A stretch of DNA of 64,000 nucleotides from Acanthamoeba lenticulata. Its lineage: Eukaryota; Discosea; Longamoebia; Acanthamoebidae. Positions 1 through 64,000 of this stretch are shown here, piece by piece. The notes under the pieces are model-generated. The model saw nothing but the letters and a program-made list of their open reading frames with translations. It was not told where the DNA came from and searched no databases. Numbering within the stretch: position 1 is the first letter of the stretch; each line of letters opens with the position of its first letter. A program made the translations under genes and the position numbers. The stretch lies in the NCBI GenBank assembly GCA_002179805.1, contig NAVB01000069.1, forward strand, positions 90,652 to 154,651, in the 5' to 3' direction.

Positions 1-331
1 GCAGATAATGTTCGATGCCAGCCTCCAGAGCATAGGGGAAGTCGTTTAACACCCACAAAGAGCGGTTGTTGTGCACGTCCGCAGGAGGGGGCACAACAAA
101 TCTCCTTCCTCCGTGCAAGCAAGCTTGCCGCTGAAAGGGGTAGCCGAACTTGTGGTGCAACACATGATCGCCCACGGTTGCAAACTCCGTCGTCATCTCT
201 TTCATTCTTCTGTGATAAAGTGCCTGATCAACAGGCAAGCGGCCGAATCTTTCAAAGGAGCGAGAACGAACGATGTCCACAACCTCCGCCCACGCCAAGC
301 GCCGTGTAACAGTTCCTGGATTGCTGGGCAT
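1..331 (-). CDS. DUF3605-like protein, N-terminal part (truncated by window edge)
   Basis: An uninterrupted minus-strand reading frame begins at the ATG at 331-329 and runs off the left edge, giving about 110 residues. Visible features are a Trp-rich start (TRRLAWAEVVDIV), a middle with FGYPF, and a C-terminal stretch reading LWVLNDFPYALEAGIEHY. The latter resembles the LRNDWPYG.PPGI.H signature of DUF3605, a family known mainly from fungi and related to N-acetylglucosamine-induced proteins. Biochemical function is unknown for the family. No intron is visible in this part. Start choice: the first ATG in the frame; upstream lies tRNA-Asn about 120 bp away. The family call rests on one motif region, so it is moderate. 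Confidence 0.5.
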   Translation of the reverse strand, partial: MPSNPGTVTRRLAWAEVVDIVRSRSFERFGRLPVDQALYHRRMKEMTTEFATVGDHVLHHKFGYPFQRQACLHGGRRFVVPPPADVHNNRSLWVLNDFPYALEAGIEHYL

Positions 332-448
332 AGCTGCGCGCAAAGGGAGGGTCCGCCACCCTTTCATCTTGGTGGGCCGGGTTGAGTAGATCGAAACAAA
401 AAGAAAAAAACGCTCATCAACCCTCTCACCACTTGGTACAAAAGAAAG

Positions 449-521
449 CTCCCCGGGCAGGGTTCGAACCTGCGACCTCACGGTTAACAGCCGTGCGCTC
501 TACCAACTAAGCTACCGAGGA
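449..521 (-). tRNA. tRNA-Asn (GTT)
   Basis: A complete cloverleaf reads on the minus strand. The 7-bp acceptor stem (TCCTCGG with CCGGGGA, one G-T pair), D arm, anticodon stem CACGG/CCGTG around loop CTGTTAA (anticodon GTT), and T arm GCAGG/CCTGC with loop TTCGAAC are all present. The internal B box (GGTTCGAAC) is intact. A CTTTTG run just downstream on the minus strand can serve as the Pol III terminator. No intron. Confidence 0.96.
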
Positions 522-675
522 CCCTTGTTGCAGTTAAGGTCTAACAGAGTTTTCTCTATTGGTCGGCTACATCTGGTGTTTCCGAAAAGTGTTTAGCGAA
601 ACATTTCGAACAAGAAAATCCCCAAGAAATGATGCCCTGCGTTATTTGCATACTCCGTGACACAACAGAAAGGCG

Positions 676-855
676 GGTGAGGAGAGGCGACCGGCAGGTG
701 ACGAGGAGGCGGTCAGCTGATGAGGAGAGGCGACTGGCAAGTGACGAGGAAGCGGTCGGCTGATGAGGAGAGGCGACTGGCAGGTGACGAGGAGGCGACT
801 GGCAGGTGACGAGGAGGCGGTCAGCTGATGAGGAGAGGCGACTGGTAGGTGGCGC
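676..855. repeat. 43-bp minisatellite, about four copies
   Basis: A tandem array with a unit of about 43 bases begins with GATGAGGAGAGGCGACTGGC and ends with GCGGTCAGCT. Copies start near 676, 719, 762 and 827. The third copy carries an extra internal 22-base duplication and the last is partial. Copies differ by a few substitutions. It lies between tRNA-Asn and the 3' side of the transposase relic, so it may be subterminal repeat of that element or an unrelated minisatellite. Both strands stay open in several frames across it, which I read as a by-product of the repeat, not coding. Confidence 0.85.
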
Positions 856-1142
856 GGCAGGACCGGCCTGGTGTGTGGCGTCGTAGTGCAACCAGTCGTG
901 CTCACCATCCATCGGGGGCAACATGGTAGCGCGGACCAGTGACTGTTGTTGGTCCACGAGGAGGCGATTCACAACGAGAGCGCGTGCAGGCTCTCAACAA
1001 GAGATTCCTCTGGTATGCTGGGCTCTCTCCCCCCTTCTCTTTCTTTCTCTTTTGCCAGGTCGCCACACTCACTCTGCCCGTCACGAAACACCACAGGCAA
1101 TTAGGCAAACAAGAGGGGTGATGCTGGCGGTGTGAGGGATGA

Positions 1143-2990
1143 TGTACCTCAGCAAGATTGTCAACACGGGCCTTCTTCAGCCCCTTGCCCTTCAGGTACA
1201 TCTGGTGGGCTTCGGGGTCAGTGATGAACTGGATGAGGCGTTTTTTCTTCGCTTCAAGCTTGCCCTGGCCCTTGTATGTGAGGATGAGGCGCCGCTTCTT
1301 CATCTCCTTCTCAACTTGAGTGCACTTCATCTTGCTAATCATTTCGGGGGTCAGGGTGTTGTTGTCATCCTCCACAAGGTCAGGTAGAGCAGCAGGTCGC
1401 TTCTTACGCTTCTGTGGATGATGATGACAATCCAGCCCACTAAGGTAAGGACAACACCACCAGAAAGGGTGGGACGAGCTCAACACATAGGAGGGACTCA
1501 CCTTGGTCTGTGTTGCAGGCTCTGCAGCTGGTTCTGTGCGGGGCACATCGAAGTTGGTCTTGTTGAGGCCCTCGAGGTATTCATCACCAAGCCTAGCTGA
1601 CACTTGTTTTTCCTTGGCTTTACGTTGGCGGTGGTGCTTGGCGCGTGTGATGGCAGCACACTTGAACTCACATGATGCTTGATGTTCTCGGTCATGCACG
1701 CGGCAGTGGTCCAGGCGGGTCAAAGAGTGCTGCTGCAGGCCATTGCCCACGAGGCCAAGGGCGGCATGTTACTGATCTTGAATATGTTGATGTGGCAGTA
1801 ACAGCAGCAACCTGGGTCGCAGATGGGTTTGAAGTAATGGGCCTTGGCAAGCTGCACTTGGCGAATGACCTCTTCATGGTAATTAGCTTCCTGCTCATTG
1901 GGGGTCTTCCCAAATGACTGCCATGTGTGTGTGAGGTGAGAAGGTGCTGACAAAGTGGGAGGGCAAAAAAGTGGGGCACATACAGGGCTGCACATCATGC
2001 AGTTCATCAACCAGTGGCCCATCCTCACTGTAGCACCCTGTACTGCTATGGACTCACCAAGGGTGTCTTTGATCTTTGCCTGATAGTTTTTTTTGAGGTG
2101 GCCACAATCAAGGCGACTCTGGCAGGATCACCATGCATACAGGTATGAATGAGTGCTTGTGTAATGGAAAAGGTGTGTGTGTGTGTGTGGGAATATACCT
2201 TGATGTGTGCAAGCCATAGGTCAATTGATATGATTTTTTCTATAGATGTGTCATTGTCATGGACAATATATTCAAGGTTTTTCAGCAGGTCAGCTTTTCC
2301 CAGGTAGTTGATGAGGTGATGGAAGCCCTCGCACTCCATGCCATGGGATGTGCCCAGGTAATTGCCTGGTGTGATGACCACTTTTTTTCCACTTACTTCC
2401 CATACATGTTCTTTGACTAATGTCATTTCATGTACAATGTTGTGCTGTTCAATGTCCACTTCTGTGAATGTGCCTATTTCAGAGTCACACTTGTTGTTCC
2501 AGGAACCATCAACAGCAAGCCATTGTAATATCAACTCACTATTTTGGTACCTATCACACATGCTAAACTATTAATCATTATTGTACATGGTAGGGATGAA
2601 GGTAAATATGTATTTGATCTCTAACAAGGTTTGTTGTTCATCTTTCACTTGCTCTATTGTCTCACAAACTATCTTTTCAATTGGTTTATGTGAATTTACA
2701 CAAAAATAAGAGAAGCCCAGTTCTATATGGCGCTGCATGTAGACCTCATGGCCAATACCATCCAGCAGAAAAGTGGCCAATTCAAGGTTGAACTTAGCAA
2801 TGCATGGTCTGTGCTTCCCTCCTATTTTTCTGCTTTGAGGCTGGCGGGGATAACATATTGAAAGCTGGCAGAGACAATGTGCTGGATACCAGTGACATGC
2901 TGGCAGTTGATGGAGAAAAGGGGGCCTAAACAGAAAATAACAGATTGAAAGGACACAATGCCAAAAGAATCTGATGCCCATATTGTTGAG
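1143..2990 (-). CDS. DDE-type transposase-like protein, multi-exon, possibly degenerate
   Basis: Minus-strand exons carry the hallmarks of Kolobok/Mutator-type DDE transposases: a helical N-terminal part with GIGHEVY and FCVNSHKPIEKIV (about 2665-2820), then VDGSWNN (first catalytic Asp, near 2510), a GNYLGTSHGMECEGFHHL block, and IVHDNDTS (second catalytic Asp, near 2250). A clean intron (2198 down to 2119) joins LAHIK to SRLDCGHLKKNY, keeping frame and giving the usual HLKKNY motif. A second likely intron precedes SFGKTPNEQEANY. The last exons are Lys/Arg-rich (KMKCTQVEKEMKKRR). I could not place the exon junction near 2570-2640 with certainty, where two in-frame stops must be spliced out, nor find a clear final acidic residue. 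It may therefore be inactive. Confidence 0.55.
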
Positions 2991-3133
2991 ATTTATTCAT
3001 GAGCAGTACTCCACAGTTGCACATGCTTGGAGCCTTGGGCGCAGGCCCCTTTTTTTTGTGTCCATGCATTGTTGGGAGGAAATAGCTGTTTCCACACCCA
3101 TTTTCATGCCAGGATTTTAGGAAGATAGAACAG

Positions 3134-3169
3134 AATCCCAATTACTCATCTGGATGAGTAATTGGGATT
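3134..3169. repeat. Perfect 17-bp-stem palindrome with 2-nt loop
   Basis: The 17 bases at 3134-3150 (AATCCCAATTACTCATC) are followed by TG and then by their exact reverse complement at 3153-3169, and then a run of six T. It would extrude as an almost loopless hairpin. It sits at the 5' side of the transposase-like gene, where a transposon end or a terminator-like structure would be expected. Confidence 0.9.
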
Positions 3170-3622
3170 TTTTAGTTTGTGCACATTTCATGCAGGTCAG
3201 CAACCAATAGAAAAAACTCTGGAACAGGCCCTTAAGCTGTGCCACTTTTGAAATTAGAACAAGGCTTTTCAACACACCAGTTTTTGGCTCAAAGGAAGGT
3301 TTTTTCCTTTATTTAATAATTTTATTGGAAATTAAAATTTTTTTGTTTTTTGAATTGTCCACTTGGACAACTATTTCACCAATATGATTATTTAATGCGA
3401 TCTTGGTAATAAATGGTTTTTATTAATAATATTTGTATTTTAATGATTGCAATTAAATATTTTCAAAAAAAGATATAAAACCAACTTTTTGTTTTTACAA
3501 TTAAAATTATGACATGGCCATATGATAATTTTGATGTTTAATCCGGATGCAGTGAAATTACTGAACAAGTAGGACATACACAAAAACAAGTGGCCCTTTC
3601 ACCAGACGATTAAAAACAAGCA
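3170..3622. other. AT-rich intergenic spacer
   Basis: No gene seen. This is the most AT-rich stretch in the window, with long A/T runs and many TAAT/ATTT words, between the transposon relic and tRNA-Phe. A GATATAAAACC word at about 3471 is the only TATA-like element noted. It may be old transposon flank or the upstream region of the tRNA gene. Confidence 0.7.
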
Positions 3623-3695
3623 GCCCTCTTAGCTCAGCTGGTAGAGCGCACGACTGAAGATCGTGAGGTCGCTGGTTCAAACCCGGCAGAGGGCA
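3623..3695 (+). tRNA. tRNA-Phe (GAA)
   Basis: Perfect 7-bp acceptor stem GCCCTCT/AGAGGGC with discriminator A, D arm AGCTCAGCTGGTAGAGC, anticodon stem CACGA/TCGTG around CTGAAGA (anticodon GAA), and T arm GCTGG/CCGGC with loop TTCAAAC. No intron. A TTTT run follows within 10 bases as the Pol III terminator. The start codon of the next protein gene lies only 101 bp downstream. Confidence 0.96.
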
Positions 3696-3796
3696 ATATT
3701 TTCCGGTGCGTTTTTGGTGCCTTTTCCTTCCTCTCGGTGTTTTTACCAAGCCTTGCTTTCTGCATCTTGTACGGCTGTCGTAGGTGGCTGCCACAG

Positions 3797-6700
3797 ATGG
3801 AGGGGAAACCCGTTTATGAGGTAACGATTAGCGCCCGGGCCTTTTTGTTCTCGTTACTGAACAATCCAACTTGTTACGCGTTGCCAGGACCCCCTTGTGG
3901 GAGCTGAGGACGACGCGCTTGAGGAAGAAGGCGGTGACGAAACCGCCACTGTGACAGAGGCGCCGACCATGCTGCGTCAGCTCAGTGCCGAGAGCGAACA
4001 AAACGACCCTCGTGTGGCGCTGTTGTCCACGCATCGTGCGCTCCTACCCAAAAGTGCATCAATAGAAATCGGTGGTGCCTCCATCTTACCCTTTTCACCC
4101 TTGCTGCTACCTGCACAGAGCAAGATGGGAACCGGGGAACGCTCCCCCATCAAAGAAAGAAGGGCGAAAGTCCCCCCAAGGTGACGTTTTCCATCAAGGA
4201 CGAGCACAAGGGCGAAGATGAGGAAGACAACCTGCCACTCCACAAGCTCATATGGCAAGATGTACAGCGGTTTTCCTTCTCCCGCATGGTATGGCTCGCT
4301 CTGGTGCTCGCCCTCCCACAAGACCTCGTGGCTCACTTCTTCGCTTTCCCCAGTGGCACAGTCTTGTGCAAGGCCTCCTTTTCTGGGCCATGGATTTTTG
4401 GGTGTCGCTGCGCTACGTCAGCGTCGATTCTTTCAAGAACAAGAAGAACTTTTGCATCGCCGTCATCACCATCGTCATCGCCGTTGCTGCCATTGTGTAA
4501 GAGCTCCTCCTTCTCTTCCTCCCGCTCCACCACTCTGCGAAACAAGCTCACATTGGGACCCGCGGCCGCTCGTTGACCCCCTGGTTGTCGTGCACACCAC
4601 AGTGCCTTGACTGCGGTCGTGGCCAAGTCACCCCTCGTTTTCGTCAAGCTGGCCGAGAACACCGTGGGCGAATACGACCTGGTACGATCACTGGGCACCC
4701 GCTGTGGTGCATGGCGTCTCCGCGCGTCGTTGTCTACGCGACCTAACATGAGCGCGCCACCACCAGCTGATTACTCCCGACGGCACGCCCATCTACGTGT
4801 CTCCGCAGTCCTACGACAAGTACTTGCCCGCTGTGCCCTGTGTGTTTGACTAACGCTGTTGCTCAACTGACCTGGCGTCTGCCTCACACGCAGGAACAAC
4901 CACTCGGGTGATGCAAGCGACAAGAAGTCGTCGCCCGACTTGGGCAACTTGAGCGGGTACGGCCTCTGCCGGTCCTTGTGGGGAAAACCGTAAATCGATG
5001 CCTCTGATGCTAAAGTGCTGCTGGCGCCATAGATTCCTTTTGAATGCGACCGACGTTCAGCACAAACTGGCCCATGCACCAGGCGTCTCGGGCGCCGTTC
5101 CACGATGGACCATGCTGGGTCGTGTCGGGAATCGGTTCGACAGTTCGCGCAACTCGACGGCGATCATCCTCGTCATCGACTCGGAGAAGGAACAGGTATC
5201 TCGATGCGCCTCAAACTGCACGTGAGCGACTGTGCTGACCGTCTTGTTTCGTTCTTTGCACACAGGAAATCGGGCTTGGCCGCAGCTGGCCATTCCCGCC
5301 TTTGGGTGAGCGACAGGCCATCATCAGCGGTCCGCTCCTGCGTAACATCGGTGCCGACAAAAACGATTACATCACCCTGACCATCGACATCGGCGACTTG
5401 GCCACGGTATCCCGCTTGTCTGGTTGCGCAAAGTATTGGGGGGGGGGGAGAGAAGGACGCCAACTCAACGTTGTTTTGGGGGGACCAACCAGGATCTGGG
5501 CGGCTTCTCGACAGACGAGCTCAACAATTCTTTTAAGAAGTTCCTGGCGATGGGCATCCATCGACTGGTCGCCAACGTGACGGTCGTCTTCGACGCACAC
5601 GACATCCCCGGCCTGGCCCAGCAGCTCGGTACGTGTGCCCCGCTTCGCCTCGCCACAGGCACAGGCGGGCTGGCAGTGAATGCAGGGCTGACCGTGAGAT
5701 GCGCGCAGAGCATCAACTGAACTTCACCATTCCCCCGTTGATCCTGCAAATGCTGGTGCAGGCCATCATCGCCCAGGTGAGGCTTACTCCCCTCCCCCTC
5801 TGTTCTTGGTGATGGACAAGCTGACATGATGTGGGCCTGGTGTGTACGTGCTTATGAAGACCCCCGATCACACGGGAGTGGTGACGGTCCGCCTGAACGA
5901 CGTCCTCACCGACCCCGTCATCTACACCATGATCGACGAGCTGGCGCGCATTGCCTCGGGCAACCCGACCGGGAACGTCACCTACACCGACCTCTTCAAG
6001 TTCTCATCCGACTTGGAAGGTGCGTGGCAGTCGTAGCAACAGCCAAGCTTGGTGGTCGACGTCTCTCTGAGTACTCACACCTCCTGTGCAGTCGCCGGTG
6101 CGGTCGAAGACGGAGAGGGCAAGTGGCCGTCGGCCTTGGGTACCGTGGTCGTGATGGAGGCCAAGTACATCCCCTTCCTCCTCTTCAAGGTAAGCCCTTC
6201 CCCCCAACACTCCCCCTTCCTCCTCTGTGCCGTTGTTGTCTGCCCTTGTGTACTTCCACGCCTAAACGCGCCGGCGTGCAGGAGTGGCTGCCGTGGCCCA
6301 TTCGCGACAACGCCCGCCTGATTCGCTCGCTGATGGGCAACATCCCGGGCTACACGCTCCCGCCCGACTCGGAGAACTACAACGTCGACAAGCTGCTCAT
6401 CAATTTCCCCATGGGCGTACGCTCGCGGCTTTTCCCCTTGCTCGTGGCAGCGTAATTCAGTCTGACTTCACATTGTGTTTGTGTTGGCCAAAGTACTTTG
6501 CGCCGATGGTGGTCGTGCAGAAGAAGGACCGGCTGGAGACCTACACCAAGGACAAGGAGAGCCGCGACCTGGACATGATCGACTGGACCAACCAGGTGTC
6601 TCTGGCTCTGGGCCTTGATTTCCAGGGCGGCTTCACGCTGCCGGCCTACACCTTCCTGCGCGGCACCGACATCCCTCAATCGTTCCTCAGCCAGGCACAT

Positions 6701-9700
6701 TCCTCCCCGCCTCGTCGCTCCCAGTGAGCGCTATGGGCTGACGACCTGCTTGGGGGTGGTGGTTTAGATCTTGATTGGGCTGGTGGTGATCCTGCTCATG
6801 CATTCCATGCTGGTCATTTACTCGTTGCTGCTCTCCAATACCGAGGAGAAGACCTACGAATATGGCATGCTCCGCGCGCTGGGCCTTCGCCACAAGTCCC
6901 TCATCCAGCTCCTCACCATCCAGGTAATCACCGGACCCTCTTCCCTCCTCATCAGCATCATCGTGTTCAACCTGTTGCCTCATTCACCGGGGTCTCTCCC
7001 TTAGGCCGTGTTTTTCTCGGCGCCGGGCATCGCATTGGGCTTGTTCTTGGCCTTCCTCATCAACATCATCGTGGCCAACTTCATCGCGAACTACACATCG
7101 ACTCCGTACGTGTTTACAAATTGACCGTCATGTCTGGGGAAAGGTGAGTTGCGTTGCTCAACCGCAGAATGGGTGCTTGCTGGGTGCAGGCTGGACGTGA
7201 TAATCGGCTCCACGCCCATCCTGGTGGGCGTTTCGCTGGGCCTGTTCATGCCAATCATTGCCAACATCATCCCGATCCGCGTACGTGGGCCCACTTCCTT
7301 GACCCTAACTCGCGGTGAAGTCTGTTGTTTGACCTCCTCCTCTCTCCCACATTCTCTTATTATCATAATCAACAGAGGGCGCTGTCGCGCACGCTACGTG
7401 ACGCGCTCGACGTCTACCACCAGAAGTTCAGCGAGACCGTCGTCAAGATCGTGCGCCTCGAGCAGCTGGGCGTCTCCGTCGAGCAGGTACACTTCCGATC
7501 GGCGTCGCAGCCCGCTCGGTGCTGCTCTGACCATGTATGCGTTTTTGGCTGCAGACGGTGTGGTCGGTGATGATGATCATCTTTGGGTTCATGCTGCTCT
7601 ACGTCGTGCCGTTTGCCTTCCGGTACCAGTACTGGGGCATTTTCCTGGGTCTCATCAACGCCACCCTCCTGGGCATGGTGCTGGGCCTCGCCACTGTGGC
7701 CTCCATCCTCCAGGGCCGCATCGAGAAGCTTATGCTGCACGCCCTCATGTGGCGCGGCGCCAGCAAGTACGGAGCCGACAACCCTCTCACCCGCACCGGT
7801 GTGACCTCAACGAACTCTTATTCTCCAATTGGTATGGTTTGAAACAGGCTCAAGGTGGTGGTGCGCAAGGCCTTGTCGGCGCACAAGGACAGAAACAGGA
7901 AAACAGCTCTCATGTTCACCACCGCAGTGGCCTTTGTGTACGCCGCTTTTTATGTTTATTTTTACACATTTCTTTTGAACAATAATTATTTATTTATGTA
8001 TTTTAATTTTAACCAATTGGTGTACTCTTGAACAGGATCTTTGCGGCGGCCATCTTCCAGATCCAGACCGCGTCGGTCGGCGACAACATTCGTTTGCTGA
8101 GCGGCAGCGACATCTTCATTCAGGCCTTTGACTACAACCAACCTTTGGACGAGGTGCGCCACCAACAACCAACCAACCAACACAAGCCAAAGAATAAATA
8201 GTCCCTTCCTTCTCGCTTGCTGAACTGTCTGTGCAGGAATCGATGCGCGACTTCCTGCACACGCACATGCAAGACCCCAAGAGCGGCATCGTGGACTACA
8301 CCTGTACGTGCCCGCTGGCTTGCTCGCTTCCCCCCTTCCCCGAGTCTCACATCCATACTCACCTTCGGCTCGACGACGCCACCAACCAATAGTCTTTGCA
8401 TTTAAACTCACGGAGTTACCGGGCTTAACGGGCACCTACGTCTCCAATATGGCCGGCACTCCCGACGGCTCAGTGGTGCGTGCGGAGACGCTCACACACA
8501 CGCCACATACGCAAAGGACGCGACGAGTAACTAATGATTGGCGATGGTGGCGCACAGGCTATCCACGGCGTGGAGGAGAACATGCTCTGGTCGACCTACG
8601 ATCAGTACCTCATGCTCTCTTCGATTGACCAGCACTTCTCCTATGCCTCGACCCCGCACAAGAAGCCCGACATCGTCCGCTCGCTCTTCACCGATGCTGG
8701 CAAGGGTACGCCACGGTGTTCCAGCCCTAGCCCCATTTGCCTGGTATCTTGACCGGCGCCCCACCTGTGCGTGTCGCAGCCGTGACGTCGTGGGACAAGA
8801 ACCTCAAGATCCCGCCGGTCGTCAACACGGGCAAGCTCGTCAACGTGACGCAGTTCGCTCAGCACCACTCGGCCTACTTTCCTCACGTACACCCTTTGTC
8901 TTCCCCATTCCCAAAACACGCTTGAAGCGTCGAGTTTTGTCTCTTACACGGCTCTCGACCGGGGTTCAGGTTCCGATATCGACGATCCCGTATTATGTCG
9001 ACCACAACCTGGAGGATACCTACACGGACTACATCGATACCATCATGGAGACCGCCCACGTACGTCCATACAGATTCCTTCTGTACTCGCAGAAAGCTCA
9101 GCACGACCACAATCACTTATTTCTATTGTCAATCCCACGCGCAGGAGGGCCTCCAAATCTACATCGATCAGCCCATGCAGATCAACGTGCGGTTCATCGT
9201 CAGCCCTGACGTGGGCCAAACGCGCATCAAGTACTTGGCCAAGCCTCGCGTACGCCACTGCTCTTCTTTTGACACATTTTCTCCTCTTTTTGGCTGAGTC
9301 GTCGTGTTGTGGTGACCTCTTGGTGGTGGCCGGACGACGCAATTTGCAGGCGTTCGCGTCCAAGTTCCCTGCGCTCTATTTCACGTGGCTAAAGGTGCTG
9401 GCCAAGGCCAAGCTGCCCATCATCATTTCCGTGGACGCCTACAACAAGATCGTCCGACAGGTGTGACCTCTCCTCCCTTTTGTCGTCCTCTGTGAACAAG
9501 CCTTGTTGACGCTAGCCGGCCTGCTCCCTCGTCAAAATTAGGTGTACGAGGTGCGCGTGAACGCCTCAAAGGCCAACCCGCAGCTCAAGATGCCCAAGGA
9601 GTGGGTACGACGCATTATCATCATCGTCACCCGTTCTTCTCGATAGTTGCTTACGCGCAAGTTGTCACGCGCACCGTCGCTTCGCGAGTACAGAAGCAGC

Positions 9701-10626
9701 CACCGCCGGAGACGCCGAACAAGGCCAAACTGCTGGTGAAGCTCAAGAATGGCGTGACGCGTGACCAGCGTGAGTTCGTCATCAACGGCCTCAAGAACTT
9801 CATCAAGCACAACAGGTCCAAACTCCTCCTCCACTTCGCAGAACCTGCCCACACCGCGGCCTCCCGGCTGACGTGACCCTTTTGCCCTCCACCACTGGGA
9901 CAGAGTGCTGGTGTCGGACACGACGGAACTGGTTGGCGCGACAGTGTTGGCCACTCGGCTGCTCATGCTCTTTTTCTACGTTGGTATGGCTTGACTCTGG
10001 CATCAACTCACAAGGCGGGGCGCTGTGGGGTGGCCACACAACGCAGAAGTTTTTTTTTCTTTTTGTGAAGACTGACCATCAAGCGGCGTTGTGTGTTCAA
10101 CAGTGACGGCCATCGCGATGCTGCTGTGCTTCTTCGTGCTGTGGATTTCGTTCACAAGCAACGTGAGCGAGAACTCGTGGGAGTTTGGCGTTCTCCGCGC
10201 TATCGGCCTCAATGTACATTGACTCATTGTCCTTCATTGTCGCCCTTCCCATCTCTGCTCACGTTGCTCCTGGCACAGATCTGGCAAGTGATGAGTGTGT
10301 ACATGTTCGAAGCGCTTGCCATCATCCTCACTTCTGTCATTATGGCCACCGTCATCGGTGCGTTTTCTTTTTACTTCCATCTTGCTGGCCAACTGTCGCT
10401 GTTGCGGCTCACGTGCGGGTGGTTGCGGGTGACAGGCATTGTGGTGGCCTACACGCTGGCGCTGCAGTACGCGTTGTTCAACCAGACGGACGTCGAGATT
10501 TACTTCCCTACGTTCCTCTTCTTCTTCCTGCTTTTCTGTTCGTTCGTCGTGTCGATCCTGGGCTCCTACCTCCCTGCTCGCAAGTACAGCCACAAGGAGA
10601 TCGCCCACACCATCAAGGGTCTCTAA
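3797..10626 (+). CDS. FtsX/MacB-type permease with two FtsX domains
   Basis: Polytopic membrane protein of the ABC-3/FtsX permease superfamily, which in bacteria works with a separate ATPase in lipoprotein release or efflux. First exons were reconstructed with frame kept: 3797-3820, 3888-4071, 4119-4288, 4354-4496, then from 4603; over twenty exons follow. The acidic N-terminus leads to a first membrane helix (NFCIAVITIVIAVAAIV), then a long extracytoplasmic part. FtsX domain 1 spans about 6770-7370 (HSMLVIYSLLLSNTEEKTYE, YGMLRALGLRHKSLIQLL). A second membrane/extracytoplasmic unit follows (TVWSVMMIIFGFMLLYVV). FtsX domain 2 is at 10110-10620 (SWEFGVLRAIGLN, ending SYLPARKYSHKEIAHTIKG). The paired E.G.LRA.G motif in both halves is the family signature. 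The Met start directly precedes a GTAACG donor. No ATPase gene is adjacent. Substrate unknown. Confidence 0.85.
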
Positions 10627-11010
10627 GCCGGACGGGTCTCTCCTCTTTGCGTGTTTGTACATACTTCACATTCTCCGCTGGAGGTTTTTTGCGGTCCGGC
10701 CCAACCGGAAAATGTTTTCAAGATGAATTGCCGGGGAGTTGATCGCCGGAGCATAGTGAATTTCTTGTGGCTGACCTCAGAAGAGAACGGAAAGCCGCAG
10801 CGACTTGTCCAATCAGCCGTCGCTGCTTACGGCAGTGCAACAGTTCGAAAACTGGCAAACCCGCCAACAACAACTCTCATACACACCACACTCCCCAGCA
10901 CGCGCACACCTAGGTTGTTGACTGTTGGCCAAGAGCACAACGACTGGGTTGCGGTGTACACATCTTGTACGTGGCTTTTGCCGCCACTGCGCACAGCTGC
11001 CGCAGCTTAC
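10627..11010 (+). other. Gap upstream of LOV gene; possible N-terminal extension or 5' UTR
   Basis: The frame of the next gene stays open back to an ATG at 10723, which would add 96 residues of low-complexity sequence. I prefer the ATG at 11011 because the added stretch has no recognisable domain, but it may be coding or 5' UTR. No other feature seen. Confidence 0.5.
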
Positions 11011-13179
11011 ATGGAGCCCCCCTACGGCAGCAAAGACTACCTGCCTGCAGAAGGAGAGATAGAGAAAGGCAGCAGCGCCCCCTTGGTGCGGTTTGAAGAG
11101 GATGCACAGACAGAAGGCGAAACACCGGAATACGGCAGCAACGCGAGGAAGAGGAAGAGACCGGACGAGCTGAGGGCGTCAGGCCCTAAGAAGGGCATCT
11201 TAAGATGGAAGAAGTCGCGAGCAGAGCTGCCAGCCAATGCCGCACCAACGCTGCCAGATGTGGGCTCTCCCGAGACGCTGCCGCCCATGAGCCCAGGGAC
11301 CGAAAGCAGCGAGCCTAACGCCGCTGGCGAAGATAAACCACCGCAGGAGCTCACATTCATGAGCGACGCCGAAGCGCTGGCCTTTCTCACCAGCCCGGCC
11401 GTGCTCGAGGCCTGGCCTTTTATGGGCGACCTCCACTGTCTGGTACGGGCGGCTTCGGGGAGGTGCTTGCAACCCCTTCCCGTGCTGTAGTAACGTTCAT
11501 GGTTACAGGTTACGGTGATAACGGACATGCGAGTACCCGACTACCCGGTAATCTACGCCAGCGACAGCTTTGAGGGGCTCACCTTGTACGAGAAGAAGGA
11601 CATTCTGGGGAGCAACTGCCGCATCCTCCAGGGCAAATGTACAAACAAGCAGACCGTCGAAATGCTCAACGCGGCTGTAAAGCGCGGGGAGCAGGTAGAG
11701 GCGCACCTCCTCAACTACCGCAAGGACGGCACGCCCTTTTGGAACAAATTCATGGCGTTGGTGCGCGTGCCTCACCTGCGACGCGTTGATGCGTCTCACC
11801 TCCGCTCGATCTCGCTACTCACACGCTGGTGGCGCGGGTACGACGCGGGGTCTCCACTTGCAGCCGATCAAGGACCGTGAGGGTTTGGTGACGCACTACG
11901 TGGGCATCCAGCAGGACGTCACGCTGCTCACCGAGATGGGCTCGGACCCGCGCAAGTGGACTTCGCCCGAGGTGGGCATGTGGCTTGACCACGTGGACCT
12001 CGGCGACTACTCGCTCAAGGCCATCCAGAACGACATTGTGGGCGCCGACCTCTTCTCCAAGGTCCGCCGGCCCTTTGTCCGCGTTTCTTGGCCGCGACGA
12101 CGGTGACGCTGACGACGTTTTTGTTGCCCATGCCTTGCTTGAACAGGACCCTGTCAGTTTTGCCGACAAGCTCGGAATGACGAACGAGCAGGATCGGGAA
12201 TATCTACAGCGGAAGATGAAGCGCCTCAAACGCAACCCGCAGCTCTCTTTCTCAAGCTCGTTCTCTTCATTTGACTTTTCCCACTCTGCCATTTCACTAC
12301 AAGCCCTCTCTCGCGTCGGTACGCCGCAGCGTTCATCGCCACTTTAGAAAGTCAGGCCCGCCCGCTAACCGATAACGCTTGTCGCGGCGTTGATTCAGGG
12401 CCCAAGAAGGTGCGATTCGACCTGAAGACGTTCTTTCCGCCGGATGTCCACGACAAGGTCACCGTGCGCTGCCTTCATCGAGGTGCGCACCCGTTCATCG
12501 GACAAAAAAAAATGAACGGTTTGGCTTACCTGTTTTTTGGTTTTGTACTCGATTATGTACAGAACGCATGCACCTCTTCAGCATCCACAAGGACACGAGC
12601 TTCTCGCGTCTCCGCAACAAAATCCGATCAATTGTTCCTCGCCTCAGCAATTGCGTTGTGCAGCAGCTCTACGAGGAGCCGGACTGCCTTGGCGGCAGTG
12701 CGACCGCCATCCAGATCCGGCCTGCAGCCGTGGAGACGCGGCACATGCACATCTTCACCCTTCGGAACGATGAGGACCTCGCCCAAGCGATCGCGTACGT
12801 GACCCTGGTGTCCTCTCTGGTCCGTTTTTGTTGTTGCTGACACAACCAGCTTCACAGTCGAGTCATCGCCGGCCGGAGTCACTCGGTATCGGGCACGCCG
12901 GTCATGCGATTACGGCTGGTGTCGCCCAGCGAGGCCGATCAGCCGCAAGCCATGCTGTCTGACATGTCGCTCGGCCTTTCGTCGCCTTTTGCCTCTTCGT
13001 CGCTCTCCCTCGACTCGGCCTCGCTCACGGACCCGTCGCTTTCGCTCCTTTCCAATTCCTCCTTCTTCTCGGCCTCCCTCCCCGTGGCCTCCCTGGCCCA
13101 CGCCACGCCTTGCTATCCGCTGCTTCCTGCCCGCGCACCACATCCCGACGCCACAGACCGACCAACAAGTGGGGAATGA
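11011..13179 (+). CDS. LOV-SAM-PB1 protein, putative blue-light receptor
   Basis: Exons 11011-11442, 11509-11760, 11864-12061, 12147 onward and later ones join in frame. Order: acidic/basic low-complexity N-terminus; a PAS-LOV domain starting VTVITDMRVPDYPVIYAS; a SAM domain (KWTSPEVGMWLDHVDLGDY to REYLQRKMKRL); a PB1-like domain (KVTVRCLHRERMHLFSIH to LRNDEDLAQAI); and a Ser-rich tail. The LOV core carries GSNCRILQG, whose Cys (codon 11617-11619) is the residue that forms the FMN adduct in phototropin-type LOV domains. It also has the flavin-contact motifs NYRKDGTPFWN and YVGIQQD. The PB1 lacks a clear acidic OPCA motif, so it would be the basic (type II) kind. Family knowledge predicts blue-light sensing; the output through SAM/PB1 oligomerisation is inference. 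Confidence 0.8.
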
Positions 13180-13304
13180 CGAGAAATGCGATCGAGAAAC
13201 ATAACTCGCGTGGGCGCGCCCTATGTGCGCCGCTCCACACGGCCCAATTTTGACGACGACGATGATCATCACAACAACAAGAACAAAGGATGGCCTCTGC
13301 TCGG

Positions 13305-14144
13305 CTAGTTGCAGTACATCATGACGGGTTCCTTCGGGACTGGCAAGTTCAACGTCGCCTCATACTGCTTCAGCTGCCGTGCGAACCCTGCGCAGCCGCA
13401 TGAGCACGGTGCGAGAGCATGAATGAGCAAAGATGACCTCCCTTCCCATGGAGCGAGCGCTGCGTGCCTTCGTTTGGCGAGATCCATCTTCGCTTCATGA
13501 CAAAGTCGAGCGCCTTGTCGTAAGGCAGTCCCATCTGCTTCATCACGTAGGCTGTGGCGTGGAAGAGTCACCCCAATGTAGAGATCAGAGCTTGGTCACC
13601 TGTACCACCCAAGGGGAAGCAGCATGGCGTACCAACGGTCAAGGACGCGCTGCGGGAGATACCGGCCGCACTGCATGCGATACAGCAGCTGGTGAGCGCT
13701 TATGTGGACAAACGAGGTGTTCGAGCGGACATCATTTACCAGTGAACAAGAATGCCTCCAGCTTGCCGGCCCTCCTCAATGAACGCGATGCTGGACTCGA
13801 TGTGGCTCAGGATGTCTTCCTCTTCGTCATCCATCAACTCCACACTCTTGTACACAAAATGCTGCGGTGAAAGGGTGAGGCAGCCACTTGCGGTGCACGT
13901 TACTCAGCCAGGCGCGGCAAGCACCTCAGGGTAGCGGGGACGCATGCCCTTGACTGCGCACAGGATGTGGGTGACGCCCTTTTGTTGAAGGCCCTGTTTT
14001 ATTCATGGGTCGGCAAGGCTTCAGTTAAAGTAAAGACAACAAGCAGGGACGTACCGTCCGGTTGCACGCAGCTTCTGCATCACCAAGATAGAGTCCTGGC
14101 AATATCTCATCTGCAACCCTCCATGTTATGCTTGCTTCCGCCAT
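13305..14144 (-). CDS. Dual-specificity protein phosphatase
   Basis: Five or so minus-strand exons give a compact DUSP domain. It starts at ATG 14144 (MAEASITWRVADEILPGLYL, the usual DUSP opening EILPGLYLG), then LQQKGVTHIL, then SVELMDDEEEDI, which supplies the general-acid Asp. The active-site loop HCAAGISRS (HCx5R) is assembled across an intron, with V-H-TG before and T-GCGGCC after. AYVMKQMGLPYDKALDFV and a C-terminal QLKQYEATLN follow. All catalytic elements are intact, so it should dephosphorylate phospho-Tyr/Ser/Thr substrates, MAP kinases being the common target of the class. The last intron appears to use a GC donor (GAAG|GCACGC). It is divergent from the CUE-PB1 gene and convergent with the LOV gene. 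Confidence 0.87.
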
Positions 14145-14492
14145 GTGTAGGTAAATGTTGCGTCTTCTGTTGGCCAGACTCGTGCCCGGCTCTTCGCCTT
14201 GGTTGTGTTCCCTACCTCGCGAAAGCACGGAAAAGCAGACAACCAGACCTGGCAAGTTGCCGGCTAGTTTTCGGTGCTGTCGGAAAAAACCTGGAACGGC
14301 AGCAGGGCTCAGTGAAGAGCTGGCAAGAAATAACCAGGCAGGCATCCCTCCTGAAAATTTCCACTGCGCATCCAGCGCCACATTGATATTGTCGATCGTA
14401 ACACCACTTTTAAAAGACCCTCAACCGCACAGAGGGCCACACCATCAGCAACTTCCCCTGTTTAGATTTTAGTATTACTCGCGAGCCCAACG
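14145..14492. promoter_or_regulatory. Shared upstream region between divergent DUSP and CUE-PB1 genes
   Basis: 348 bp separate the two start codons. The right end is AT-richer (TTTAGATTTTAGTATTACTCG just before the CUE-PB1 ATG). No clear TATA box or RNA gene seen; inferred to be a bidirectional promoter from its position. Confidence 0.5.
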
Positions 14493-15797
14493 ATGTCGAG
14501 GCGCGGCAAGAATTCCGTCAAAAGCGCGATGCTGCGAGATGCCAGCCACGCTGTGATGTCGTTTGCTAAGCCTGCTGAACCCAAGACGGTCGCGGTCAAC
14601 AACCATAACCCGTTGTTCCACTACCTTCAGACCATGTTCCCCAACTACGACAACACCGTTCTCCATTCGGTTTTGGAGCAAGAAGGTAATTCGATCGAGA
14701 GGGCCATTGAAGTCTTGCTCAGCTTCGCCGATGCCGAGTCGGCAACCGACGCGAGACCAGGCGAGGAGGTCTCTGTGGATGACTGGATCGAAGACGACAC
14801 GCCTTCGAACGTGTTTGCTGTGCCTGTGATGCCTCCTGTGACTTCGCAGAACAGCGGCCGTGACCATGTCGTCCTCTGCGAGTACCAGAAGAAGAGGAAG
14901 ATCAAGGCTAACAGGCAGCAACGCGCCAAGAGGAGGCAACAGCGCGCTGCCCAGGAGCAAGCGCGCGTGGCTACCCCGCAGCCGAAGAAGAAGGTCAGGT
15001 GGGTGCCTCTTCAGGACTTCATCACCGAAACCAGGAACTCGTTCGACGTACTTCGCGACTACGACGACGACGCAGCCCTGCTGGCCGATCTCCAATCCAA
15101 GCTTGAGTCGCCAACCGACACGCAGGAGACCGATTCTAACGAGGATACCCTTCTGAGCCCCGACGAGATCAGGGAGAGCTGGGAGGAGCTTGAGGCCACC
15201 CTTGCTCACGACGACGACGACGAGGAGAAGGACAAGAAGCAGCTCGAGGCGGACAGCGGTGACGACTTTGTCTCTACCGATGAGGAGTGGCTGCCCTTCA
15301 CGCCGGCACCGCCCTCTGTTGCTCCTTCTTCCGAGGACGAGGCTTTCGTCGTTATTGAGGAGAAGCTGCCGGTAGCTGAACCCGAGGTCTGCGATACGGT
15401 TGCCACTGAGGTGGTTGAGCAGCAGGAGAAGAAGAAGGTGCCTGAGCAAGTGGTTGTTGTCAAGCTCTACTACTCGGCGAGCGACATCCACAGGCTGCGC
15501 TTCCCGAGGAGCGCCTTCACCTTTGCTAAGCTGCACGGCTATGCCGCCACCTACCTCGACAGCAAGTGCCAGCTGCTGGCCAAGGAGGCGCTGCCGCGCG
15601 CCTTTGCGCTCACCTACGTTGACGACGAGGGCGACGTCATCCACCTGTGCTCCGAAGAGGAACTGGCCGAGGCCCTTCGGCTTCACGACGAGGTCTTCTG
15701 GGCCGAGGGCAACCAACCCATCATGCGCCTCCACATCAAGCCGCTCGTCGATGGCGCACTGCATGCTGGCCACGTCACCGCTGGCCGCGCCTGCTGA
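14493..15797 (+). CDS. CUE-PB1 protein with LIR-like motifs (candidate autophagy receptor)
   Basis: A single-exon 434-residue protein, unusual here where most genes are heavily split. Residues 41-79 form a CUE domain with both ubiquitin-contact motifs, MFP at 48-50 and a dileucine at 75-76. Residues 132-170 are a basic helix. Residues 186-318 are acidic and disordered and hold two LC3/Atg8-interaction-like motifs: WEEL at 230-233 and FVVI at 285-288, the latter inside SSEDEAFVVIEE, the classic acidic context. Residues 319-416 form a PB1 domain with the first-strand Lys (K324) and an acidic OPCA motif YVDDEGDV (375-382), that is, type I/II and able to self-assemble. The parts match p62/NBR1 receptors, with ubiquitin-binding N-terminal and PB1 C-terminal. 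Domains are seen; the autophagy role is inference. Confidence 0.82.
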   Translation: MSRRGKNSVKSAMLRDASHAVMSFAKPAEPKTVAVNNHNPLFHYLQTMFPNYDNTVLHSVLEQEGNSIERAIEVLLSFADAESATDARPGEEVSVDDWIEDDTPSNVFAVPVMPPVTSQNSGRDHVVLCEYQKKRKIKANRQQRAKRRQQRAAQEQARVATPQPKKKVRWVPLQDFITETRNSFDVLRDYDDDAALLADLQSKLESPTDTQETDSNEDTLLSPDEIRESWEELEATLAHDDDDEEKDKKQLEADSGDDFVSTDEEWLPFTPAPPSVAPSSEDEAFVVIEEKLPVAEPEVCDTVATEVVEQQEKKKVPEQVVVVKLYYSASDIHRLRFPRSAFTFAKLHGYAATYLDSKCQLLAKEALPRAFALTYVDDEGDVIHLCSEEELAEALRLHDEVFWAEGNQPIMRLHIKPLVDGALHAGHVTAGRAC

Positions 15798-16120
15798 AGC
15801 ACCGCTTGTGTGTGTGTTTTGGGGCACCTTGTGCGCCACGTCGTGACCCCTTGCCCCGGCAGTGGGGCGAGGTGCGGGCTGACCGCGCGCGAGCCCTAAA
15901 AGTCTGTGAATAAACTCTGTGCATAGTCTGTGTTTACAACAAAGCCTGTGGCCAACGCTTCGTCCGTTGGTACTAAGTTACCGCTTGCACAAGAAGATGG
16001 TGAGCTGACTGAACGATCATTGCATTTCTTGGAAGAAAATTGCGCCTTCCAAGAAACAGGCAAACGGGCAAGGTGGCGAATTTGGGCCCAGACGCATAAT
16101 CTGCAATTGGTTGGTTCCCG
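15798..16120. other. Intergenic region after CUE-PB1 gene
   Basis: 323 bp with a T/G-rich start, an AATAAA at about 15908 that could be the polyadenylation signal of the CUE-PB1 transcript, and then the 5' region of the SPIDR-like gene. No gene seen. Confidence 0.5.
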
Positions 16121-19100
16121 ATGTACAAGGGCGGTGGGGGTTGGATACAGCGACGAAAGAAGGAAGATAGTGAGCCTGTTCTTGAAGAGGAAGAAGACGG
16201 GATTGAGGAGCACGAGAAACTAGAAGATGAACCTATTACACAATCTGGTGCCATTTCATCATCGCGACCCGGGTTGTCCTTCTGCTTCTCGCAGCACAGC
16301 GGCAGGCTTGTAGAAAGCGTGCCTGACTCCCAAGAGTGCCAGCCGCTTGCCGCATCGCAGGACGTCGTCCGTGCTTCTTCTTCTTCTACTTCTCTCTTTT
16401 CACACGACGCTCTCCACGAAGGTGCCCGCATCCGTCTCCTGTTGGTCTTCACCCCATGTGTTTATTTTGTGCAAACCTTGCAGAGTCTGCCGATGAGCTG
16501 TTTGCCAGGGCAATGAGCGCCATGCACGCCCCCGAGCCGCGCCTCCTCACCCCAGTGCCCGCCAAGAAGGGGCGCAAGCGAAAGTCGCCGGAGAGGGATG
16601 AGGGCTCGGCAGTGGCTTCGCCCCACGCTGCCGCCGACAGCCGCGGCCAGCTTGTGACGGCCCCTTATCAGGCTCGCTCGACGCCGTCTACGCCGGTTGA
16701 GTACAAATGGAAGTCGTCTCTCGTTCGCTTGCCCAGCTCGCGCGACGAGAAGGTGCCCCTACCCAGCCAATCGCACAGCTGAAGTGGTTCGGTCTGCTCA
16801 CGTGGACTGGGTTTGTGGTTGTGTGCAGTGGAGCCAAACGGACGACGTGGCCGAGGACGTGGAGGAAGTGGACGTCAGCAATGAAGACGAAGATGAAGAG
16901 TTCGTTCCCGGCACGCAGGAGCGAGAGGCGCAACCATTGCCGGCCGCCGCTACTGTGCGAACGCCGAACCGGCCTGGCCCGGTTGTACAGAACAACGCCG
17001 ACGACGAGATTGAAGACATCAGTGCGTCACCTGCCATGTCTCCACACAATAACGAACCTAAACACCATTTTATAAATACTGACGACGGGAGGGGTGCGTG
17101 CCTGTGTCTACAGGCGACGATGATGAAGACACCAGCTTTGGTCTGTCGAAGGCGAGCCAATTCAAGCAGCCCGAGACACCGCACTGGGGGGTACGAGCTC
17201 CTCCAGCTGTAGCGCATTGCTTGGAGTCATGTGACCCTAACACTCGAATGTACTTTCGCGATGCTCGACAGCATGCGCGGCAGACGTCGCCACAAAGCAA
17301 AGGCAAGGATAAAACTGGGGAAGATGACGAAGAGAGCGGGCCCGAAGACATCCATGTGTCTGAGGACGATCTCCGGCAAGAGGAAGACCAGATTCGCCCC
17401 GAGGAGGAAGAGGGCGACGAGCAGCCACTTGATGGCTCGTTCGCGCCCCCGTCCCTTCCGACGCCCATGTTCCTCACCCCGCCCGTCATGGTCTCTGCCC
17501 TCGCCTTCTCACTGGTTACCTTGGTTGACTGGCCGAGACTGACCGAGTTCGGGAACTCGTCCAGGTCAACATCAAGCGCGAAGAGGACATTGACCAGGAC
17601 GATGCCGAAGACATGCAGTTGGACCAGCACCCCATGGGCTACCCCTTCTACGACCCCGCCGAGCGACAGGACCACATCGAATCAGTGGACGGCGGCGGTG
17701 AGGATGAAGAGGCGGCTGTGCCCGACATGCTGCTTGAGGACGATATTGAAGCCGAGGCATCCGAAGAGGGCGGCTGGCCTTCGCGCAAGGTTCGTCTCTT
17801 TCTGCCTTTGTTTTTGCCTGCCTGGCCTTGGCCTTATTTGTGTGTGTGCAGGTCATTCCTACCATCAAGCAGGAGGACGCGGACGAGTTTTCCGAGAGTC
17901 AAGTGGCTCCCGCTTCTACGGTGGACGAAAGTCCGCTTCACGTGCAGAAGCGGTTTTTGGTGCGCTCGCACGGGAGTGTGAACATCTCAAGCGATGCACT
18001 GATGTGAGTCTTCTGTGGCTTGTGTGTGTCGGGCAGCTGGGCCGACGAGCGCCCGCCGTACCAGAAACCTCGCCTGGGGGCCGGGGTCGATTCCTGCAGA
18101 TGATCAAAACGCCAGAGAAGGACACGCAGTCGTTGGGAGGAGTGGTGCTGCCGGGCGTGTCCACTCGCCGGCTCGTGCCTTCGGGCTTTGCCATGCGACT
18201 GTCGCGCATCGTCGAGCGGTTCGTGGGACGCATGTCGGCCGCCATGCCCACGCTCCCCACCTTGATCCCTGTGGAGGCACGCACGACCGCACGGCACTCC
18301 TTCTCCCTTCTGAGGCTGACCTCGCGTTCTTTGCTACTCTCAGGCACAGTCCGTCGTGCCTGCGGGCTTGAGCGTGCACATTCTGTCGCTGACGATGCAA
18401 GCGGGCCTCTTCACCGCGACCGCCGTCGTTTTGCCGCCCGCTAACCTCACCCTTGACGAGGTCAGTCCCGCTCTCATGCCCAAGCCTCCTCTCCTCTTCT
18501 TCCAAGACTCAACTGAACAACTGTCCGTTGTGTGCGGAACCGCGCAGGCGGTGCACGATGGCTGGAAGCCGGAGCAAATCGACGTAGTCTTTTCTCTGAT
18601 GTTAGGCAAGGCGCTGAACCTCGACCCCGAGCAGGCGCAGACTCTGCACATCCTCGCGCCCTGGTGCGTGAGCCCTCCTCCTGCCCTCCAATATCGTGGT
18701 GCACCACCTGATCACCCGCTGTGCGTGGGTTAATCGGTTAGGCACGAGGTCGTTGTGGCCGGCCGGCGCGTGATCCTGACGGGCAACTGCGTCAAGGACC
18801 ACGCCCCGGACAACCTAGAGGACATCTTGTGTCTTCTTGCGTCTGCGCCCTCTCCGTCCCTTCTTCCGCCAGCTTCTCCCTCATCTGCACCGCTCAGCCA
18901 GCTGCAGCGTTCGGCCTCGCAGGGCTCCCAGACTGCCGCCCTAGGTCTTTCCCTCTCCTCCTCCTCTCCAGGGCGGCGCCCTTGTGGTCTGCGGCTTCTC
19001 ATGGCTTATATGGGTGCGCAGGCGAGGGCTCGGCGGACGAGCTGGGCGTGGCTTCACAGACCAGCTCCCATCACGACCAGGACGGCGAAGACGAGGAGGC

Positions 19101-21306
19101 GGGGAAACGCAGCAAATCGACGATCGGGCTAACCTCGTTCGTGCCCGTCGGAACGGAGATGCCGGCCTTCCTGGGCCTCGTTCAGCGGGCCTACGTGCTT
19201 GCTTTCCCGCCAAAGAGCCTCGACGGCCGTGATGTGCCGCCTCCCGGTCCCAACAATCTCGCACCGCGGGAGCCCTATGCAGCGACGCTTCTCGTACACG
19301 ACACGGAGCAGAACCTGTGTCTGCTGCGGATTCCGGCTTCCTGCGTCGCGCAGTGGTACACTAGTGCTCCCTTCCCCCGTTACCACCGCTTTGCTCACGC
19401 CACAGAGCAGGCAGGACGTCCTCCTCCAGGGCGAGGGCAAGGCCTACAGTTTCCGCAAGCTCGTGGTGGCGGCCTGCAAAGTCGCCCCGCATGTGCTCAA
19501 GTAAGTTGTGCCGAGCGTCGCCGCAACTGCCTCGCTCAAGGCTGATCACTGGGTGGGCCGTGCCTGCTGCAGGGAGCAAGGCGTGACGAGCCTCTTGGCC
19601 AGCATAGGCGCCGACCAGCAAGGCACGTGCGTGACCGTGCTCGTGGCCAACGGCGCATCGCAGGCGATCGAGGAGGAGAAGGGCGACCCAGCCAATAGCG
19701 CCGGCGAAGACGGAGAGGAGCAAGCTGCGGCGGCCGAGGCCAAGGCGCAGCTCCTGGCCCACTACAAGCCGCCGCAGACGCACATTCTACGCAACCTGGC
19801 ACCGCTGCTCTATCCGCGAGGCAGCCCCGCCTCGGTACCTGCTCATTCCTACTGTCGTACCACTTTTGCCTGATGCTGCAAGCAGTGGTTAACCTGCTTG
19901 AGGCTGTATCCTATGCAGGCTTTGCCAGCGCGGCGGGTCAGCATCGTGTGCCGTGTGGTTGGAGTCGTTACCGGCAGCACCAATAGGCAATTTTATTATT
20001 TTTGGACAGCTCAGCAGGATTCAACGCCACCAGCTCACCACGGATCAACGACGATGACGACACTGTTTGTAACCGATCCTTCGCTACCTCCTCTGTCTTC
20101 ACCACCAACGCACTCGTATCTGTGCGTTTCGCTAGCTTCATCGTAGGTGATGCCTCCAAGGTCGTCTAATGTCTTCTTTGCGCCGGCGCCCAGAGTTCGA
20201 GTGGAGCTCCCTCGGTGGCTGCCCTGTGATGCGGTCTGGAGCCTCGGCCTGGGCGACTCGCTTCTGTATATTTCCAACCTTCTGCTGCGGGTCGAGGTAC
20301 GAAAACCGCCCGCCACATGATGGCGGCTTCTGGTCTTCCCTCCCCCTCTCTCTGACGCATGCGTCTTGTGCAGGGTCAGTCTGAGAACGGGCCAGCGCTG
20401 GTCGCCGACGAGTTCACGTGTATAAAAAAGGCCTGTCGTCCACAGGAGGGCCCCTCTGCTTGGTTGGGCGCGCGCAGCGACGAGGTACGCAGATCGACCG
20501 GGCGCCCTCTGCTCACATCAGTGATCTTAGCTCACTCGACATTTTACCTCAGCTTCCGACGCTGGCCAACCAAGCGTTCCCGGGCGAGGTCATCACGGCC
20601 TTGGAGGGACTCAACACGGCGGCGCCCGGCCTGCACTCGTTCTTTGCTCCACACCCGCATCCCCTGCCGCACCCGTCGCTCCACGCCGGTATGCAGCTTC
20701 ACTGTGATGTTCATGTTGTTTTGGTTCCTCCCCGCGTCTCACACGGCGATGAAAACGACGCAGGTGCCCTCGTTCGGGTCGCAGGTCTTGTGGAGGAGGT
20801 AATCACACCCAGCGAAGACGCCGGCCCGTTCTACAGCGGCTGTGCGCAGTGCCGCTCGCCAGCGGAGCGTCGGGAGAGCGCGATGGGGACCTGGTGGTTC
20901 TGCCCGGTCTGTCTGCGCATGCTCCCTTCGCCCGTCAGGCTGTGTCGTCTGTCTCTCCTCGTGGCGTCCTCGCCTCCTCTGCCGACGACCACGACAACGA
21001 CGCTCCTCACCGACTCCCGGCTCCGACTTGAGGTCCGCTTGCCCTCTTCTCCCTCCCTTGTTCTTGAGCCCAACTCCTTTGCTGACAGACCAGTGGTAGG
21101 TGTACGGAGATGACGTGCGCGCGCTCGTGGGTGACGCCAAACTGCTGGAAGAAATAGACTGGCCGAGCACGCTGGCCGAGTTGGTGGCCAACAAAAGCCG
21201 GGTGGCGGCAGATTGCGTGCTCGTCAGCCAGGGCCCCGCAGCGTGCGCAGGTCCGCTCGCATTGCAGGTCGCTGCGGGCACTCGAGTGTTGACTCGTGTG
21301 GGTTGA
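16121..21306 (+). CDS. SPIDR-like DNA-repair scaffold (OB folds and zinc ribbon)
   Basis: A large multi-exon gene. Exon 1 from ATG 16121 joins HDALHE to ESADELFARAM across the first intron. The N-terminal third is very acidic and disordered (DEDEEFVPG, EEEEGDEQPLDG), with a basic KKGRKRKSPERD patch. The C-terminal two-thirds is ordered. It includes QTLHILAPW followed by HEVVVAGRRVILTGNCV, which parallels the PPW...PVIL...C block of vertebrate SPIDR, and an OB-fold/zinc-ribbon unit RVAGLVEEVITPSEDAGPFY, then CAQC..(16)..CPVC and MLPSPVRL. The latter resembles RPA70 DBD-C and the SPIDR C-terminus. SPIDR scaffolds RAD51, BLM and FIGNL1 in homologous recombination. An RPA-like or meiosis OB protein is the alternative. 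The assignment is by pattern only. Confidence 0.6.
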
Positions 21307-21458
21307 ACTGTAACTGCACGCCGTTAAGGAAAACGTTCAAAAATGGTAATCTCAATCCAAGAGTTAGGTAGTTCGTGACGTCAGCAGAACTCCGCCGAGT
21401 CTCTGCAGTTCTGGCCAGTTCAAAGATCAAGAGCAAAAGATTATTGTTGAGGGCGACG

Positions 21459-23963
21459 ATGGAGGCCTCAAAGTCTTCTTTCTGGAGACGAAAGGCTGGT
21501 GCCGCCTCCTCCGCCACTTCTTCTCTCCCCACCACGATTCAGCACCCAGCGCCGTCTGGACATCCTTCCCCTCCTCGATGGGGCTGGAGCGTCCTCCTAG
21601 TTGTGTGGATTTTTTTCCTCGGTTATCTGGCAGGTTATGTTCATCACGGGCAACGAGTAGCTAGCCTCCGACAATCCCCTCCCTCTCCTTCTTCCTCCTC
21701 TTTAGATTTGGTCCGTTCATCTCGGCCTTCATCTGCTCCTTTTACCTCTCCACCACCAGCTTCCTCTCAAGCGGGCATGCTGCCCCTGCCAATGGCCTAC
21801 TCTTCAGTAGAAATGGCAGGCTACGGCCCACAGTTCCTTGAACGCCTCGAAAAGACTCGGAACAGGGTCATGTCTGGCCTACCTGCCGCGCAGGAAGACC
21901 ACAAAAAGGTTCTGCCTCCCTGAGCCGTTCCCTTTCGTGGCATTCGGCTGCTGAAGCTTACGTGAACTTGCCTATGTTATGCAGGCATATGATCGGATGT
22001 CGTGGGAAGAGACTGCCCGGTTCTTCATTGACCACAAGCCACCCCTAGTCGGCTACGTGCGTCTCCTTACCACTCTGATGTGACTTCTTTGAATGCTTAT
22101 CCGGGTGCCGTGCGTCAGGATGGTGTGTCGTTCGTCAGCCTCAGCAAACTGTGGGCAGGTACTAACCCTCTCTAGAACTACAACCTGTTGTATGCCGGCT
22201 GACAGCTCGCGTTTTCAGTGACTACTGACCCCCACGTGTACACCCTGAGCTGCAACCTCTTCGACTACTTCTGCATGAACTACTTGAGGCTGGTGCCGGC
22301 GAAACCAGGTCAGGTGGAAAGCATAGTTGGGTTGCGCGGAGCGGAGATGACAGAGAGCGCAATCAAAACAGCATACAGCCTCCAGCAGATGCCACCCGTC
22401 TTCTATCCCAGCCTAAGTGAGATCGGTAGCCGCATATCGGGCAACAACTACGCCCGCATTGTTGGAGCGCTGATGGCTGCCAGCAACTGGTCTGCACTAC
22501 ATGAGGCGCGTCGAGGCTTCAATCTCAAGCCTGCCGAGGTCGGGATCATCTACAATGGCTTTGTTACCCGACAGGGGTCGATCATATCACCTGGCATTCT
22601 TATTGAAGCATGGCCGGATGTGATCAACTCGAAATGGAGTGAGTTTTGGGAGGACGTGACTTCCACCCACGAGGTACGGAGCTTTCACTGTTTTTGATGA
22701 GTGCTTACCTCAACGAGTTCTGTCAAATGCCAGAATGGGACGATGAAGCACGAGTGGGTTGATGTCCAACAGATCCTGGTCCTCACCCACGTTCACCAAA
22801 ACATGTTTTGGCACTGGATGGTGAGTGAGGCATACCGCTTGCTACCGCTCTATCACTACCTGCTGGCATATCCGGACATCAAGATCCACGTTGATGGTGG
22901 CGAGCCAATGATCCAGAAGTACTCAAGCATGTTGGGCTTGGAGAGGTACCTCTTGTTTCTCTTGTTATGTCCTTTCTGGAGTTAACCAAACGTTTGTCCA
23001 CTGTCGCAGCAAGCGGTTTGTCACTTGGGTCAACGTGCGCGCTGATATCATCTACTACATCCAGCCAATCGACCGATCCGATGTGCCTTCGCTTGCGTTG
23101 GGAGGGATCATCAGGCACAACTTGTTGGACTTAGCTGGAGTGCCTCCAGAGGCGAGGCGCAGCCAGCTCACTCCCCTCGATCTAGTTGTCAACAACCTGC
23201 CAGACCCGACGGAAGCCGCGAGTGTCAAGCCTTACGACGCCAATGGCCCTCTGCCTGAGGTTGAGGACGAGAAGGCCTGGGAGCTCAGGTCAACGCTTCC
23301 TGAAGTCGTGATTAGGGTGCTCTTCATCATACGAGACAACCCGAACATTGGGCGCATCATCAACAACTACGAGGAGCTCAAGGAGGGCTTCTGGAACCTC
23401 GCGTTGCGTTACCCGATCAAGGCCATGGCACGGGGACACCACATGCGAATCCTGTTGATGGAGCATTTGCCAAAGACTCCGATGATCCAGGCCTGGCGGT
23501 CATTCAGTGTTGCCGACATCATTGTGGGCCCGCACGGCGCCGGTACGCTGAAGATCTGGCTTGTGGTCGTGCCCTTGCTGACCTGGTTGTGCACGCAGGT
23601 TTTGCCAACCTGTACGCTGTTCGTCCGGGTGCCCAGGTTATAGAGGTACGTAGCCTCCGTGCTCCCTGTTCAGGGTTCACCAGGCTTACCACCGACCTCT
23701 GGCTCTGAAATGCAGTTGGTGGCGGCGCGGCACCTCAACATCTTCGTTACGTCGCGCTTGGGCCTGGGCTACCACGCCGTGACCACCAACATGACCGCCG
23801 ACGGTACAGTACCTCCAATTTCTCGCTCAATACAGCCATGACTCTTGTTAACGTTATTGAGTGGCTAGGCACAAGTTCGACGGCCAAGTCGCAGAACTAC
23901 ATCGCAGACGTGCCCTTCATCTTGGGCATCGTAGAGTCGCTTCTCGACAAGCGGTTCTCGTGA
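21459..23963 (+). CDS. GT61-family glycosyltransferase, type II membrane protein
   Basis: The N-terminus is short and basic, then a single hydrophobic signal-anchor helix (SVLLVVWIFFLGYLAGYV), a Ser/Pro-rich stem, and a lumenal catalytic domain, as for Golgi/ER enzymes. Family signatures are HVHQNMFWHWMVSEAYRLLP, IIVGPHGAGF (assembled across an intron: GGCGCCG|GT...CAG|GTTTTGCC) and NLYAVRPGAQVIE, matching the HGAG.TN..F...G..VIE motif of GT61/DUF563 enzymes such as EOGT, POMGNT2 and plant xylosyltransferases. The Met at 21459 starts a frame that places the anchor at residues 40-60. The transferred sugar cannot be told from sequence. Confidence 0.82.
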
Positions 23964-24111
23964 TCTGAGCACAAAAATAAAATAAAATAAAAATCAAGAA
24001 AAAGGAGTAATACCGCAGAAAAAACAAAGATGTGTTCACCGATCGTTGGACACAGCAAGCTCGGCAGCTTGGCTACACATCGTCCGCGAGGTGACAGAAA
24101 GAGAGCGCACG

Positions 24112-26234
24112 ATGAAGAAGGATGATAGAGGGGGCAAGCGCACTCGAAACCAGTGGCCTGTGAACGCAGAACCGACTCAGGCAACTGAAGGCAGTGAACA
24201 ACCCGTGGCAGAAAAGAAGGGTAAGGGAAAGCAGAAGAAGAAGGGACGCAACATGCTCAAATTCGAGGCCAAACAGAATCGCGCAGCTCAACTGCACTCG
24301 ACTTCTGCCCCCAGCGGCAGCACCGTGGATGTAGATGGGCATGCCCACCTTCTGATTGACGGAGCCTACAAGGAAGGCGGTGGCCAAGTGCTGCGCAACA
24401 CCTTCTCTTTGAGTGCCCTTCTCGGCCGGCCCATCAAGGCATTTAATATTCGGGCCAACCGCAACCGTCCAGGCCTTATGGCTCAGCATCTTACTGGCAT
24501 TCGTCTCGTTGCTGAGATGTTCGATGGCTGGCTCGACGGCGCCGAGGTACTGTGACTCTGGCTCCTCAGCACCATCACAGTCAAGGGGTAGCTCACGTTG
24601 TGTGCGCCCCGCCGTGTGTGCCTGTATGCACAATAGCTGTGGTCGAGGGAGGTGTCTTTCAGGCCAGGTCGCTTTGTGTCCGGGCGGAAGGAGTTTGTTG
24701 GCGACACCGGCACTGCCGGGTACGCGGCCCCTCGAGCCATCTCTCTGCTCTTGCTTGAAGACCTATCGACCTGATGGTACGGTGCTGTTGGTCCCGCTGT
24801 CGCAGGAGCGCGACGCTGCTCATCCAGATCTCGCTTCCCTGCCTCGTCTTTGCGCCTCACGAGACCCGTGCGTTGCCGCTTCTTTTCGTCGTCCTTTCTT
24901 TTTACGCTTGGCTTGGGCTGGGCTTGCTTATGCTTCATGATCGGTGCCGTCTTTGTGTCAGTGGTCACCTTTGGTGGCGGCACCAACGCGCTGGCGGCAC
25001 CGCAGGTGGACTACTGCGTGATGGTCTTCAAACCCATCATCGAGCGCATGGGCGTTGACTTTAGCGTTGACATCGAGCGGCGGTATGCGCGTGTTGCAGC
25101 TCCACCATCGTCATCACCAGCAGGATCGCGCCTGACTGAGTGAGCCTGTCTGGGGGGGGGGCAGGGGCTACTTCCCGCGCGGGGGCGGTGTGGTCCATGT
25201 GCGGACAAAACCCGTGGAGGGCACCTTGCGCCCGATCACCCTCTGCGACCGGGGCAAGGTCAAGCTCGTGCGCATCCGCAGCTTTGGTGCGCCCGCCCTC
25301 TCTGCGGCGTCTCTCCGCCTCGAGCCCCAAGCATCTAATGAAGTATGACGACTATACCACCCAGTCGCTGGGTCCATTCCCAAGCACGTGGCCGAGCGGA
25401 TGGCCGCTGCGGCGCGCAAGCTGATCACTGAATACCTCCGCAAGGCCGATGGTGTGTGCTCCTCCCCGCCATCACCACCACAACGCTCGTTGCGCGCCCG
25501 GACCTCACGGCAACCGCCTTTTTTGGGGGTTGGAATGCCTTGGCAGAGGACAAACGAGTGAGCGTGGAGGAGGAGATCGTGGTAGAGCCCGAGAACAGTG
25601 CCGTGGGCAACGGGACGGGCCTCATCATCACCGCCACGACCACCACGGGCTGCATCTTGGGCGGCTCCGCGCTCGGCGAGAAGGTGTGTGGTGGCCTCCT
25701 CCCAACTCTGTGTCCTCACCACTGTGTTGTCACGGGCTAACGTCGCGCGATGCTCCCATCTTGTCTTGTGGTCGTCCACAGGGCAAGCCGGCTGAGAAGG
25801 TCGGCGAGGAGGCGGCTCAGAGCCTCTTGAAGGACCTGCAGCACGGGGGCTGCACGGACGAATACCTCCAGGACCAGTTGATCATCTTCATGGCTCTGGC
25901 CAAGGGGACGTCCAAGATCAAGACGGGCCCGCTCTCGCTCCACACGGAAACGTCCATCTTCTTCACGCAGCTCCTGACCGGGGTACGCCAGGGCCTGGAG
26001 AGCCAATCAACCAATCAACCAGCAACCAACCCCCTCCCTCCGCTCGTGCAGGCGAGCTTCAAGGTGACCAAGGCTGAGGAGCTTGACGCCTTCTACATCC
26101 AGTGTGAAGGCATCGGCTTTGCCAATCCGTACTTCCAGCACGGGGGGAACCCAGTGGCTGCCCCGCCTCCAGCAAGCGCAACGCCGGCCGTGGCGCCAAC
26201 CTCAGCAGGAGAAGAGGAAGCGCCGTCCGAGTGA
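24112..26234 (+). CDS. RTCA: RNA 3'-terminal phosphate cyclase
   Basis: Cyclises RNA 3'-phosphates to 2',3'-cyclic phosphates using ATP through an enzyme-AMP intermediate. Diagnostic sequence is [22 protein letters not shown] split over the first exon, then [27 protein letters not shown] (start of the cyclase insert region), [10 protein letters not shown], and [16 protein letters not shown] followed by SLHTETSI. The last holds the His that is adenylated in the family. An N-terminal extension of about 60 residues is Lys-rich ([13 protein letters not shown]) and looks like a nuclear targeting signal. The ATG at 24112 is the first in frame. The C-terminal tail is Ala/Pro-rich. It ends 74 bp before the convergent C-CAP gene. 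In-frame GT-AG junctions keep the whole domain, so it should be active. Confidence 0.9.
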
Positions 26235-26308
26235 TGCAGTGCGGCTTTGGTTTTGGGGCAATGAAAACGGTTCTGGGCTCCGCGCGTATGTACATGATGA
26301 GCGGCTGG

Positions 26309-27246
26309 TCAGCGACCGCCAGAGTCCGCGCCCTGGCCCGCCGGGAACAGCTCCGAGTCCAGGAAGTTGGTGAGGGCCTCTTGCAGCTGCCTCTCGCGTG
26401 CGTCATTGATCTCTTTCTCCTGCGCCACGGCCGTGAGACATGGGAACAAAGCACACGTACGCGGACGGTGGTGGGGTAGCCGACGCCCTCGCGGATCACG
26501 ACCTCGGTGAGAGGCGGCGCTCCTTCTTCCATGAACCGCGTGATGAACTGGTCGTGGTCCCACCTGTAGAGCATTACAACCGCCACCACCGCCACCTGTG
26601 ACGGACTGCAGAACGCGAGGAAGGAGGCTGGGGACGCACTGGCCGCTCGAGTAGTCGAGCTCGTAGGCCGCCGCACCAGCTTCTCCTGAGGCTCCAGACT
26701 CAAGAGCGATCGTCATTTGCGTCGTTCGGGCTGTGTAGAGTGAGTAAAAGCATTGGCGATTGCGCAGCACAAGGCGACACTCCGTGCAGCCATCAGCCTA
26801 CGCCGTGGTTTAACGTCAGTCCGAGCAAGAGTTAGAAAAGAGAAAAGTGGAGGCGTAGAGCACACCTGGATCGTGGGGATGCGATGACGAAGGTGCAGGG
26901 CGACTGAGCGGCAGTTGATGACCTCAGCAATGCCAGTGGTCACCGGACCCTCGACGAGGATCGTGCAGTTGTGGCAGCCCTCTATGAAAACATGTAAGGA
27001 AGATGCATCAATAAAAGTGGTAAGACAGGCCGGACCGCACCAACGATGAGCTTTGTGGCGCGCCCCGTCAGGGTGAGGTGGCAGTCGCGGCAGTTGCTGA
27101 TGCACGTCGCCGCGCCACCAGCGTCTATCACCCGCGTGCCGCCCTCTTCATTTTCCTGCCGAGATAACAAGTTAAGCATGGGCGCATGGTTGTGGGCCGG
27201 CACGCACCACTCGCGTAATCGATCGGCGGGCAAACAGTGCGTGCAT
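26309..27246 (-). CDS. C-CAP/CARP-domain protein (CAP or TBCC related)
   Basis: A short multi-exon protein whose start is a small exon (MHALFARRSITRV) spliced onto ENEEGGTRVIDAGG. It then shows the beta-helix repeats of the C-CAP/cofactor-C domain: CISNCRDCHLTLTGRATKL, GCHNCTILVEGPV, EVINCRSVALHLRHRIPTI. Next come DHDQFITRFMEEGAP and a C-terminal helix REKEINDARERQLQEALTN. In cyclase-associated protein this domain binds G-actin and promotes nucleotide exchange; in TBCC/RP2 it acts as a GTPase activator. Here the N-terminal helical domain and proline-rich region of full-length CAP are missing, so it is either a stand-alone C-CAP paralogue or a short TBCC-like protein. No catalytic Arg finger of the TBCC type was identified. 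Confidence 0.7.
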
Positions 27247-27285
27247 CCTCAACTTCAGGAAGTGTTTGTTAATAATGCAAAAAGT

Positions 27286-27356
27286 TGCCAGGACCGGGAA
27301 TTGAACCCGGGTTGTTGGTACCACAAACCAATGTACTACCACTATACTATCCCAGC
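27286..27356 (-). tRNA. tRNA-His (GTG), copy 1
   Basis: Minus-strand cloverleaf: acceptor GCTGGGA/TCCTGGC with discriminator A (A73 as usual in eukaryotic tRNA-His), anticodon stem TTGGT/ACCAA around TTGTGGT (anticodon GTG), T arm CCGGG/CCCGG with TTCAATT. A T5 terminator lies directly downstream on the minus strand. The sequence is identical to copy 2 on the opposite strand. Confidence 0.95.
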
Positions 27357-27617
27357 TTGGTTGTCGACATGTGCTCCAAAAGATTGATAATTGGACCAGC
27401 TCTTCATTATTTTCCATTACAAAAAACCTAAAATATAACGATAATATATTGGCTAAAATTGTGACAATATGAACAATTAATAATAATTTAAGTAATAATG
27501 GTTTTAATGATAATGTGGGCAACAATATAGTAGTGACAATTTTGTTGTGTTAGTTTTTGGCCAGTTTAATTACGAATTTTTAAACAATTCCTATGAGCCT
27601 GTCGTGTCGACAACCAA
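27357..27617. other. AT-rich spacer between inverted tRNA-His genes
   Basis: 261 bp, strongly AT-rich, with no open frame of note. It is the common upstream region of two divergently transcribed tRNA-His genes. The flanks nearest each tRNA (CAAGCTTGGTTGTCGACA and its counterpart) belong to the inverted repeat. Confidence 0.7.
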
Positions 27618-27688
27618 GCTGGGATAGTATAGTGGTAGTACATTGGTTTGTGGTACCAACAACCCGGGTTCAATTCCCGGTCCTGGCA
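27618..27688 (+). tRNA. tRNA-His (GTG), copy 2
   Basis: Identical to copy 1 over all 71 positions, on the plus strand, followed at once by a T6 run as terminator. It ends only about 40 bp before the start codon of the SDR gene, so the tRNA gene lies within what should be that gene's promoter. Confidence 0.95.
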
Positions 27689-27727
27689 ACTTTTTTGTAT
27701 TATGAACAAGTCAGCGCTTCTTTTGTT

Positions 27728-28757
27728 ATGTTAACGATGGACCGAGTGACCAAGCGTGTGGCTGTGGTGACGGGCGGCAACAAAGGCATCGGTCAGGGCG
27801 TGTGCAAGGAATTGGCGAAGCTGCCGGGCTATGTTACCATTCTGACCAGCAGAAACGAGGCAAGTGGGCAAGCTGCCGTAGAAGCGCTCAGTACCCACCC
27901 TCTTTAATTCAATCTTGTGGCGGGTTGCGCGGTTTACTTAATGTGCTGATGCGGCACTCAGAGGGAGACCCCAGCACAGGGGAGCTCGAATACCACCAAC
28001 TTGACGTAGCCAGCGATGAGAGCGTGGAGCGGTTCAAGAACTATGTGGAGCGCAAGTACGGCCGTGTTGACGTGCTAGTCAATAACGCAGGTGCCTCCTT
28101 CAACCGCATGCGGGGTGGGTCCCTTGAGTAGATCTGCTCAGGTGTACATTCCATACAGGCAACCTTGTCGAAGGCTCCACGCTCACAATTCCCATCAGTG
28201 GCTTCCAGTCAATGCTCGATGTTCACGTCACGGGCACGCTACGCACGACTCAAGCCTTCTTGCCCTTAATGAAGAAACACGGCTTTGGTCGCATTATCAA
28301 CCTCTCCTCGGGCGCTGGCCAGCTGGGTGTACGAAGCCCAGCCCCCTTAGTTTGCCGACAAACTGCACTAACCGGCCACACGCGACAGACGCTGGGCCAG
28401 TTCGCCACGATGAGCGGCTACGCAGTCGCCAAGCTGGGCGTCGACGCCATCACCCTCTTGAGCGCTGCAGAGGTGAAGCCCGAAGAGGACATCCTCATCA
28501 ACGCGATCCTTCCGGGCTTCGTTCGGACGGACATGAGCAAGCAGGTCGTCCCGGAGGACTTGCCTCAACAGGTGCGTCGCGCGCCCGCGTCAAGTTGCCA
28601 ACCACTCGAATGTTGACACGCACATACACACAAACAGTTGGGCATGCGCTGGCGAGCGCCTGAAGAAGTGGGCCAGGACGTGGTGCATCTCGTCAAGAAA
28701 GGACCCGACGGACCACGCGGAAAGCTCCTCTTCCTGGGCGAGGAGCAACCCATGTGA
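27728..28757 (+). CDS. Short-chain dehydrogenase/reductase, carbonyl-reductase-like
   Basis: An NAD(P)(H)-dependent oxidoreductase with a classical SDR layout: the Rossmann motif TGGNKGIG near the N-terminus, NNAG (VDVLVNNAGAS), the catalytic Ser in IINLSSGAG, and YAVAK supplying the catalytic Tyr and Lys, then an ILPGFVRTDMSKQ substrate-loop region. Five exons are joined by short introns. The TGGNKGIG spelling and overall pattern resemble carbonyl reductase 1-type enzymes, but substrate cannot be given. Two in-frame ATGs (27728 and 27737) are nine bases apart; either may start the protein. The tRNA-His gene ends just upstream. Confidence 0.88.
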
Positions 28758-28835
28758 CCTCCCTTCACCTCTTCAAAGTGGGCAACGACGACGCACAAAA
28801 AGAGGCAAAGCGCGTTGTGCCCGCCGCCAAAGAGC

Positions 28836-29642
28836 TCACGGTTGCTGTTGTTCGATGTGCGCCAGAAGCCGCTGGAGGCGCGCGCGCACCATCTGCGTCT
28901 GCATCTTGGTAATCTCAAAGTCCATCTTGGCGTCGTAGCTGTGGCCCTCGAACGGCAGCACGGGCGGGATCAACTTGATTTGCTCTCGCAGCGTCGTGTG
29001 GATCTCCTGTGGCGTAAGTTGTGTCGTATCAACATCACCACACGATTGCATCACACTTGCGCACGCGACCAAGAGGGCCTGCGCGAGGAAGCTGAGAAGA
29101 GCGCCACGTCACGTACGTTGGTGGTGGCGAGGAAGGTGTCGATGTGCGAGCTTAGTCGCTCGCGGGCCTCTTCCGTCGCCTCTAGTCGGGCAAGTTCGGT
29201 AGTTGTCTGTGCCGCGATCTCCAGCAGCTCGATCACCTTCTGCACTTGCACACACGAGCCCTTTGGGTGAGGAGGCACGCGCTGCAAGATCGCAGCACGG
29301 GCGGTGGGGTACGTTTTCGGCTTGCTGGAGGGCGCTCAGGGCGCTGGAAGTAAGATCACTTGCTTGCACTCGCCCCATGAGCGCGTCAAGAGTGCCGCCG
29401 AGGTTTGAGTCGTTTGTCTGACTGCCCAACAAATCGGCCATCACATCCTCGTCATCGTCGTCGGCAGAACCCTCATCTTCATCTTCCTCTTCATCTTCGC
29501 CGCCCAAATTATCTTCTTCCTCCTCTTCTTTGGCTTTGCTGTCATCTTCCTCCTCCATTGGACCAACTGCCGACTCTGTGGACTCACCAAACAGCTCGTC
29601 CGTCAAGGTGGGGCCACTGTGTATTTCGTCCATCTGTGACAT
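28836..29642 (-). CDS. MED11: Mediator complex subunit 11 with acidic N-terminal extension
   Basis: Three exons. The C-terminal part, about 100 residues and helical, reads LSALQQAENKVIELLEIAA, ELARLEATEEARERLSSHI, then IKLIPPVLPFEGHSYDAK and MVRARLQRLLAHIEQQ. The spacing and the P.EG.SY...KD-like block match MED11, a head-module subunit that pairs with MED22 and links Mediator to TFIIH and Pol II. The first 110 residues are extremely acidic (EEEEEDNLGGEDEEED) and are absent from the short metazoan and yeast proteins. Intron 1 removes VPHRPCCD-type readthrough and joins QQAEN to KVIEL in frame, which supports the model. It is convergent with the SDR gene (78 bp apart). Confidence 0.68.
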
Positions 29643-29694
29643 CTAAATAATAAAATGAATAGTTTTTGTTTTTGTTTTGCGCCTCTCCGCCACA

Positions 29695-32600
29695 TCAAGA
29701 AGAGAAGCCATAGATCTCCACCGCGACCGCCTCGAAAAACTTGGATGAGCCATTGAGGGGCTCGTTTCGGAAGGTCTCGCAGTACTCAGAAGAGCCGTGC
29801 CACAGCTCGCTGTGAGCATAGGCTGCGAATTAGTGCGGATCATCAAGGAGAAGGAATCTCGCTACACAACTTGTACCTGTCCAGCCAGATGGCGCTTCCT
29901 CCTCCGCCACCGATCATGATGTCCTTCTCATTGCCAATCATGAAGAGGTCCTTGTTCGCGGTTGTCCACCCAAACTTCCTGTTGATGGTACAATCAAACG
30001 CCTCCAATGTTGGTGCTCGACCTGTGTTGTAGCGTTGTTGTTGCGTGTTGTTGTGTACCGAATGTGCGGGTGGAGGGTGAAGAGGAAGCACTCGCCGGAG
30101 CCGTAGAATTTGGGCGACTGCTTCCAGCCGTCGGTCAAATAGGCCCCGAATATCTGCAGCATTGATGAGAGCATTAGTTATAAGCTACAATCCGTAAGAA
30201 TGAAGATAAGTGGAGGACCAACCTTGCCCTGCTTGGTCTTGATGATGAAGAGGTGGGGCGCCGACTTCTTGCACTGGCGGTAGATGGACAAGATGGAGAA
30301 CCCGTCCTTGGACGAAGAGAAGTGGCGCACCGGGTGCTTGACCCGATACCGCGAGGGCAGCCACTGCCACAGCACTTCGAACTGTTCCTGCGAGATCACC
30401 AGCGACGAGTGCTTGATGTGGGGTGCGTAGGAGATCGAGAGCATGGACTCGGGCAGCGTCGCCAGCTGCGGGTTGGCCTCCTTGGCCTTGGCCTCGGCCA
30501 GCACAACTTGCCCCGGGGTGAGCTCAACCAACTGAGTGGCGAGCTCAGTCTGGGGAGCACCCGCGGCCTGTTCCATCGAATGAACACAAGCGCAAGCAAA
30601 GTGGCACGACAATCTGGGCTGGGCCGTACGCCAAACAAAAACGAGTCGTCGATATCCTGCTCCATGTTGCGGAAGGCAATCGCCCGGAGCCGTCGCATGA
30701 AGTCCTGGCCTGGACCGACCAAGGGTCAGCTGCGGCTCCTCAAATCGCTGCGAAAGAAGGGAGAAGGAGCGGACAAGTACCGTTTTCAGCAAGCAGGAGG
30801 TCCTCCTCATTGGCCTGGAGGATGCGCAGCGTCACCTGGTAAAGCACTGTTACGCCCTCGGCCAGCATGTTGTCCACGACCTTGAACACCGTCTGTGTAC
30901 ACATGAAAGCCGGTGCACAGAGTCAGTCGGGTGCCAGCTGCGAGCTCAGCGAGAGGCAAAGGACACGCACCAAGTGCGGGAGCACGCCCACGAAGAGGCG
31001 ATCGATCCACTGCTGCAGCTCTTTCTCCAGATCGCGCCCAACCAGTGCCTCCCGGCACGGACCGTTGACATCTGGTCCCATGTGTTCGGGTGTTGTGCCC
31101 TCGTTAAGCTCGTGCTATGGCCTTCAAGGGATCTGGGGAGGTGCGCACGTTTGTGGAGGCGCGGCAGGTATTGGGGCAAGAAGCTGTTGAGGAGAGTGCA
31201 CATGGTGATCTCCACTTCCTGTTTCGTCCGGTTGAGGAGGCGCAGCTTCTGGCCGCTTCCGTCGGTCGAGTTGTCTGTCCCAAGACAACGGCCCGCGTGA
31301 GACCAAATCGAGCACAAAAGGAGAGCTTGCGGGGGTACCAAGCTGCTGCTGTTGTGGTTGCGAAGGCTGGCCCTCTTGCTGGGGCCCCGGGGCCGGAATG
31401 GACTTGGCCATGATCGTCACCAGGGTGAAGTACACCACGGGTTCCGACATGTAGTGGAGCAGCAGAAACACTGGTAAGGTATGAGATCCGTAGGGAGGTC
31501 AGCAAGCAAGCTCGCTAGCGATTGCATATGGAAGTTGGGAGCTGAGTGGGCGATATCGAACCCAAGTCGGGCAGGCACGGCGCGTAGTCCCACTCGGGAT
31601 TCTGAACAGCGAACACGGTGAGCAGGCGCTTGGCGGCGGTGACGCCCTCGCCATTGAGCCAGTGGCTCACCGAGAACAGCCGCCCGCCAAAGTTGGGAAT
31701 CCTGCGGAAGGAGGAAGGGGCAAGAAGGCCCAACGGGCGTGTCGTGTTGTGTCAGACCTAGGCTAACCTAAGCTCCTCCACGAGCTCGGCGCCCCAGCAC
31801 GGCGTACCGTGAAAACGAGATGGGAACCTCCAATGTGGACAAAATGCTCGTGGATGCCACTGAAGCCGTCGCGGATTCACCGCCTTCTTGTGCATCCTTG
31901 ACGGTCTCGCCGCTCTGGCGCAGTTGTTGTTGTTGCTGTTGCTGCTCGGCCTTGGCCTGTTCCTCACGGGCCAGCTGGCGCCGCCCCTCATCGGTGATGT
32001 ACACGTTTTGAAGAGCTTCCTCGTACAGGGCCGGCGTCCTTCGCATCTGCGCCAGCGCCTCGGCCATCAACGGCCACAGCTGCCAGTGGCAAATGGCGCC
32101 AGGAAAAGGTCCTTTAGCCTCAGTCCAGCTTCCTCATCAAGCCACAAGCAAAGAGGCAGATGATGAGTACGAGAGTGCGGTGGCTCGGGGCGATGCCCTG
32201 TCGGATCAGGTTCCGGAACTGCTCGCGGATGAGACGCCCTGGCTCTCGGCCACTGAACAGCATGCCCTCCCAGAGTTGCTGAAACTCCAGCGCGTGAGTC
32301 CAACCGCCGGCTCTCCTTTCATCCCGTTGGGGTGATGGACAGAACGGACCTCGAGACGGGCCGAATCTTCGGGGTAAAGCAGACTCGCTTTTGGCGCGCT
32401 CATGTAGCCGCGCTGATGCAGGTCCCACAATCTGGTACAGGAGATTCAAATGAAGGTCAGACGCAACGCCACGATAGGTTTTTTGGAGAAGAGGAGAGGG
32501 ACGCACTTTCGCAGCTCGCGCAAACTGATCATCGGATGAGCGTCGTGCGCGTCGTCATCGATATCCTCATCGTTTCCGAGAAGCATCTCGCGCCGGTATT

Positions 32601-33947
32601 GCACTTTGGCCGTCAGGGCCCTGTGTCGTCTCGTGGTCTCGCTGTCGATTTGTTCAGCCTCCTGCGCTCGGTTCGTTCCCCCGCCGGCGTTTAGAAGAAT
32701 ATCACAAGTACCCAAACGAGGGGAAGGCAGGCCACAATACCTCATCATGCTCTGGCCAGTCCTCTTCTTCATCTTCTTCTTCGTGTTTCATCTGCTCCAT
32801 CATCTTGTCTCGTTCCCAGTCGACTCCATCGGCCTTGCGCTCGATAAGCGAAAAGTACACCTGCCAGAAGACCTCTTCGTCCACATCGGCCGGAACCAGG
32901 TCGTGCCTGAGCTTCTGCAGATCTGGGACTGTGCATATGGACGTGAGCCAAGCGAGAATCAAGGCCAATGAGGAGAGTTGGAGCGTACCCAAGGCGAGCA
33001 TGGCGGTGACGTGCCGGGCCTGTTTATCCGAGAGTTTGTACGAAGCTTGGTCCCTGACCATTTCTTCGATGAGGTGACAAAAGGGTTAGAAGATCTAGGT
33101 GGTTAGACGGTGGACGGATGAACATACTGGCCGGCTGCGGGCCAGCAGAGGTGTCGACGGGGAAGTTGGTGAAGGTAGAAGGATGGTCGGTCACGTTCTG
33201 CACAAAGTCCACCAGCTCGGGGGTGATCGCGAGTTCCTGCTTCTCCTTCTCACTGGGAACTGTGGGCACATGGCTTTGTTCGTGAACACCTTGCCTAATC
33301 CCACCGGTCGAGGAAGTGACGTACGTGGCACTACCTCTTCCTCCTCCGCGAGCGGTTGAACAATGTAGGCTGCCGAAGAGGATACGGCATTGTAGAGGCC
33401 GGACAGAGTGGACTCAGCCAAGCCAAGGCCGGCACTGCGGGAACAACGGGTAAGGGAGGTTTTAAACTAAAGCTGGGATGACGTTGTATGTACTTGAGCG
33501 CAGGCACTTCTTTAGCCGCGTTCGCAAGGCCGCCAAAGCCCAGCCAACTCCAGCCTGGTTGTGGCAGCCACCCAACATCGATCGCTGTCAGCGCTGAGAA
33601 GCCTAATAACTGTGGCGACCGTACGCACCGGATGAAGTCGCGCTTGCAGAGCGCGGCCGAGTCTCAGTTTTAGGGGAAGTCGTTGGAGATGGAGCAGGTT
33701 TGGGTTGTGACTTTTCCTCATCTGCAGCTACCGTGGCTCCTGCCTTTTCGTCAACAGGAGCCTTCTTTTTCCTGACAGGTACAGCAAACATTTGTCCTCC
33801 AATGGTTGTCCACAAGACGCCATCACCTTCACCCTCCATTTGCGCTTGGATGACCTTGCGCACCAGGGGAGGAGGTTTCCAGATTATCTTTTGATTTTCC
33901 TTTATTTTGACCCTTTTCTTAGAGTTGTCTGCAGAAACGGTGCCCAT
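29695..33947 (-). CDS. BSD-TBC-TLDc fusion protein (RabGAP-like)
   Basis: A many-exon protein. The N-terminus (from ATG 33947) is basic/Pro-rich. Then come a helix GLAESTLSGLYNAVSSSAAY and a BSD domain: ITPELVDFVQNVTDHPSTF, KLSDKQARHVTAML, VPDLQKLRHDLVPADV, EEVFWQVYF with the conserved FW..YF. Next is a TBC domain: EQFRNLIRQGIAPSHR, NFGGRLFSVSHWLNGEGV, NPEWDYAPCL, WIDRLFVGVLPHL, VLYQVTLRILQANEEDLL. Last is a TLDc domain: FGAYLTDGWKQSPKFYGSGE, FMIGNEKDIMIGGGGG, SSEYCETFRNEPL, VAVEIYGF. A Gln-rich coiled segment lies inside the TBC. The usual IxxDxxR arginine finger was not seen and YCQGMN is replaced by the DYAPCL region, so GAP activity is doubtful. TBC-TLDc resembles TBC1D24; TLDc proteins bind V-ATPase. 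Confidence 0.78.
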
Positions 33948-34003
33948 TTCCTTCTTGCGGCCATCCCGAGCTATCGCTCGACGTTGGCTTCATTCCGTTG
34001 AAC
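33948..34003. promoter_or_regulatory. 56-bp gap between divergent start codons
   Basis: Only 56 bases separate the ATG of the BSD-TBC-TLDc gene (-) from the ATG of the PhyH gene (+). Both core promoters and both 5' UTRs must overlap here or extend into the neighbouring first exons. No TATA-like word is visible. Confidence 0.6.
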
Positions 34004-35126
34004 ATGAGTGACTGTGCGCCGTTCACCCCAGAACAGATCGCCGCGTATGAAAGAGACGGCTATCTCATTATTCCCTCTCTCTTTGACGCAGAGGAAATTG
34101 ATGTTCTTACCAAGGTACTGTCCTGTGCTCAGCCCTGATCTTGCATGTTGGTTGTTGCCGACTCGCCCCACACAGGCGCTGAACGACGATGAGTCGGTTG
34201 TGGCTCATGCCTTCCAGCTGAGTGACGGGCAAGGAAGAGCCAGCAAACTGTCGCTGTGGAACCACCCTGGAAGCGGTACGTATGGTGCCCTGGCAAGAAA
34301 GGACGCGTTTTAACAAGCACCCACATAGACGTCACCGGTCTCATTGCTCGATGCGACAAAGTGGTGAACCGAGTTGAGCAACTGCTCGGAGGAGAGGTGT
34401 ATCATTACCACACGAAGCTTATGATGAAGGAAGCCTGGACTGGAGGCAGCCATGTGTGGTACTGTTCGCAAGCCTGTCAGTTCTTCACTTGTGACCTTGC
34501 TCACTGGCTGAACTCTAGGCACCAGGACTATGGCTACTGGTACCAGAACGGGTTCCTTTATCCTCACTTCGCCACAGCCTTCATCGCGCTCGACCCGAGC
34601 ACGAAAGTGAACGGCTGCTTGCAGGTTGGAGCTTTTCCTCTTCTTGCGTTTGAGCCGGACTGACACTCTTCGCCATGCAGGTGCTTCGCGGATCGCACAG
34701 GATGGGACGCGTTGATCACATTAGGGTTGGTGGACAGACTGCCGCTGATCCCGAACGAGTGGCTGAGGCGGCCAAGGTGATGGAGCTTGTCCATGTGGAA
34801 CTCCAGCCCGGCGACACCCTCTTCTTCCACGGAAACTTGCTCCACAAGAGCGACCAGAACAACTCCCCTCTCCGTCGCTATGCGTTCCTCGTGGCGTACG
34901 TTTTCTTCACGGCCTCGGCACGATGAAAGTGTTGATGGCTTCCTTCACGTTCAGGTACAACAAGGCGGACAACACAAGCAACAAGCCTCACCACCATCCG
35001 CTGTACACGAAGCTCGAGAAAGTGCGCGACAGCGAGATCAAGCTCTGCACCTCGAAAGAGATGAAGGGGAAGGACTTCATGGACCCGGCCAAAGATGAGA
35101 CCATCAAGGCTCACGATTATCACTGA
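34004..35126 (+). CDS. Phytanoyl-CoA dioxygenase (PhyH) family protein
   Basis: An Fe(II)/2-oxoglutarate dioxygenase of the PhyH fold. The N-terminus [20 protein letters not shown] is the standard PhyH opening. The metal triad is seen as RHQDYGYW (HxD) and, later, [20 protein letters not shown], which supplies the distal His and the 2-oxoglutarate-binding Arg. ATAFIALDP and [12 protein letters not shown] are further family blocks. The C-terminal 40 residues are Lys/His-rich. Introns at HWLNSR-type junctions keep frame. Substrate is unknown; peroxisomal targeting is not evident (the C-terminus is DYH). It ends 30 bp before the stop of the convergent DsbA-like gene. Confidence 0.88.
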
Positions 35127-35156
35127 GAGCAGACTTTACACCAGAAAACCACTTGA

Positions 35157-36077
35157 TCATGCTCTTTTGCCCTCACGTAGCGAGTCAATAAGACGCTTCC
35201 AGTCCTCGAACGTCGAGTTTTGGTTGAGAGACTCGGCCTTGAAGCCGTTGATGATGAAGGTTGGCGTCTGGTAGACCTGGTTGATCGTGCCGTAGTGTAT
35301 CTCGCCGCTAACGATGCCGGGAATCACATCACTGCCCGACACACGACGATCTTCAAGGTTAACACCAAAGCTCGAGCCAAACAAGGAGGGGCTGCTCTAG
35401 AGCGCACTTACCCATCAATCTGGGAGTAGAAGTACTGCTTTGGGACATTGAAGTAGGTCACCCACTCAGCCAGCAGGCTGTAGAGGTCGGTGGCCGTTTT
35501 GTTGTAGAAAGCAGCGTTCGTGAACTGGTCCTGGTTGGCGAACAGGAACTTGTGGAAGGCCCAGTAGTCTGCACCACGCGTTGACGAGATAGAAGGTCAG
35601 GAGGAAGGCAGCACGCAGTTGTAGCTGAGGCGGCAGACGACGTACTCCCCGGAGAAGCTTGCGCCACAATCTTAGCGGCCTATATTGAAGAGATTTGGGG
35701 GGGGGGATGAGCTGCCGAGCGTCTTCTTCTGACCAGGAGCGCTGAGGTACCTGAGCAACGGTGTAGGCTTGGCGGTGGAGCCACAAGGGGTAAGTGTGAG
35801 CGGTGTAGTAAATCACGTCGGGGCCGTAGTAGGCCAGCACCTGCTCGACGATGGGGAAGGCCTCTGCAGCACAAAAGTAAGCGCTTGTGCTCCTTCACTT
35901 AATGGTGCGCGAGGTACCCTTGCAGTGCAGGCATTGGTAATCCAAGAATTCAACGAGATGAATTGGCGCATTAGGATTGCCTCTGCTCACTCCAGTGGGC
36001 AAAGAAGGGATGGGCAACTGTTGTGCGCTTGCCGCGGCGACCGCCAGCAGCACGAAGACTACCACAAGGAACTTCAT
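35157..36077 (-). CDS. Secreted DsbA-like thiol-disulfide oxidoreductase
   Basis: The ATG at 36077 starts a clear signal peptide (MKFLVVVFVLLAVAAASAQ). The mature protein has FLDYQCLHCK with a CxxC (Cys-Leu-His-Cys) thioredoxin-type active site, an inserted helical domain (EAFPIVEQVLAYYG, YWAFHKFLFANQDQF), and the cis-Pro motif TPTFIING near the C-terminus, all as in DsbA/thioredoxin_4 proteins. The fold is mostly bacterial in distribution and is common as secreted or lumenal proteins in amoebae, so ancient lateral transfer is possible; introns show it is long resident. It should act on disulfides in the ER, phagosome or medium. Confidence 0.84.
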
Positions 36078-36107
36078 GGCACACTTCTGCAAAGTAAAAT
36101 GAAGCCG

Positions 36108-37937
36108 TCACATGCGAAGGCCTTTTCTCTTCTTCTCGGCGTGAAAATGCAGGATGGCAGCAAGGGGAAGCTGCGCTTGCAGCCAGGCCATGTTCTCCGG
36201 CGTGAGGCAGGAGGCCTCCATGAGGCAAAGACGTCGCAGGGACAGCTTACAAGCACTGCGCATTTGAAGCTCGGGTGAGGAAACCTGGTCAAGACGAGTG
36301 ATGATGGGGGCTTCTACTGTACCTGTTGTCCTCAGCAATTGCTTTGATCTCGTCAAAGGTCAATTTCAGTCGCCTCAGATCCAATGTGTGTAAGTGCTTG
36401 CAATGGCGGCTGAGGTTGGTGAACAGGTCCTTGTTCGCATAGTTTCCGTAGAGTCGCAGCACCTCAAGATCGGGACAGTGCAGAGGAATGGTCGCAAGAA
36501 GATCTGCATCAAGGCTGGGAACACACTGCGGGGAGGTGCTCCGTTTGGTTCTGGAAGCAAGAATGAAGATGAAGTGTATGTACCTTGAAATTGGCAACCT
36601 TGAGATCGGGACAAGAACTGATGATGACTCTGATAGCCTCATCATCCAGATTTACGCCTATTCGAAAAGGTGTGGAGTAAAAATCACAAAGTACACGCAA
36701 GTACACAACTTATTTCACTTCCAAAACCAACGTACGTTGGAGATCCAGCACCTCCAACTTCGGACAGTTGGCGATGTGGTTGAGGAAAGGAGCATTGGTG
36801 ACCCGTTTGCAGTGCCTCACTGACAGCTCTCTCAATCTGGGGCTCGAGCCCAGGATCGAAGCCACACCGCTATTGCCCACTTGGCATGCTGGAAGAGCAG
36901 TGAGCCAACAACTGCAAGAGAGCACAAAGCAACTCACCTGATACATCCATGGTACGGAGGATTGATCCTCTCGTGTGAGCGATGTAGTCAAGGCCCTTGT
37001 CCGAGATCGCTGGAAGATGTGCCAGCCGCCAGTGCTCCATGTCTGATCAATTAATCACCGATGAGCAAGTGATGAGCAAGTGATGAGCAAGCAAAGCCAT
37101 GATAGAAGACCAACCATAGCAATTGTCGGCCAAGAATTTGAGGGCGTCGTCAGTCAGCTTGTAGCAGCCATTCAGCTTAATGGTCTTCAGGCCGGTGCAG
37201 GTCAGGGAGAGGGCCTTGATCCCGTCGTTGGTGATCTTCCAACAGCCCTCGAGGCTGAGGTGCTGCAGTCGAGCCAGCGGAGAGAAGTACCTGAGTGTAA
37301 TGTTCGTGATGGCACCCACACAACCTGCACCAAGCAAGAAGCATGAGTTTACTTCTTGTCGTTGTAGGCTTGAGGCGAAGGCGTGCCTTTAACGGACAGA
37401 GAGGTGAGCTTGCTCGTGTAGCCCTCCGCCAGTAGTTGAATCGCATTCGGAGTAAGAAGAGCGCAGTTGATGATGGTGAGAGCTTCCACTTTAGGGCAAT
37501 GGCGGACCAGGGCCTGCGTTGTAAACCAGGTCAGTGGAAAGAAGCCCTGAAGTGTCGAGGAAGGTACGCACAGCGATTGCGGCGTCGGTGACGTGCAACT
37601 TGTGGCCGGGCATGCTCTTGATGGCCACATCCACCACCTTCGGCACTTTCGGGAACAGGGACAGCAGCACTTCATCACTCAACTGCTTGAAGAAGGGCTT
37701 CAGGCCAAGTTGTCGTTGCTCCGCCCATACCAGCATGCTCCATTGCTGCACTCTGAACGTAAGACGATTCGGTTTGCCAGAAGAGTGCTCAGTAGGGGTT
37801 ACCTTGTTGACGCGCGCAGAGCTGCACAGCGAAGGAACGTCGAGGAAGGAGAAGATAAGCGTGCACAGCTCATCCGGCAGCGTCGACCATGGGGAAACTA
37901 CGCCCAAGTGTAGCTCCTCGGTAGCGGGCTGCTCCAT
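36108..37937 (-). CDS. F-box/LRR protein
   Basis: An N-terminal F-box (WSTLPDELCTLIFSFLDVPS) is followed by at least eight cysteine-containing leucine-rich repeats, for example LQHLSLEGCWKITNDGIKAL, LKTIKLNGCYKLTDDALKFL and LRELSVRHCKRVTNAPFLN, spread over about seven exons. This is the FBXL/GRR1 arrangement: the F-box binds SKP1 in an SCF ubiquitin ligase and the LRR solenoid selects substrates. The start is the ATG at 37937, just before EQPATEELHL. It ends 30 bp before the DsbA-like start. The upstream region is shared with the divergent ceramidase-like gene. Confidence 0.85.
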
Positions 37938-38267
37938 CTTGAGTTGGTTGTTCGCAACAACAAGGGCCCGTGCCGCCAAGCACCCATTATCCCCAGGAGA
38001 GAAAAACGACAGAAATCGGTCCGCGAAAGGTTTTTCTTCAGCGAGCCAAGCCCCGCGTGCTTCGCCTGCCGCAAGCTTCTTGTCGTGCCTCTTCTGGAGT
38101 TTGACGTCCTGCACTCCGAGGTTCCGCAGAGGCCCCTTCTCATGTCCTCTTTCGTGACCGTCGAATCTAGTGTTCCAGTTCCCCTCTCCACGTTCGGACC
38201 ACCCTTCAGTACAAGTGGGGTCTGAATCGTTCGTTCCCTTATCGAAAGCCACCACACAACCATTAAA
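37938..38267. promoter_or_regulatory. Divergent upstream region, F-box/LRR and ceramidase-like genes
   Basis: 330 bp between two start codons. The frame on the minus strand stays open but shows no domain, so I treat it as 5' flank. No TATA-like box or RNA gene identified. Confidence 0.45.
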
Positions 38268-39672
38268 ATGGCGATTACAACCTTCGATAAGTTGCGGAAC
38301 AGCAGCGCGGCTGACGGTGCGAAGAAGGTCGCCGCGGCAGGAAAGAAGGTCACCGGTGGACAGGCTCTGGCCGTACCCTTCGGCCTGCTCTACGTTGTGA
38401 CCTTTATTGGAGCGGTCACGGCCAGCTACATGCTCGAGGGCACCAACCCCTGGAAGACGTTCACCTATCAGCCCGGCCCGTGGTGCGAGCTCGAGCGAAC
38501 AAACAACTTCATGCGTACGTTCCTTGCAAGAAGAGGAGGGGGATGACCTTGTCGTTTTCGTTCTTTTCCTTATTCTTCGCTCTTTGGTCAACAGGCGAGC
38601 CGGTCAATGCGTGGAGCGACTTCTCGTTCCTTGCGGTGGGCTTGTTCATGATTTACTCTGGCATCCACAACATGCTGTGGCCTGTGAAGAATTCCAAGGG
38701 CGAGAAGGCAGTCAACCCGATTGTCGCCTTCCCGATTGTTTCCATCGTGTGGGGAGGTTCGTTCGAGCGTTACCTCTCTCAACCGAAGACACATGCCACA
38801 GAGTAACACCCGCGTTTCTTCTTTGTCGAGCAGTTGCCAACGTGATCCACGCGTGTGGCACGTTCTGGTACCACTCCTGCCGATGCAGGGAGGGCAAGCA
38901 CTACGATGAGTTCGCCATGTTTAGCATCTCGGCGTTCCCCTTCTTCTACAACTTCCTCAGAATCGCTGTGGTTCGTGATCGCCACTCTGTTGTTGTCGTC
39001 CTTGCAGGGTTCTGATCCATCCACATCAACAGGCTCGTCAGGCTTCGACCACTGTGTCTCGCAAGGAGCCGGCGCCTCACAGTGCCTACTTGATGTCGCC
39101 CGAGCAAAAGTCGGAACAAGACAAGGTCTACCAGAAGGTGATGGTCATGTTCCTGGGCTACGCCGGATTCGCCTTCTTCTGCTACCACCTCTTCAACTTC
39201 AGCATCTACAACGACATCTTGCGCGACTTTGTGATGGGAGGCATTCTTGGACTCGATGTACTCACCTTCGTCTACTACATCTACCATCACGTGCAAAGCC
39301 AAAGCCAGTGGAACCGCGACAAGAAGCTCCTCATTGCTGGTGCGTCCTTTCCCAATACACCTTCTGCACAGACCTAAGTACTGACGCCTGCTCGTTCACT
39401 CTGCAGCCATTGTGTTGTTCGTTATTGGTTACGCGGCCCACACGCTGGACAGGCACAGCATCCTGTGCTCGCCCACTTCGGTGTTCCAAGGTACGCTGAT
39501 GAGCCCACGTCTGTCCCTCCGTCCCACATCACTCATACCTTTGTTTGCAGGTCATGCCATCTGGCACGTCTTCTGTGCCTTTGCCCTGTGCGTCCTCTAC
39601 ACCATGTTCAGGCATGAGCACTTCCACGTCCTCTCCGACACGTGGACAGAGAACAAGCCTGTCTTCTGCTGA
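38268..39672 (+). CDS. Alkaline-ceramidase-like (CREST superfamily) membrane protein
   Basis: About seven membrane helices over six exons. The N-terminal tail is followed by a first helix (ALAVPFGLLYVVTFIGAV), then WCELERTNNFM and EPVNAWSDFSFLAVGLFMI, which resembles the CE...EP.N.WSN..F motif of CREST hydrolases. HACGTFWYHS, with a later DEFAMF, and GHAIWHVFCAFALC supply the Ser/His/Asp/His set that holds zinc in alkaline ceramidases. The ER/Golgi membrane is the expected site and sphingoid-base release the expected reaction, but other CREST members (PAQR, PGAP3, TMEM8) have different substrates. No introns break the motifs after splicing. Confidence 0.72.
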
Positions 39673-39889
39673 ACGCAGATGGGTCAGTCCACGCCGACCT
39701 CCCCTTGTAAGTAGCCGTTGTAAAACAAAAAAAAATTAAAAAATGAGCACATGCCCCAAATTCCTGTGGTGACTGCGGCCACCTCCCGGGCGGGAACCGG
39801 CAAGATCTCGGTCCCGTCAATCTGCATGCAACGATCCTTTGCCCAAAGGCTTTAGTTTTGTACAGAACACGTGTGACAGACCTGGTTCC

Positions 39890-42750
39890 ATGCGAGCAGC
39901 GGTGCTCGTTTTGTTGGGGCTTCTGTCGCTCTTCGTGGGCACATATGCCTCATCAGATTTTCAGCGATTTACGGTTCGGGTCGTGTGGGGCGAGGGTGTG
40001 AACTGCTCGTTGCCTTTGTTTGATGCATGCAATGAGTCGGGTACGTGAAGACCCTTTGCGTCTTTCTTGTTGTAGGAGCTGACCGACTTGTGGCTCGCCT
40101 CGCTGACCTATGCAGGTCTCACCCCATGGCCGCAAGGCTGGGTGGCCTCTGACTCGGGTCACGGAGGGGGCAACTGGACCAACACAAGAACCTTTCTCAA
40201 CCCCGTACGTTCGTGTCTCTTCCACCTCCCCTTGTTTATGTCCATGGTTGACATGCTCGGGGTAGTTACCAGCAAACATGCGTGTCGCCTGGGTCAGCAT
40301 CGACCTTTACGGCCGCTTCGAGTGTTCGCCGAGTTCGTGCTCTCTGCCCTCCTCCTCTCGCAAAGGCTCCCTTTCTGTAGTCACGCACGCACGTGAGCTG
40401 AGCTTTCGCTTCTCCAGACGAAACACACACGGCCTTTGGCGTGCTGGTCCAGCAACAAGTCATCGACACGATGGACTTCCAGCCCAACATGAGCCAGTGC
40501 GGTGGCTGCCTGGGCTGCGGCTACCTCGCTCAAGTCTCTTCTCAATATTTTGGCGTACGATCGTCATCCTCCTCGTCGTTGTCGTGCTTGTTGTTGACCG
40601 TGGTGGCTGACCTTCCCATGGTCCGTCGCGGGACGCGTCCAGAAAGCGGGCCTGCCGGACTATGACTACGGACCACGGGCGCCCAACACCCTTTCGCTCC
40701 GCTTGGACTCGGGGCTCGTCGTGCTCAACGGCGCCGATATTCATATCTACGCCCAGGACTCGCCGGGCGACTCGGGCGGCGGCTCGACGATCGACATGGC
40801 CGACTGGGAATTTGTGGCCATCTTGGTTCGCTGCTGCACCAAAGCTGCTGCCGATATGCGTGCGCGCGAGCTCACATGCACGTCTGCGTGTGTGCGTGTG
40901 GACTGCGCGCAGATGACGACGCTGGTGGGTGTCGTGATCGTCGTGTCCATCATCTGCTTCGGCATCCTGCTCTTCCTCAAGTGGCGCGAGCGGGTGCGCC
41001 GGCGGGCTTACAAGCACCTGTCGCCCGGCGGGCGCGGCGACGGCGGGCGCAAGCCGAGCGGGGAGGAGACCGGCGCTTCCACGAGCTCGGGCACGCAGTA
41101 CAGCAGCTATTACGATGACATCGACGACTCGTATGACTACAGCTACGACGAGCCGGGTCGCGGCCGCGACATCGTCATCAACGTGGGCGGCGAGGCCGGC
41201 ACAGGCGCACCGACACGGAGCACGGAGAGCACGGCCCTCCTATCCGACGCGAGGGCCGGCGGCAATTGTCCGGCCAAGGCCAAGGACGTGCGGGGCGACC
41301 GGGGACCGCACGCGCAGCAGCAGCAGCAGCGGCCGCGCCACCCGGCCGAGCTGGCGCGATCCCGGGGCAAGCGGGGCCACACGTGGATGAAGCAGATCCA
41401 GGTCACGGAGATCAAGATCCTCGGCCGCATCGGCCGGGGTAGCTACGGCGACGTCTTCAAAGGTCCGCTTTCATCTCGTCTGCTTCTTTTGTCCTCGTCC
41501 TGAGCGTTCCTCATGCGTACGAGAACAGGCGTGTGGCAGGGCACTGTGGTGGCGGTGAAGAAGCTCCCGGGCTACTTCTCGGAGCTGCAGGAAGAGGAAT
41601 CTGTCGGCTTCCTCGACAACTTTCACAAAGAGGCCTCCATCATGAGGTGCGCACTGGTCTCTTCTCTCCTCGACCACACGTGTGCGCGCGCTCGTACCTC
41701 ATGCTTTCGCTCGTGTGTTCATTCATGGCTGTAGGACGTTGCATCATCCCAACATCCTGCAGCTGCTCTCGACCTACATGGAGCCGCCGGACCTGTGCCT
41801 GGTCATGGAGTACATGCCCAAGGGCTCCCTCTACAAGATCCTTCACGATCCGTCGGTGCAGCTCGACTGGCCCGTCATCCGCAAGATCCTGCTCGACGCC
41901 GCCAAGGGCATGGCTTATCTGCACGGCTGCGAGCCCATCGTCATCCACCGGGTGCGTGCGTGTTTGCGCGAAGTCGTCGTGCTCGTTGCTCACCACGTGA
42001 TGGCCGGCGCGCAGGACCTCAAGTCGCACAACCTGCTGATCGACAACAACTGGACGTGCAAGGTGTGCGACTTTGGCCTGTCCAAGATCATGACCGGGAG
42101 GCCGACGGCCTCGCAGATGACCTCCTGCGGCACGCCCTCCTGGTACACCACTGCTGCCTGCCTCTGTTTCGTGGTTCGCACGCTCAACTTGTCTCACGTC
42201 GCGGCTGCTCCTGTCGGACAGGACGGCGCCGGAAGTGCTCCGCAACGAGCGCTACTCGGAGAAGGCCGACATCTTTGGGTTTGGAGTCATCCTGTGGGAG
42301 TGCATCACCCGCGAGGACCCGCACGCCGGCATGCCGCCGTTCCAGGTGGTGCTCGAGGTGGGCTCCAAGCACCTGCGGCCGGACATCCCCAAGACCGCGC
42401 CCAAGGCACTGCAGGATCTGATCGAGGCCTGCTGGGCGGAGGATCCCGCCCAGCGGCCGTCCTTCACGGACATCGTGAACATCCTGCTCAACATGAATGT
42501 GCGCATGCTCTACCCCGTCGCTGGCGACGAGAATGGCGACGAGAACGGCGCCCTTGGCCACGAGGAGGGGGAGGACGAGGAGCCCGTGCGGCCGGTCGTG
42601 ATCAACAGCCCGTCCGCCGAGCTACGCGCGCCGACGAGCCGCCTGAACTCCGTCGTCGGCGCCGAGCACACACCCCCTGCCGAGCCAGATCCACCCATGG
42701 CTGGCCGGCCGGTGGCTTCATCTCCCTCGGGCCTGCAGCCGAGCGCGTGA
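39890..42750 (+). CDS. Receptor-like TKL protein kinase
   Basis: A single-pass receptor kinase. The signal peptide starts at 39890 (MRAAVLVLLGLLSLFVGTYA). The ectodomain of about 190 residues has several Cys (NCSLPLFDACNESG, CGGCLGCGY) and no recognised fold. One membrane helix follows (LVGVVIVVSIICFGILLFL), then a stop-transfer WRERVRRRAYK and a long Ser/Tyr/Gly-rich juxtamembrane region (SSYYDDIDDSYDYSYDE). The kinase domain shows GRIGRGSYGDVFKG, VVAVKK, HRDLKSHNLL (split by an intron after HR), CDFGLSK, TAPEVL and DIFGFGVILWECITRE, all catalytic residues intact. The tail is acidic/Pro-rich. HRDLKSHN and GILLWE-type motifs point to the TKL (RAF/MLK-like) group, which is expanded in amoebae. 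Ligand unknown. Convergent with the ABC gene (94 bp). Confidence 0.9.
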
Positions 42751-42844
42751 ACGGCACCAATGACCTTGGCCAGGAGTTGCCGCTCTTATGTACAGGAGTG
42801 TATTCATAAATTATGTGCACATCAAAAGGGTATTTACACAAGCG

Positions 42845-45800
42845 TTAGCGCTTCTGGTGCACCACAAACTTGAGCAGAAGGCCAGCGGCGACGATGAGGG
42901 CGATCCACCAGCCCAGAAGGACGAGCGAGTCGCGCAGCAGATTGTCGGTCGACATGCCGAGGCTGTTGATGAAGTCGTCGCCGGTCGTGTGCGGACAGTA
43001 GTACTTGACGGTGTTGGCCATCCCGGCGATGGGCACGGCCACCAGCTCCGAGACGGAACAGGTCAAGGCCTTGCCCTTGAGCTCGTTGATGAGAAGAGAC
43101 TCGATGCCGTACATGTCGATGTCCAGGTAGTGGGCCCAGATCCACCAGCCGGGGATGTTGTTCCGCGTGATGAGGAAGCCGGCCAGGTTGGAGTAGAGCG
43201 TGAACACCAACGCTGACAAGGCATTGGCAATGGTGATGTTCGGAGCCGCCAGACAGAGCACGTAGACGATCGCGATGGAGAGCAGGTTGCCCAACAGATA
43301 GAGCGAAAAGAAGATCCAGAACTTGCCAGCGTCGTACTGCAGGCCCGCGATGAAGTAAACCGGGATGCTGCAAAGACGGGAAAAGAGGGGATGAGCCAAT
43401 GGGCAAGCGTTGCATAAACCAAATGGCGGGCTGCGTACACATAGGTGACCGTGTTCCAGAGGGCAAAGGGAACCTCGACCAGGATAAGGTTTGCCAAGTA
43501 GACCAGAGAGGTGTAGGTGCGCGACGCTCGCTCGCGGTACATGAAGGGACGCTCCTGGATGACTTTGGCCTTGAGCTCTGGAATGGGAGGGATCAATCAG
43601 TAAACGAACACACGAAGAGAAGGCCGGAGGTGGTCGACGTACGAATGCCGAGCAAGTTGGTGATGAGCATCGTGAAGTAGAGAAGACCGCCACGCTGAGC
43701 GGCGCCCTGCTGCGTGTCGTCGAGCTGGAGGAAGTAGGTGCCGATGATGACGCCCAGCGCCAGGGGCACGGTCACCTTTTGCAAAAACTCCTCGGGGCTG
43801 CGCCAGTAGGCCAGGAAGCTGCGCTTCATGGTCTGCGTGAACTGCTGGAGGTAGGTGCTCGCGTAGCGGTGGGTCAGGCGATCCTTGAGCTTGCGCCACC
43901 GGCTCTTCTCCTCTTCGTCCAGGTCCTTGGGCGCGGGGAAGATGCCGGCCTCAAGCGAATTCTGCGTGTCGGTGTAGAACTGCGAGTGCTTGTAGGCCTC
44001 GACGTAGTAGTTCTCGTCCCGGGCGCCCGACTCGACGTCCTTTGCCTCAACGTCGGCGTTCTGCAGGTGCTGGTCCTTGGGAATGCCGGCGCCGGTGACT
44101 TCGAGGATGAACTCGGCCGGGTTCTGGTGGGGCTTCATGCGCTGGCCCATTTGCGAGAAGTAGTCGAGCATGACCGAGTAGTCGCCCTCTTGCTTGCCGA
44201 TGGGACCAAAGTAGGTCGTGAAGCCGCCCTTCTTCAGCAGCAGCAGGTGCGTGAACATGCCAAAGATCGTCGCCGACGGCTGATGGATCGTGCACACCAC
44301 GGACGTCCCGCGGCTCGCGATGTTCTTGACGGCGTTCATGACCCGCTCAGCGCCGAACGAGTCCAGGCCGGAGGTGGGCTCGTCGAGGAAGAGAATTGCT
44401 GGATCAGCGGCCATCTCGACGCCGATGGTGACGCGCTTGCGCTGATCGGCCGAGATGCCGTCGGCGGCGTTGACACCGATGACCCGGTTGGCGATGCTCT
44501 CGAGGCCGAGGATCTTGAGCAAGCTGCGCGCGTACTTCTTCTTGTCCTCCACGGGGATCACAGCCGGCAACCGACACTGTTCAACCACCAACAATCGTAA
44601 GCAGTTGGTTCACGAGCGAATGGCTGTTAAGGGGAGCGTACAAGTGCCGAGAGCTCGATGGCTTCGTAGATGGTCTGCGTGGGCGCGTGGATGTCTTGCT
44701 GCTCGACGTAGCCGATGATGCGGGAGAGGTTGTTGTCGGTCTTGCGTCCGTTGACCAGGACCTCGCCGGTGATCTTGCCGCCCGTCTTGCGGCGGGCGAG
44801 GACGTCCATGAGGGTGGACTTGCCGGCGCCGGAGGAGCCCATGAGGGCAAGCATCATGCCGGGCTTCACGTAGCCGGACACGTCGTGCAGGAGCTGCAGC
44901 TCATCCTTCTTGAGGCCCGAGCGGGCAAAGACCGAGTAGTTGAGGTTGCGCCACGAGAGGTAGGCGCCGCCTTCAACAAACTCGCCGCCCATCTTCTCGT
45001 GACCGTCATCAGAGTAGACCTGGCCGGCCTCGAGATCGTCGTCGACGTCGCGCTTGATCGGAACCTTGTCGGACGAGTGTTCCTTAAGGTGGCGCGCCTT
45101 GACTTCCTTGATGTTGAACTGCCTCATCTCCTGCTCTTCCTCCTCCGTGATCTCGACGTTCTTCATGCGGGGCTTCTTGGGCGGCGCGTGGCGCACGAAG
45201 CGAAGGCCGACGTAGGTGGCCAGCGTAAAGATGAGCCACCAGGCGATCAGGCACACGACCATGATCCATTTGAGCCACTCGCGGTCGAAGATTCCGTAGT
45301 TGTCGACGATGAAGTTTGTTCCGCTCGTGACGGGACAGGCCTGGTTGCCTCCGAAGCCCTCCGGGTAGGCCGCAGAGAACTCGGGCGCCGAGGTGGGCGG
45401 GACGAGCTCGGAAGCCGTGCAGGAGAAGGTCTGGCCCCAGAACTCGTTGGAAGCCAGGCCCTGGAATGCGTACGAGACCGGATTGGCCCAGTACCTGCGC
45501 ATTCCATCCCAGATTGTGAGTCTCGATGATCGTCGCGGCAAGAGAGGCCCATGAAGAGAGGACGTACATCCAAATCCACCATCCATAGATGTGAATCCGA
45601 GGCACGAGATAGCCGCCGAACATCAGGAGAAGGGCGATGAAGGTAGGCGCAAAGCTCTGAGCGTAGAGCAGAGAAGGCGACCACACTGACACGGTTCGCG
45701 TGAACGAACGCATCGTCTGCAAGAGAGAGAAGAGAGGTCAGGCCCACGTGGAGACAGGCGGGATCGAGGGTAGAAGAACTTCACGCACCCAAGCAAAGAG

Positions 45801-47906
45801 GAAGTTCGCCAAGATGAAGTAGCCAAAGCGGCCTCCGTCAGCGTTGAGGTTGGCCAGCCAGTAGAGAATGCTCGAGAAGGCCACTACTTCGATCAGCATC
45901 GTTGGTATCTGCGGGAGCGGGAGTGTCAGCGGCACGATCGAGCATGGGAAAGGCTAGAGGGGACGCAAGAGAAAACGAACCTCGGCGATGATGGTGGAGA
46001 AGAGGTAGGGCGAGGTACGGTAGTACTTCTGATCTCGTTGCATGTAGAACACGGGACGCTCGAAGATGGTGAGCGGCAGTGCCGTGAGGGATCCAAAGGC
46101 CCAATAGGCGAGCACGGCAAAGGTCAGGCCCACGCGCGAGTTGATGTCCGACTGGTCGTAGCCAAGACGCAAGAAGAGGGTGCCCAGGATGCAGGCCAGC
46201 GCGCACGTCGAGATGATGCGCATGATGTTGGTGGTCTTGTCGCGCCACTCCCGAGTCAGCGCTCGCTTGGTCAACAGCCAGTATTGCCTGCAGAGCCACA
46301 TCAATGGTGAGGAACGAGGTCGACATCAGCCGCCATGTCGACTACGTACATCGGGATCGAAGTCGGATATTTGGCATCTCGAGCGTAGTCGACCAGCTCG
46401 ATCTTGGCCGGGTGGTCCGCCTTGTGATCTTCAGGATTGGGTGTGAGGTCCTTGTTGGTCTCGCTGATGGTCTCGATGACGTGCCCGTAGTGGGGCGACT
46501 TCTTGTAGACCGCCACAAAGTCCTTGGGCTCGAGCCAATCGAAATCTTCGTCGGCCACCGCCGCAAGGCTGTCACTGTCTGACTCTTGTGCTTCGTCCAC
46601 GGCACGGTATTTGCTCGGATTCGCGCTCGAGATCGACTCCACGACCTCCTCTGTGAGAAAGAACACATGATTAGCGTCGTTTGTTGCCGATCAATGGAGG
46701 ATAGGGCGACATACGAAGAAACTCTGCAGGGTTGAGCGTGGAACGGCACTTGTAGCCAAGCCGCTCAAAGTAGGGCAGCGCTTCGGCTCGCTTGCCCAGG
46801 TAGGCGATCTCGCCGCGCGTGAGAATCATCACGTTGTCGAACAGGTGGAAGGTCTCATAGCTGGGCTGCAGCAGGGACACCATAGCCGTGCCGCCCATGT
46901 TCACGATCGTGCGCAGGGCTCGCATCACCTAAGAAAGGTACGAAGCAGTGAGCACCAGTTTTAAACTGATCACCACTCGAGGAAAAGAGCGTACATCATA
47001 GGAGGCCGAGGAATCGAGGCCGGTGGTGGGCTCGTCGAACAGCCACACACCGGGCGACTTGGTCCATTCAATGCCCACAGTCACGCGCTTCTTCTCGCCA
47101 CCAGAGACGCCGCGCAGAAGCGCGTCGCCGACGATGGTGTCGGCCCTGTGCTTGAGGCCCAGCAGCTGGAGGATGGCCTCCACACGCTCGGCCTTGACGC
47201 TGCTCGGCACGCCGGGCGGCATCTGGCAGTCAGCGCTGAAACGGAGCGTCTCCTTGACCGTGAGAGTCGCCATGTGGACGTCCTCTTGCTGGATGAAGGC
47301 CACGTCGCGGTGGTAGTGCTTTCGCTTGGGCACCTTGCCGTTGAAGGTAAGGCTGCCCTCGACCTTGCCCGCCCGCAGGCGGTTGGCCAGCAGTTTAAGC
47401 AGCGAGCTCTTGCCGCAACCGGGAGCGCCGAGGATGAGGGTCATCTCGCCCGGGCGAGCGTAGAAGCTGACGTCGTTGAGGATGGCCACCGGCTGCGGCC
47501 TCTTCTCGGGGACCAGTCGGTTGAACTGATTGGCGAACAGGGAGAGCACGTCTCGGTGGTGCGACGTTGGCGCTGGGGCTCGAACGCTGAGTGTGAGGTG
47601 GCTGACTGCGGCAAAGATAGGCTTGAAGTTGGGGTTGACAACTTTGCGCGTCTCCTTGATGTAGTCGCTGAAGAGCACGGTGCCCTTGTCGGGCAGGGTC
47701 AGGCGAGGCTCCTCGCCAACCTGTGTAGCGACAACGTGAGTTTCAAGCGCATCGAGAGTGATCTGGAGTGACCAGGAGCAACGTACCGACTCATCATCGT
47801 CGTTCGACAAGTCAGCTCGGTCAAAGGAGTGAGTGCTCTCTTCATCAATGCCTTCAGCGTCAGTTTCAAGGGGTATGTTGTGGAGGTCCATGGCGTCTTC
47901 TTCCAT
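42845..47906 (-). CDS. PDR-type full-size ABCG transporter
   Basis: Full-length pleiotropic-drug-resistance ABC exporter with (NBD-TMD)x2 order in about 12 exons. NBD1 has Walker A GAPGCGKSS, signature VSGGEKKRV, Walker B VWLFDEPTTGLD and the PDR-typical Gln in place of the switch His (VSLLQPSYE). NBD2 has Walker A GSSGAGKST, a degenerate signature ISADQRKRV, Walker B ILFLDEPTSGLD and normal TIHQPS. Each TMD shows six helices with a large external loop (SCTASELVPPTSAP). GWWIWMYVL and GWWIWAHYLD repeat in the two halves. The Met at 47906 (MEEDAMDL) is chosen because the longer open frame upstream lacks ATG. Plasma-membrane export of lipids or hydrophobic toxicants is the family role; substrate unknown. 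Confidence 0.93.
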
Positions 47907-48351
47907 GTGAGGTTGTTTATGGAACACAGCAGGTGTTGTGTGTTGCGGTCGTTGAGTGAATGTTGAAAAGGAGTGGCCGGACACACCCGCTTTTGTACTG
48001 TGGATATCTGCGGTTAGGAAAAAAATCTAAATCCCATTGGCGGAAACGCATCATTCCCGAATGGGGAGCCAATGAGGGAAAATTGTTTGCCGCCCTTAGG
48101 GCGAAAGATTGCAGTGCACCCCGCCAGTTGGATGACGCTCTCTAAACTTGAATCATGCGGTTCGTATTTCGGCGTCCGAGACCTCCGCTTCGGCGCCGAA
48201 ATGAGAAAGCCGCGGCACCCGAGCGGGCTAGCAAGCTTAGCTGTAATCGGAGAGCCAAATGGTATCGAGTTAAGGCCTGCTGGAAAGTGGCCGCCCCATC
48301 AAGTAAACGTCCGGGAAAAAGTCCTTCATTCTCGGGTTCCCGAGGGCAAGA
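47907..48351. promoter_or_regulatory. Region upstream of ABCG gene and downstream of DENND11
   Basis: 445 bp. It contains ATTGG/CCAAT words in both orientations (CCCATTGGCGG near 48033, AGCCAATGAG near 48068), and the palindrome TTCGGCGCCGAA near 48190 with a partial second copy (TTCGGCGTCCGA) just before it. No gene seen. Likely the promoter of the ABC transporter; the roles of the words are inferred. Confidence 0.5.
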
Positions 48352-50284
48352 TCAACAGGAAAAACAGAGAAAGCTCTTGCTGGGCTCCACGACGAAGTTG
48401 AGGTTGAGCACGCCCACGAGCGCCGACAGGTAGAGTGCGTCACTTGAGTGAAGTCCAAATCGTTCAGGTAGATCGGCTGCCCGGACCGGCTCACCCTCTT
48501 CGTGCGCCCGCAGCAAACCCTCAAACAGCTTGTCGTTGAGCCCAAGAAAGAATCTGCCGTGGCGCAGTGCAAGCGGCTCATTAGTCAGGCAAGCCTAACG
48601 ATTCAATTGGAGGGGCAAATGCGCACTTGATCAGCTGCTTCTCGGCGTTGAACGTGTTGCCGTGGGTCGACACGATATCGAGCAGGTAGCGGTAGCGCGC
48701 ACGATCGCCTTCGGTGACCCGCAAGAGCTGCTCGGCCTCGAGGGTGGGCATGTGGAACTTGTAGGTGGCCACGTAGACGTCGTAGAGGTGGAACTTCTTC
48801 TGGAAAATGGCCTCGGTGGTGCAGGCGATGAAGGCCTCCTGCTCCTGCAGCATCTTCATGTCGTTGATGTTGACGTAGAACAGCGGGTTGGCGTCCCAGC
48901 GGAACTGGCGCACGCGAGTGGCCGCCAGCAGGTTGGCGCAGTAGACGTGGGCGCAGGTCATCCGCAGCGGCGGCGGCGCGTAGAAGAGGAGGCGCTGTCG
49001 CATGAGCACGCTCTTCCAGATGGAGAACACGTTGGGCCCAAAGTGCCGCAGAAAATTGAGAAAATAGCCGTGCGGGATGCGCGACGCGAGCGACGTCGAG
49101 GCCAGCGCGGACGCCAGCGAGGAGGAAGAAGAAGCTGATGAAGAAGAAGAGGAAGAGGATGAGTCTTTGGGCAAGACCTGATGCGAGTTGTGAAAGTACT
49201 CTACGAGTAGCTGGTGGTCAAACGTTGGCGAGTGGTTGACCGCACTGTGTGTGGCACCACAGAGCATCGGTCAGTTGGCCAAGTGCAGCGCTGGGCAACA
49301 GCATGCAACGGCGGTGAACGACGCACTGGACTTGGCCGGACAGGAAGGTGATGTGATGGTGATGGTTGTAGTAGTTGGTGCTGAGCAGGCCGACGGCGCT
49401 CATGAGCACGTTTCTGAGTTCGGCGTGGCCCCGCATGAGACGCTTCTCATAGTACGACACGCCGTAGAGGTCGCCCATCTTGAAGTACCTGCAGACGAGA
49501 CGACAACAACAACATGTACACATGCGCCAACTGAGGATTTCTTCCTTCACCTTCTGGCACGAGAGAGGAAGAAGAAGAAGGTACACAATATCAGAGTCGA
49601 TGTTGTGGGAGCCGCTGGCCAGAGCCTTGAACTCGATGCCGGAGAGGTCCATGTCTTTGGGGTACTGCCACGCGATGACATTGCCTGCCGCCAAGACATC
49701 AGCAACGTCATCACCAACCATCAACGTCGCTCTGCTCCCTTCCTACACGAGGCAAGCGAGTGACGCTGTACCTTCATTGACATCAAACCGCACGATGAAG
49801 ATAGCTTTGATGGAGTTGTCGGTGGCGTCCTGTGCCTCGAGGGCATTGTTGTCAAACTTCTGCTTGTAGTGCTGTACGATGGCCAGCTCGCCCTCGTTGC
49901 TGGCACTGTCGCTCGCCCCACTCCGCAGTCCGGCAAACGAGAACGACGACGCAGATGATGACGACGTGGGAGATGAAGAGAGGAAGCTGGCGAAGCCGCC
50001 CGACCCGCGAGTAGGTGAAGTCGAGAATGGCGGGGCCGACGAATGCAGGACCGTCATGGGGTACTCGCCCGAGCCGCCCATGTCGTCGTTGAGGCCGAGC
50101 TCCTGCTCAAGTTCGGCAAGCCCGCTGCGCACGCGACGGCGCGTGCGCCCGTAATAAGAATAAGAAAATCAAATCCATCAAAAAAACACAAAGGAGCGAG
50201 CACGAAAAAGAGAGGGGCGCACTCATCATCGTCCAACTCCCCCAGGAGTGTGTCTATCGAATGTGCAGAGCCCGCACGTTCCAT
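48352..50284 (-). CDS. DENND11: DENND11/LCHN-type DENN-domain protein
   Basis: The start at 50284 (MERAGSAHSIDTLLGELDDD) splices to GLAELEQELG. A Ser-rich linker is followed by the DENN module: IKAIFIVRFDVNEGNVIAWQ, then KMGDLYGVSYYEKRLMRG, VGLLSTNYYN, HGYFLNFLRHFGPNVFSIWK, RQRLLFYAPPPLR and TFNAEKQLIKFFLGLNDKLF. The FGPN..WK..L...R.LF..PPP block and the terminal FNAEKQLIKFFL..ND block are specific to LCHN/DENND11. The final intron, whose donor is AA|GTGCGC, restores this last block in frame. DENN proteins act as Rab GEFs; which Rab is unknown. A poly-Ser tract is inserted before HGYFLNF. Confidence 0.85.
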
Positions 50285-50477
50285 CAGCAATGCTAACTAA
50301 TCAATCGGAAAGAGGGGGAAAAAGGGGTGGAAAAGAGCATAAGCAAGTTTGAGATTCCGTGGCAGCCTTGTATTTTGCTTTCTTTACATATTCTGAATTC
50401 CATTCACTTCAGTGCACCCAGCGACCACTTCGTTCACAGACAATGAGAGACGCCCAGAGCGCGTAGAGAATTGATTG
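50285..50477. promoter_or_regulatory. Divergent upstream region of DENND11 and RRM genes
   Basis: 193 bp between start codons, AT-richer than the flanking exons, with ATTTTGCTTTCTTTACATATTC in the middle. No other feature seen. Confidence 0.45.
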
Positions 50478-51713
50478 ATGGAAGACAAGCCGGTTGCCCA
50501 CGACGATGCCAGTTGTACTAACTCAGAGAATGTGATGGCTGAGAGTTCTTGCTTATTATTTGGCAACTGGGCCGACCAAGTAGAGTACGAGGAGGCGCAG
50601 CTTGCTGCCGCCGGACAGCGGCTCACTCCCACCTGGGACGAACTGATGGCCGAAGCCGCAGCGGAGATGGACATGCGCAGCTCGCCCTCACTTCGCTTCA
50701 CCTCTAGAACGGCGAAACCCCTTAAGACGCATGTTGGCGACGACTTGGAAGACTACCTGGCCCTCATTCAGGCCTATCCGAAGCGCAGGCTGCCGCCCAA
50801 AGCCAAGCGCGGAAAGGCTCCGTGCCTCGTCGACGAAGCCTACCACGCCGCAGCCGTGCGCGCGGCCACGCTGGCCCTGCGCAGAGCGCGGACAGCAGCT
50901 GCGGCCTCGACGACTGCGGACGCGGTGCCATCCGGCGGCCGCGGGACGAAGCGAAAGACCCGAAGTAGCAGCCTCAACACGGAAACCGACCGAGCCATGG
51001 GCGATGCCAAGGCCAAGAAGGGCAGTGCCACGGTACTCCAGCCCCAGCAACAGCGGAAGAAAAGCAAGAAGCCAGCCGGCGGCCAGCAGAAACGCAAGGT
51101 GGCCGAGGCGGTGGTGAATGAGGCTGGTCGGAAGCTGTTCGTAGGCGGTATCGTCTTCGCCGACCTGGAGGAGGATAAGGACGCGCAGGAGATGCGGAGC
51201 CCTGAGGAGGTGGCCTTGCTGGCCGAAGTACGGCGCGAGATCTTCGTGGAGGTCGTCCTCGGGGCCTTTGGTGAGATCGACAGCATCAAGGCCGACTGGG
51301 CGAGCCGCTACTGCCACGTCGTCTATGCCACGCGCGAGGCGGCGGAGGCGGCCTTTGCCGCGCTCAGCGACCACCAGGAGCGGCACCGGCTGTGCGAGGT
51401 TGAGGCGGCGGCCGTACTGCGGGCCGAGGGCCTCCCCGAGACTGCCGCACCGGTTCCCAGGTTCTACGTGCGCTGGCCCAAGGACGATCCCATCCGCTCC
51501 ACCGCCCACCAGCGACGTCCTGTTGTTGAGGCGGAGCCGCCGGCCGACGGTTCACCCTCTGGCTCTACTGACCCAGCGCTCGTCAAAAAGAGCTCCTGGG
51601 CGGTCAGCCACCACCGCCACGGGCCGTCGTTGCTCGTGCTGGGGCTCCTCTCCCTGTACAGCTGTATTCTACCGTGCGTCGTGGGGCTCGTGACTTTGCC
51701 CCGCCTTGTGTAA
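50478..51713 (+). CDS. RRM-domain RNA-binding protein with hydrophobic C-terminus
   Basis: 412 residues in one open exon from the ATG at 50478. The N-terminal half is Ala/Arg-rich, with WADQVEYEE and basic patches (GTKRKTRSSS, QQRKKSKKPAGGQQKRK) that look like nuclear signals. An RRM follows at about residues 215-345: RNP2 KLFVGGIVF, helix EVRREIFVEVVLGAFGEI, degenerate RNP1 SRYCHVVYA, and AAEAAFAAL. A long insert lies between the first strand and helix. The last 30 residues are hydrophobic (LLVLGLLSLYSCILPCVVGL), which is odd for an RNA-binding protein. A CTGTACAG|CTG site lies there, so an unrecognised splice could remove it. RNA target unknown. Confidence 0.66.
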   Translation: MEDKPVAHDDASCTNSENVMAESSCLLFGNWADQVEYEEAQLAAAGQRLTPTWDELMAEAAAEMDMRSSPSLRFTSRTAKPLKTHVGDDLEDYLALIQAYPKRRLPPKAKRGKAPCLVDEAYHAAAVRAATLALRRARTAAAASTTADAVPSGGRGTKRKTRSSSLNTETDRAMGDAKAKKGSATVLQPQQQRKKSKKPAGGQQKRKVAEAVVNEAGRKLFVGGIVFADLEEDKDAQEMRSPEEVALLAEVRREIFVEVVLGAFGEIDSIKADWASRYCHVVYATREAAEAAFAALSDHQERHRLCEVEAAAVLRAEGLPETAAPVPRFYVRWPKDDPIRSTAHQRRPVVEAEPPADGSPSGSTDPALVKKSSWAVSHHRHGPSLLVLGLLSLYSCILPCVVGLVTLPRLV

Positions 51714-51909
51714 AAAGACTTTGTAAAATGGACATTATAAAATACATTATTAATCCTTTTTACGTTCATAATCCGCAAATGAAGGACTCGGACTTACGGC
51801 AGGAGCCTAGGGCCAGTGGTTTCCAACGACCGAGACTGCGGACCAACGCGCCACACAAAACCACCCCTCGCGACAAGCGCCTCCGCACGCAAACACAGAT
51901 CAGGACAGG

Positions 51910-54900
51910 ATGAGCCAGCTGGACGACTTGGATGACCTGATCGCGAGCCTCGGCACTTGTACACACTCTCTTTAGACTGTCTTGTTTTATTCATCTTTGG
52001 TTGGTTACTGGCGCATCTATCGTAAACAGCCCAATCAAAAGACACTCGATTGATATGGTGTTTGTTTCCCTACTGACCGCTCTCTTTGTGGCCTCTTTCT
52101 GAGCAGCAGCCAACGCACCTGCCGCTGGAGGTGCCAGTGGGCGACGGGACTCGTTTGATGTGCTGCTCGAGAGCCTCTCTGGCTCGACATCACCAGCTAG
52201 CAAGCGTGGTTCCCGTACGTTACCCCCCCCCCTCTCTTCCTCGCACGAGCCGCTTCGCTTTCGCTCTTTGGACGAAAGCGACGGGGCAAGAGGGAGACTC
52301 ACTTGTCGCTGGAGTCCGATGTCTGATGACCCGTCGTTTGGGCGTACCTGTCGGTCGCAGGCCCAGTCTCGAGGCGCATGTCGCGACGCGCGCCCGGCAA
52401 CATCGTCCACACCGCGGGCGGGACCGACTCGTACGAGGCCCTGCTCGACAGCCTCACCGGCGAGTCGGCCCCGGCGGCCCCGGCCCCGGCGTCGCCCATC
52501 CTCTCGCACCACCAAAACCACCACCAGCCCGCCGGCCATCCGTCGTCGCGCCTGTCTCGTCCGCCCACGAACGCCGCACCGGCTCACCACCCGCACGGCG
52601 CCGGCAAGGACGACGACCTGCTCGACCAGCTCCTCGAGTCGCTGGACATCGGCGGCGCTGCTCCGGCGGTCGCTGCGGCGCCGTCGCGGGCGTCGGTGGC
52701 GCCTGTGGCGAGCAGCAACCCGCGGCTCTCGACCGTGCCGGCCGGGGCTGGGCAGCCCAACCCGCGCGCGTCGATTCGGCAGGAGGCCGCCGCTGCGTTT
52801 GCCGGCGTCGAGGATTCGCTCGACAGCCTCCTGGCCGCCCTCGACGGTCCGTCCCAGCAGCAACAGCAACAGCAGCAGTATCATCACCAGCCGCCCGCCG
52901 CTGCGGCGCCAGCGCCGCGTTCCCCGTCGGTCGCTCCCCAGACGGCGCCGGCAGGCGACTCGGACTTTGACTCGCTGTTGGCCCAGCTGAGCCAGGCCGA
53001 GGCGGCGCCGGTGGCGAGCCCGCCCGTGTCGGCGTCGAGGCGCCAGCCCCAGCCGGACATGGCCACCCTGCGCCCGTCGTTTGCCCACACGTACGCCGCT
53101 CCGTCCAGGATGTGTTTGGGTTGGTTAAGGCTGCTGACGCGTTTTGTGTCGACTCTCCTCCAGCGTGCGCCAGTCGCTGCCGCAGCCGATGCACGCCACG
53201 CTCGAAGAGCTCACCCCAGCCGAGTGGGCCGCCGAGCAGTTGGGGTGCGCCCCCCCTTGCTTTTTCCCAGCCGCTTTCGTTCTTTCCTTCGTTCTTTATG
53301 CTGACATCATCCCTCGTCAGCCAACCCCCGGCAGAGGATGCGTCGCGCGCGTCGGTGGCCTATTACCCCGAGCAGAGCCACGACGCGGACGACCACCTGC
53401 AGCCCCACTACGCGACGGTGGAGGCGGTCGACCCGCCCGTGCCCCACGGCTACGGCGCCCGTCCGGCCTCCCAGCAGGTCCCCTACCAGCAGCAGCAGCC
53501 CCGAGCCAGCGTCGGCTACGGCTCGGGCGGAGCTCCGCCGCTCAGCGGCGGCTACGGGACGCCGCACAGCCCGAGTGGTTCGCCCTACCCGTCAGCCGGC
53601 TCGCCCTACCCCTCCAGCGGCCCGGGCTCGGGCGCGGCGCCCTACTCGCCCCAGCAGCAGGCGCGCTTCTCGCAGCAACCGCCGCCGCAGCAGCAGCCCT
53701 ACCAGCCTCCGCAGCAGCAGATGGGCTACCAGCAGCCTCCGCAGCGACAGAGCTACCAGCAGCCTCCCCCGCAGCAGCAACAACAGGGCTACCCCTACCA
53801 GCAGCAACAGCAGCAGCCCTACCAGCCTCCGCAGCAGCAGCAGCAGCAGATGGGCTACCAGCAACCGCCGCAGAGGCAGAGCTACCAGCAGCCTCCCCCG
53901 CAGCAGCAACAGCCGGGCTATCCCTACCAGCCTCCGCAGCAGCAACAGCCGATGGGCTACCCGCAGCACCAGCAGCCGCAAGGCTATCCGCAGGCCTCGG
54001 CCTACCCGAGCGCGGCGCCCCGAGCCTCGCCCCCGGTCGCTCGTCCGACCGAGGAGTTCAACCCCACCGGTGCGTTTTCTCCCTGAAGTCGTCGCAACGA
54101 GCTATTACGGCTGACGCAGGCACACGCAGTGTTCGAGGAGGATTTCAAGCGCGAGGTCAACCTCATGCGCAGGGACCCGCAGGCGTACGCCCGCCTGCTC
54201 GAGAGCGAGCGCAGGCCCTACTACCAGGACAAGATCTTTGCCGCGCCCGGCGTGCAGAGGCTCCTCACGCGCGAGGGCGTCCACGCCTGCGACGACGCCA
54301 TCCACTACCTCATGTCTGTACGTCAACTGGCACACCGCCCGAGCAGCTCGACCTGCGCAGCTTCACCTCGCTCACACTCTCACGTTGCGCGGCGTGAAGT
54401 CCTCGCCCATGCCCGAGGTCGAGTTTGATTCGGGCCTCTGCCTCGCGGCCAAGCGTACGTTCCCAATCGCGCCAATTGCGGTCGAGCTCGGAGAAGAGGG
54501 CTGACTTGAGGTGGGGCGGGCCTCTTCAGAGGCGGTGACGGAGGGCGCGCCCACGGGCAGCACCAACATCTCGTCGCTGAACCACATCCAGGCCTACGGC
54601 GTGCTGACCGGCGAGATCTCCGAGCTGTCTAAGTTTGGCGCCCTCTCGGGCCGGGAGATGCTGATGACGTGGCTCATCAGTGACGGCGATGCCTCCCGTC
54701 TGCACCGGTACGTCAACGCATTGGCGCCAACGCAGTTGCGAGTGAAGTGCTTAGATGAGGTTCGTGCCTTCATGGACAGGATGGTGGTGACCGACCCCAA
54801 GTGGACCAAGATGGGCTTGGCAGCGGCCAAGCACAACTCGGTCTACAAGACTATCGGCCTCGCCACCTTCTGCACGGGCTTCGAGAACAACACGGAGGTC

Positions 54901-54939
54901 CTTGACAAAATGAGCTCCTTCAACTACATCTGGTCTTGA
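51910..54939 (+). CDS. LD-motif repeat protein with Pro/Gln repeats and CAP/SCP-like domain
   Basis: Exon 1 encodes [15 protein letters not shown], the first of six LD-like motifs (consensus LDxLLxxL). The others are [40 protein letters not shown] and [10 protein letters not shown], separated by Ala/Pro/Ser-rich linkers (51.9-53.0 kb). Next is a Pro/Gln/Tyr-rich region (53.35-54.07 kb). The C-terminal 200 residues form a CAP/SCP-like domain: [38 protein letters not shown], and [20 protein letters not shown], with the intron after LHR removing an in-frame insert. LD motifs in paxillin bind FAK, vinculin and parvin at adhesions. No LIM domain and no signal peptide are present, so the CAP domain would be cytoplasmic. 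Function unknown; an adhesion scaffold is a guess. Confidence 0.72.
53690..53970. repeat. Coding tandem repeat, Pro/Gln/Tyr-rich
   Basis: Two long near-copies lie within the coding region: [18 protein letters not shown] occurs near 53718 and again near 53850, each followed by a GYPYQ unit and [10 protein letters not shown] spacers. The CAG/CAA mixture shows the repeat is kept at protein level and not by pure codon slippage. Confidence 0.85.
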
Positions 54940-55211
54940 ACGACTGTGCTCCCTCTTCTTCCCTCTACACATGCAATAGTAAAAGCCATGAAGCCTCCAC
55001 ATGTATTAGCTCTATTATGTAACACCAAGATTGCACAATGCACACCTTGTGGGAGGCCCGTTGAACAATGTAAAAGTGCCAGTAAGCGTTCGGTGAAGCG
55101 GAGCACCGTTCTCCACCACCAATTCCTTAAGCCGGAATTAAAGCCAGTGCTAACTTCCGGCAATCGCAGAACTTAGTTTGTTGCTACCGGCGTCCACCTC
55201 CACTCACTGCG
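54940..55211. other. Intergenic region
   Basis: 272 bp between two plus-strand genes. AT-richer first half; no gene or clear signal seen. Confidence 0.5.
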
Positions 55212-58200
55212 ATGGACTCAGAAGACTTTGCCAATCAATGGTCCCACCTCCTGGCACACGAGGCGGAAGGAGAGGAAGAGAAGGAGGAAATGGACGACTT
55301 TGCCAAAGAATGGTCCCACCTCCTGGGACACGAGGAGGAAGAGGAGTCCGAGTGGGAGGGGGAGACACCTCTCCGCTCCACCTACTTCCCGCCTCTGGTC
55401 GTCGACGGCAACGTCGAGCCCCTTCCGGCCGAGCTCGTTGCCGCAGTGAGCGGCGTACCCTCGGCTTCGGCGGCCGACGTGCTCAAGCAGGCCTCACCAG
55501 CGTCGTCGTCTGAGGTGCGCAACGCGTTGTGTCGTGTGATGGAAGAGAGCGTGCTCGCACGCTGGCGCTCGTTCCCCACCACAGGGATCTCGACTGCGGA
55601 GCCACCGAGCGGGAACTACGGCCAAAGGAGGCGTCGATGGCGCGAGCAGGTCCTATCTCACTTCATCAGCGCGCCCCCTTTCACGCCCACTGCACGAGCA
55701 CGAGGAGCAGGAGAGTTGGGAGAGACGACGACGGATGGTGGTGGACTGACGCGAGCGAGCAAGGCGTGGCGCGAAGGCGTGGCACGTCTCCGCTGGTGGG
55801 TGCTCGTCGCCGATGGCCCACACTCGTGTTTGTCGTTCCTCGACGATGGTGACGACGACAACGAGGAGGACGACGCGAAGGAGAAGGAGAAGGAGACGCT
55901 GGGCCGAGTGCTGCGCCAAGCGCTGCATCAGGAGAGCCTAGAGGCAGAGAATCGGTGGGTGAGGGTGTGGTTCGGTGGCAAGTGGGCTCTTCCTCGGCTG
56001 TGGGCTCGCATGAGCTGTGCCGTGCGCTCGCGCAGCGCCGACGTCGACCTGGCGAGCACGCTGCTCGAAACTCTGCGGTGGCTGCTGTCGGCCTGGCTCC
56101 ATTACCACAAGGACTTTGATGACAACGCGGTGATCGATCCCGACGACGGCGTGCACGCTCTCCGGTCTGCCGATCTAATCGAGGTTCTGGTGCGCGACGT
56201 CCTCAAGAGCACCACGCCCATCGCGATCGTCTGTACCAGCTCCTCCTCCTCCTCCTCTCATGAGCTACTCGCACCAGTGTCACGTCTGCTTGCCTGATCG
56301 ACGCGCGTGTATGTGGCGTGTGCTCCCACTCAACCTTCTAGCCAAGGCGCTGAACATTGCCCGCTATCGCTACAGACCAAATGAACTGCCGGAGGAAGTC
56401 TTGAAGGTCCTCCTCTCTCCTCCCCACATGACGTGAATGTCGCGTGCGTGCGTATCCCTTTGCCAAACTCACGTCCCAAATGTGCAGGTTCTGCCAGAGC
56501 TGATCAATGATGAGAACTTGGAGGAGTTCTTACACATGGACGCCCTGCCGAGATCGTTTCTCGAGCACCTAGAGCGTGATCGACGAGAGGTAAAAGTCCT
56601 ACTCTGTTCAATCTCGCAGGGCTCCGCATGACAACCTAGAATTGTCTGTCTGATGGCTCACCACCTCCATCGTGAGCTCACTCACTCACACTCACTCTCT
56701 CGCTCTCTCTCTCTCTCTCTTTTTCTTGCAGAAGCGTCTGGCGATCGTAAGAGACCCACAAGCTGATCCGGAGGCCCGGCTAGAAGTCCTTGAGGACCTG
56801 TACGGGGTCCACTTGCTCCAAGACGAACGACTGCGGGAGGCCGTCTTCGCTGCGGTCGACCTACAGCGGGTACCACCAAGCGGGCGCAGCAGCTGCAGGT
56901 GCAGCATGTGAGGCCAGAGCCATGCCAAGCAAGCAAGATGTTGACGGCCAAATGTGCGTTGTCTCTCTTCTCAAGCAGGACATGACTTCCACCACCGACA
57001 GCAACAACCCGGTCAAGCGGAGCGCGTACGCGTTGGCGATCGGAGCCACCCGGCTGGTGCGTAGCTGGGCCGAGTGTGTTTCTGACAGCTTGGCAGATGA
57101 CGCTTCTTCCGGGTATGTATGCTTGCATGCGCTGTGCACTCCCCTGCTGATTGTTAGACCTCTTCTATCCACTTCTCTCTCTACAACACTTGACATCCAT
57201 GCTCAGAGTGGAGGCACTGAGACTGAGAGCACACGTTATGAACTGCTTCTGGCCGATCCCACCGACCTCCCTGCGGTCTCTCTGTGTCAACACCTTGGCC
57301 GACATACTTCACACCGCGTCGTCGTCGTCACACAACGCCACGCTCGTTGAGGCGATTGCTGCTCTGCCGGAGGAGCTGCGCGACGCCATCCAACTTGAGT
57401 CTCAAGAGAAGTTCACCAACGGTACTGCGGTGTGTGCCAATCATGCACGCACGCAACTGAATGGTGCTGGTTGTGGGCGGCGGTGGTCTAGATGAGAGCG
57501 AGCTGGTGCGGGGGAGCAGGGAATGCTTCCAACAGCTCGGCGTGTTCGTCAGCGGAGATCAGATGGTGAGCGTGGTTGGGCCGCTCCTGGCACAAGCCAC
57601 TCAGATGCACTGTTGGCAAGCTCGGTACGGATGCCGGAACAGACGTCTATCAGTGGCTGTGCCTCATGCTGAGCATCAGCTGTGTGCTAACGTCAATTCT
57701 TTGATGAACGCAACGCAACGCACAGGGAGGGAGCGCTGTGGCTCTTGCGCACCGTCGCTGAGTGCTGGCCACAGGAGATGGGCGACCTCCTGCAAGACCC
57801 GACGCTTCGCAGGAATGTGCTCGCTCTGGCCTCTGGTCTCCTCCGCGCTGGCACCGAACCCACCAGCCAGCAGGTACGCACATGCGTGCTCCAGGGTTGG
57901 GTGTAGTGCTGGCAACGCTGATGGGGAATCGGTGGTGGTGTGGTGTCACAACCAGGCAAAGGAGAGGAGAGAGTCGGGGTTGTTGGCCCTGTGGCACCTC
58001 TTGCCGTGGCTAGGTGACCAGCAGCTACCGCTGGCTGCTGCTGGTGCCGCTGAGACAGTGTCCTCGACGCAGCCAGATTTGCTCGAGGCAGTCGTTGCGT
58101 GTCTGTTCCGTTTGAACATGGTCCCATCACCCATTGAGTATGACGAGGATACTGAACGAGAGCTGTCACTCCAAGAAGCTGAACGCCACAGGGCCACAAC

Positions 58201-59677
58201 TCAAGCCGTCGCTTTGCAACTCCTCCGCCTATGCAATGCCACGCTGGCCTCACTTCCCCTGGTCACCTCTCCAGTACGCCGCGACCTCCACACCATCAGC
58301 TCGCGTGTGCTTGTCGCCGCAACTCCTAAGTCGATTGTTGATAACCAGGACGCGGAGGAGGAGAACGATGCGATTATCAGAGTGATGAAGGCGTGGGTCG
58401 GTTGGGTTCCGGCCAGCACCCATTCTGAGCTACTGCACGAATCATTGGGCCTCTTCGTCGAGACGGCGCGACGTGGACACCTCACAGCCATCGCGCCAGT
58501 GCGGGCGCTGTGTCAATTCATTGTTGTCTGTACGATCGGAAGAGCTCAACCATGTCCAACCGACATGACGTCCTCTGGCTGACGCGAGTGCTGTGTGTGG
58601 TGTGTATGTGTTCTGTGTTGCTCTCAGCGGCCACGCCAGACACGTGGAAAGGCGTCGACGAATCCATCTTCGTCTGCGCCGCGGACCTGTGGCCTCGTAT
58701 CATAATCAGCCAATCCTACGCCCGGTTCAACGAAGACGATCTGGTCGCAGAGATGCTAAGGCTGTTGAGCTGGGGAATCGAGCACGGCTTGGTGGAGCGA
58801 AGGCCAGACAAGATGAACGTCCTGAGGGGCCAGTGGCTCGTCCACTTGTCTCGCACGCTGGAGAAGCAGGCGCATGGAGAGCTCGTGGCCGTCCTGCTTG
58901 GCCAACTGCTCGGAAAGAGGCCGATGGACAGAGACCACCACCCATGGACCCGTGGGTGTGAGGAAGCGCTGCCGCAGCTCATGGAAGCCCTGTTGAGCTA
59001 TGTGGCAGCCTGCAAGCCAAGCCACGGTTTAGGCTTCGAGTGGGCGTATCGGCTCTGTTGTTTGGGTACGTCACATTCAATGAAGCTTCATTGCCTCACC
59101 GGAGCTAAAGAGAGTCTGGTGGGGCTGTTCGATGGATGATGGTGCATCAGATGCACTCGCCGTCCCGTTCGGGAGGGCGCTTGAGCCGTGGATGGCACGA
59201 CTCGCAGCTCTTCTCGCCGTGACCGCACCGCCCGAGCACATGGAGTCCATCGGGCTCCAGCTGCTGTCGCGCTTCGTTGCCGCAGGTTGCTGCAACATGG
59301 CGGAGGGGCCGGGTGTGGTGAACCCACGCCACATAGTGAACCTGCTGATCAACTGCCGTCGATGGGAGAACGAAGCGCTGCAGAATCACGACCATCCCGT
59401 GCTCCGTATTGCTCCATCCCTGAAGGGATTGGCGCAGCTGGTCGTTGCCCTGTTCGACGTGCCTCGGGATGCATCGAGACCTAGAGCTGCCGATGGACAC
59501 TGCGCGCTGGTCGAGGCGCAGATCGTGAAGGACCACTTCACCAGGTACCTGGTAAGGAGGAGGAACAACAATGGTGAAGCTGATGACAACATCAGTGATG
59601 ATGATGTCGAAGAAGTGGTGCAGCGTGCACGTGTTGCCCTGGACTGCTTCATGGACACCAAGCATGTTGACTTTTAA
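55212..59677 (+). CDS. Large helical-repeat protein, function unknown
   Basis: The ATG at 55212 opens a first exon of about 360 residues, followed by more than eight smaller exons to the stop at 59677. I do not recognise the family. Visible features: an N-terminal duplicated motif (DFANQWSHLLAHE and DFAKEWSHLLGHE, about 23 residues apart); an acidic linker; then long amphipathic helices with Leu/Ala/Trp periodicity throughout (for example LEVLEDLYGVHLLQDERLRE, SLRSLCVNTLADILHTA, LVAEMLRLLSWGIEHGL), as in HEAT/ARM solenoids. The first exon has an apparent stop (LAPVSRLLA then TGA) that a short intron to AKALNIARYRY removes. The C-terminal end is acidic (DDNISDDDVEEVVQRAR). No enzyme motif or membrane helix is seen, so a scaffold role is likely. 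Confidence 0.7.
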
Positions 59678-60164
59678 AAAAAAATAAACGCTTGAGTCTT
59701 CTTTTTCTTCAGGGGGTTTATTGGTGGGTGATCAAGTGATGAGGGGTGTGATTACAAAGTATTGACAAAACGTGGTGTTGCTAAATAAACAACAGAGGGT
59801 AGAAGGGAGAGAAGAGAGAGAGAAGAGAGAATAAGAGGTACAAAACACTCACACAAAACTTCTTACAAAGCACTGAAACGCGCACCACCCCACCGCCCGT
59901 CGCCGCCACCACCACCCGGCCTGGGCCGCCTGCCTGCCTGCCTGCTAGTAGTACACACTCGAACCACACGCTGATGATGGCGTGTGCGTCGGTGGGTGTT
60001 CCGTGAAAGCTTGTCTCGTCTTCCCGGGGAGAAGAGCCCGCGCTGATGTCGCGCGCGCTCTTTGGGCCTCTCGGTGCTGGTCCTCTAGTCTTCCTCCTCG
60101 CCGCTCCTGATCGTCCTCGCCGCTGCTTCCTCCTCGTCGTCCTTGTCCTTGTCTTCCGGTTAAA
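59678..60164. other. Convergent intergenic region, low complexity
   Basis: 487 bp between the 3' ends of two convergent genes. It begins with AAAAAAAATAAACG directly after the stop (AATAAA polyadenylation signal), then a purine-rich GAGAGAAGAGAG stretch (59797-59833), CCACCACC repeats and CTGCCTGCCTGC near 59930. No gene seen. Confidence 0.7.
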
Positions 60165-62012
60165 TTACTCATCGGCGCCGCGCTCCTCGCCCACAAAGTA
60201 GTGGAAGATGATGTCGAAGCCCTCCTTGTACACGCTGTAGCCGAAGCCCTTCATGAGGTACTGGTACTCGGCGTAGGCCGGGCCATCCGAGCCCAGCGCG
60301 CCCTCGAACGCGGCGAGGTCGTCCTTGTTGGCGCCCGTGACGTCGCACAGCGTGAGCACGTTGTCCGTCGTCGGGTTGGGCTGGAGTACGCCCAGGCGCA
60401 CGAAGCCCTCCGATGACGTCACGATCGAGAGGTTCAGCGGGGTGACGCTCGAGTTCTTGAGCACTTCGAGCGCGTCGTCGGGCATCTTGGGGAAGCCAAA
60501 GCACTCGAACGCGTCGAGCGCCTGCGCGAGCTGGTCCTGGAACGTCGCGCCTGTGGTGTGGACGAGTTGTCAGATGAATGGCCCGTTTCAAAAAATTAGC
60601 GAAAAGCGGAAATTAAAAAAAGCGCGATCCGAAGAAAAAAAGAGAGGAGAAGAGGAAGTGGCTTTGGGGGGAGGGGGAGGAGGACGAACCAGGCAGCTTG
60701 ACTCGGAGCTCGGTCTGGCGAGGAGGAGCGGCGCCCATGTCGCGGCCCACGCTGTAGACCTTGTCGATGCCGTGCTTGGTGCCCCACTCCTTGACCTTGA
60801 TGGAAGGCTCGCCGGCGTCGGCAGCCTCGAGGGCGAGGCTGAGAGGGATTTCGACGGGGAAGTACCAGCCGCCGTCCATGCCGCCCTTACCCGACATGTC
60901 GATCCACGAACCGATCTTGACCGGGTTGATGAGGGCGCCCACATCGTTGAGCCTGTCAATTTCGCTCTCCGGAGCACCCACATTCCAGAAGAAGTCGACC
61001 ATTCGTTGAATGAAAATGTTCTGGGGACCGGCCGTTCTCCACGTGAGCTTCTGCATGCTGGCCGATGTGAAGACGTGGAATTCGATCGCGGCATCCTTCG
61101 GAATGTCATCGCTCGAGGGGATGCTCTCCGACCAGATCTGCCAGAATTCCAGCACTTTGCTTTCGTCCTCTTGCAAGAACGGAATGCAGCCCTTGGCCAG
61201 AGAGAGCTGGGTGCGGGCCGAGACAGTGCCCGACTTGGCCGGCTTTGGCTTGTCGTCCTTCTTCGCCTCCTTCTTGTTCTCGCCGGCCGCCGCGTCGCTT
61301 TCCTTGGTGGCGTCCTTTTCAACAGCCTTCTCGCCATCCGCGTCCTTGGGCTTCGACTCTCCATTGGAGGCCTTGTCGCTCTTTTCGGCAGATTCGGGCG
61401 CAGGGGCGCCATCACGGTTCTGCTTCAGCAAGTTCTCGATGCTCGCAGAAATTGCCGCCATCCATTCTCGCTTGTTGGCTTCCGATTCGGCCGTGATCAC
61501 GAAAATTCGCTGTGAGGTCTGGATTTGGAACGCGTATTTCTTCTTCGTAAGAGTGGTCTCAGAGATCTTGGAGCTCTTCTCCAAGTCGATGGTGCCCTTC
61601 GGCGATTGGTCCTGCACGCCCACGATTTAATAAGTGTTTTTGGCCTTCTTCTTCTTGTTTGAAACGAAAAACGAAGAGGTTGGCACAAGACCAAAAAGAC
61701 TCACCTTGGGGGTCTTGAAGTAAAAAATGGAACCGTCCTTGAGGACACACCACCTCTTCTTCCACGTCTTGATGTTGCCACCCTGCTTCGTAAGGTAGCC
61801 ATCCTTGTCCGGGTTTGTGAGAGAGGAGACGGAAATGCCCTGCGTAAGATGAAGCGAGTGAGATGAGTGCAAAGAGAAATAATCTAATTCAACCTTAATT
61901 ATTTTGCATTCAATTCCAACTGTTCGTGCGCAACAGCTAACGCTGTAAGGCTTTCAATGTATACAACCAAACGCATATGCGAGGCCTATTAAAGCCGTAC
62001 CTTGAGAGACAT
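60165..62012 (-). CDS. PH-domain protein with unassigned C-terminal domain
   Basis: A tiny first exon (MSLK, ATG at 62012) splices to GISVSSLTNPDKDGYLTKQG. A PH domain follows: NIKTWKKRWCVLKDGSIFYF, then KGTIDLEKSSKISE, YAFQIQTSQRIFVITAES and the closing helix KREWMAAISASIENLL, including the invariant Trp. A Lys/Glu/Ala-rich linker (about 80 residues) joins it to a 250-residue region I cannot assign (IPFLQEDESKVLEFWQIW, WIDMSGKGGMDGGWYFPVE, FGYSVYKEGFDIIFHYFVGE). The PH basic strand suggests phosphoinositide membrane binding. The C-terminal part might be ligand-binding, but nothing in it is diagnostic. Confidence 0.82.
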
Positions 62013-62320
62013 GTTGTTTGTTTACCACGTGAAGCGCAACAAATCGAAGGCCTCCTTTTTCTCTCTTGGTGTGGTGGTGACTTACGTTTTTCCTTCTCGC
62101 TCGGCCTCAAACCAATCGCCAACAAAATGAAGTCCAGCCTCCCGGAAATTGTCTGATATTGTTCCCTCGAGTTTGCTGGCTAGCCATTGGTTGCTCCGAA
62201 ACTGCTGAGCGTTGGCCCTCTCGCCTCTAGTTTTTCCTGCCTCGCCCAAAGCCTTGACCCCGCCCAACAGCACAAAACCCAAAAAGAAGAACCAAGAAAG
62301 AGAACAAGAATGCCTGTGCG
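62013..62320. promoter_or_regulatory. Upstream region of PH gene
   Basis: 308 bp between the PH-domain gene start and the 3' end of the carrier-like gene, both on the minus strand. Contains TTCTTTTTGGG and GAAAGAGAAC-type runs but no clear element or gene. Confidence 0.45.
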
Positions 62321-63311
62321 CTAGTGCTGAAGGAAATTGTGGAGGCTGAGCCTCAACACCTCCCATGGAAGGAAGGTGCAGAGCTCAGCAAAGCAGCCGT
62401 CCCAGAAGCGGGCCACGCCGCGCTCGCGGTAAAGTCCGCGCACACATTCAATGATGCTTGCGTACTTGCCCGTCTGAAGGTTGACGCTGATCGTGCTGAG
62501 CGGATGGAGGGCAAGTCGCATTGCCTGGCGCATTATGCACAACCGCAGACGATCCGATGGTCCAAAGCTTACGAACAGCTCTGGCTTCGTTCGCACCAGG
62601 AACTCATCAGCCAGGAACGGAACTCCCATATAGACCACGAAGGGAAAGAGGCCTGCGTAGCAGTTCCCGAGTAGCTCAACGCCGTACTGAACTGCTGTTA
62701 CGGCTTGCTGCCAAGTAGAGGAAGCCTCAACCTCGGCGTCACTCTCTGGCAACGCACTGAAGTGAGGAGTCATCAACGGCGACAGGAGACGATGGAGGAA
62801 CAAGAAATCTTGTGGAGCCTACCTTGCTTGTGTGGTACGAGGTGGTCAAAGACGAGGTCTGGGTAGTTGGTGTCTGGATCAGCGATGACCATGCGCGTTT
62901 GTACTGTCATCAGCGGGTAGGAGAGCAGCACGCCAGCGCTCTGCGTGGCGAAGTGGCGCAACCAAAGTGGGTACGACGCGAGGGCAGGCAGCACTTCGGA
63001 ACGGAAAACCCCCTACAACACGCGCAAAGGAGTAAGCGCATCTGCCACACACGAACTGGTTGGATCCTGGTCGGGGTTGGTACCACGCCGGCAGAGAAGA
63101 CGAGATGGCGCAAAAGATATGCAACATTTCCTCTCATCCAACCTGTTGGGCACTCCTTGCACAAACGTCGTGTTTGCTCTGCCAGAGAACGTTGGCCATC
63201 TGCTTGCTGTCGCAGGCGCACCACGTTGAAACCGTTGCGCAGAATCTGCGTAACAGATGTGATCACAAAGCTTCGGACAATGCCGGAGAAGTAGCTCGTC
63301 TGGCTCGCCAT
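62321..63311 (-). CDS. Degenerate mitochondrial-carrier-like protein (MTCH-like)
   Basis: About 300 residues from the ATG at 63311 (MASQTSYFSG), in three exons, with three carrier-like repeats. Repeat 1 is GIVRSFVITSVTQILRNGFN; repeat 2 is YPLWLRHFATQSAGVLLSYP followed by LMTVQTRMVIAD; repeat 3 is MRLALHPLSTISVNLQTGKY then CVRGLYRERGVARFWDGCFA. The canonical Px[DE]xx[KR] signatures are eroded to YPLMTVQ and HPLSTIS, which is what is seen in MTCH1/MTCH2 and not in ordinary solute carriers. MTCH2 is an outer-membrane insertase and scaffold; whether this amoeba protein is orthologous cannot be decided by eye. Confidence 0.62.
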
Positions 63312-63463
63312 CTTGTGCTGTCGTTTCACGTTCTGATTCGCAGCTCTGCTCGACCGGCAGAGCCCTTTTTTTTTGTCTTTTTTTTGTTGTTTTTTGTTTT
63401 TTGGCTTTTTTGGTCAGGCAGCCGGACTCTTCTTTTACAAGAATACAGTACTTATCTATTCCG
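63312..63463. other. Poly-T rich gap
   Basis: On the plus strand a run of about 45 bases, nearly all T with single G/C breaks (63367-63412), lies between the carrier-like gene start and the 3' end of the DHHC-like gene. On the transcribed strand this is an A-rich tract. No gene seen. Confidence 0.7.
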
Positions 63464-64000
63464 CTAGGAGAAGGCCTGACAAGGCGCCGTGCAAAGGTCG
63501 CCCATGCCTCCACATCGCTTCTCGCTTCGCCTTTTTCGCCACTCGCTGATGAGTGCCTCGTCGACCTCGGCCTCACCCACCAACGGGTTGTAGTTGTCGC
63601 CGGTGAGTTTCTCTGGCGGGATGTAGTAGGGCACACAGACCAGAACGACATACTGGCCAAGTAGCTCGCGCAAGTTGAACAAGAGGCCACGATTGAATCG
63701 GCAACTAGCAGCCTTTTGTTTAAGGTGAAGACTGCATGAGACGAAGCGTCATGTGGGCAAAGGACAGCCTGGGAGGAGAGCATACCATTCCCTTGCAGCA
63801 GTTGTACTCGATATGCGTCATGTTGTGCGACACCAGGTACAGGTGAAACACCACCATGCCGGTAAGTGAAAAGAGCTGCGCGATGGCACAGATGTTGCTG
63901 ATCCCAAAAATGACTACGTAGATGACCTCTTTCACAAAATCGTGGTCGTCTGTCGAGCCATCATGTAAGTCCGGTTTCGAGACGGCAGATGGGATTTGGG
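63464..64000 (-). CDS. DHHC-type protein acyltransferase, C-terminal part (truncated by window edge)
   Basis: The minus-strand frame is open from the right edge. It encodes a membrane helix pair ending GISNICAIAQLFSLTGMVVF and HLYLVSHNMTHIEYN, which matches the fourth helix and the TTxE motif (here THIE) that follow the DHHC cysteine-rich domain in palmitoyltransferases. An intron then leads to a cytoplasmic tail (FNLRELLGQYVVLV, IPPEKLTGDNYNP) and a stop at 63464-63466. The DHHC-CRD itself would lie beyond the window, so the call depends on the TTxE-like region alone. Confidence 0.6.

Follow-up and report, generated by a model that had tools for sequence, protein, structure and literature searches.

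A CUE-LIR-PB1 protein of Acanthamoeba lenticulata as a candidate selective-autophagy receptor beside NBR1

The gene, its relatives and its CUE domain

We present here the analysis of one gene in a window of 64,000 nucleotides of Acanthamoeba lenticulata DNA (contig NAVB01000069.1, positions 90,652 to 154,651 of the forward strand). The gene lies at 14493..15797 (+) and, as a sequence-only reading of this DNA had proposed, it is a single intronless gene, a 434-codon ORF in one open frame with an ATG start, encoding a CUE domain, a candidate Atg8-interacting motif (LIR) and a PB1 domain. A possible poly(A) signal, AATAAA, is read from the sequence 112 bases past the stop codon (15909..15914, +). 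An antisense ORF of 454 codons (14475-15839, -) covers the entire gene, and is probably a by-product of GC-rich codon usage. Further along, two tRNA-His genes lie in opposite orientation about 260 bases apart, at 27286-27356 (-) and 27618-27688 (+).

Seven relatives, P0001-P0007, are found among 5.8 billion proteins searched, with E from 1.4e-119 to 1.7e-47 and 37-51% identity, when the 7,995 candidates with most words in common are scored; a profile search built on these seven, with 7,993 candidates scored, gives the same seven proteins again. Together with the window protein they form an alignment of eight rows, six of them full-length. P0006 and P0007 are N-terminally cut and align continuously with the window protein only from about residues 181 and 198, while P0005 is the most distant relative. 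Five of the six full-length rows begin with MSRRGKN, which supports the start codon. Pfam finds PB1 in all eight rows and CUE in six, both rows missing it being the cut ones.

The genome searched (48.5 Mb, 1,825 contigs) is Acanthamoeba-like by its profilin, whose best PDB match is profilin II (1f2k, 3e-73), followed by profilin I, both being entries of Acanthamoeba castellanii. It holds a second copy of the gene on contig C1617, with a protein 98% identical to that of the window. The two copies differ at 16 of 432 aligned codons and by a few in-frame indels, with dN of 0.008 and dS of 0.028, figures that accord with purifying selection but come from very few changes. Over the 5 kb compared, which takes in the flanks, the two contigs have a DNA identity of 96.5%, as would be expected for a second haplotype; the C1617 copy is therefore most simply read as the other haplotype, and a recent gene duplication is not favoured.

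The CUE domain occupies residues 39-77 (14607..14723, +; Pfam PF02845), close to the residues 41-79 proposed before, with E of 4e-9 and 36.4 bits against a curated cut-off of 21.1. AlphaFold2 predicts three helices in this region (block pLDDT 78-86), and the closest PDB sequence match, which is weak, is the Tollip CUE (E 0.035). The motifs MFP (48-50) and LL (75-76), which we take to be the ubiquitin contacts, are invariant in all full-length rows (6/6), and the proposed CUE domain with both motifs is thus borne out. Beyond it lies a basic region with Lys/Arg runs, predicted as a long helix (residues 125-159; 14865..14969, +; block pLDDT 47-78).

The PB1 domain and the NBR1 of the same genome

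The PB1 domain, expected at residues 319-416, is matched at residues 321-417 (15453..15743, +; Pfam PF00564), with E of 1.5e-7 and 31.7 bits against a curated cut-off of 23.6. The full-length AlphaFold2 model is of low confidence (mean pLDDT 50.6) and gives PB1 and CUE matches in Foldseek at E of 0.014 or worse; therefore the PB1 domain was modelled alone, with a mean pLDDT of 81. With E limited to 0.001, this model has 30 matches in PDB, presumably all PB1-bearing proteins to judge by their titles (p62, NBR1, p40/p67phox, aPKC/Par6, MEK5/MEKK), and the second in rank is the NBR1 PB1 domain 2bkf, with E of 3e-5 and TM of 0.82 on the target.

The same genome encodes an NBR1. On contig C991 (G000:C991, L033) an ORF of 622 codons matches PB1 (7e-17), ZZ (5e-11) and FW (1e-33), and its C-terminus has a sub-threshold match to UBA_NBR1_C (9e-5; 22.7 bits, the cut-off being 27). 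In an extract of a review (PMC9582228), the least that defines an NBR1 is an FW domain together with PB1 or ZZ, and the C991 ORF, having all three, therefore belongs to NBR1. Because the genome encodes NBR1, the CUE-PB1 protein is an additional receptor candidate and not the only one of the genome. On the whole, PB1 and FW matches lie close together on the same strand in three contigs, C991, C1106 (L034) and C378 (L035); only in C991 do they share one frame, while in C1106 and C378 about 0.7 kb and a difference of frame separate them. C1569 has an FW match of the kind of C378, with no PB1 listed. According to the same review extract, most non-metazoans have a single NBR1 homologue (PMC9582228).

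Comparing the PB1 domains, K324 and the OPCA residues D377, E379 and D381 are identical in all 14 rows compared, namely the eight of the family, the genome's NBR1 and five other PB1 proteins, so that the proposed C-terminal PB1 domain with Lys and OPCA clusters is confirmed; D378 also belongs to the OPCA, and E388-E390 follow in the same domain. With the strand-1 Lys and an acidic OPCA, the domain is of the mixed type (AB, I/II) and could in principle self-associate. At residues 333-334, all eight family rows have His-Arg, aligned with Arg-Arg of the genome's NBR1. According to an excerpt of PMC6978347, p62 and Arabidopsis NBR1 need a pair of adjacent Arg residues in strand 2 to form filaments. 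The tandem Arg finger of filament-forming PB1 domains (p62, AtNBR1, TFG) is not found in the family, in an alignment made up of the family and PB1 proteins of the genome itself. The proposed self-oligomerisation is thus plausible from the Lys and OPCA clusters, and weakened by His-Arg in place of Arg-Arg, which makes polymerisation of this PB1 domain on its own uncertain. In a tree of 22 PB1 domains, the eight of the family and 14 others from the 40 PB1 matches of the genome, the family is united with support of 100/99, and its place among the 14 other domains is not resolved. The independently built receptor of the sequence-only reading is thus no more than one possibility.

Besides these, PB1 followed by several degenerate UBA-like repeats is found in long single ORFs in 8 of 20 fetched regions (L036, L037, L038, L039, L041, L042, L044 and L046). 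The UBA matches are below the Pfam cut-off (E of 0.0013 and 0.0026 in the two scanned), and some of these ORFs may be haplotype pairs; they are possibly a second architecture joining PB1 with what may be ubiquitin-binding repeats. Atg8 matches are present on four contigs and look, by their scores, like two genes in two copies. One of them, at G000:C64:64470-64874, is on the same contig as the CUE-PB1 gene, about 40 kb off and outside the window, which is probably a coincidence. The ATG4 matches of the genome are split among exons.

Motif cores in the linker

The LIR candidate is SSEDEAFVVIEEKL (residues 279-292; 15327..15368, +), put forward on conservation and predicted disorder, with its FVVI core at residues 285-288 (15345-15356, +) in an acidic/Ser stretch (block pLDDT 27 in AlphaFold2). 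In residues 200-319, only five of 120 columns are invariant in all eight rows, and these are E234, E283, F285, V286 and I288; such an eight-row count is fair only for the C-terminal half of the linker because P0006 and P0007 are cut. Over the whole linker (residues 80-319), 16 of 240 columns are invariant among the six full-length rows. Every row has three to six D/E/S/T residues at positions -6 to -1 before the core, with Asp at position -1 in five rows, Ala in two and Gly in one. The proposed FVVI motif is thus kept in the relatives.

The published xLIR expression, as found in part of PMC5119064, is matched at FVVI by six of the eight rows; the window protein and P0005 fail it by their Ala at -1, and the single xLIR match of the window protein is WEEL instead (1 against 0.29 in shuffles). 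Between FW and its UBA-like end, the C991 NBR1 carries SESEEEAFEVLELPKKEEE, including EEEAFEVLELP, and the matching segment of the window protein is SSEDEAFVVIEEKLP. Since EAFxV[LI] is common to both, the Ala at -1 is also found in the amoeba's own NBR1, whose LIR we infer, by position and sequence, to be the EEEAFEVLELP segment.

The linker has four cores of the form [WFY]xx[LIV], and shuffled linkers have 2.0 on average; their presence is near chance, and the case for FVVI rests on conservation and not on occurrence. The strongest single comparison is that with P0005, whose linker has 47 identities with the window in 170 aligned residues, a further 70 being gapped, while 7 of 10 residues are kept at 280-291. 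Within residues 200-319, a core with both anchors on invariant columns (one of two cores) arises 63 times when the conservation mask is permuted 20,000 times, and in 4 of 120 rotations. Over the whole linker the same test gives 25 in 20,000 for permutation and 8 in 240 for rotation, with a mask that includes columns absent from the cut rows. When only the six full-length rows are counted, FVVI and WVPL, two of the four cores, are those in which both anchors are invariant; permutation reaches this 5 times in 20,000 and rotation once in 240. The rotations preserve the clustering of conserved columns, and the observed value is reached in about 3% of shifts; as the rows are related and the conserved columns clustered, all these figures are guides and not probabilities. 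A search of the LIR peptide against PDB sequences gives no match at E up to 10, the query being too short to inform. Overall, it is well supported that FVVI is conserved in the manner expected of a functional motif, and this motif may be one that binds Atg8.

The sequence-only reading had proposed two Atg8-interaction-like motifs, of which FVVI stands, being kept in all eight rows, and WEEL (residues 230-233; 15180..15191, +) does not. In the relatives this site is WDEF (P0001, P0002, P0006), WEDF (P0003) or WKQF (P0004, P0007), that is, WxxF in six of seven, and P0005 has nothing there; moreover WEEL sits inside a predicted helix (223-248; block pLDDT 82 and 75 in AlphaFold2). We therefore reject it as a second LIR. 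As a counterpoint, P0005 has WDDL elsewhere (its residue 92), which fits the xLIR expression, and some LIRs accept Phe in their last position, as an excerpt of PMC7615515 states; a second LIR-like motif that shifts its position is possible. WVPL was also considered as a LIR, with both anchors invariant in 6/6 full-length rows, but Lys and not an acidic residue precedes its core, and it is treated as part of a separate motif.

A candidate receptor and its alternatives

We propose, with a probability of roughly 0.6, that the CUE-LIR-PB1 protein is a selective-autophagy receptor of Acanthamoeba-type amoebae, working beside a normal NBR1. From the gene, its domain matches, the conservation of its motif and the predicted PB1 fold, we infer the binding steps and the pathway as follows. 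The CUE domain, with its invariant MFP and LL, would bind ubiquitin on the cargo. The C-terminal PB1 domain, with its Lys and OPCA, would cluster the receptor by weak self-association, by joining the PB1 assemblies of NBR1, or both. The F-type LIR, an acidic/Ser run followed by FV[VLF]I, would bring the receptor to the growing autophagosome membrane by binding the lipidated Atg8 there, as suggested by the conservation of the motif and its likeness to the segment of the genome's NBR1, and kinases could tune this binding via the acidic/Ser residues before the core. Ubiquitin binding, Atg8 binding and oligomerisation in combination gave a working synthetic receptor in yeast, according to an extract of PMC8394947. 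Against the receptor reading we count the Ala at -1 of the window protein and P0005, with WEEL as the window's only xLIR match; the relatives, which are few and mutually related; a WVPL motif at least as conserved as FVVI, which may have another partner; and His-Arg where NBR1 has Arg-Arg in all eight rows.

The same His-Arg could also mean that the protein is not an autonomous receptor, but a co-receptor or regulator whose PB1 domain attaches to NBR1 or other PB1 assemblies and adds a CUE arm and a LIR to them. Such a PB1 domain has the Lys and OPCA for contact and departs at the tandem Arg tied to polymerisation of p62 and Arabidopsis NBR1 (PMC6978347, seen as an extract). Among the 14 other PB1 domains of the genome, that of NBR1 scores highest when single sequences are compared (29.5 bits, the next being 25.5); by profile, however, NBR1 is level with L052 (35.1 against 35.6 bits), and one Arg plus Lys may suffice for self-association. 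We hold this explanation to be unlikely, though worth serious weight.

A scaffold of ubiquitin-linked signalling or trafficking, of PP1, MAP-kinase or endosomal kind, with FV.I as the site for a partner other than Atg8, would accord with a linear motif that the sequence-only reading overlooked. This is KKKVRWVPLQDFI (residues 165-177; 14985..15023, +), a putative PP1 RVxF-like docking site (K-[VI]-x-W). The pattern KK[VI]xW[VM]PLx[DE]FI is kept in 6/6 full-length rows, no other 4-mer of the linker is as conserved as WVPL, and a DNA pattern for KK[VIM]xW[VIM]P[LF] has its only genome matches in the CUE-PB1 gene and its second copy. By the general RVxF expression, the motif resembles a PP1 site with a hydrophobic pair five residues on. 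We take it to resemble a MAPK D-motif as well, and its partner could equally be a kinase. PB1 and CUE domains also occur in signalling and endocytic proteins, and PB1 is common in kinase scaffolds, several of which are among the Foldseek matches. Examples of PP1 RVxF sites are given in part of PMC10807198. On the other side, an acidic/Ser run followed by FV.I is what an F-type LIR normally looks like, and the genome's NBR1 has a similar segment; we regard a scaffold as improbable too; in a receptor, the KKVxWVPLxxFI motif may recruit a partner such as PP1. It is very improbable that the conservation of FVVI is incidental, in a CUE/PB1 protein without autophagy role, since P0005 has lost or changed most of its linker yet retains EAFVFIE, even though such cores are common in shuffled linkers, the relatives are only seven, and some rotations (4/120 and 8/240) likewise place a core on invariant anchors.

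Returning to the receptor reading, we compare the protein with known receptors. In the window protein, the Pfam matches at E up to 10 are CUE, PB1 and a single one to TTC3_9th, below threshold; ZZ, FW and UBA are not among them. This upholds the earlier view of p62/NBR1 parts in reversed order, with CUE at 39-77 and PB1 at 321-417. p62/SQSTM1 has an N-terminal PB1, ZZ, LIR and a C-terminal UBA; the window protein shares the PB1 assembly domain, a candidate LIR and a domain of ubiquitin-binding type, and differs by its domain order, its C-terminal PB1, the missing ZZ and a CUE in place of UBA. With the CUET receptors (yeast Cue5 and human Tollip) it shares CUE and perhaps an Atg8-interacting motif: the CUE is present (E 4e-9; MFP and LL in 6/6 rows) with ubiquitin binding predicted, and FV.I is kept in 8/8 rows, but the window protein misses xLIR there. 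To our knowledge CUET proteins have no PB1 domain; Tollip carries a C2 domain. In Cue5 it is the CUE that mediates oligomerisation, according to the extract of PMC8394947, whereas the window protein would cluster by PB1. The phosphorylation-activated DS-FVEI core of the optineurin LIR/FIR (excerpt of PMC7615515) resembles DEA-FVVI and DED-FVVI; the likeness is of the short motif only, no other domain being shared (domains of optineurin from the extract of PMC8394947).

NBR1, the C991 copy included, shares PB1 with Lys and OPCA, an F-type LIR-like segment and a helical domain of ubiquitin-binding type; in NBR1 an N-terminal PB1 is joined by ZZ, FW and a UBA-like end, while the window protein has CUE at the N-terminus and PB1 at the C-terminus, and lacks the FW and ZZ that would place it in NBR1 (definition in the extract of PMC9582228). 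p62 has the Arg-Arg finger (excerpt of PMC6978347) where the window family has His-Arg. The review extract names two soluble ubiquitin receptors of autophagy, NBR1 for eukaryotes at large and p62 for animals, p62 being confined to metazoans (PMC9582228), and the Cue5/Tollip receptors form a separate class (extract of PMC8394947). A full-text literature search for 'CUE domain' with 'PB1 domain', represented mostly by titles and the starts of abstracts, brings up no description of a single protein with both, and for Acanthamoeba with NBR1, Atg8, PB1 or CUE no such protein is named in the titles among the matches listed. By its sequence, the window protein is neither NBR1 nor p62, and it appears to follow the CUET proteins in combining CUE with an Atg8-type motif, with PB1 added, a function as receptor being what this composition suggests.

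A more speculative picture, which we consider doubtful, is a third architecture of PB1-clustered autophagy receptors that read ubiquitin, in which a built-in PP1 site would reset the phosphorylation of the Ser/acidic stretch that controls the LIR and the His-Arg PB1 would add onto NBR1 filaments; if so, amoebae would use a CUE-LIR-PB1 receptor alongside NBR1 that does not polymerise alone. If the receptor reading itself is true, a bacteria-eating amoeba has, besides the NBR1 that it retains, a natural CUE-LIR-PB1 protein with the same three functions differently ordered, and this protein would be a test of whether a receptor needs no more than ubiquitin binding, Atg8 binding and clustering.
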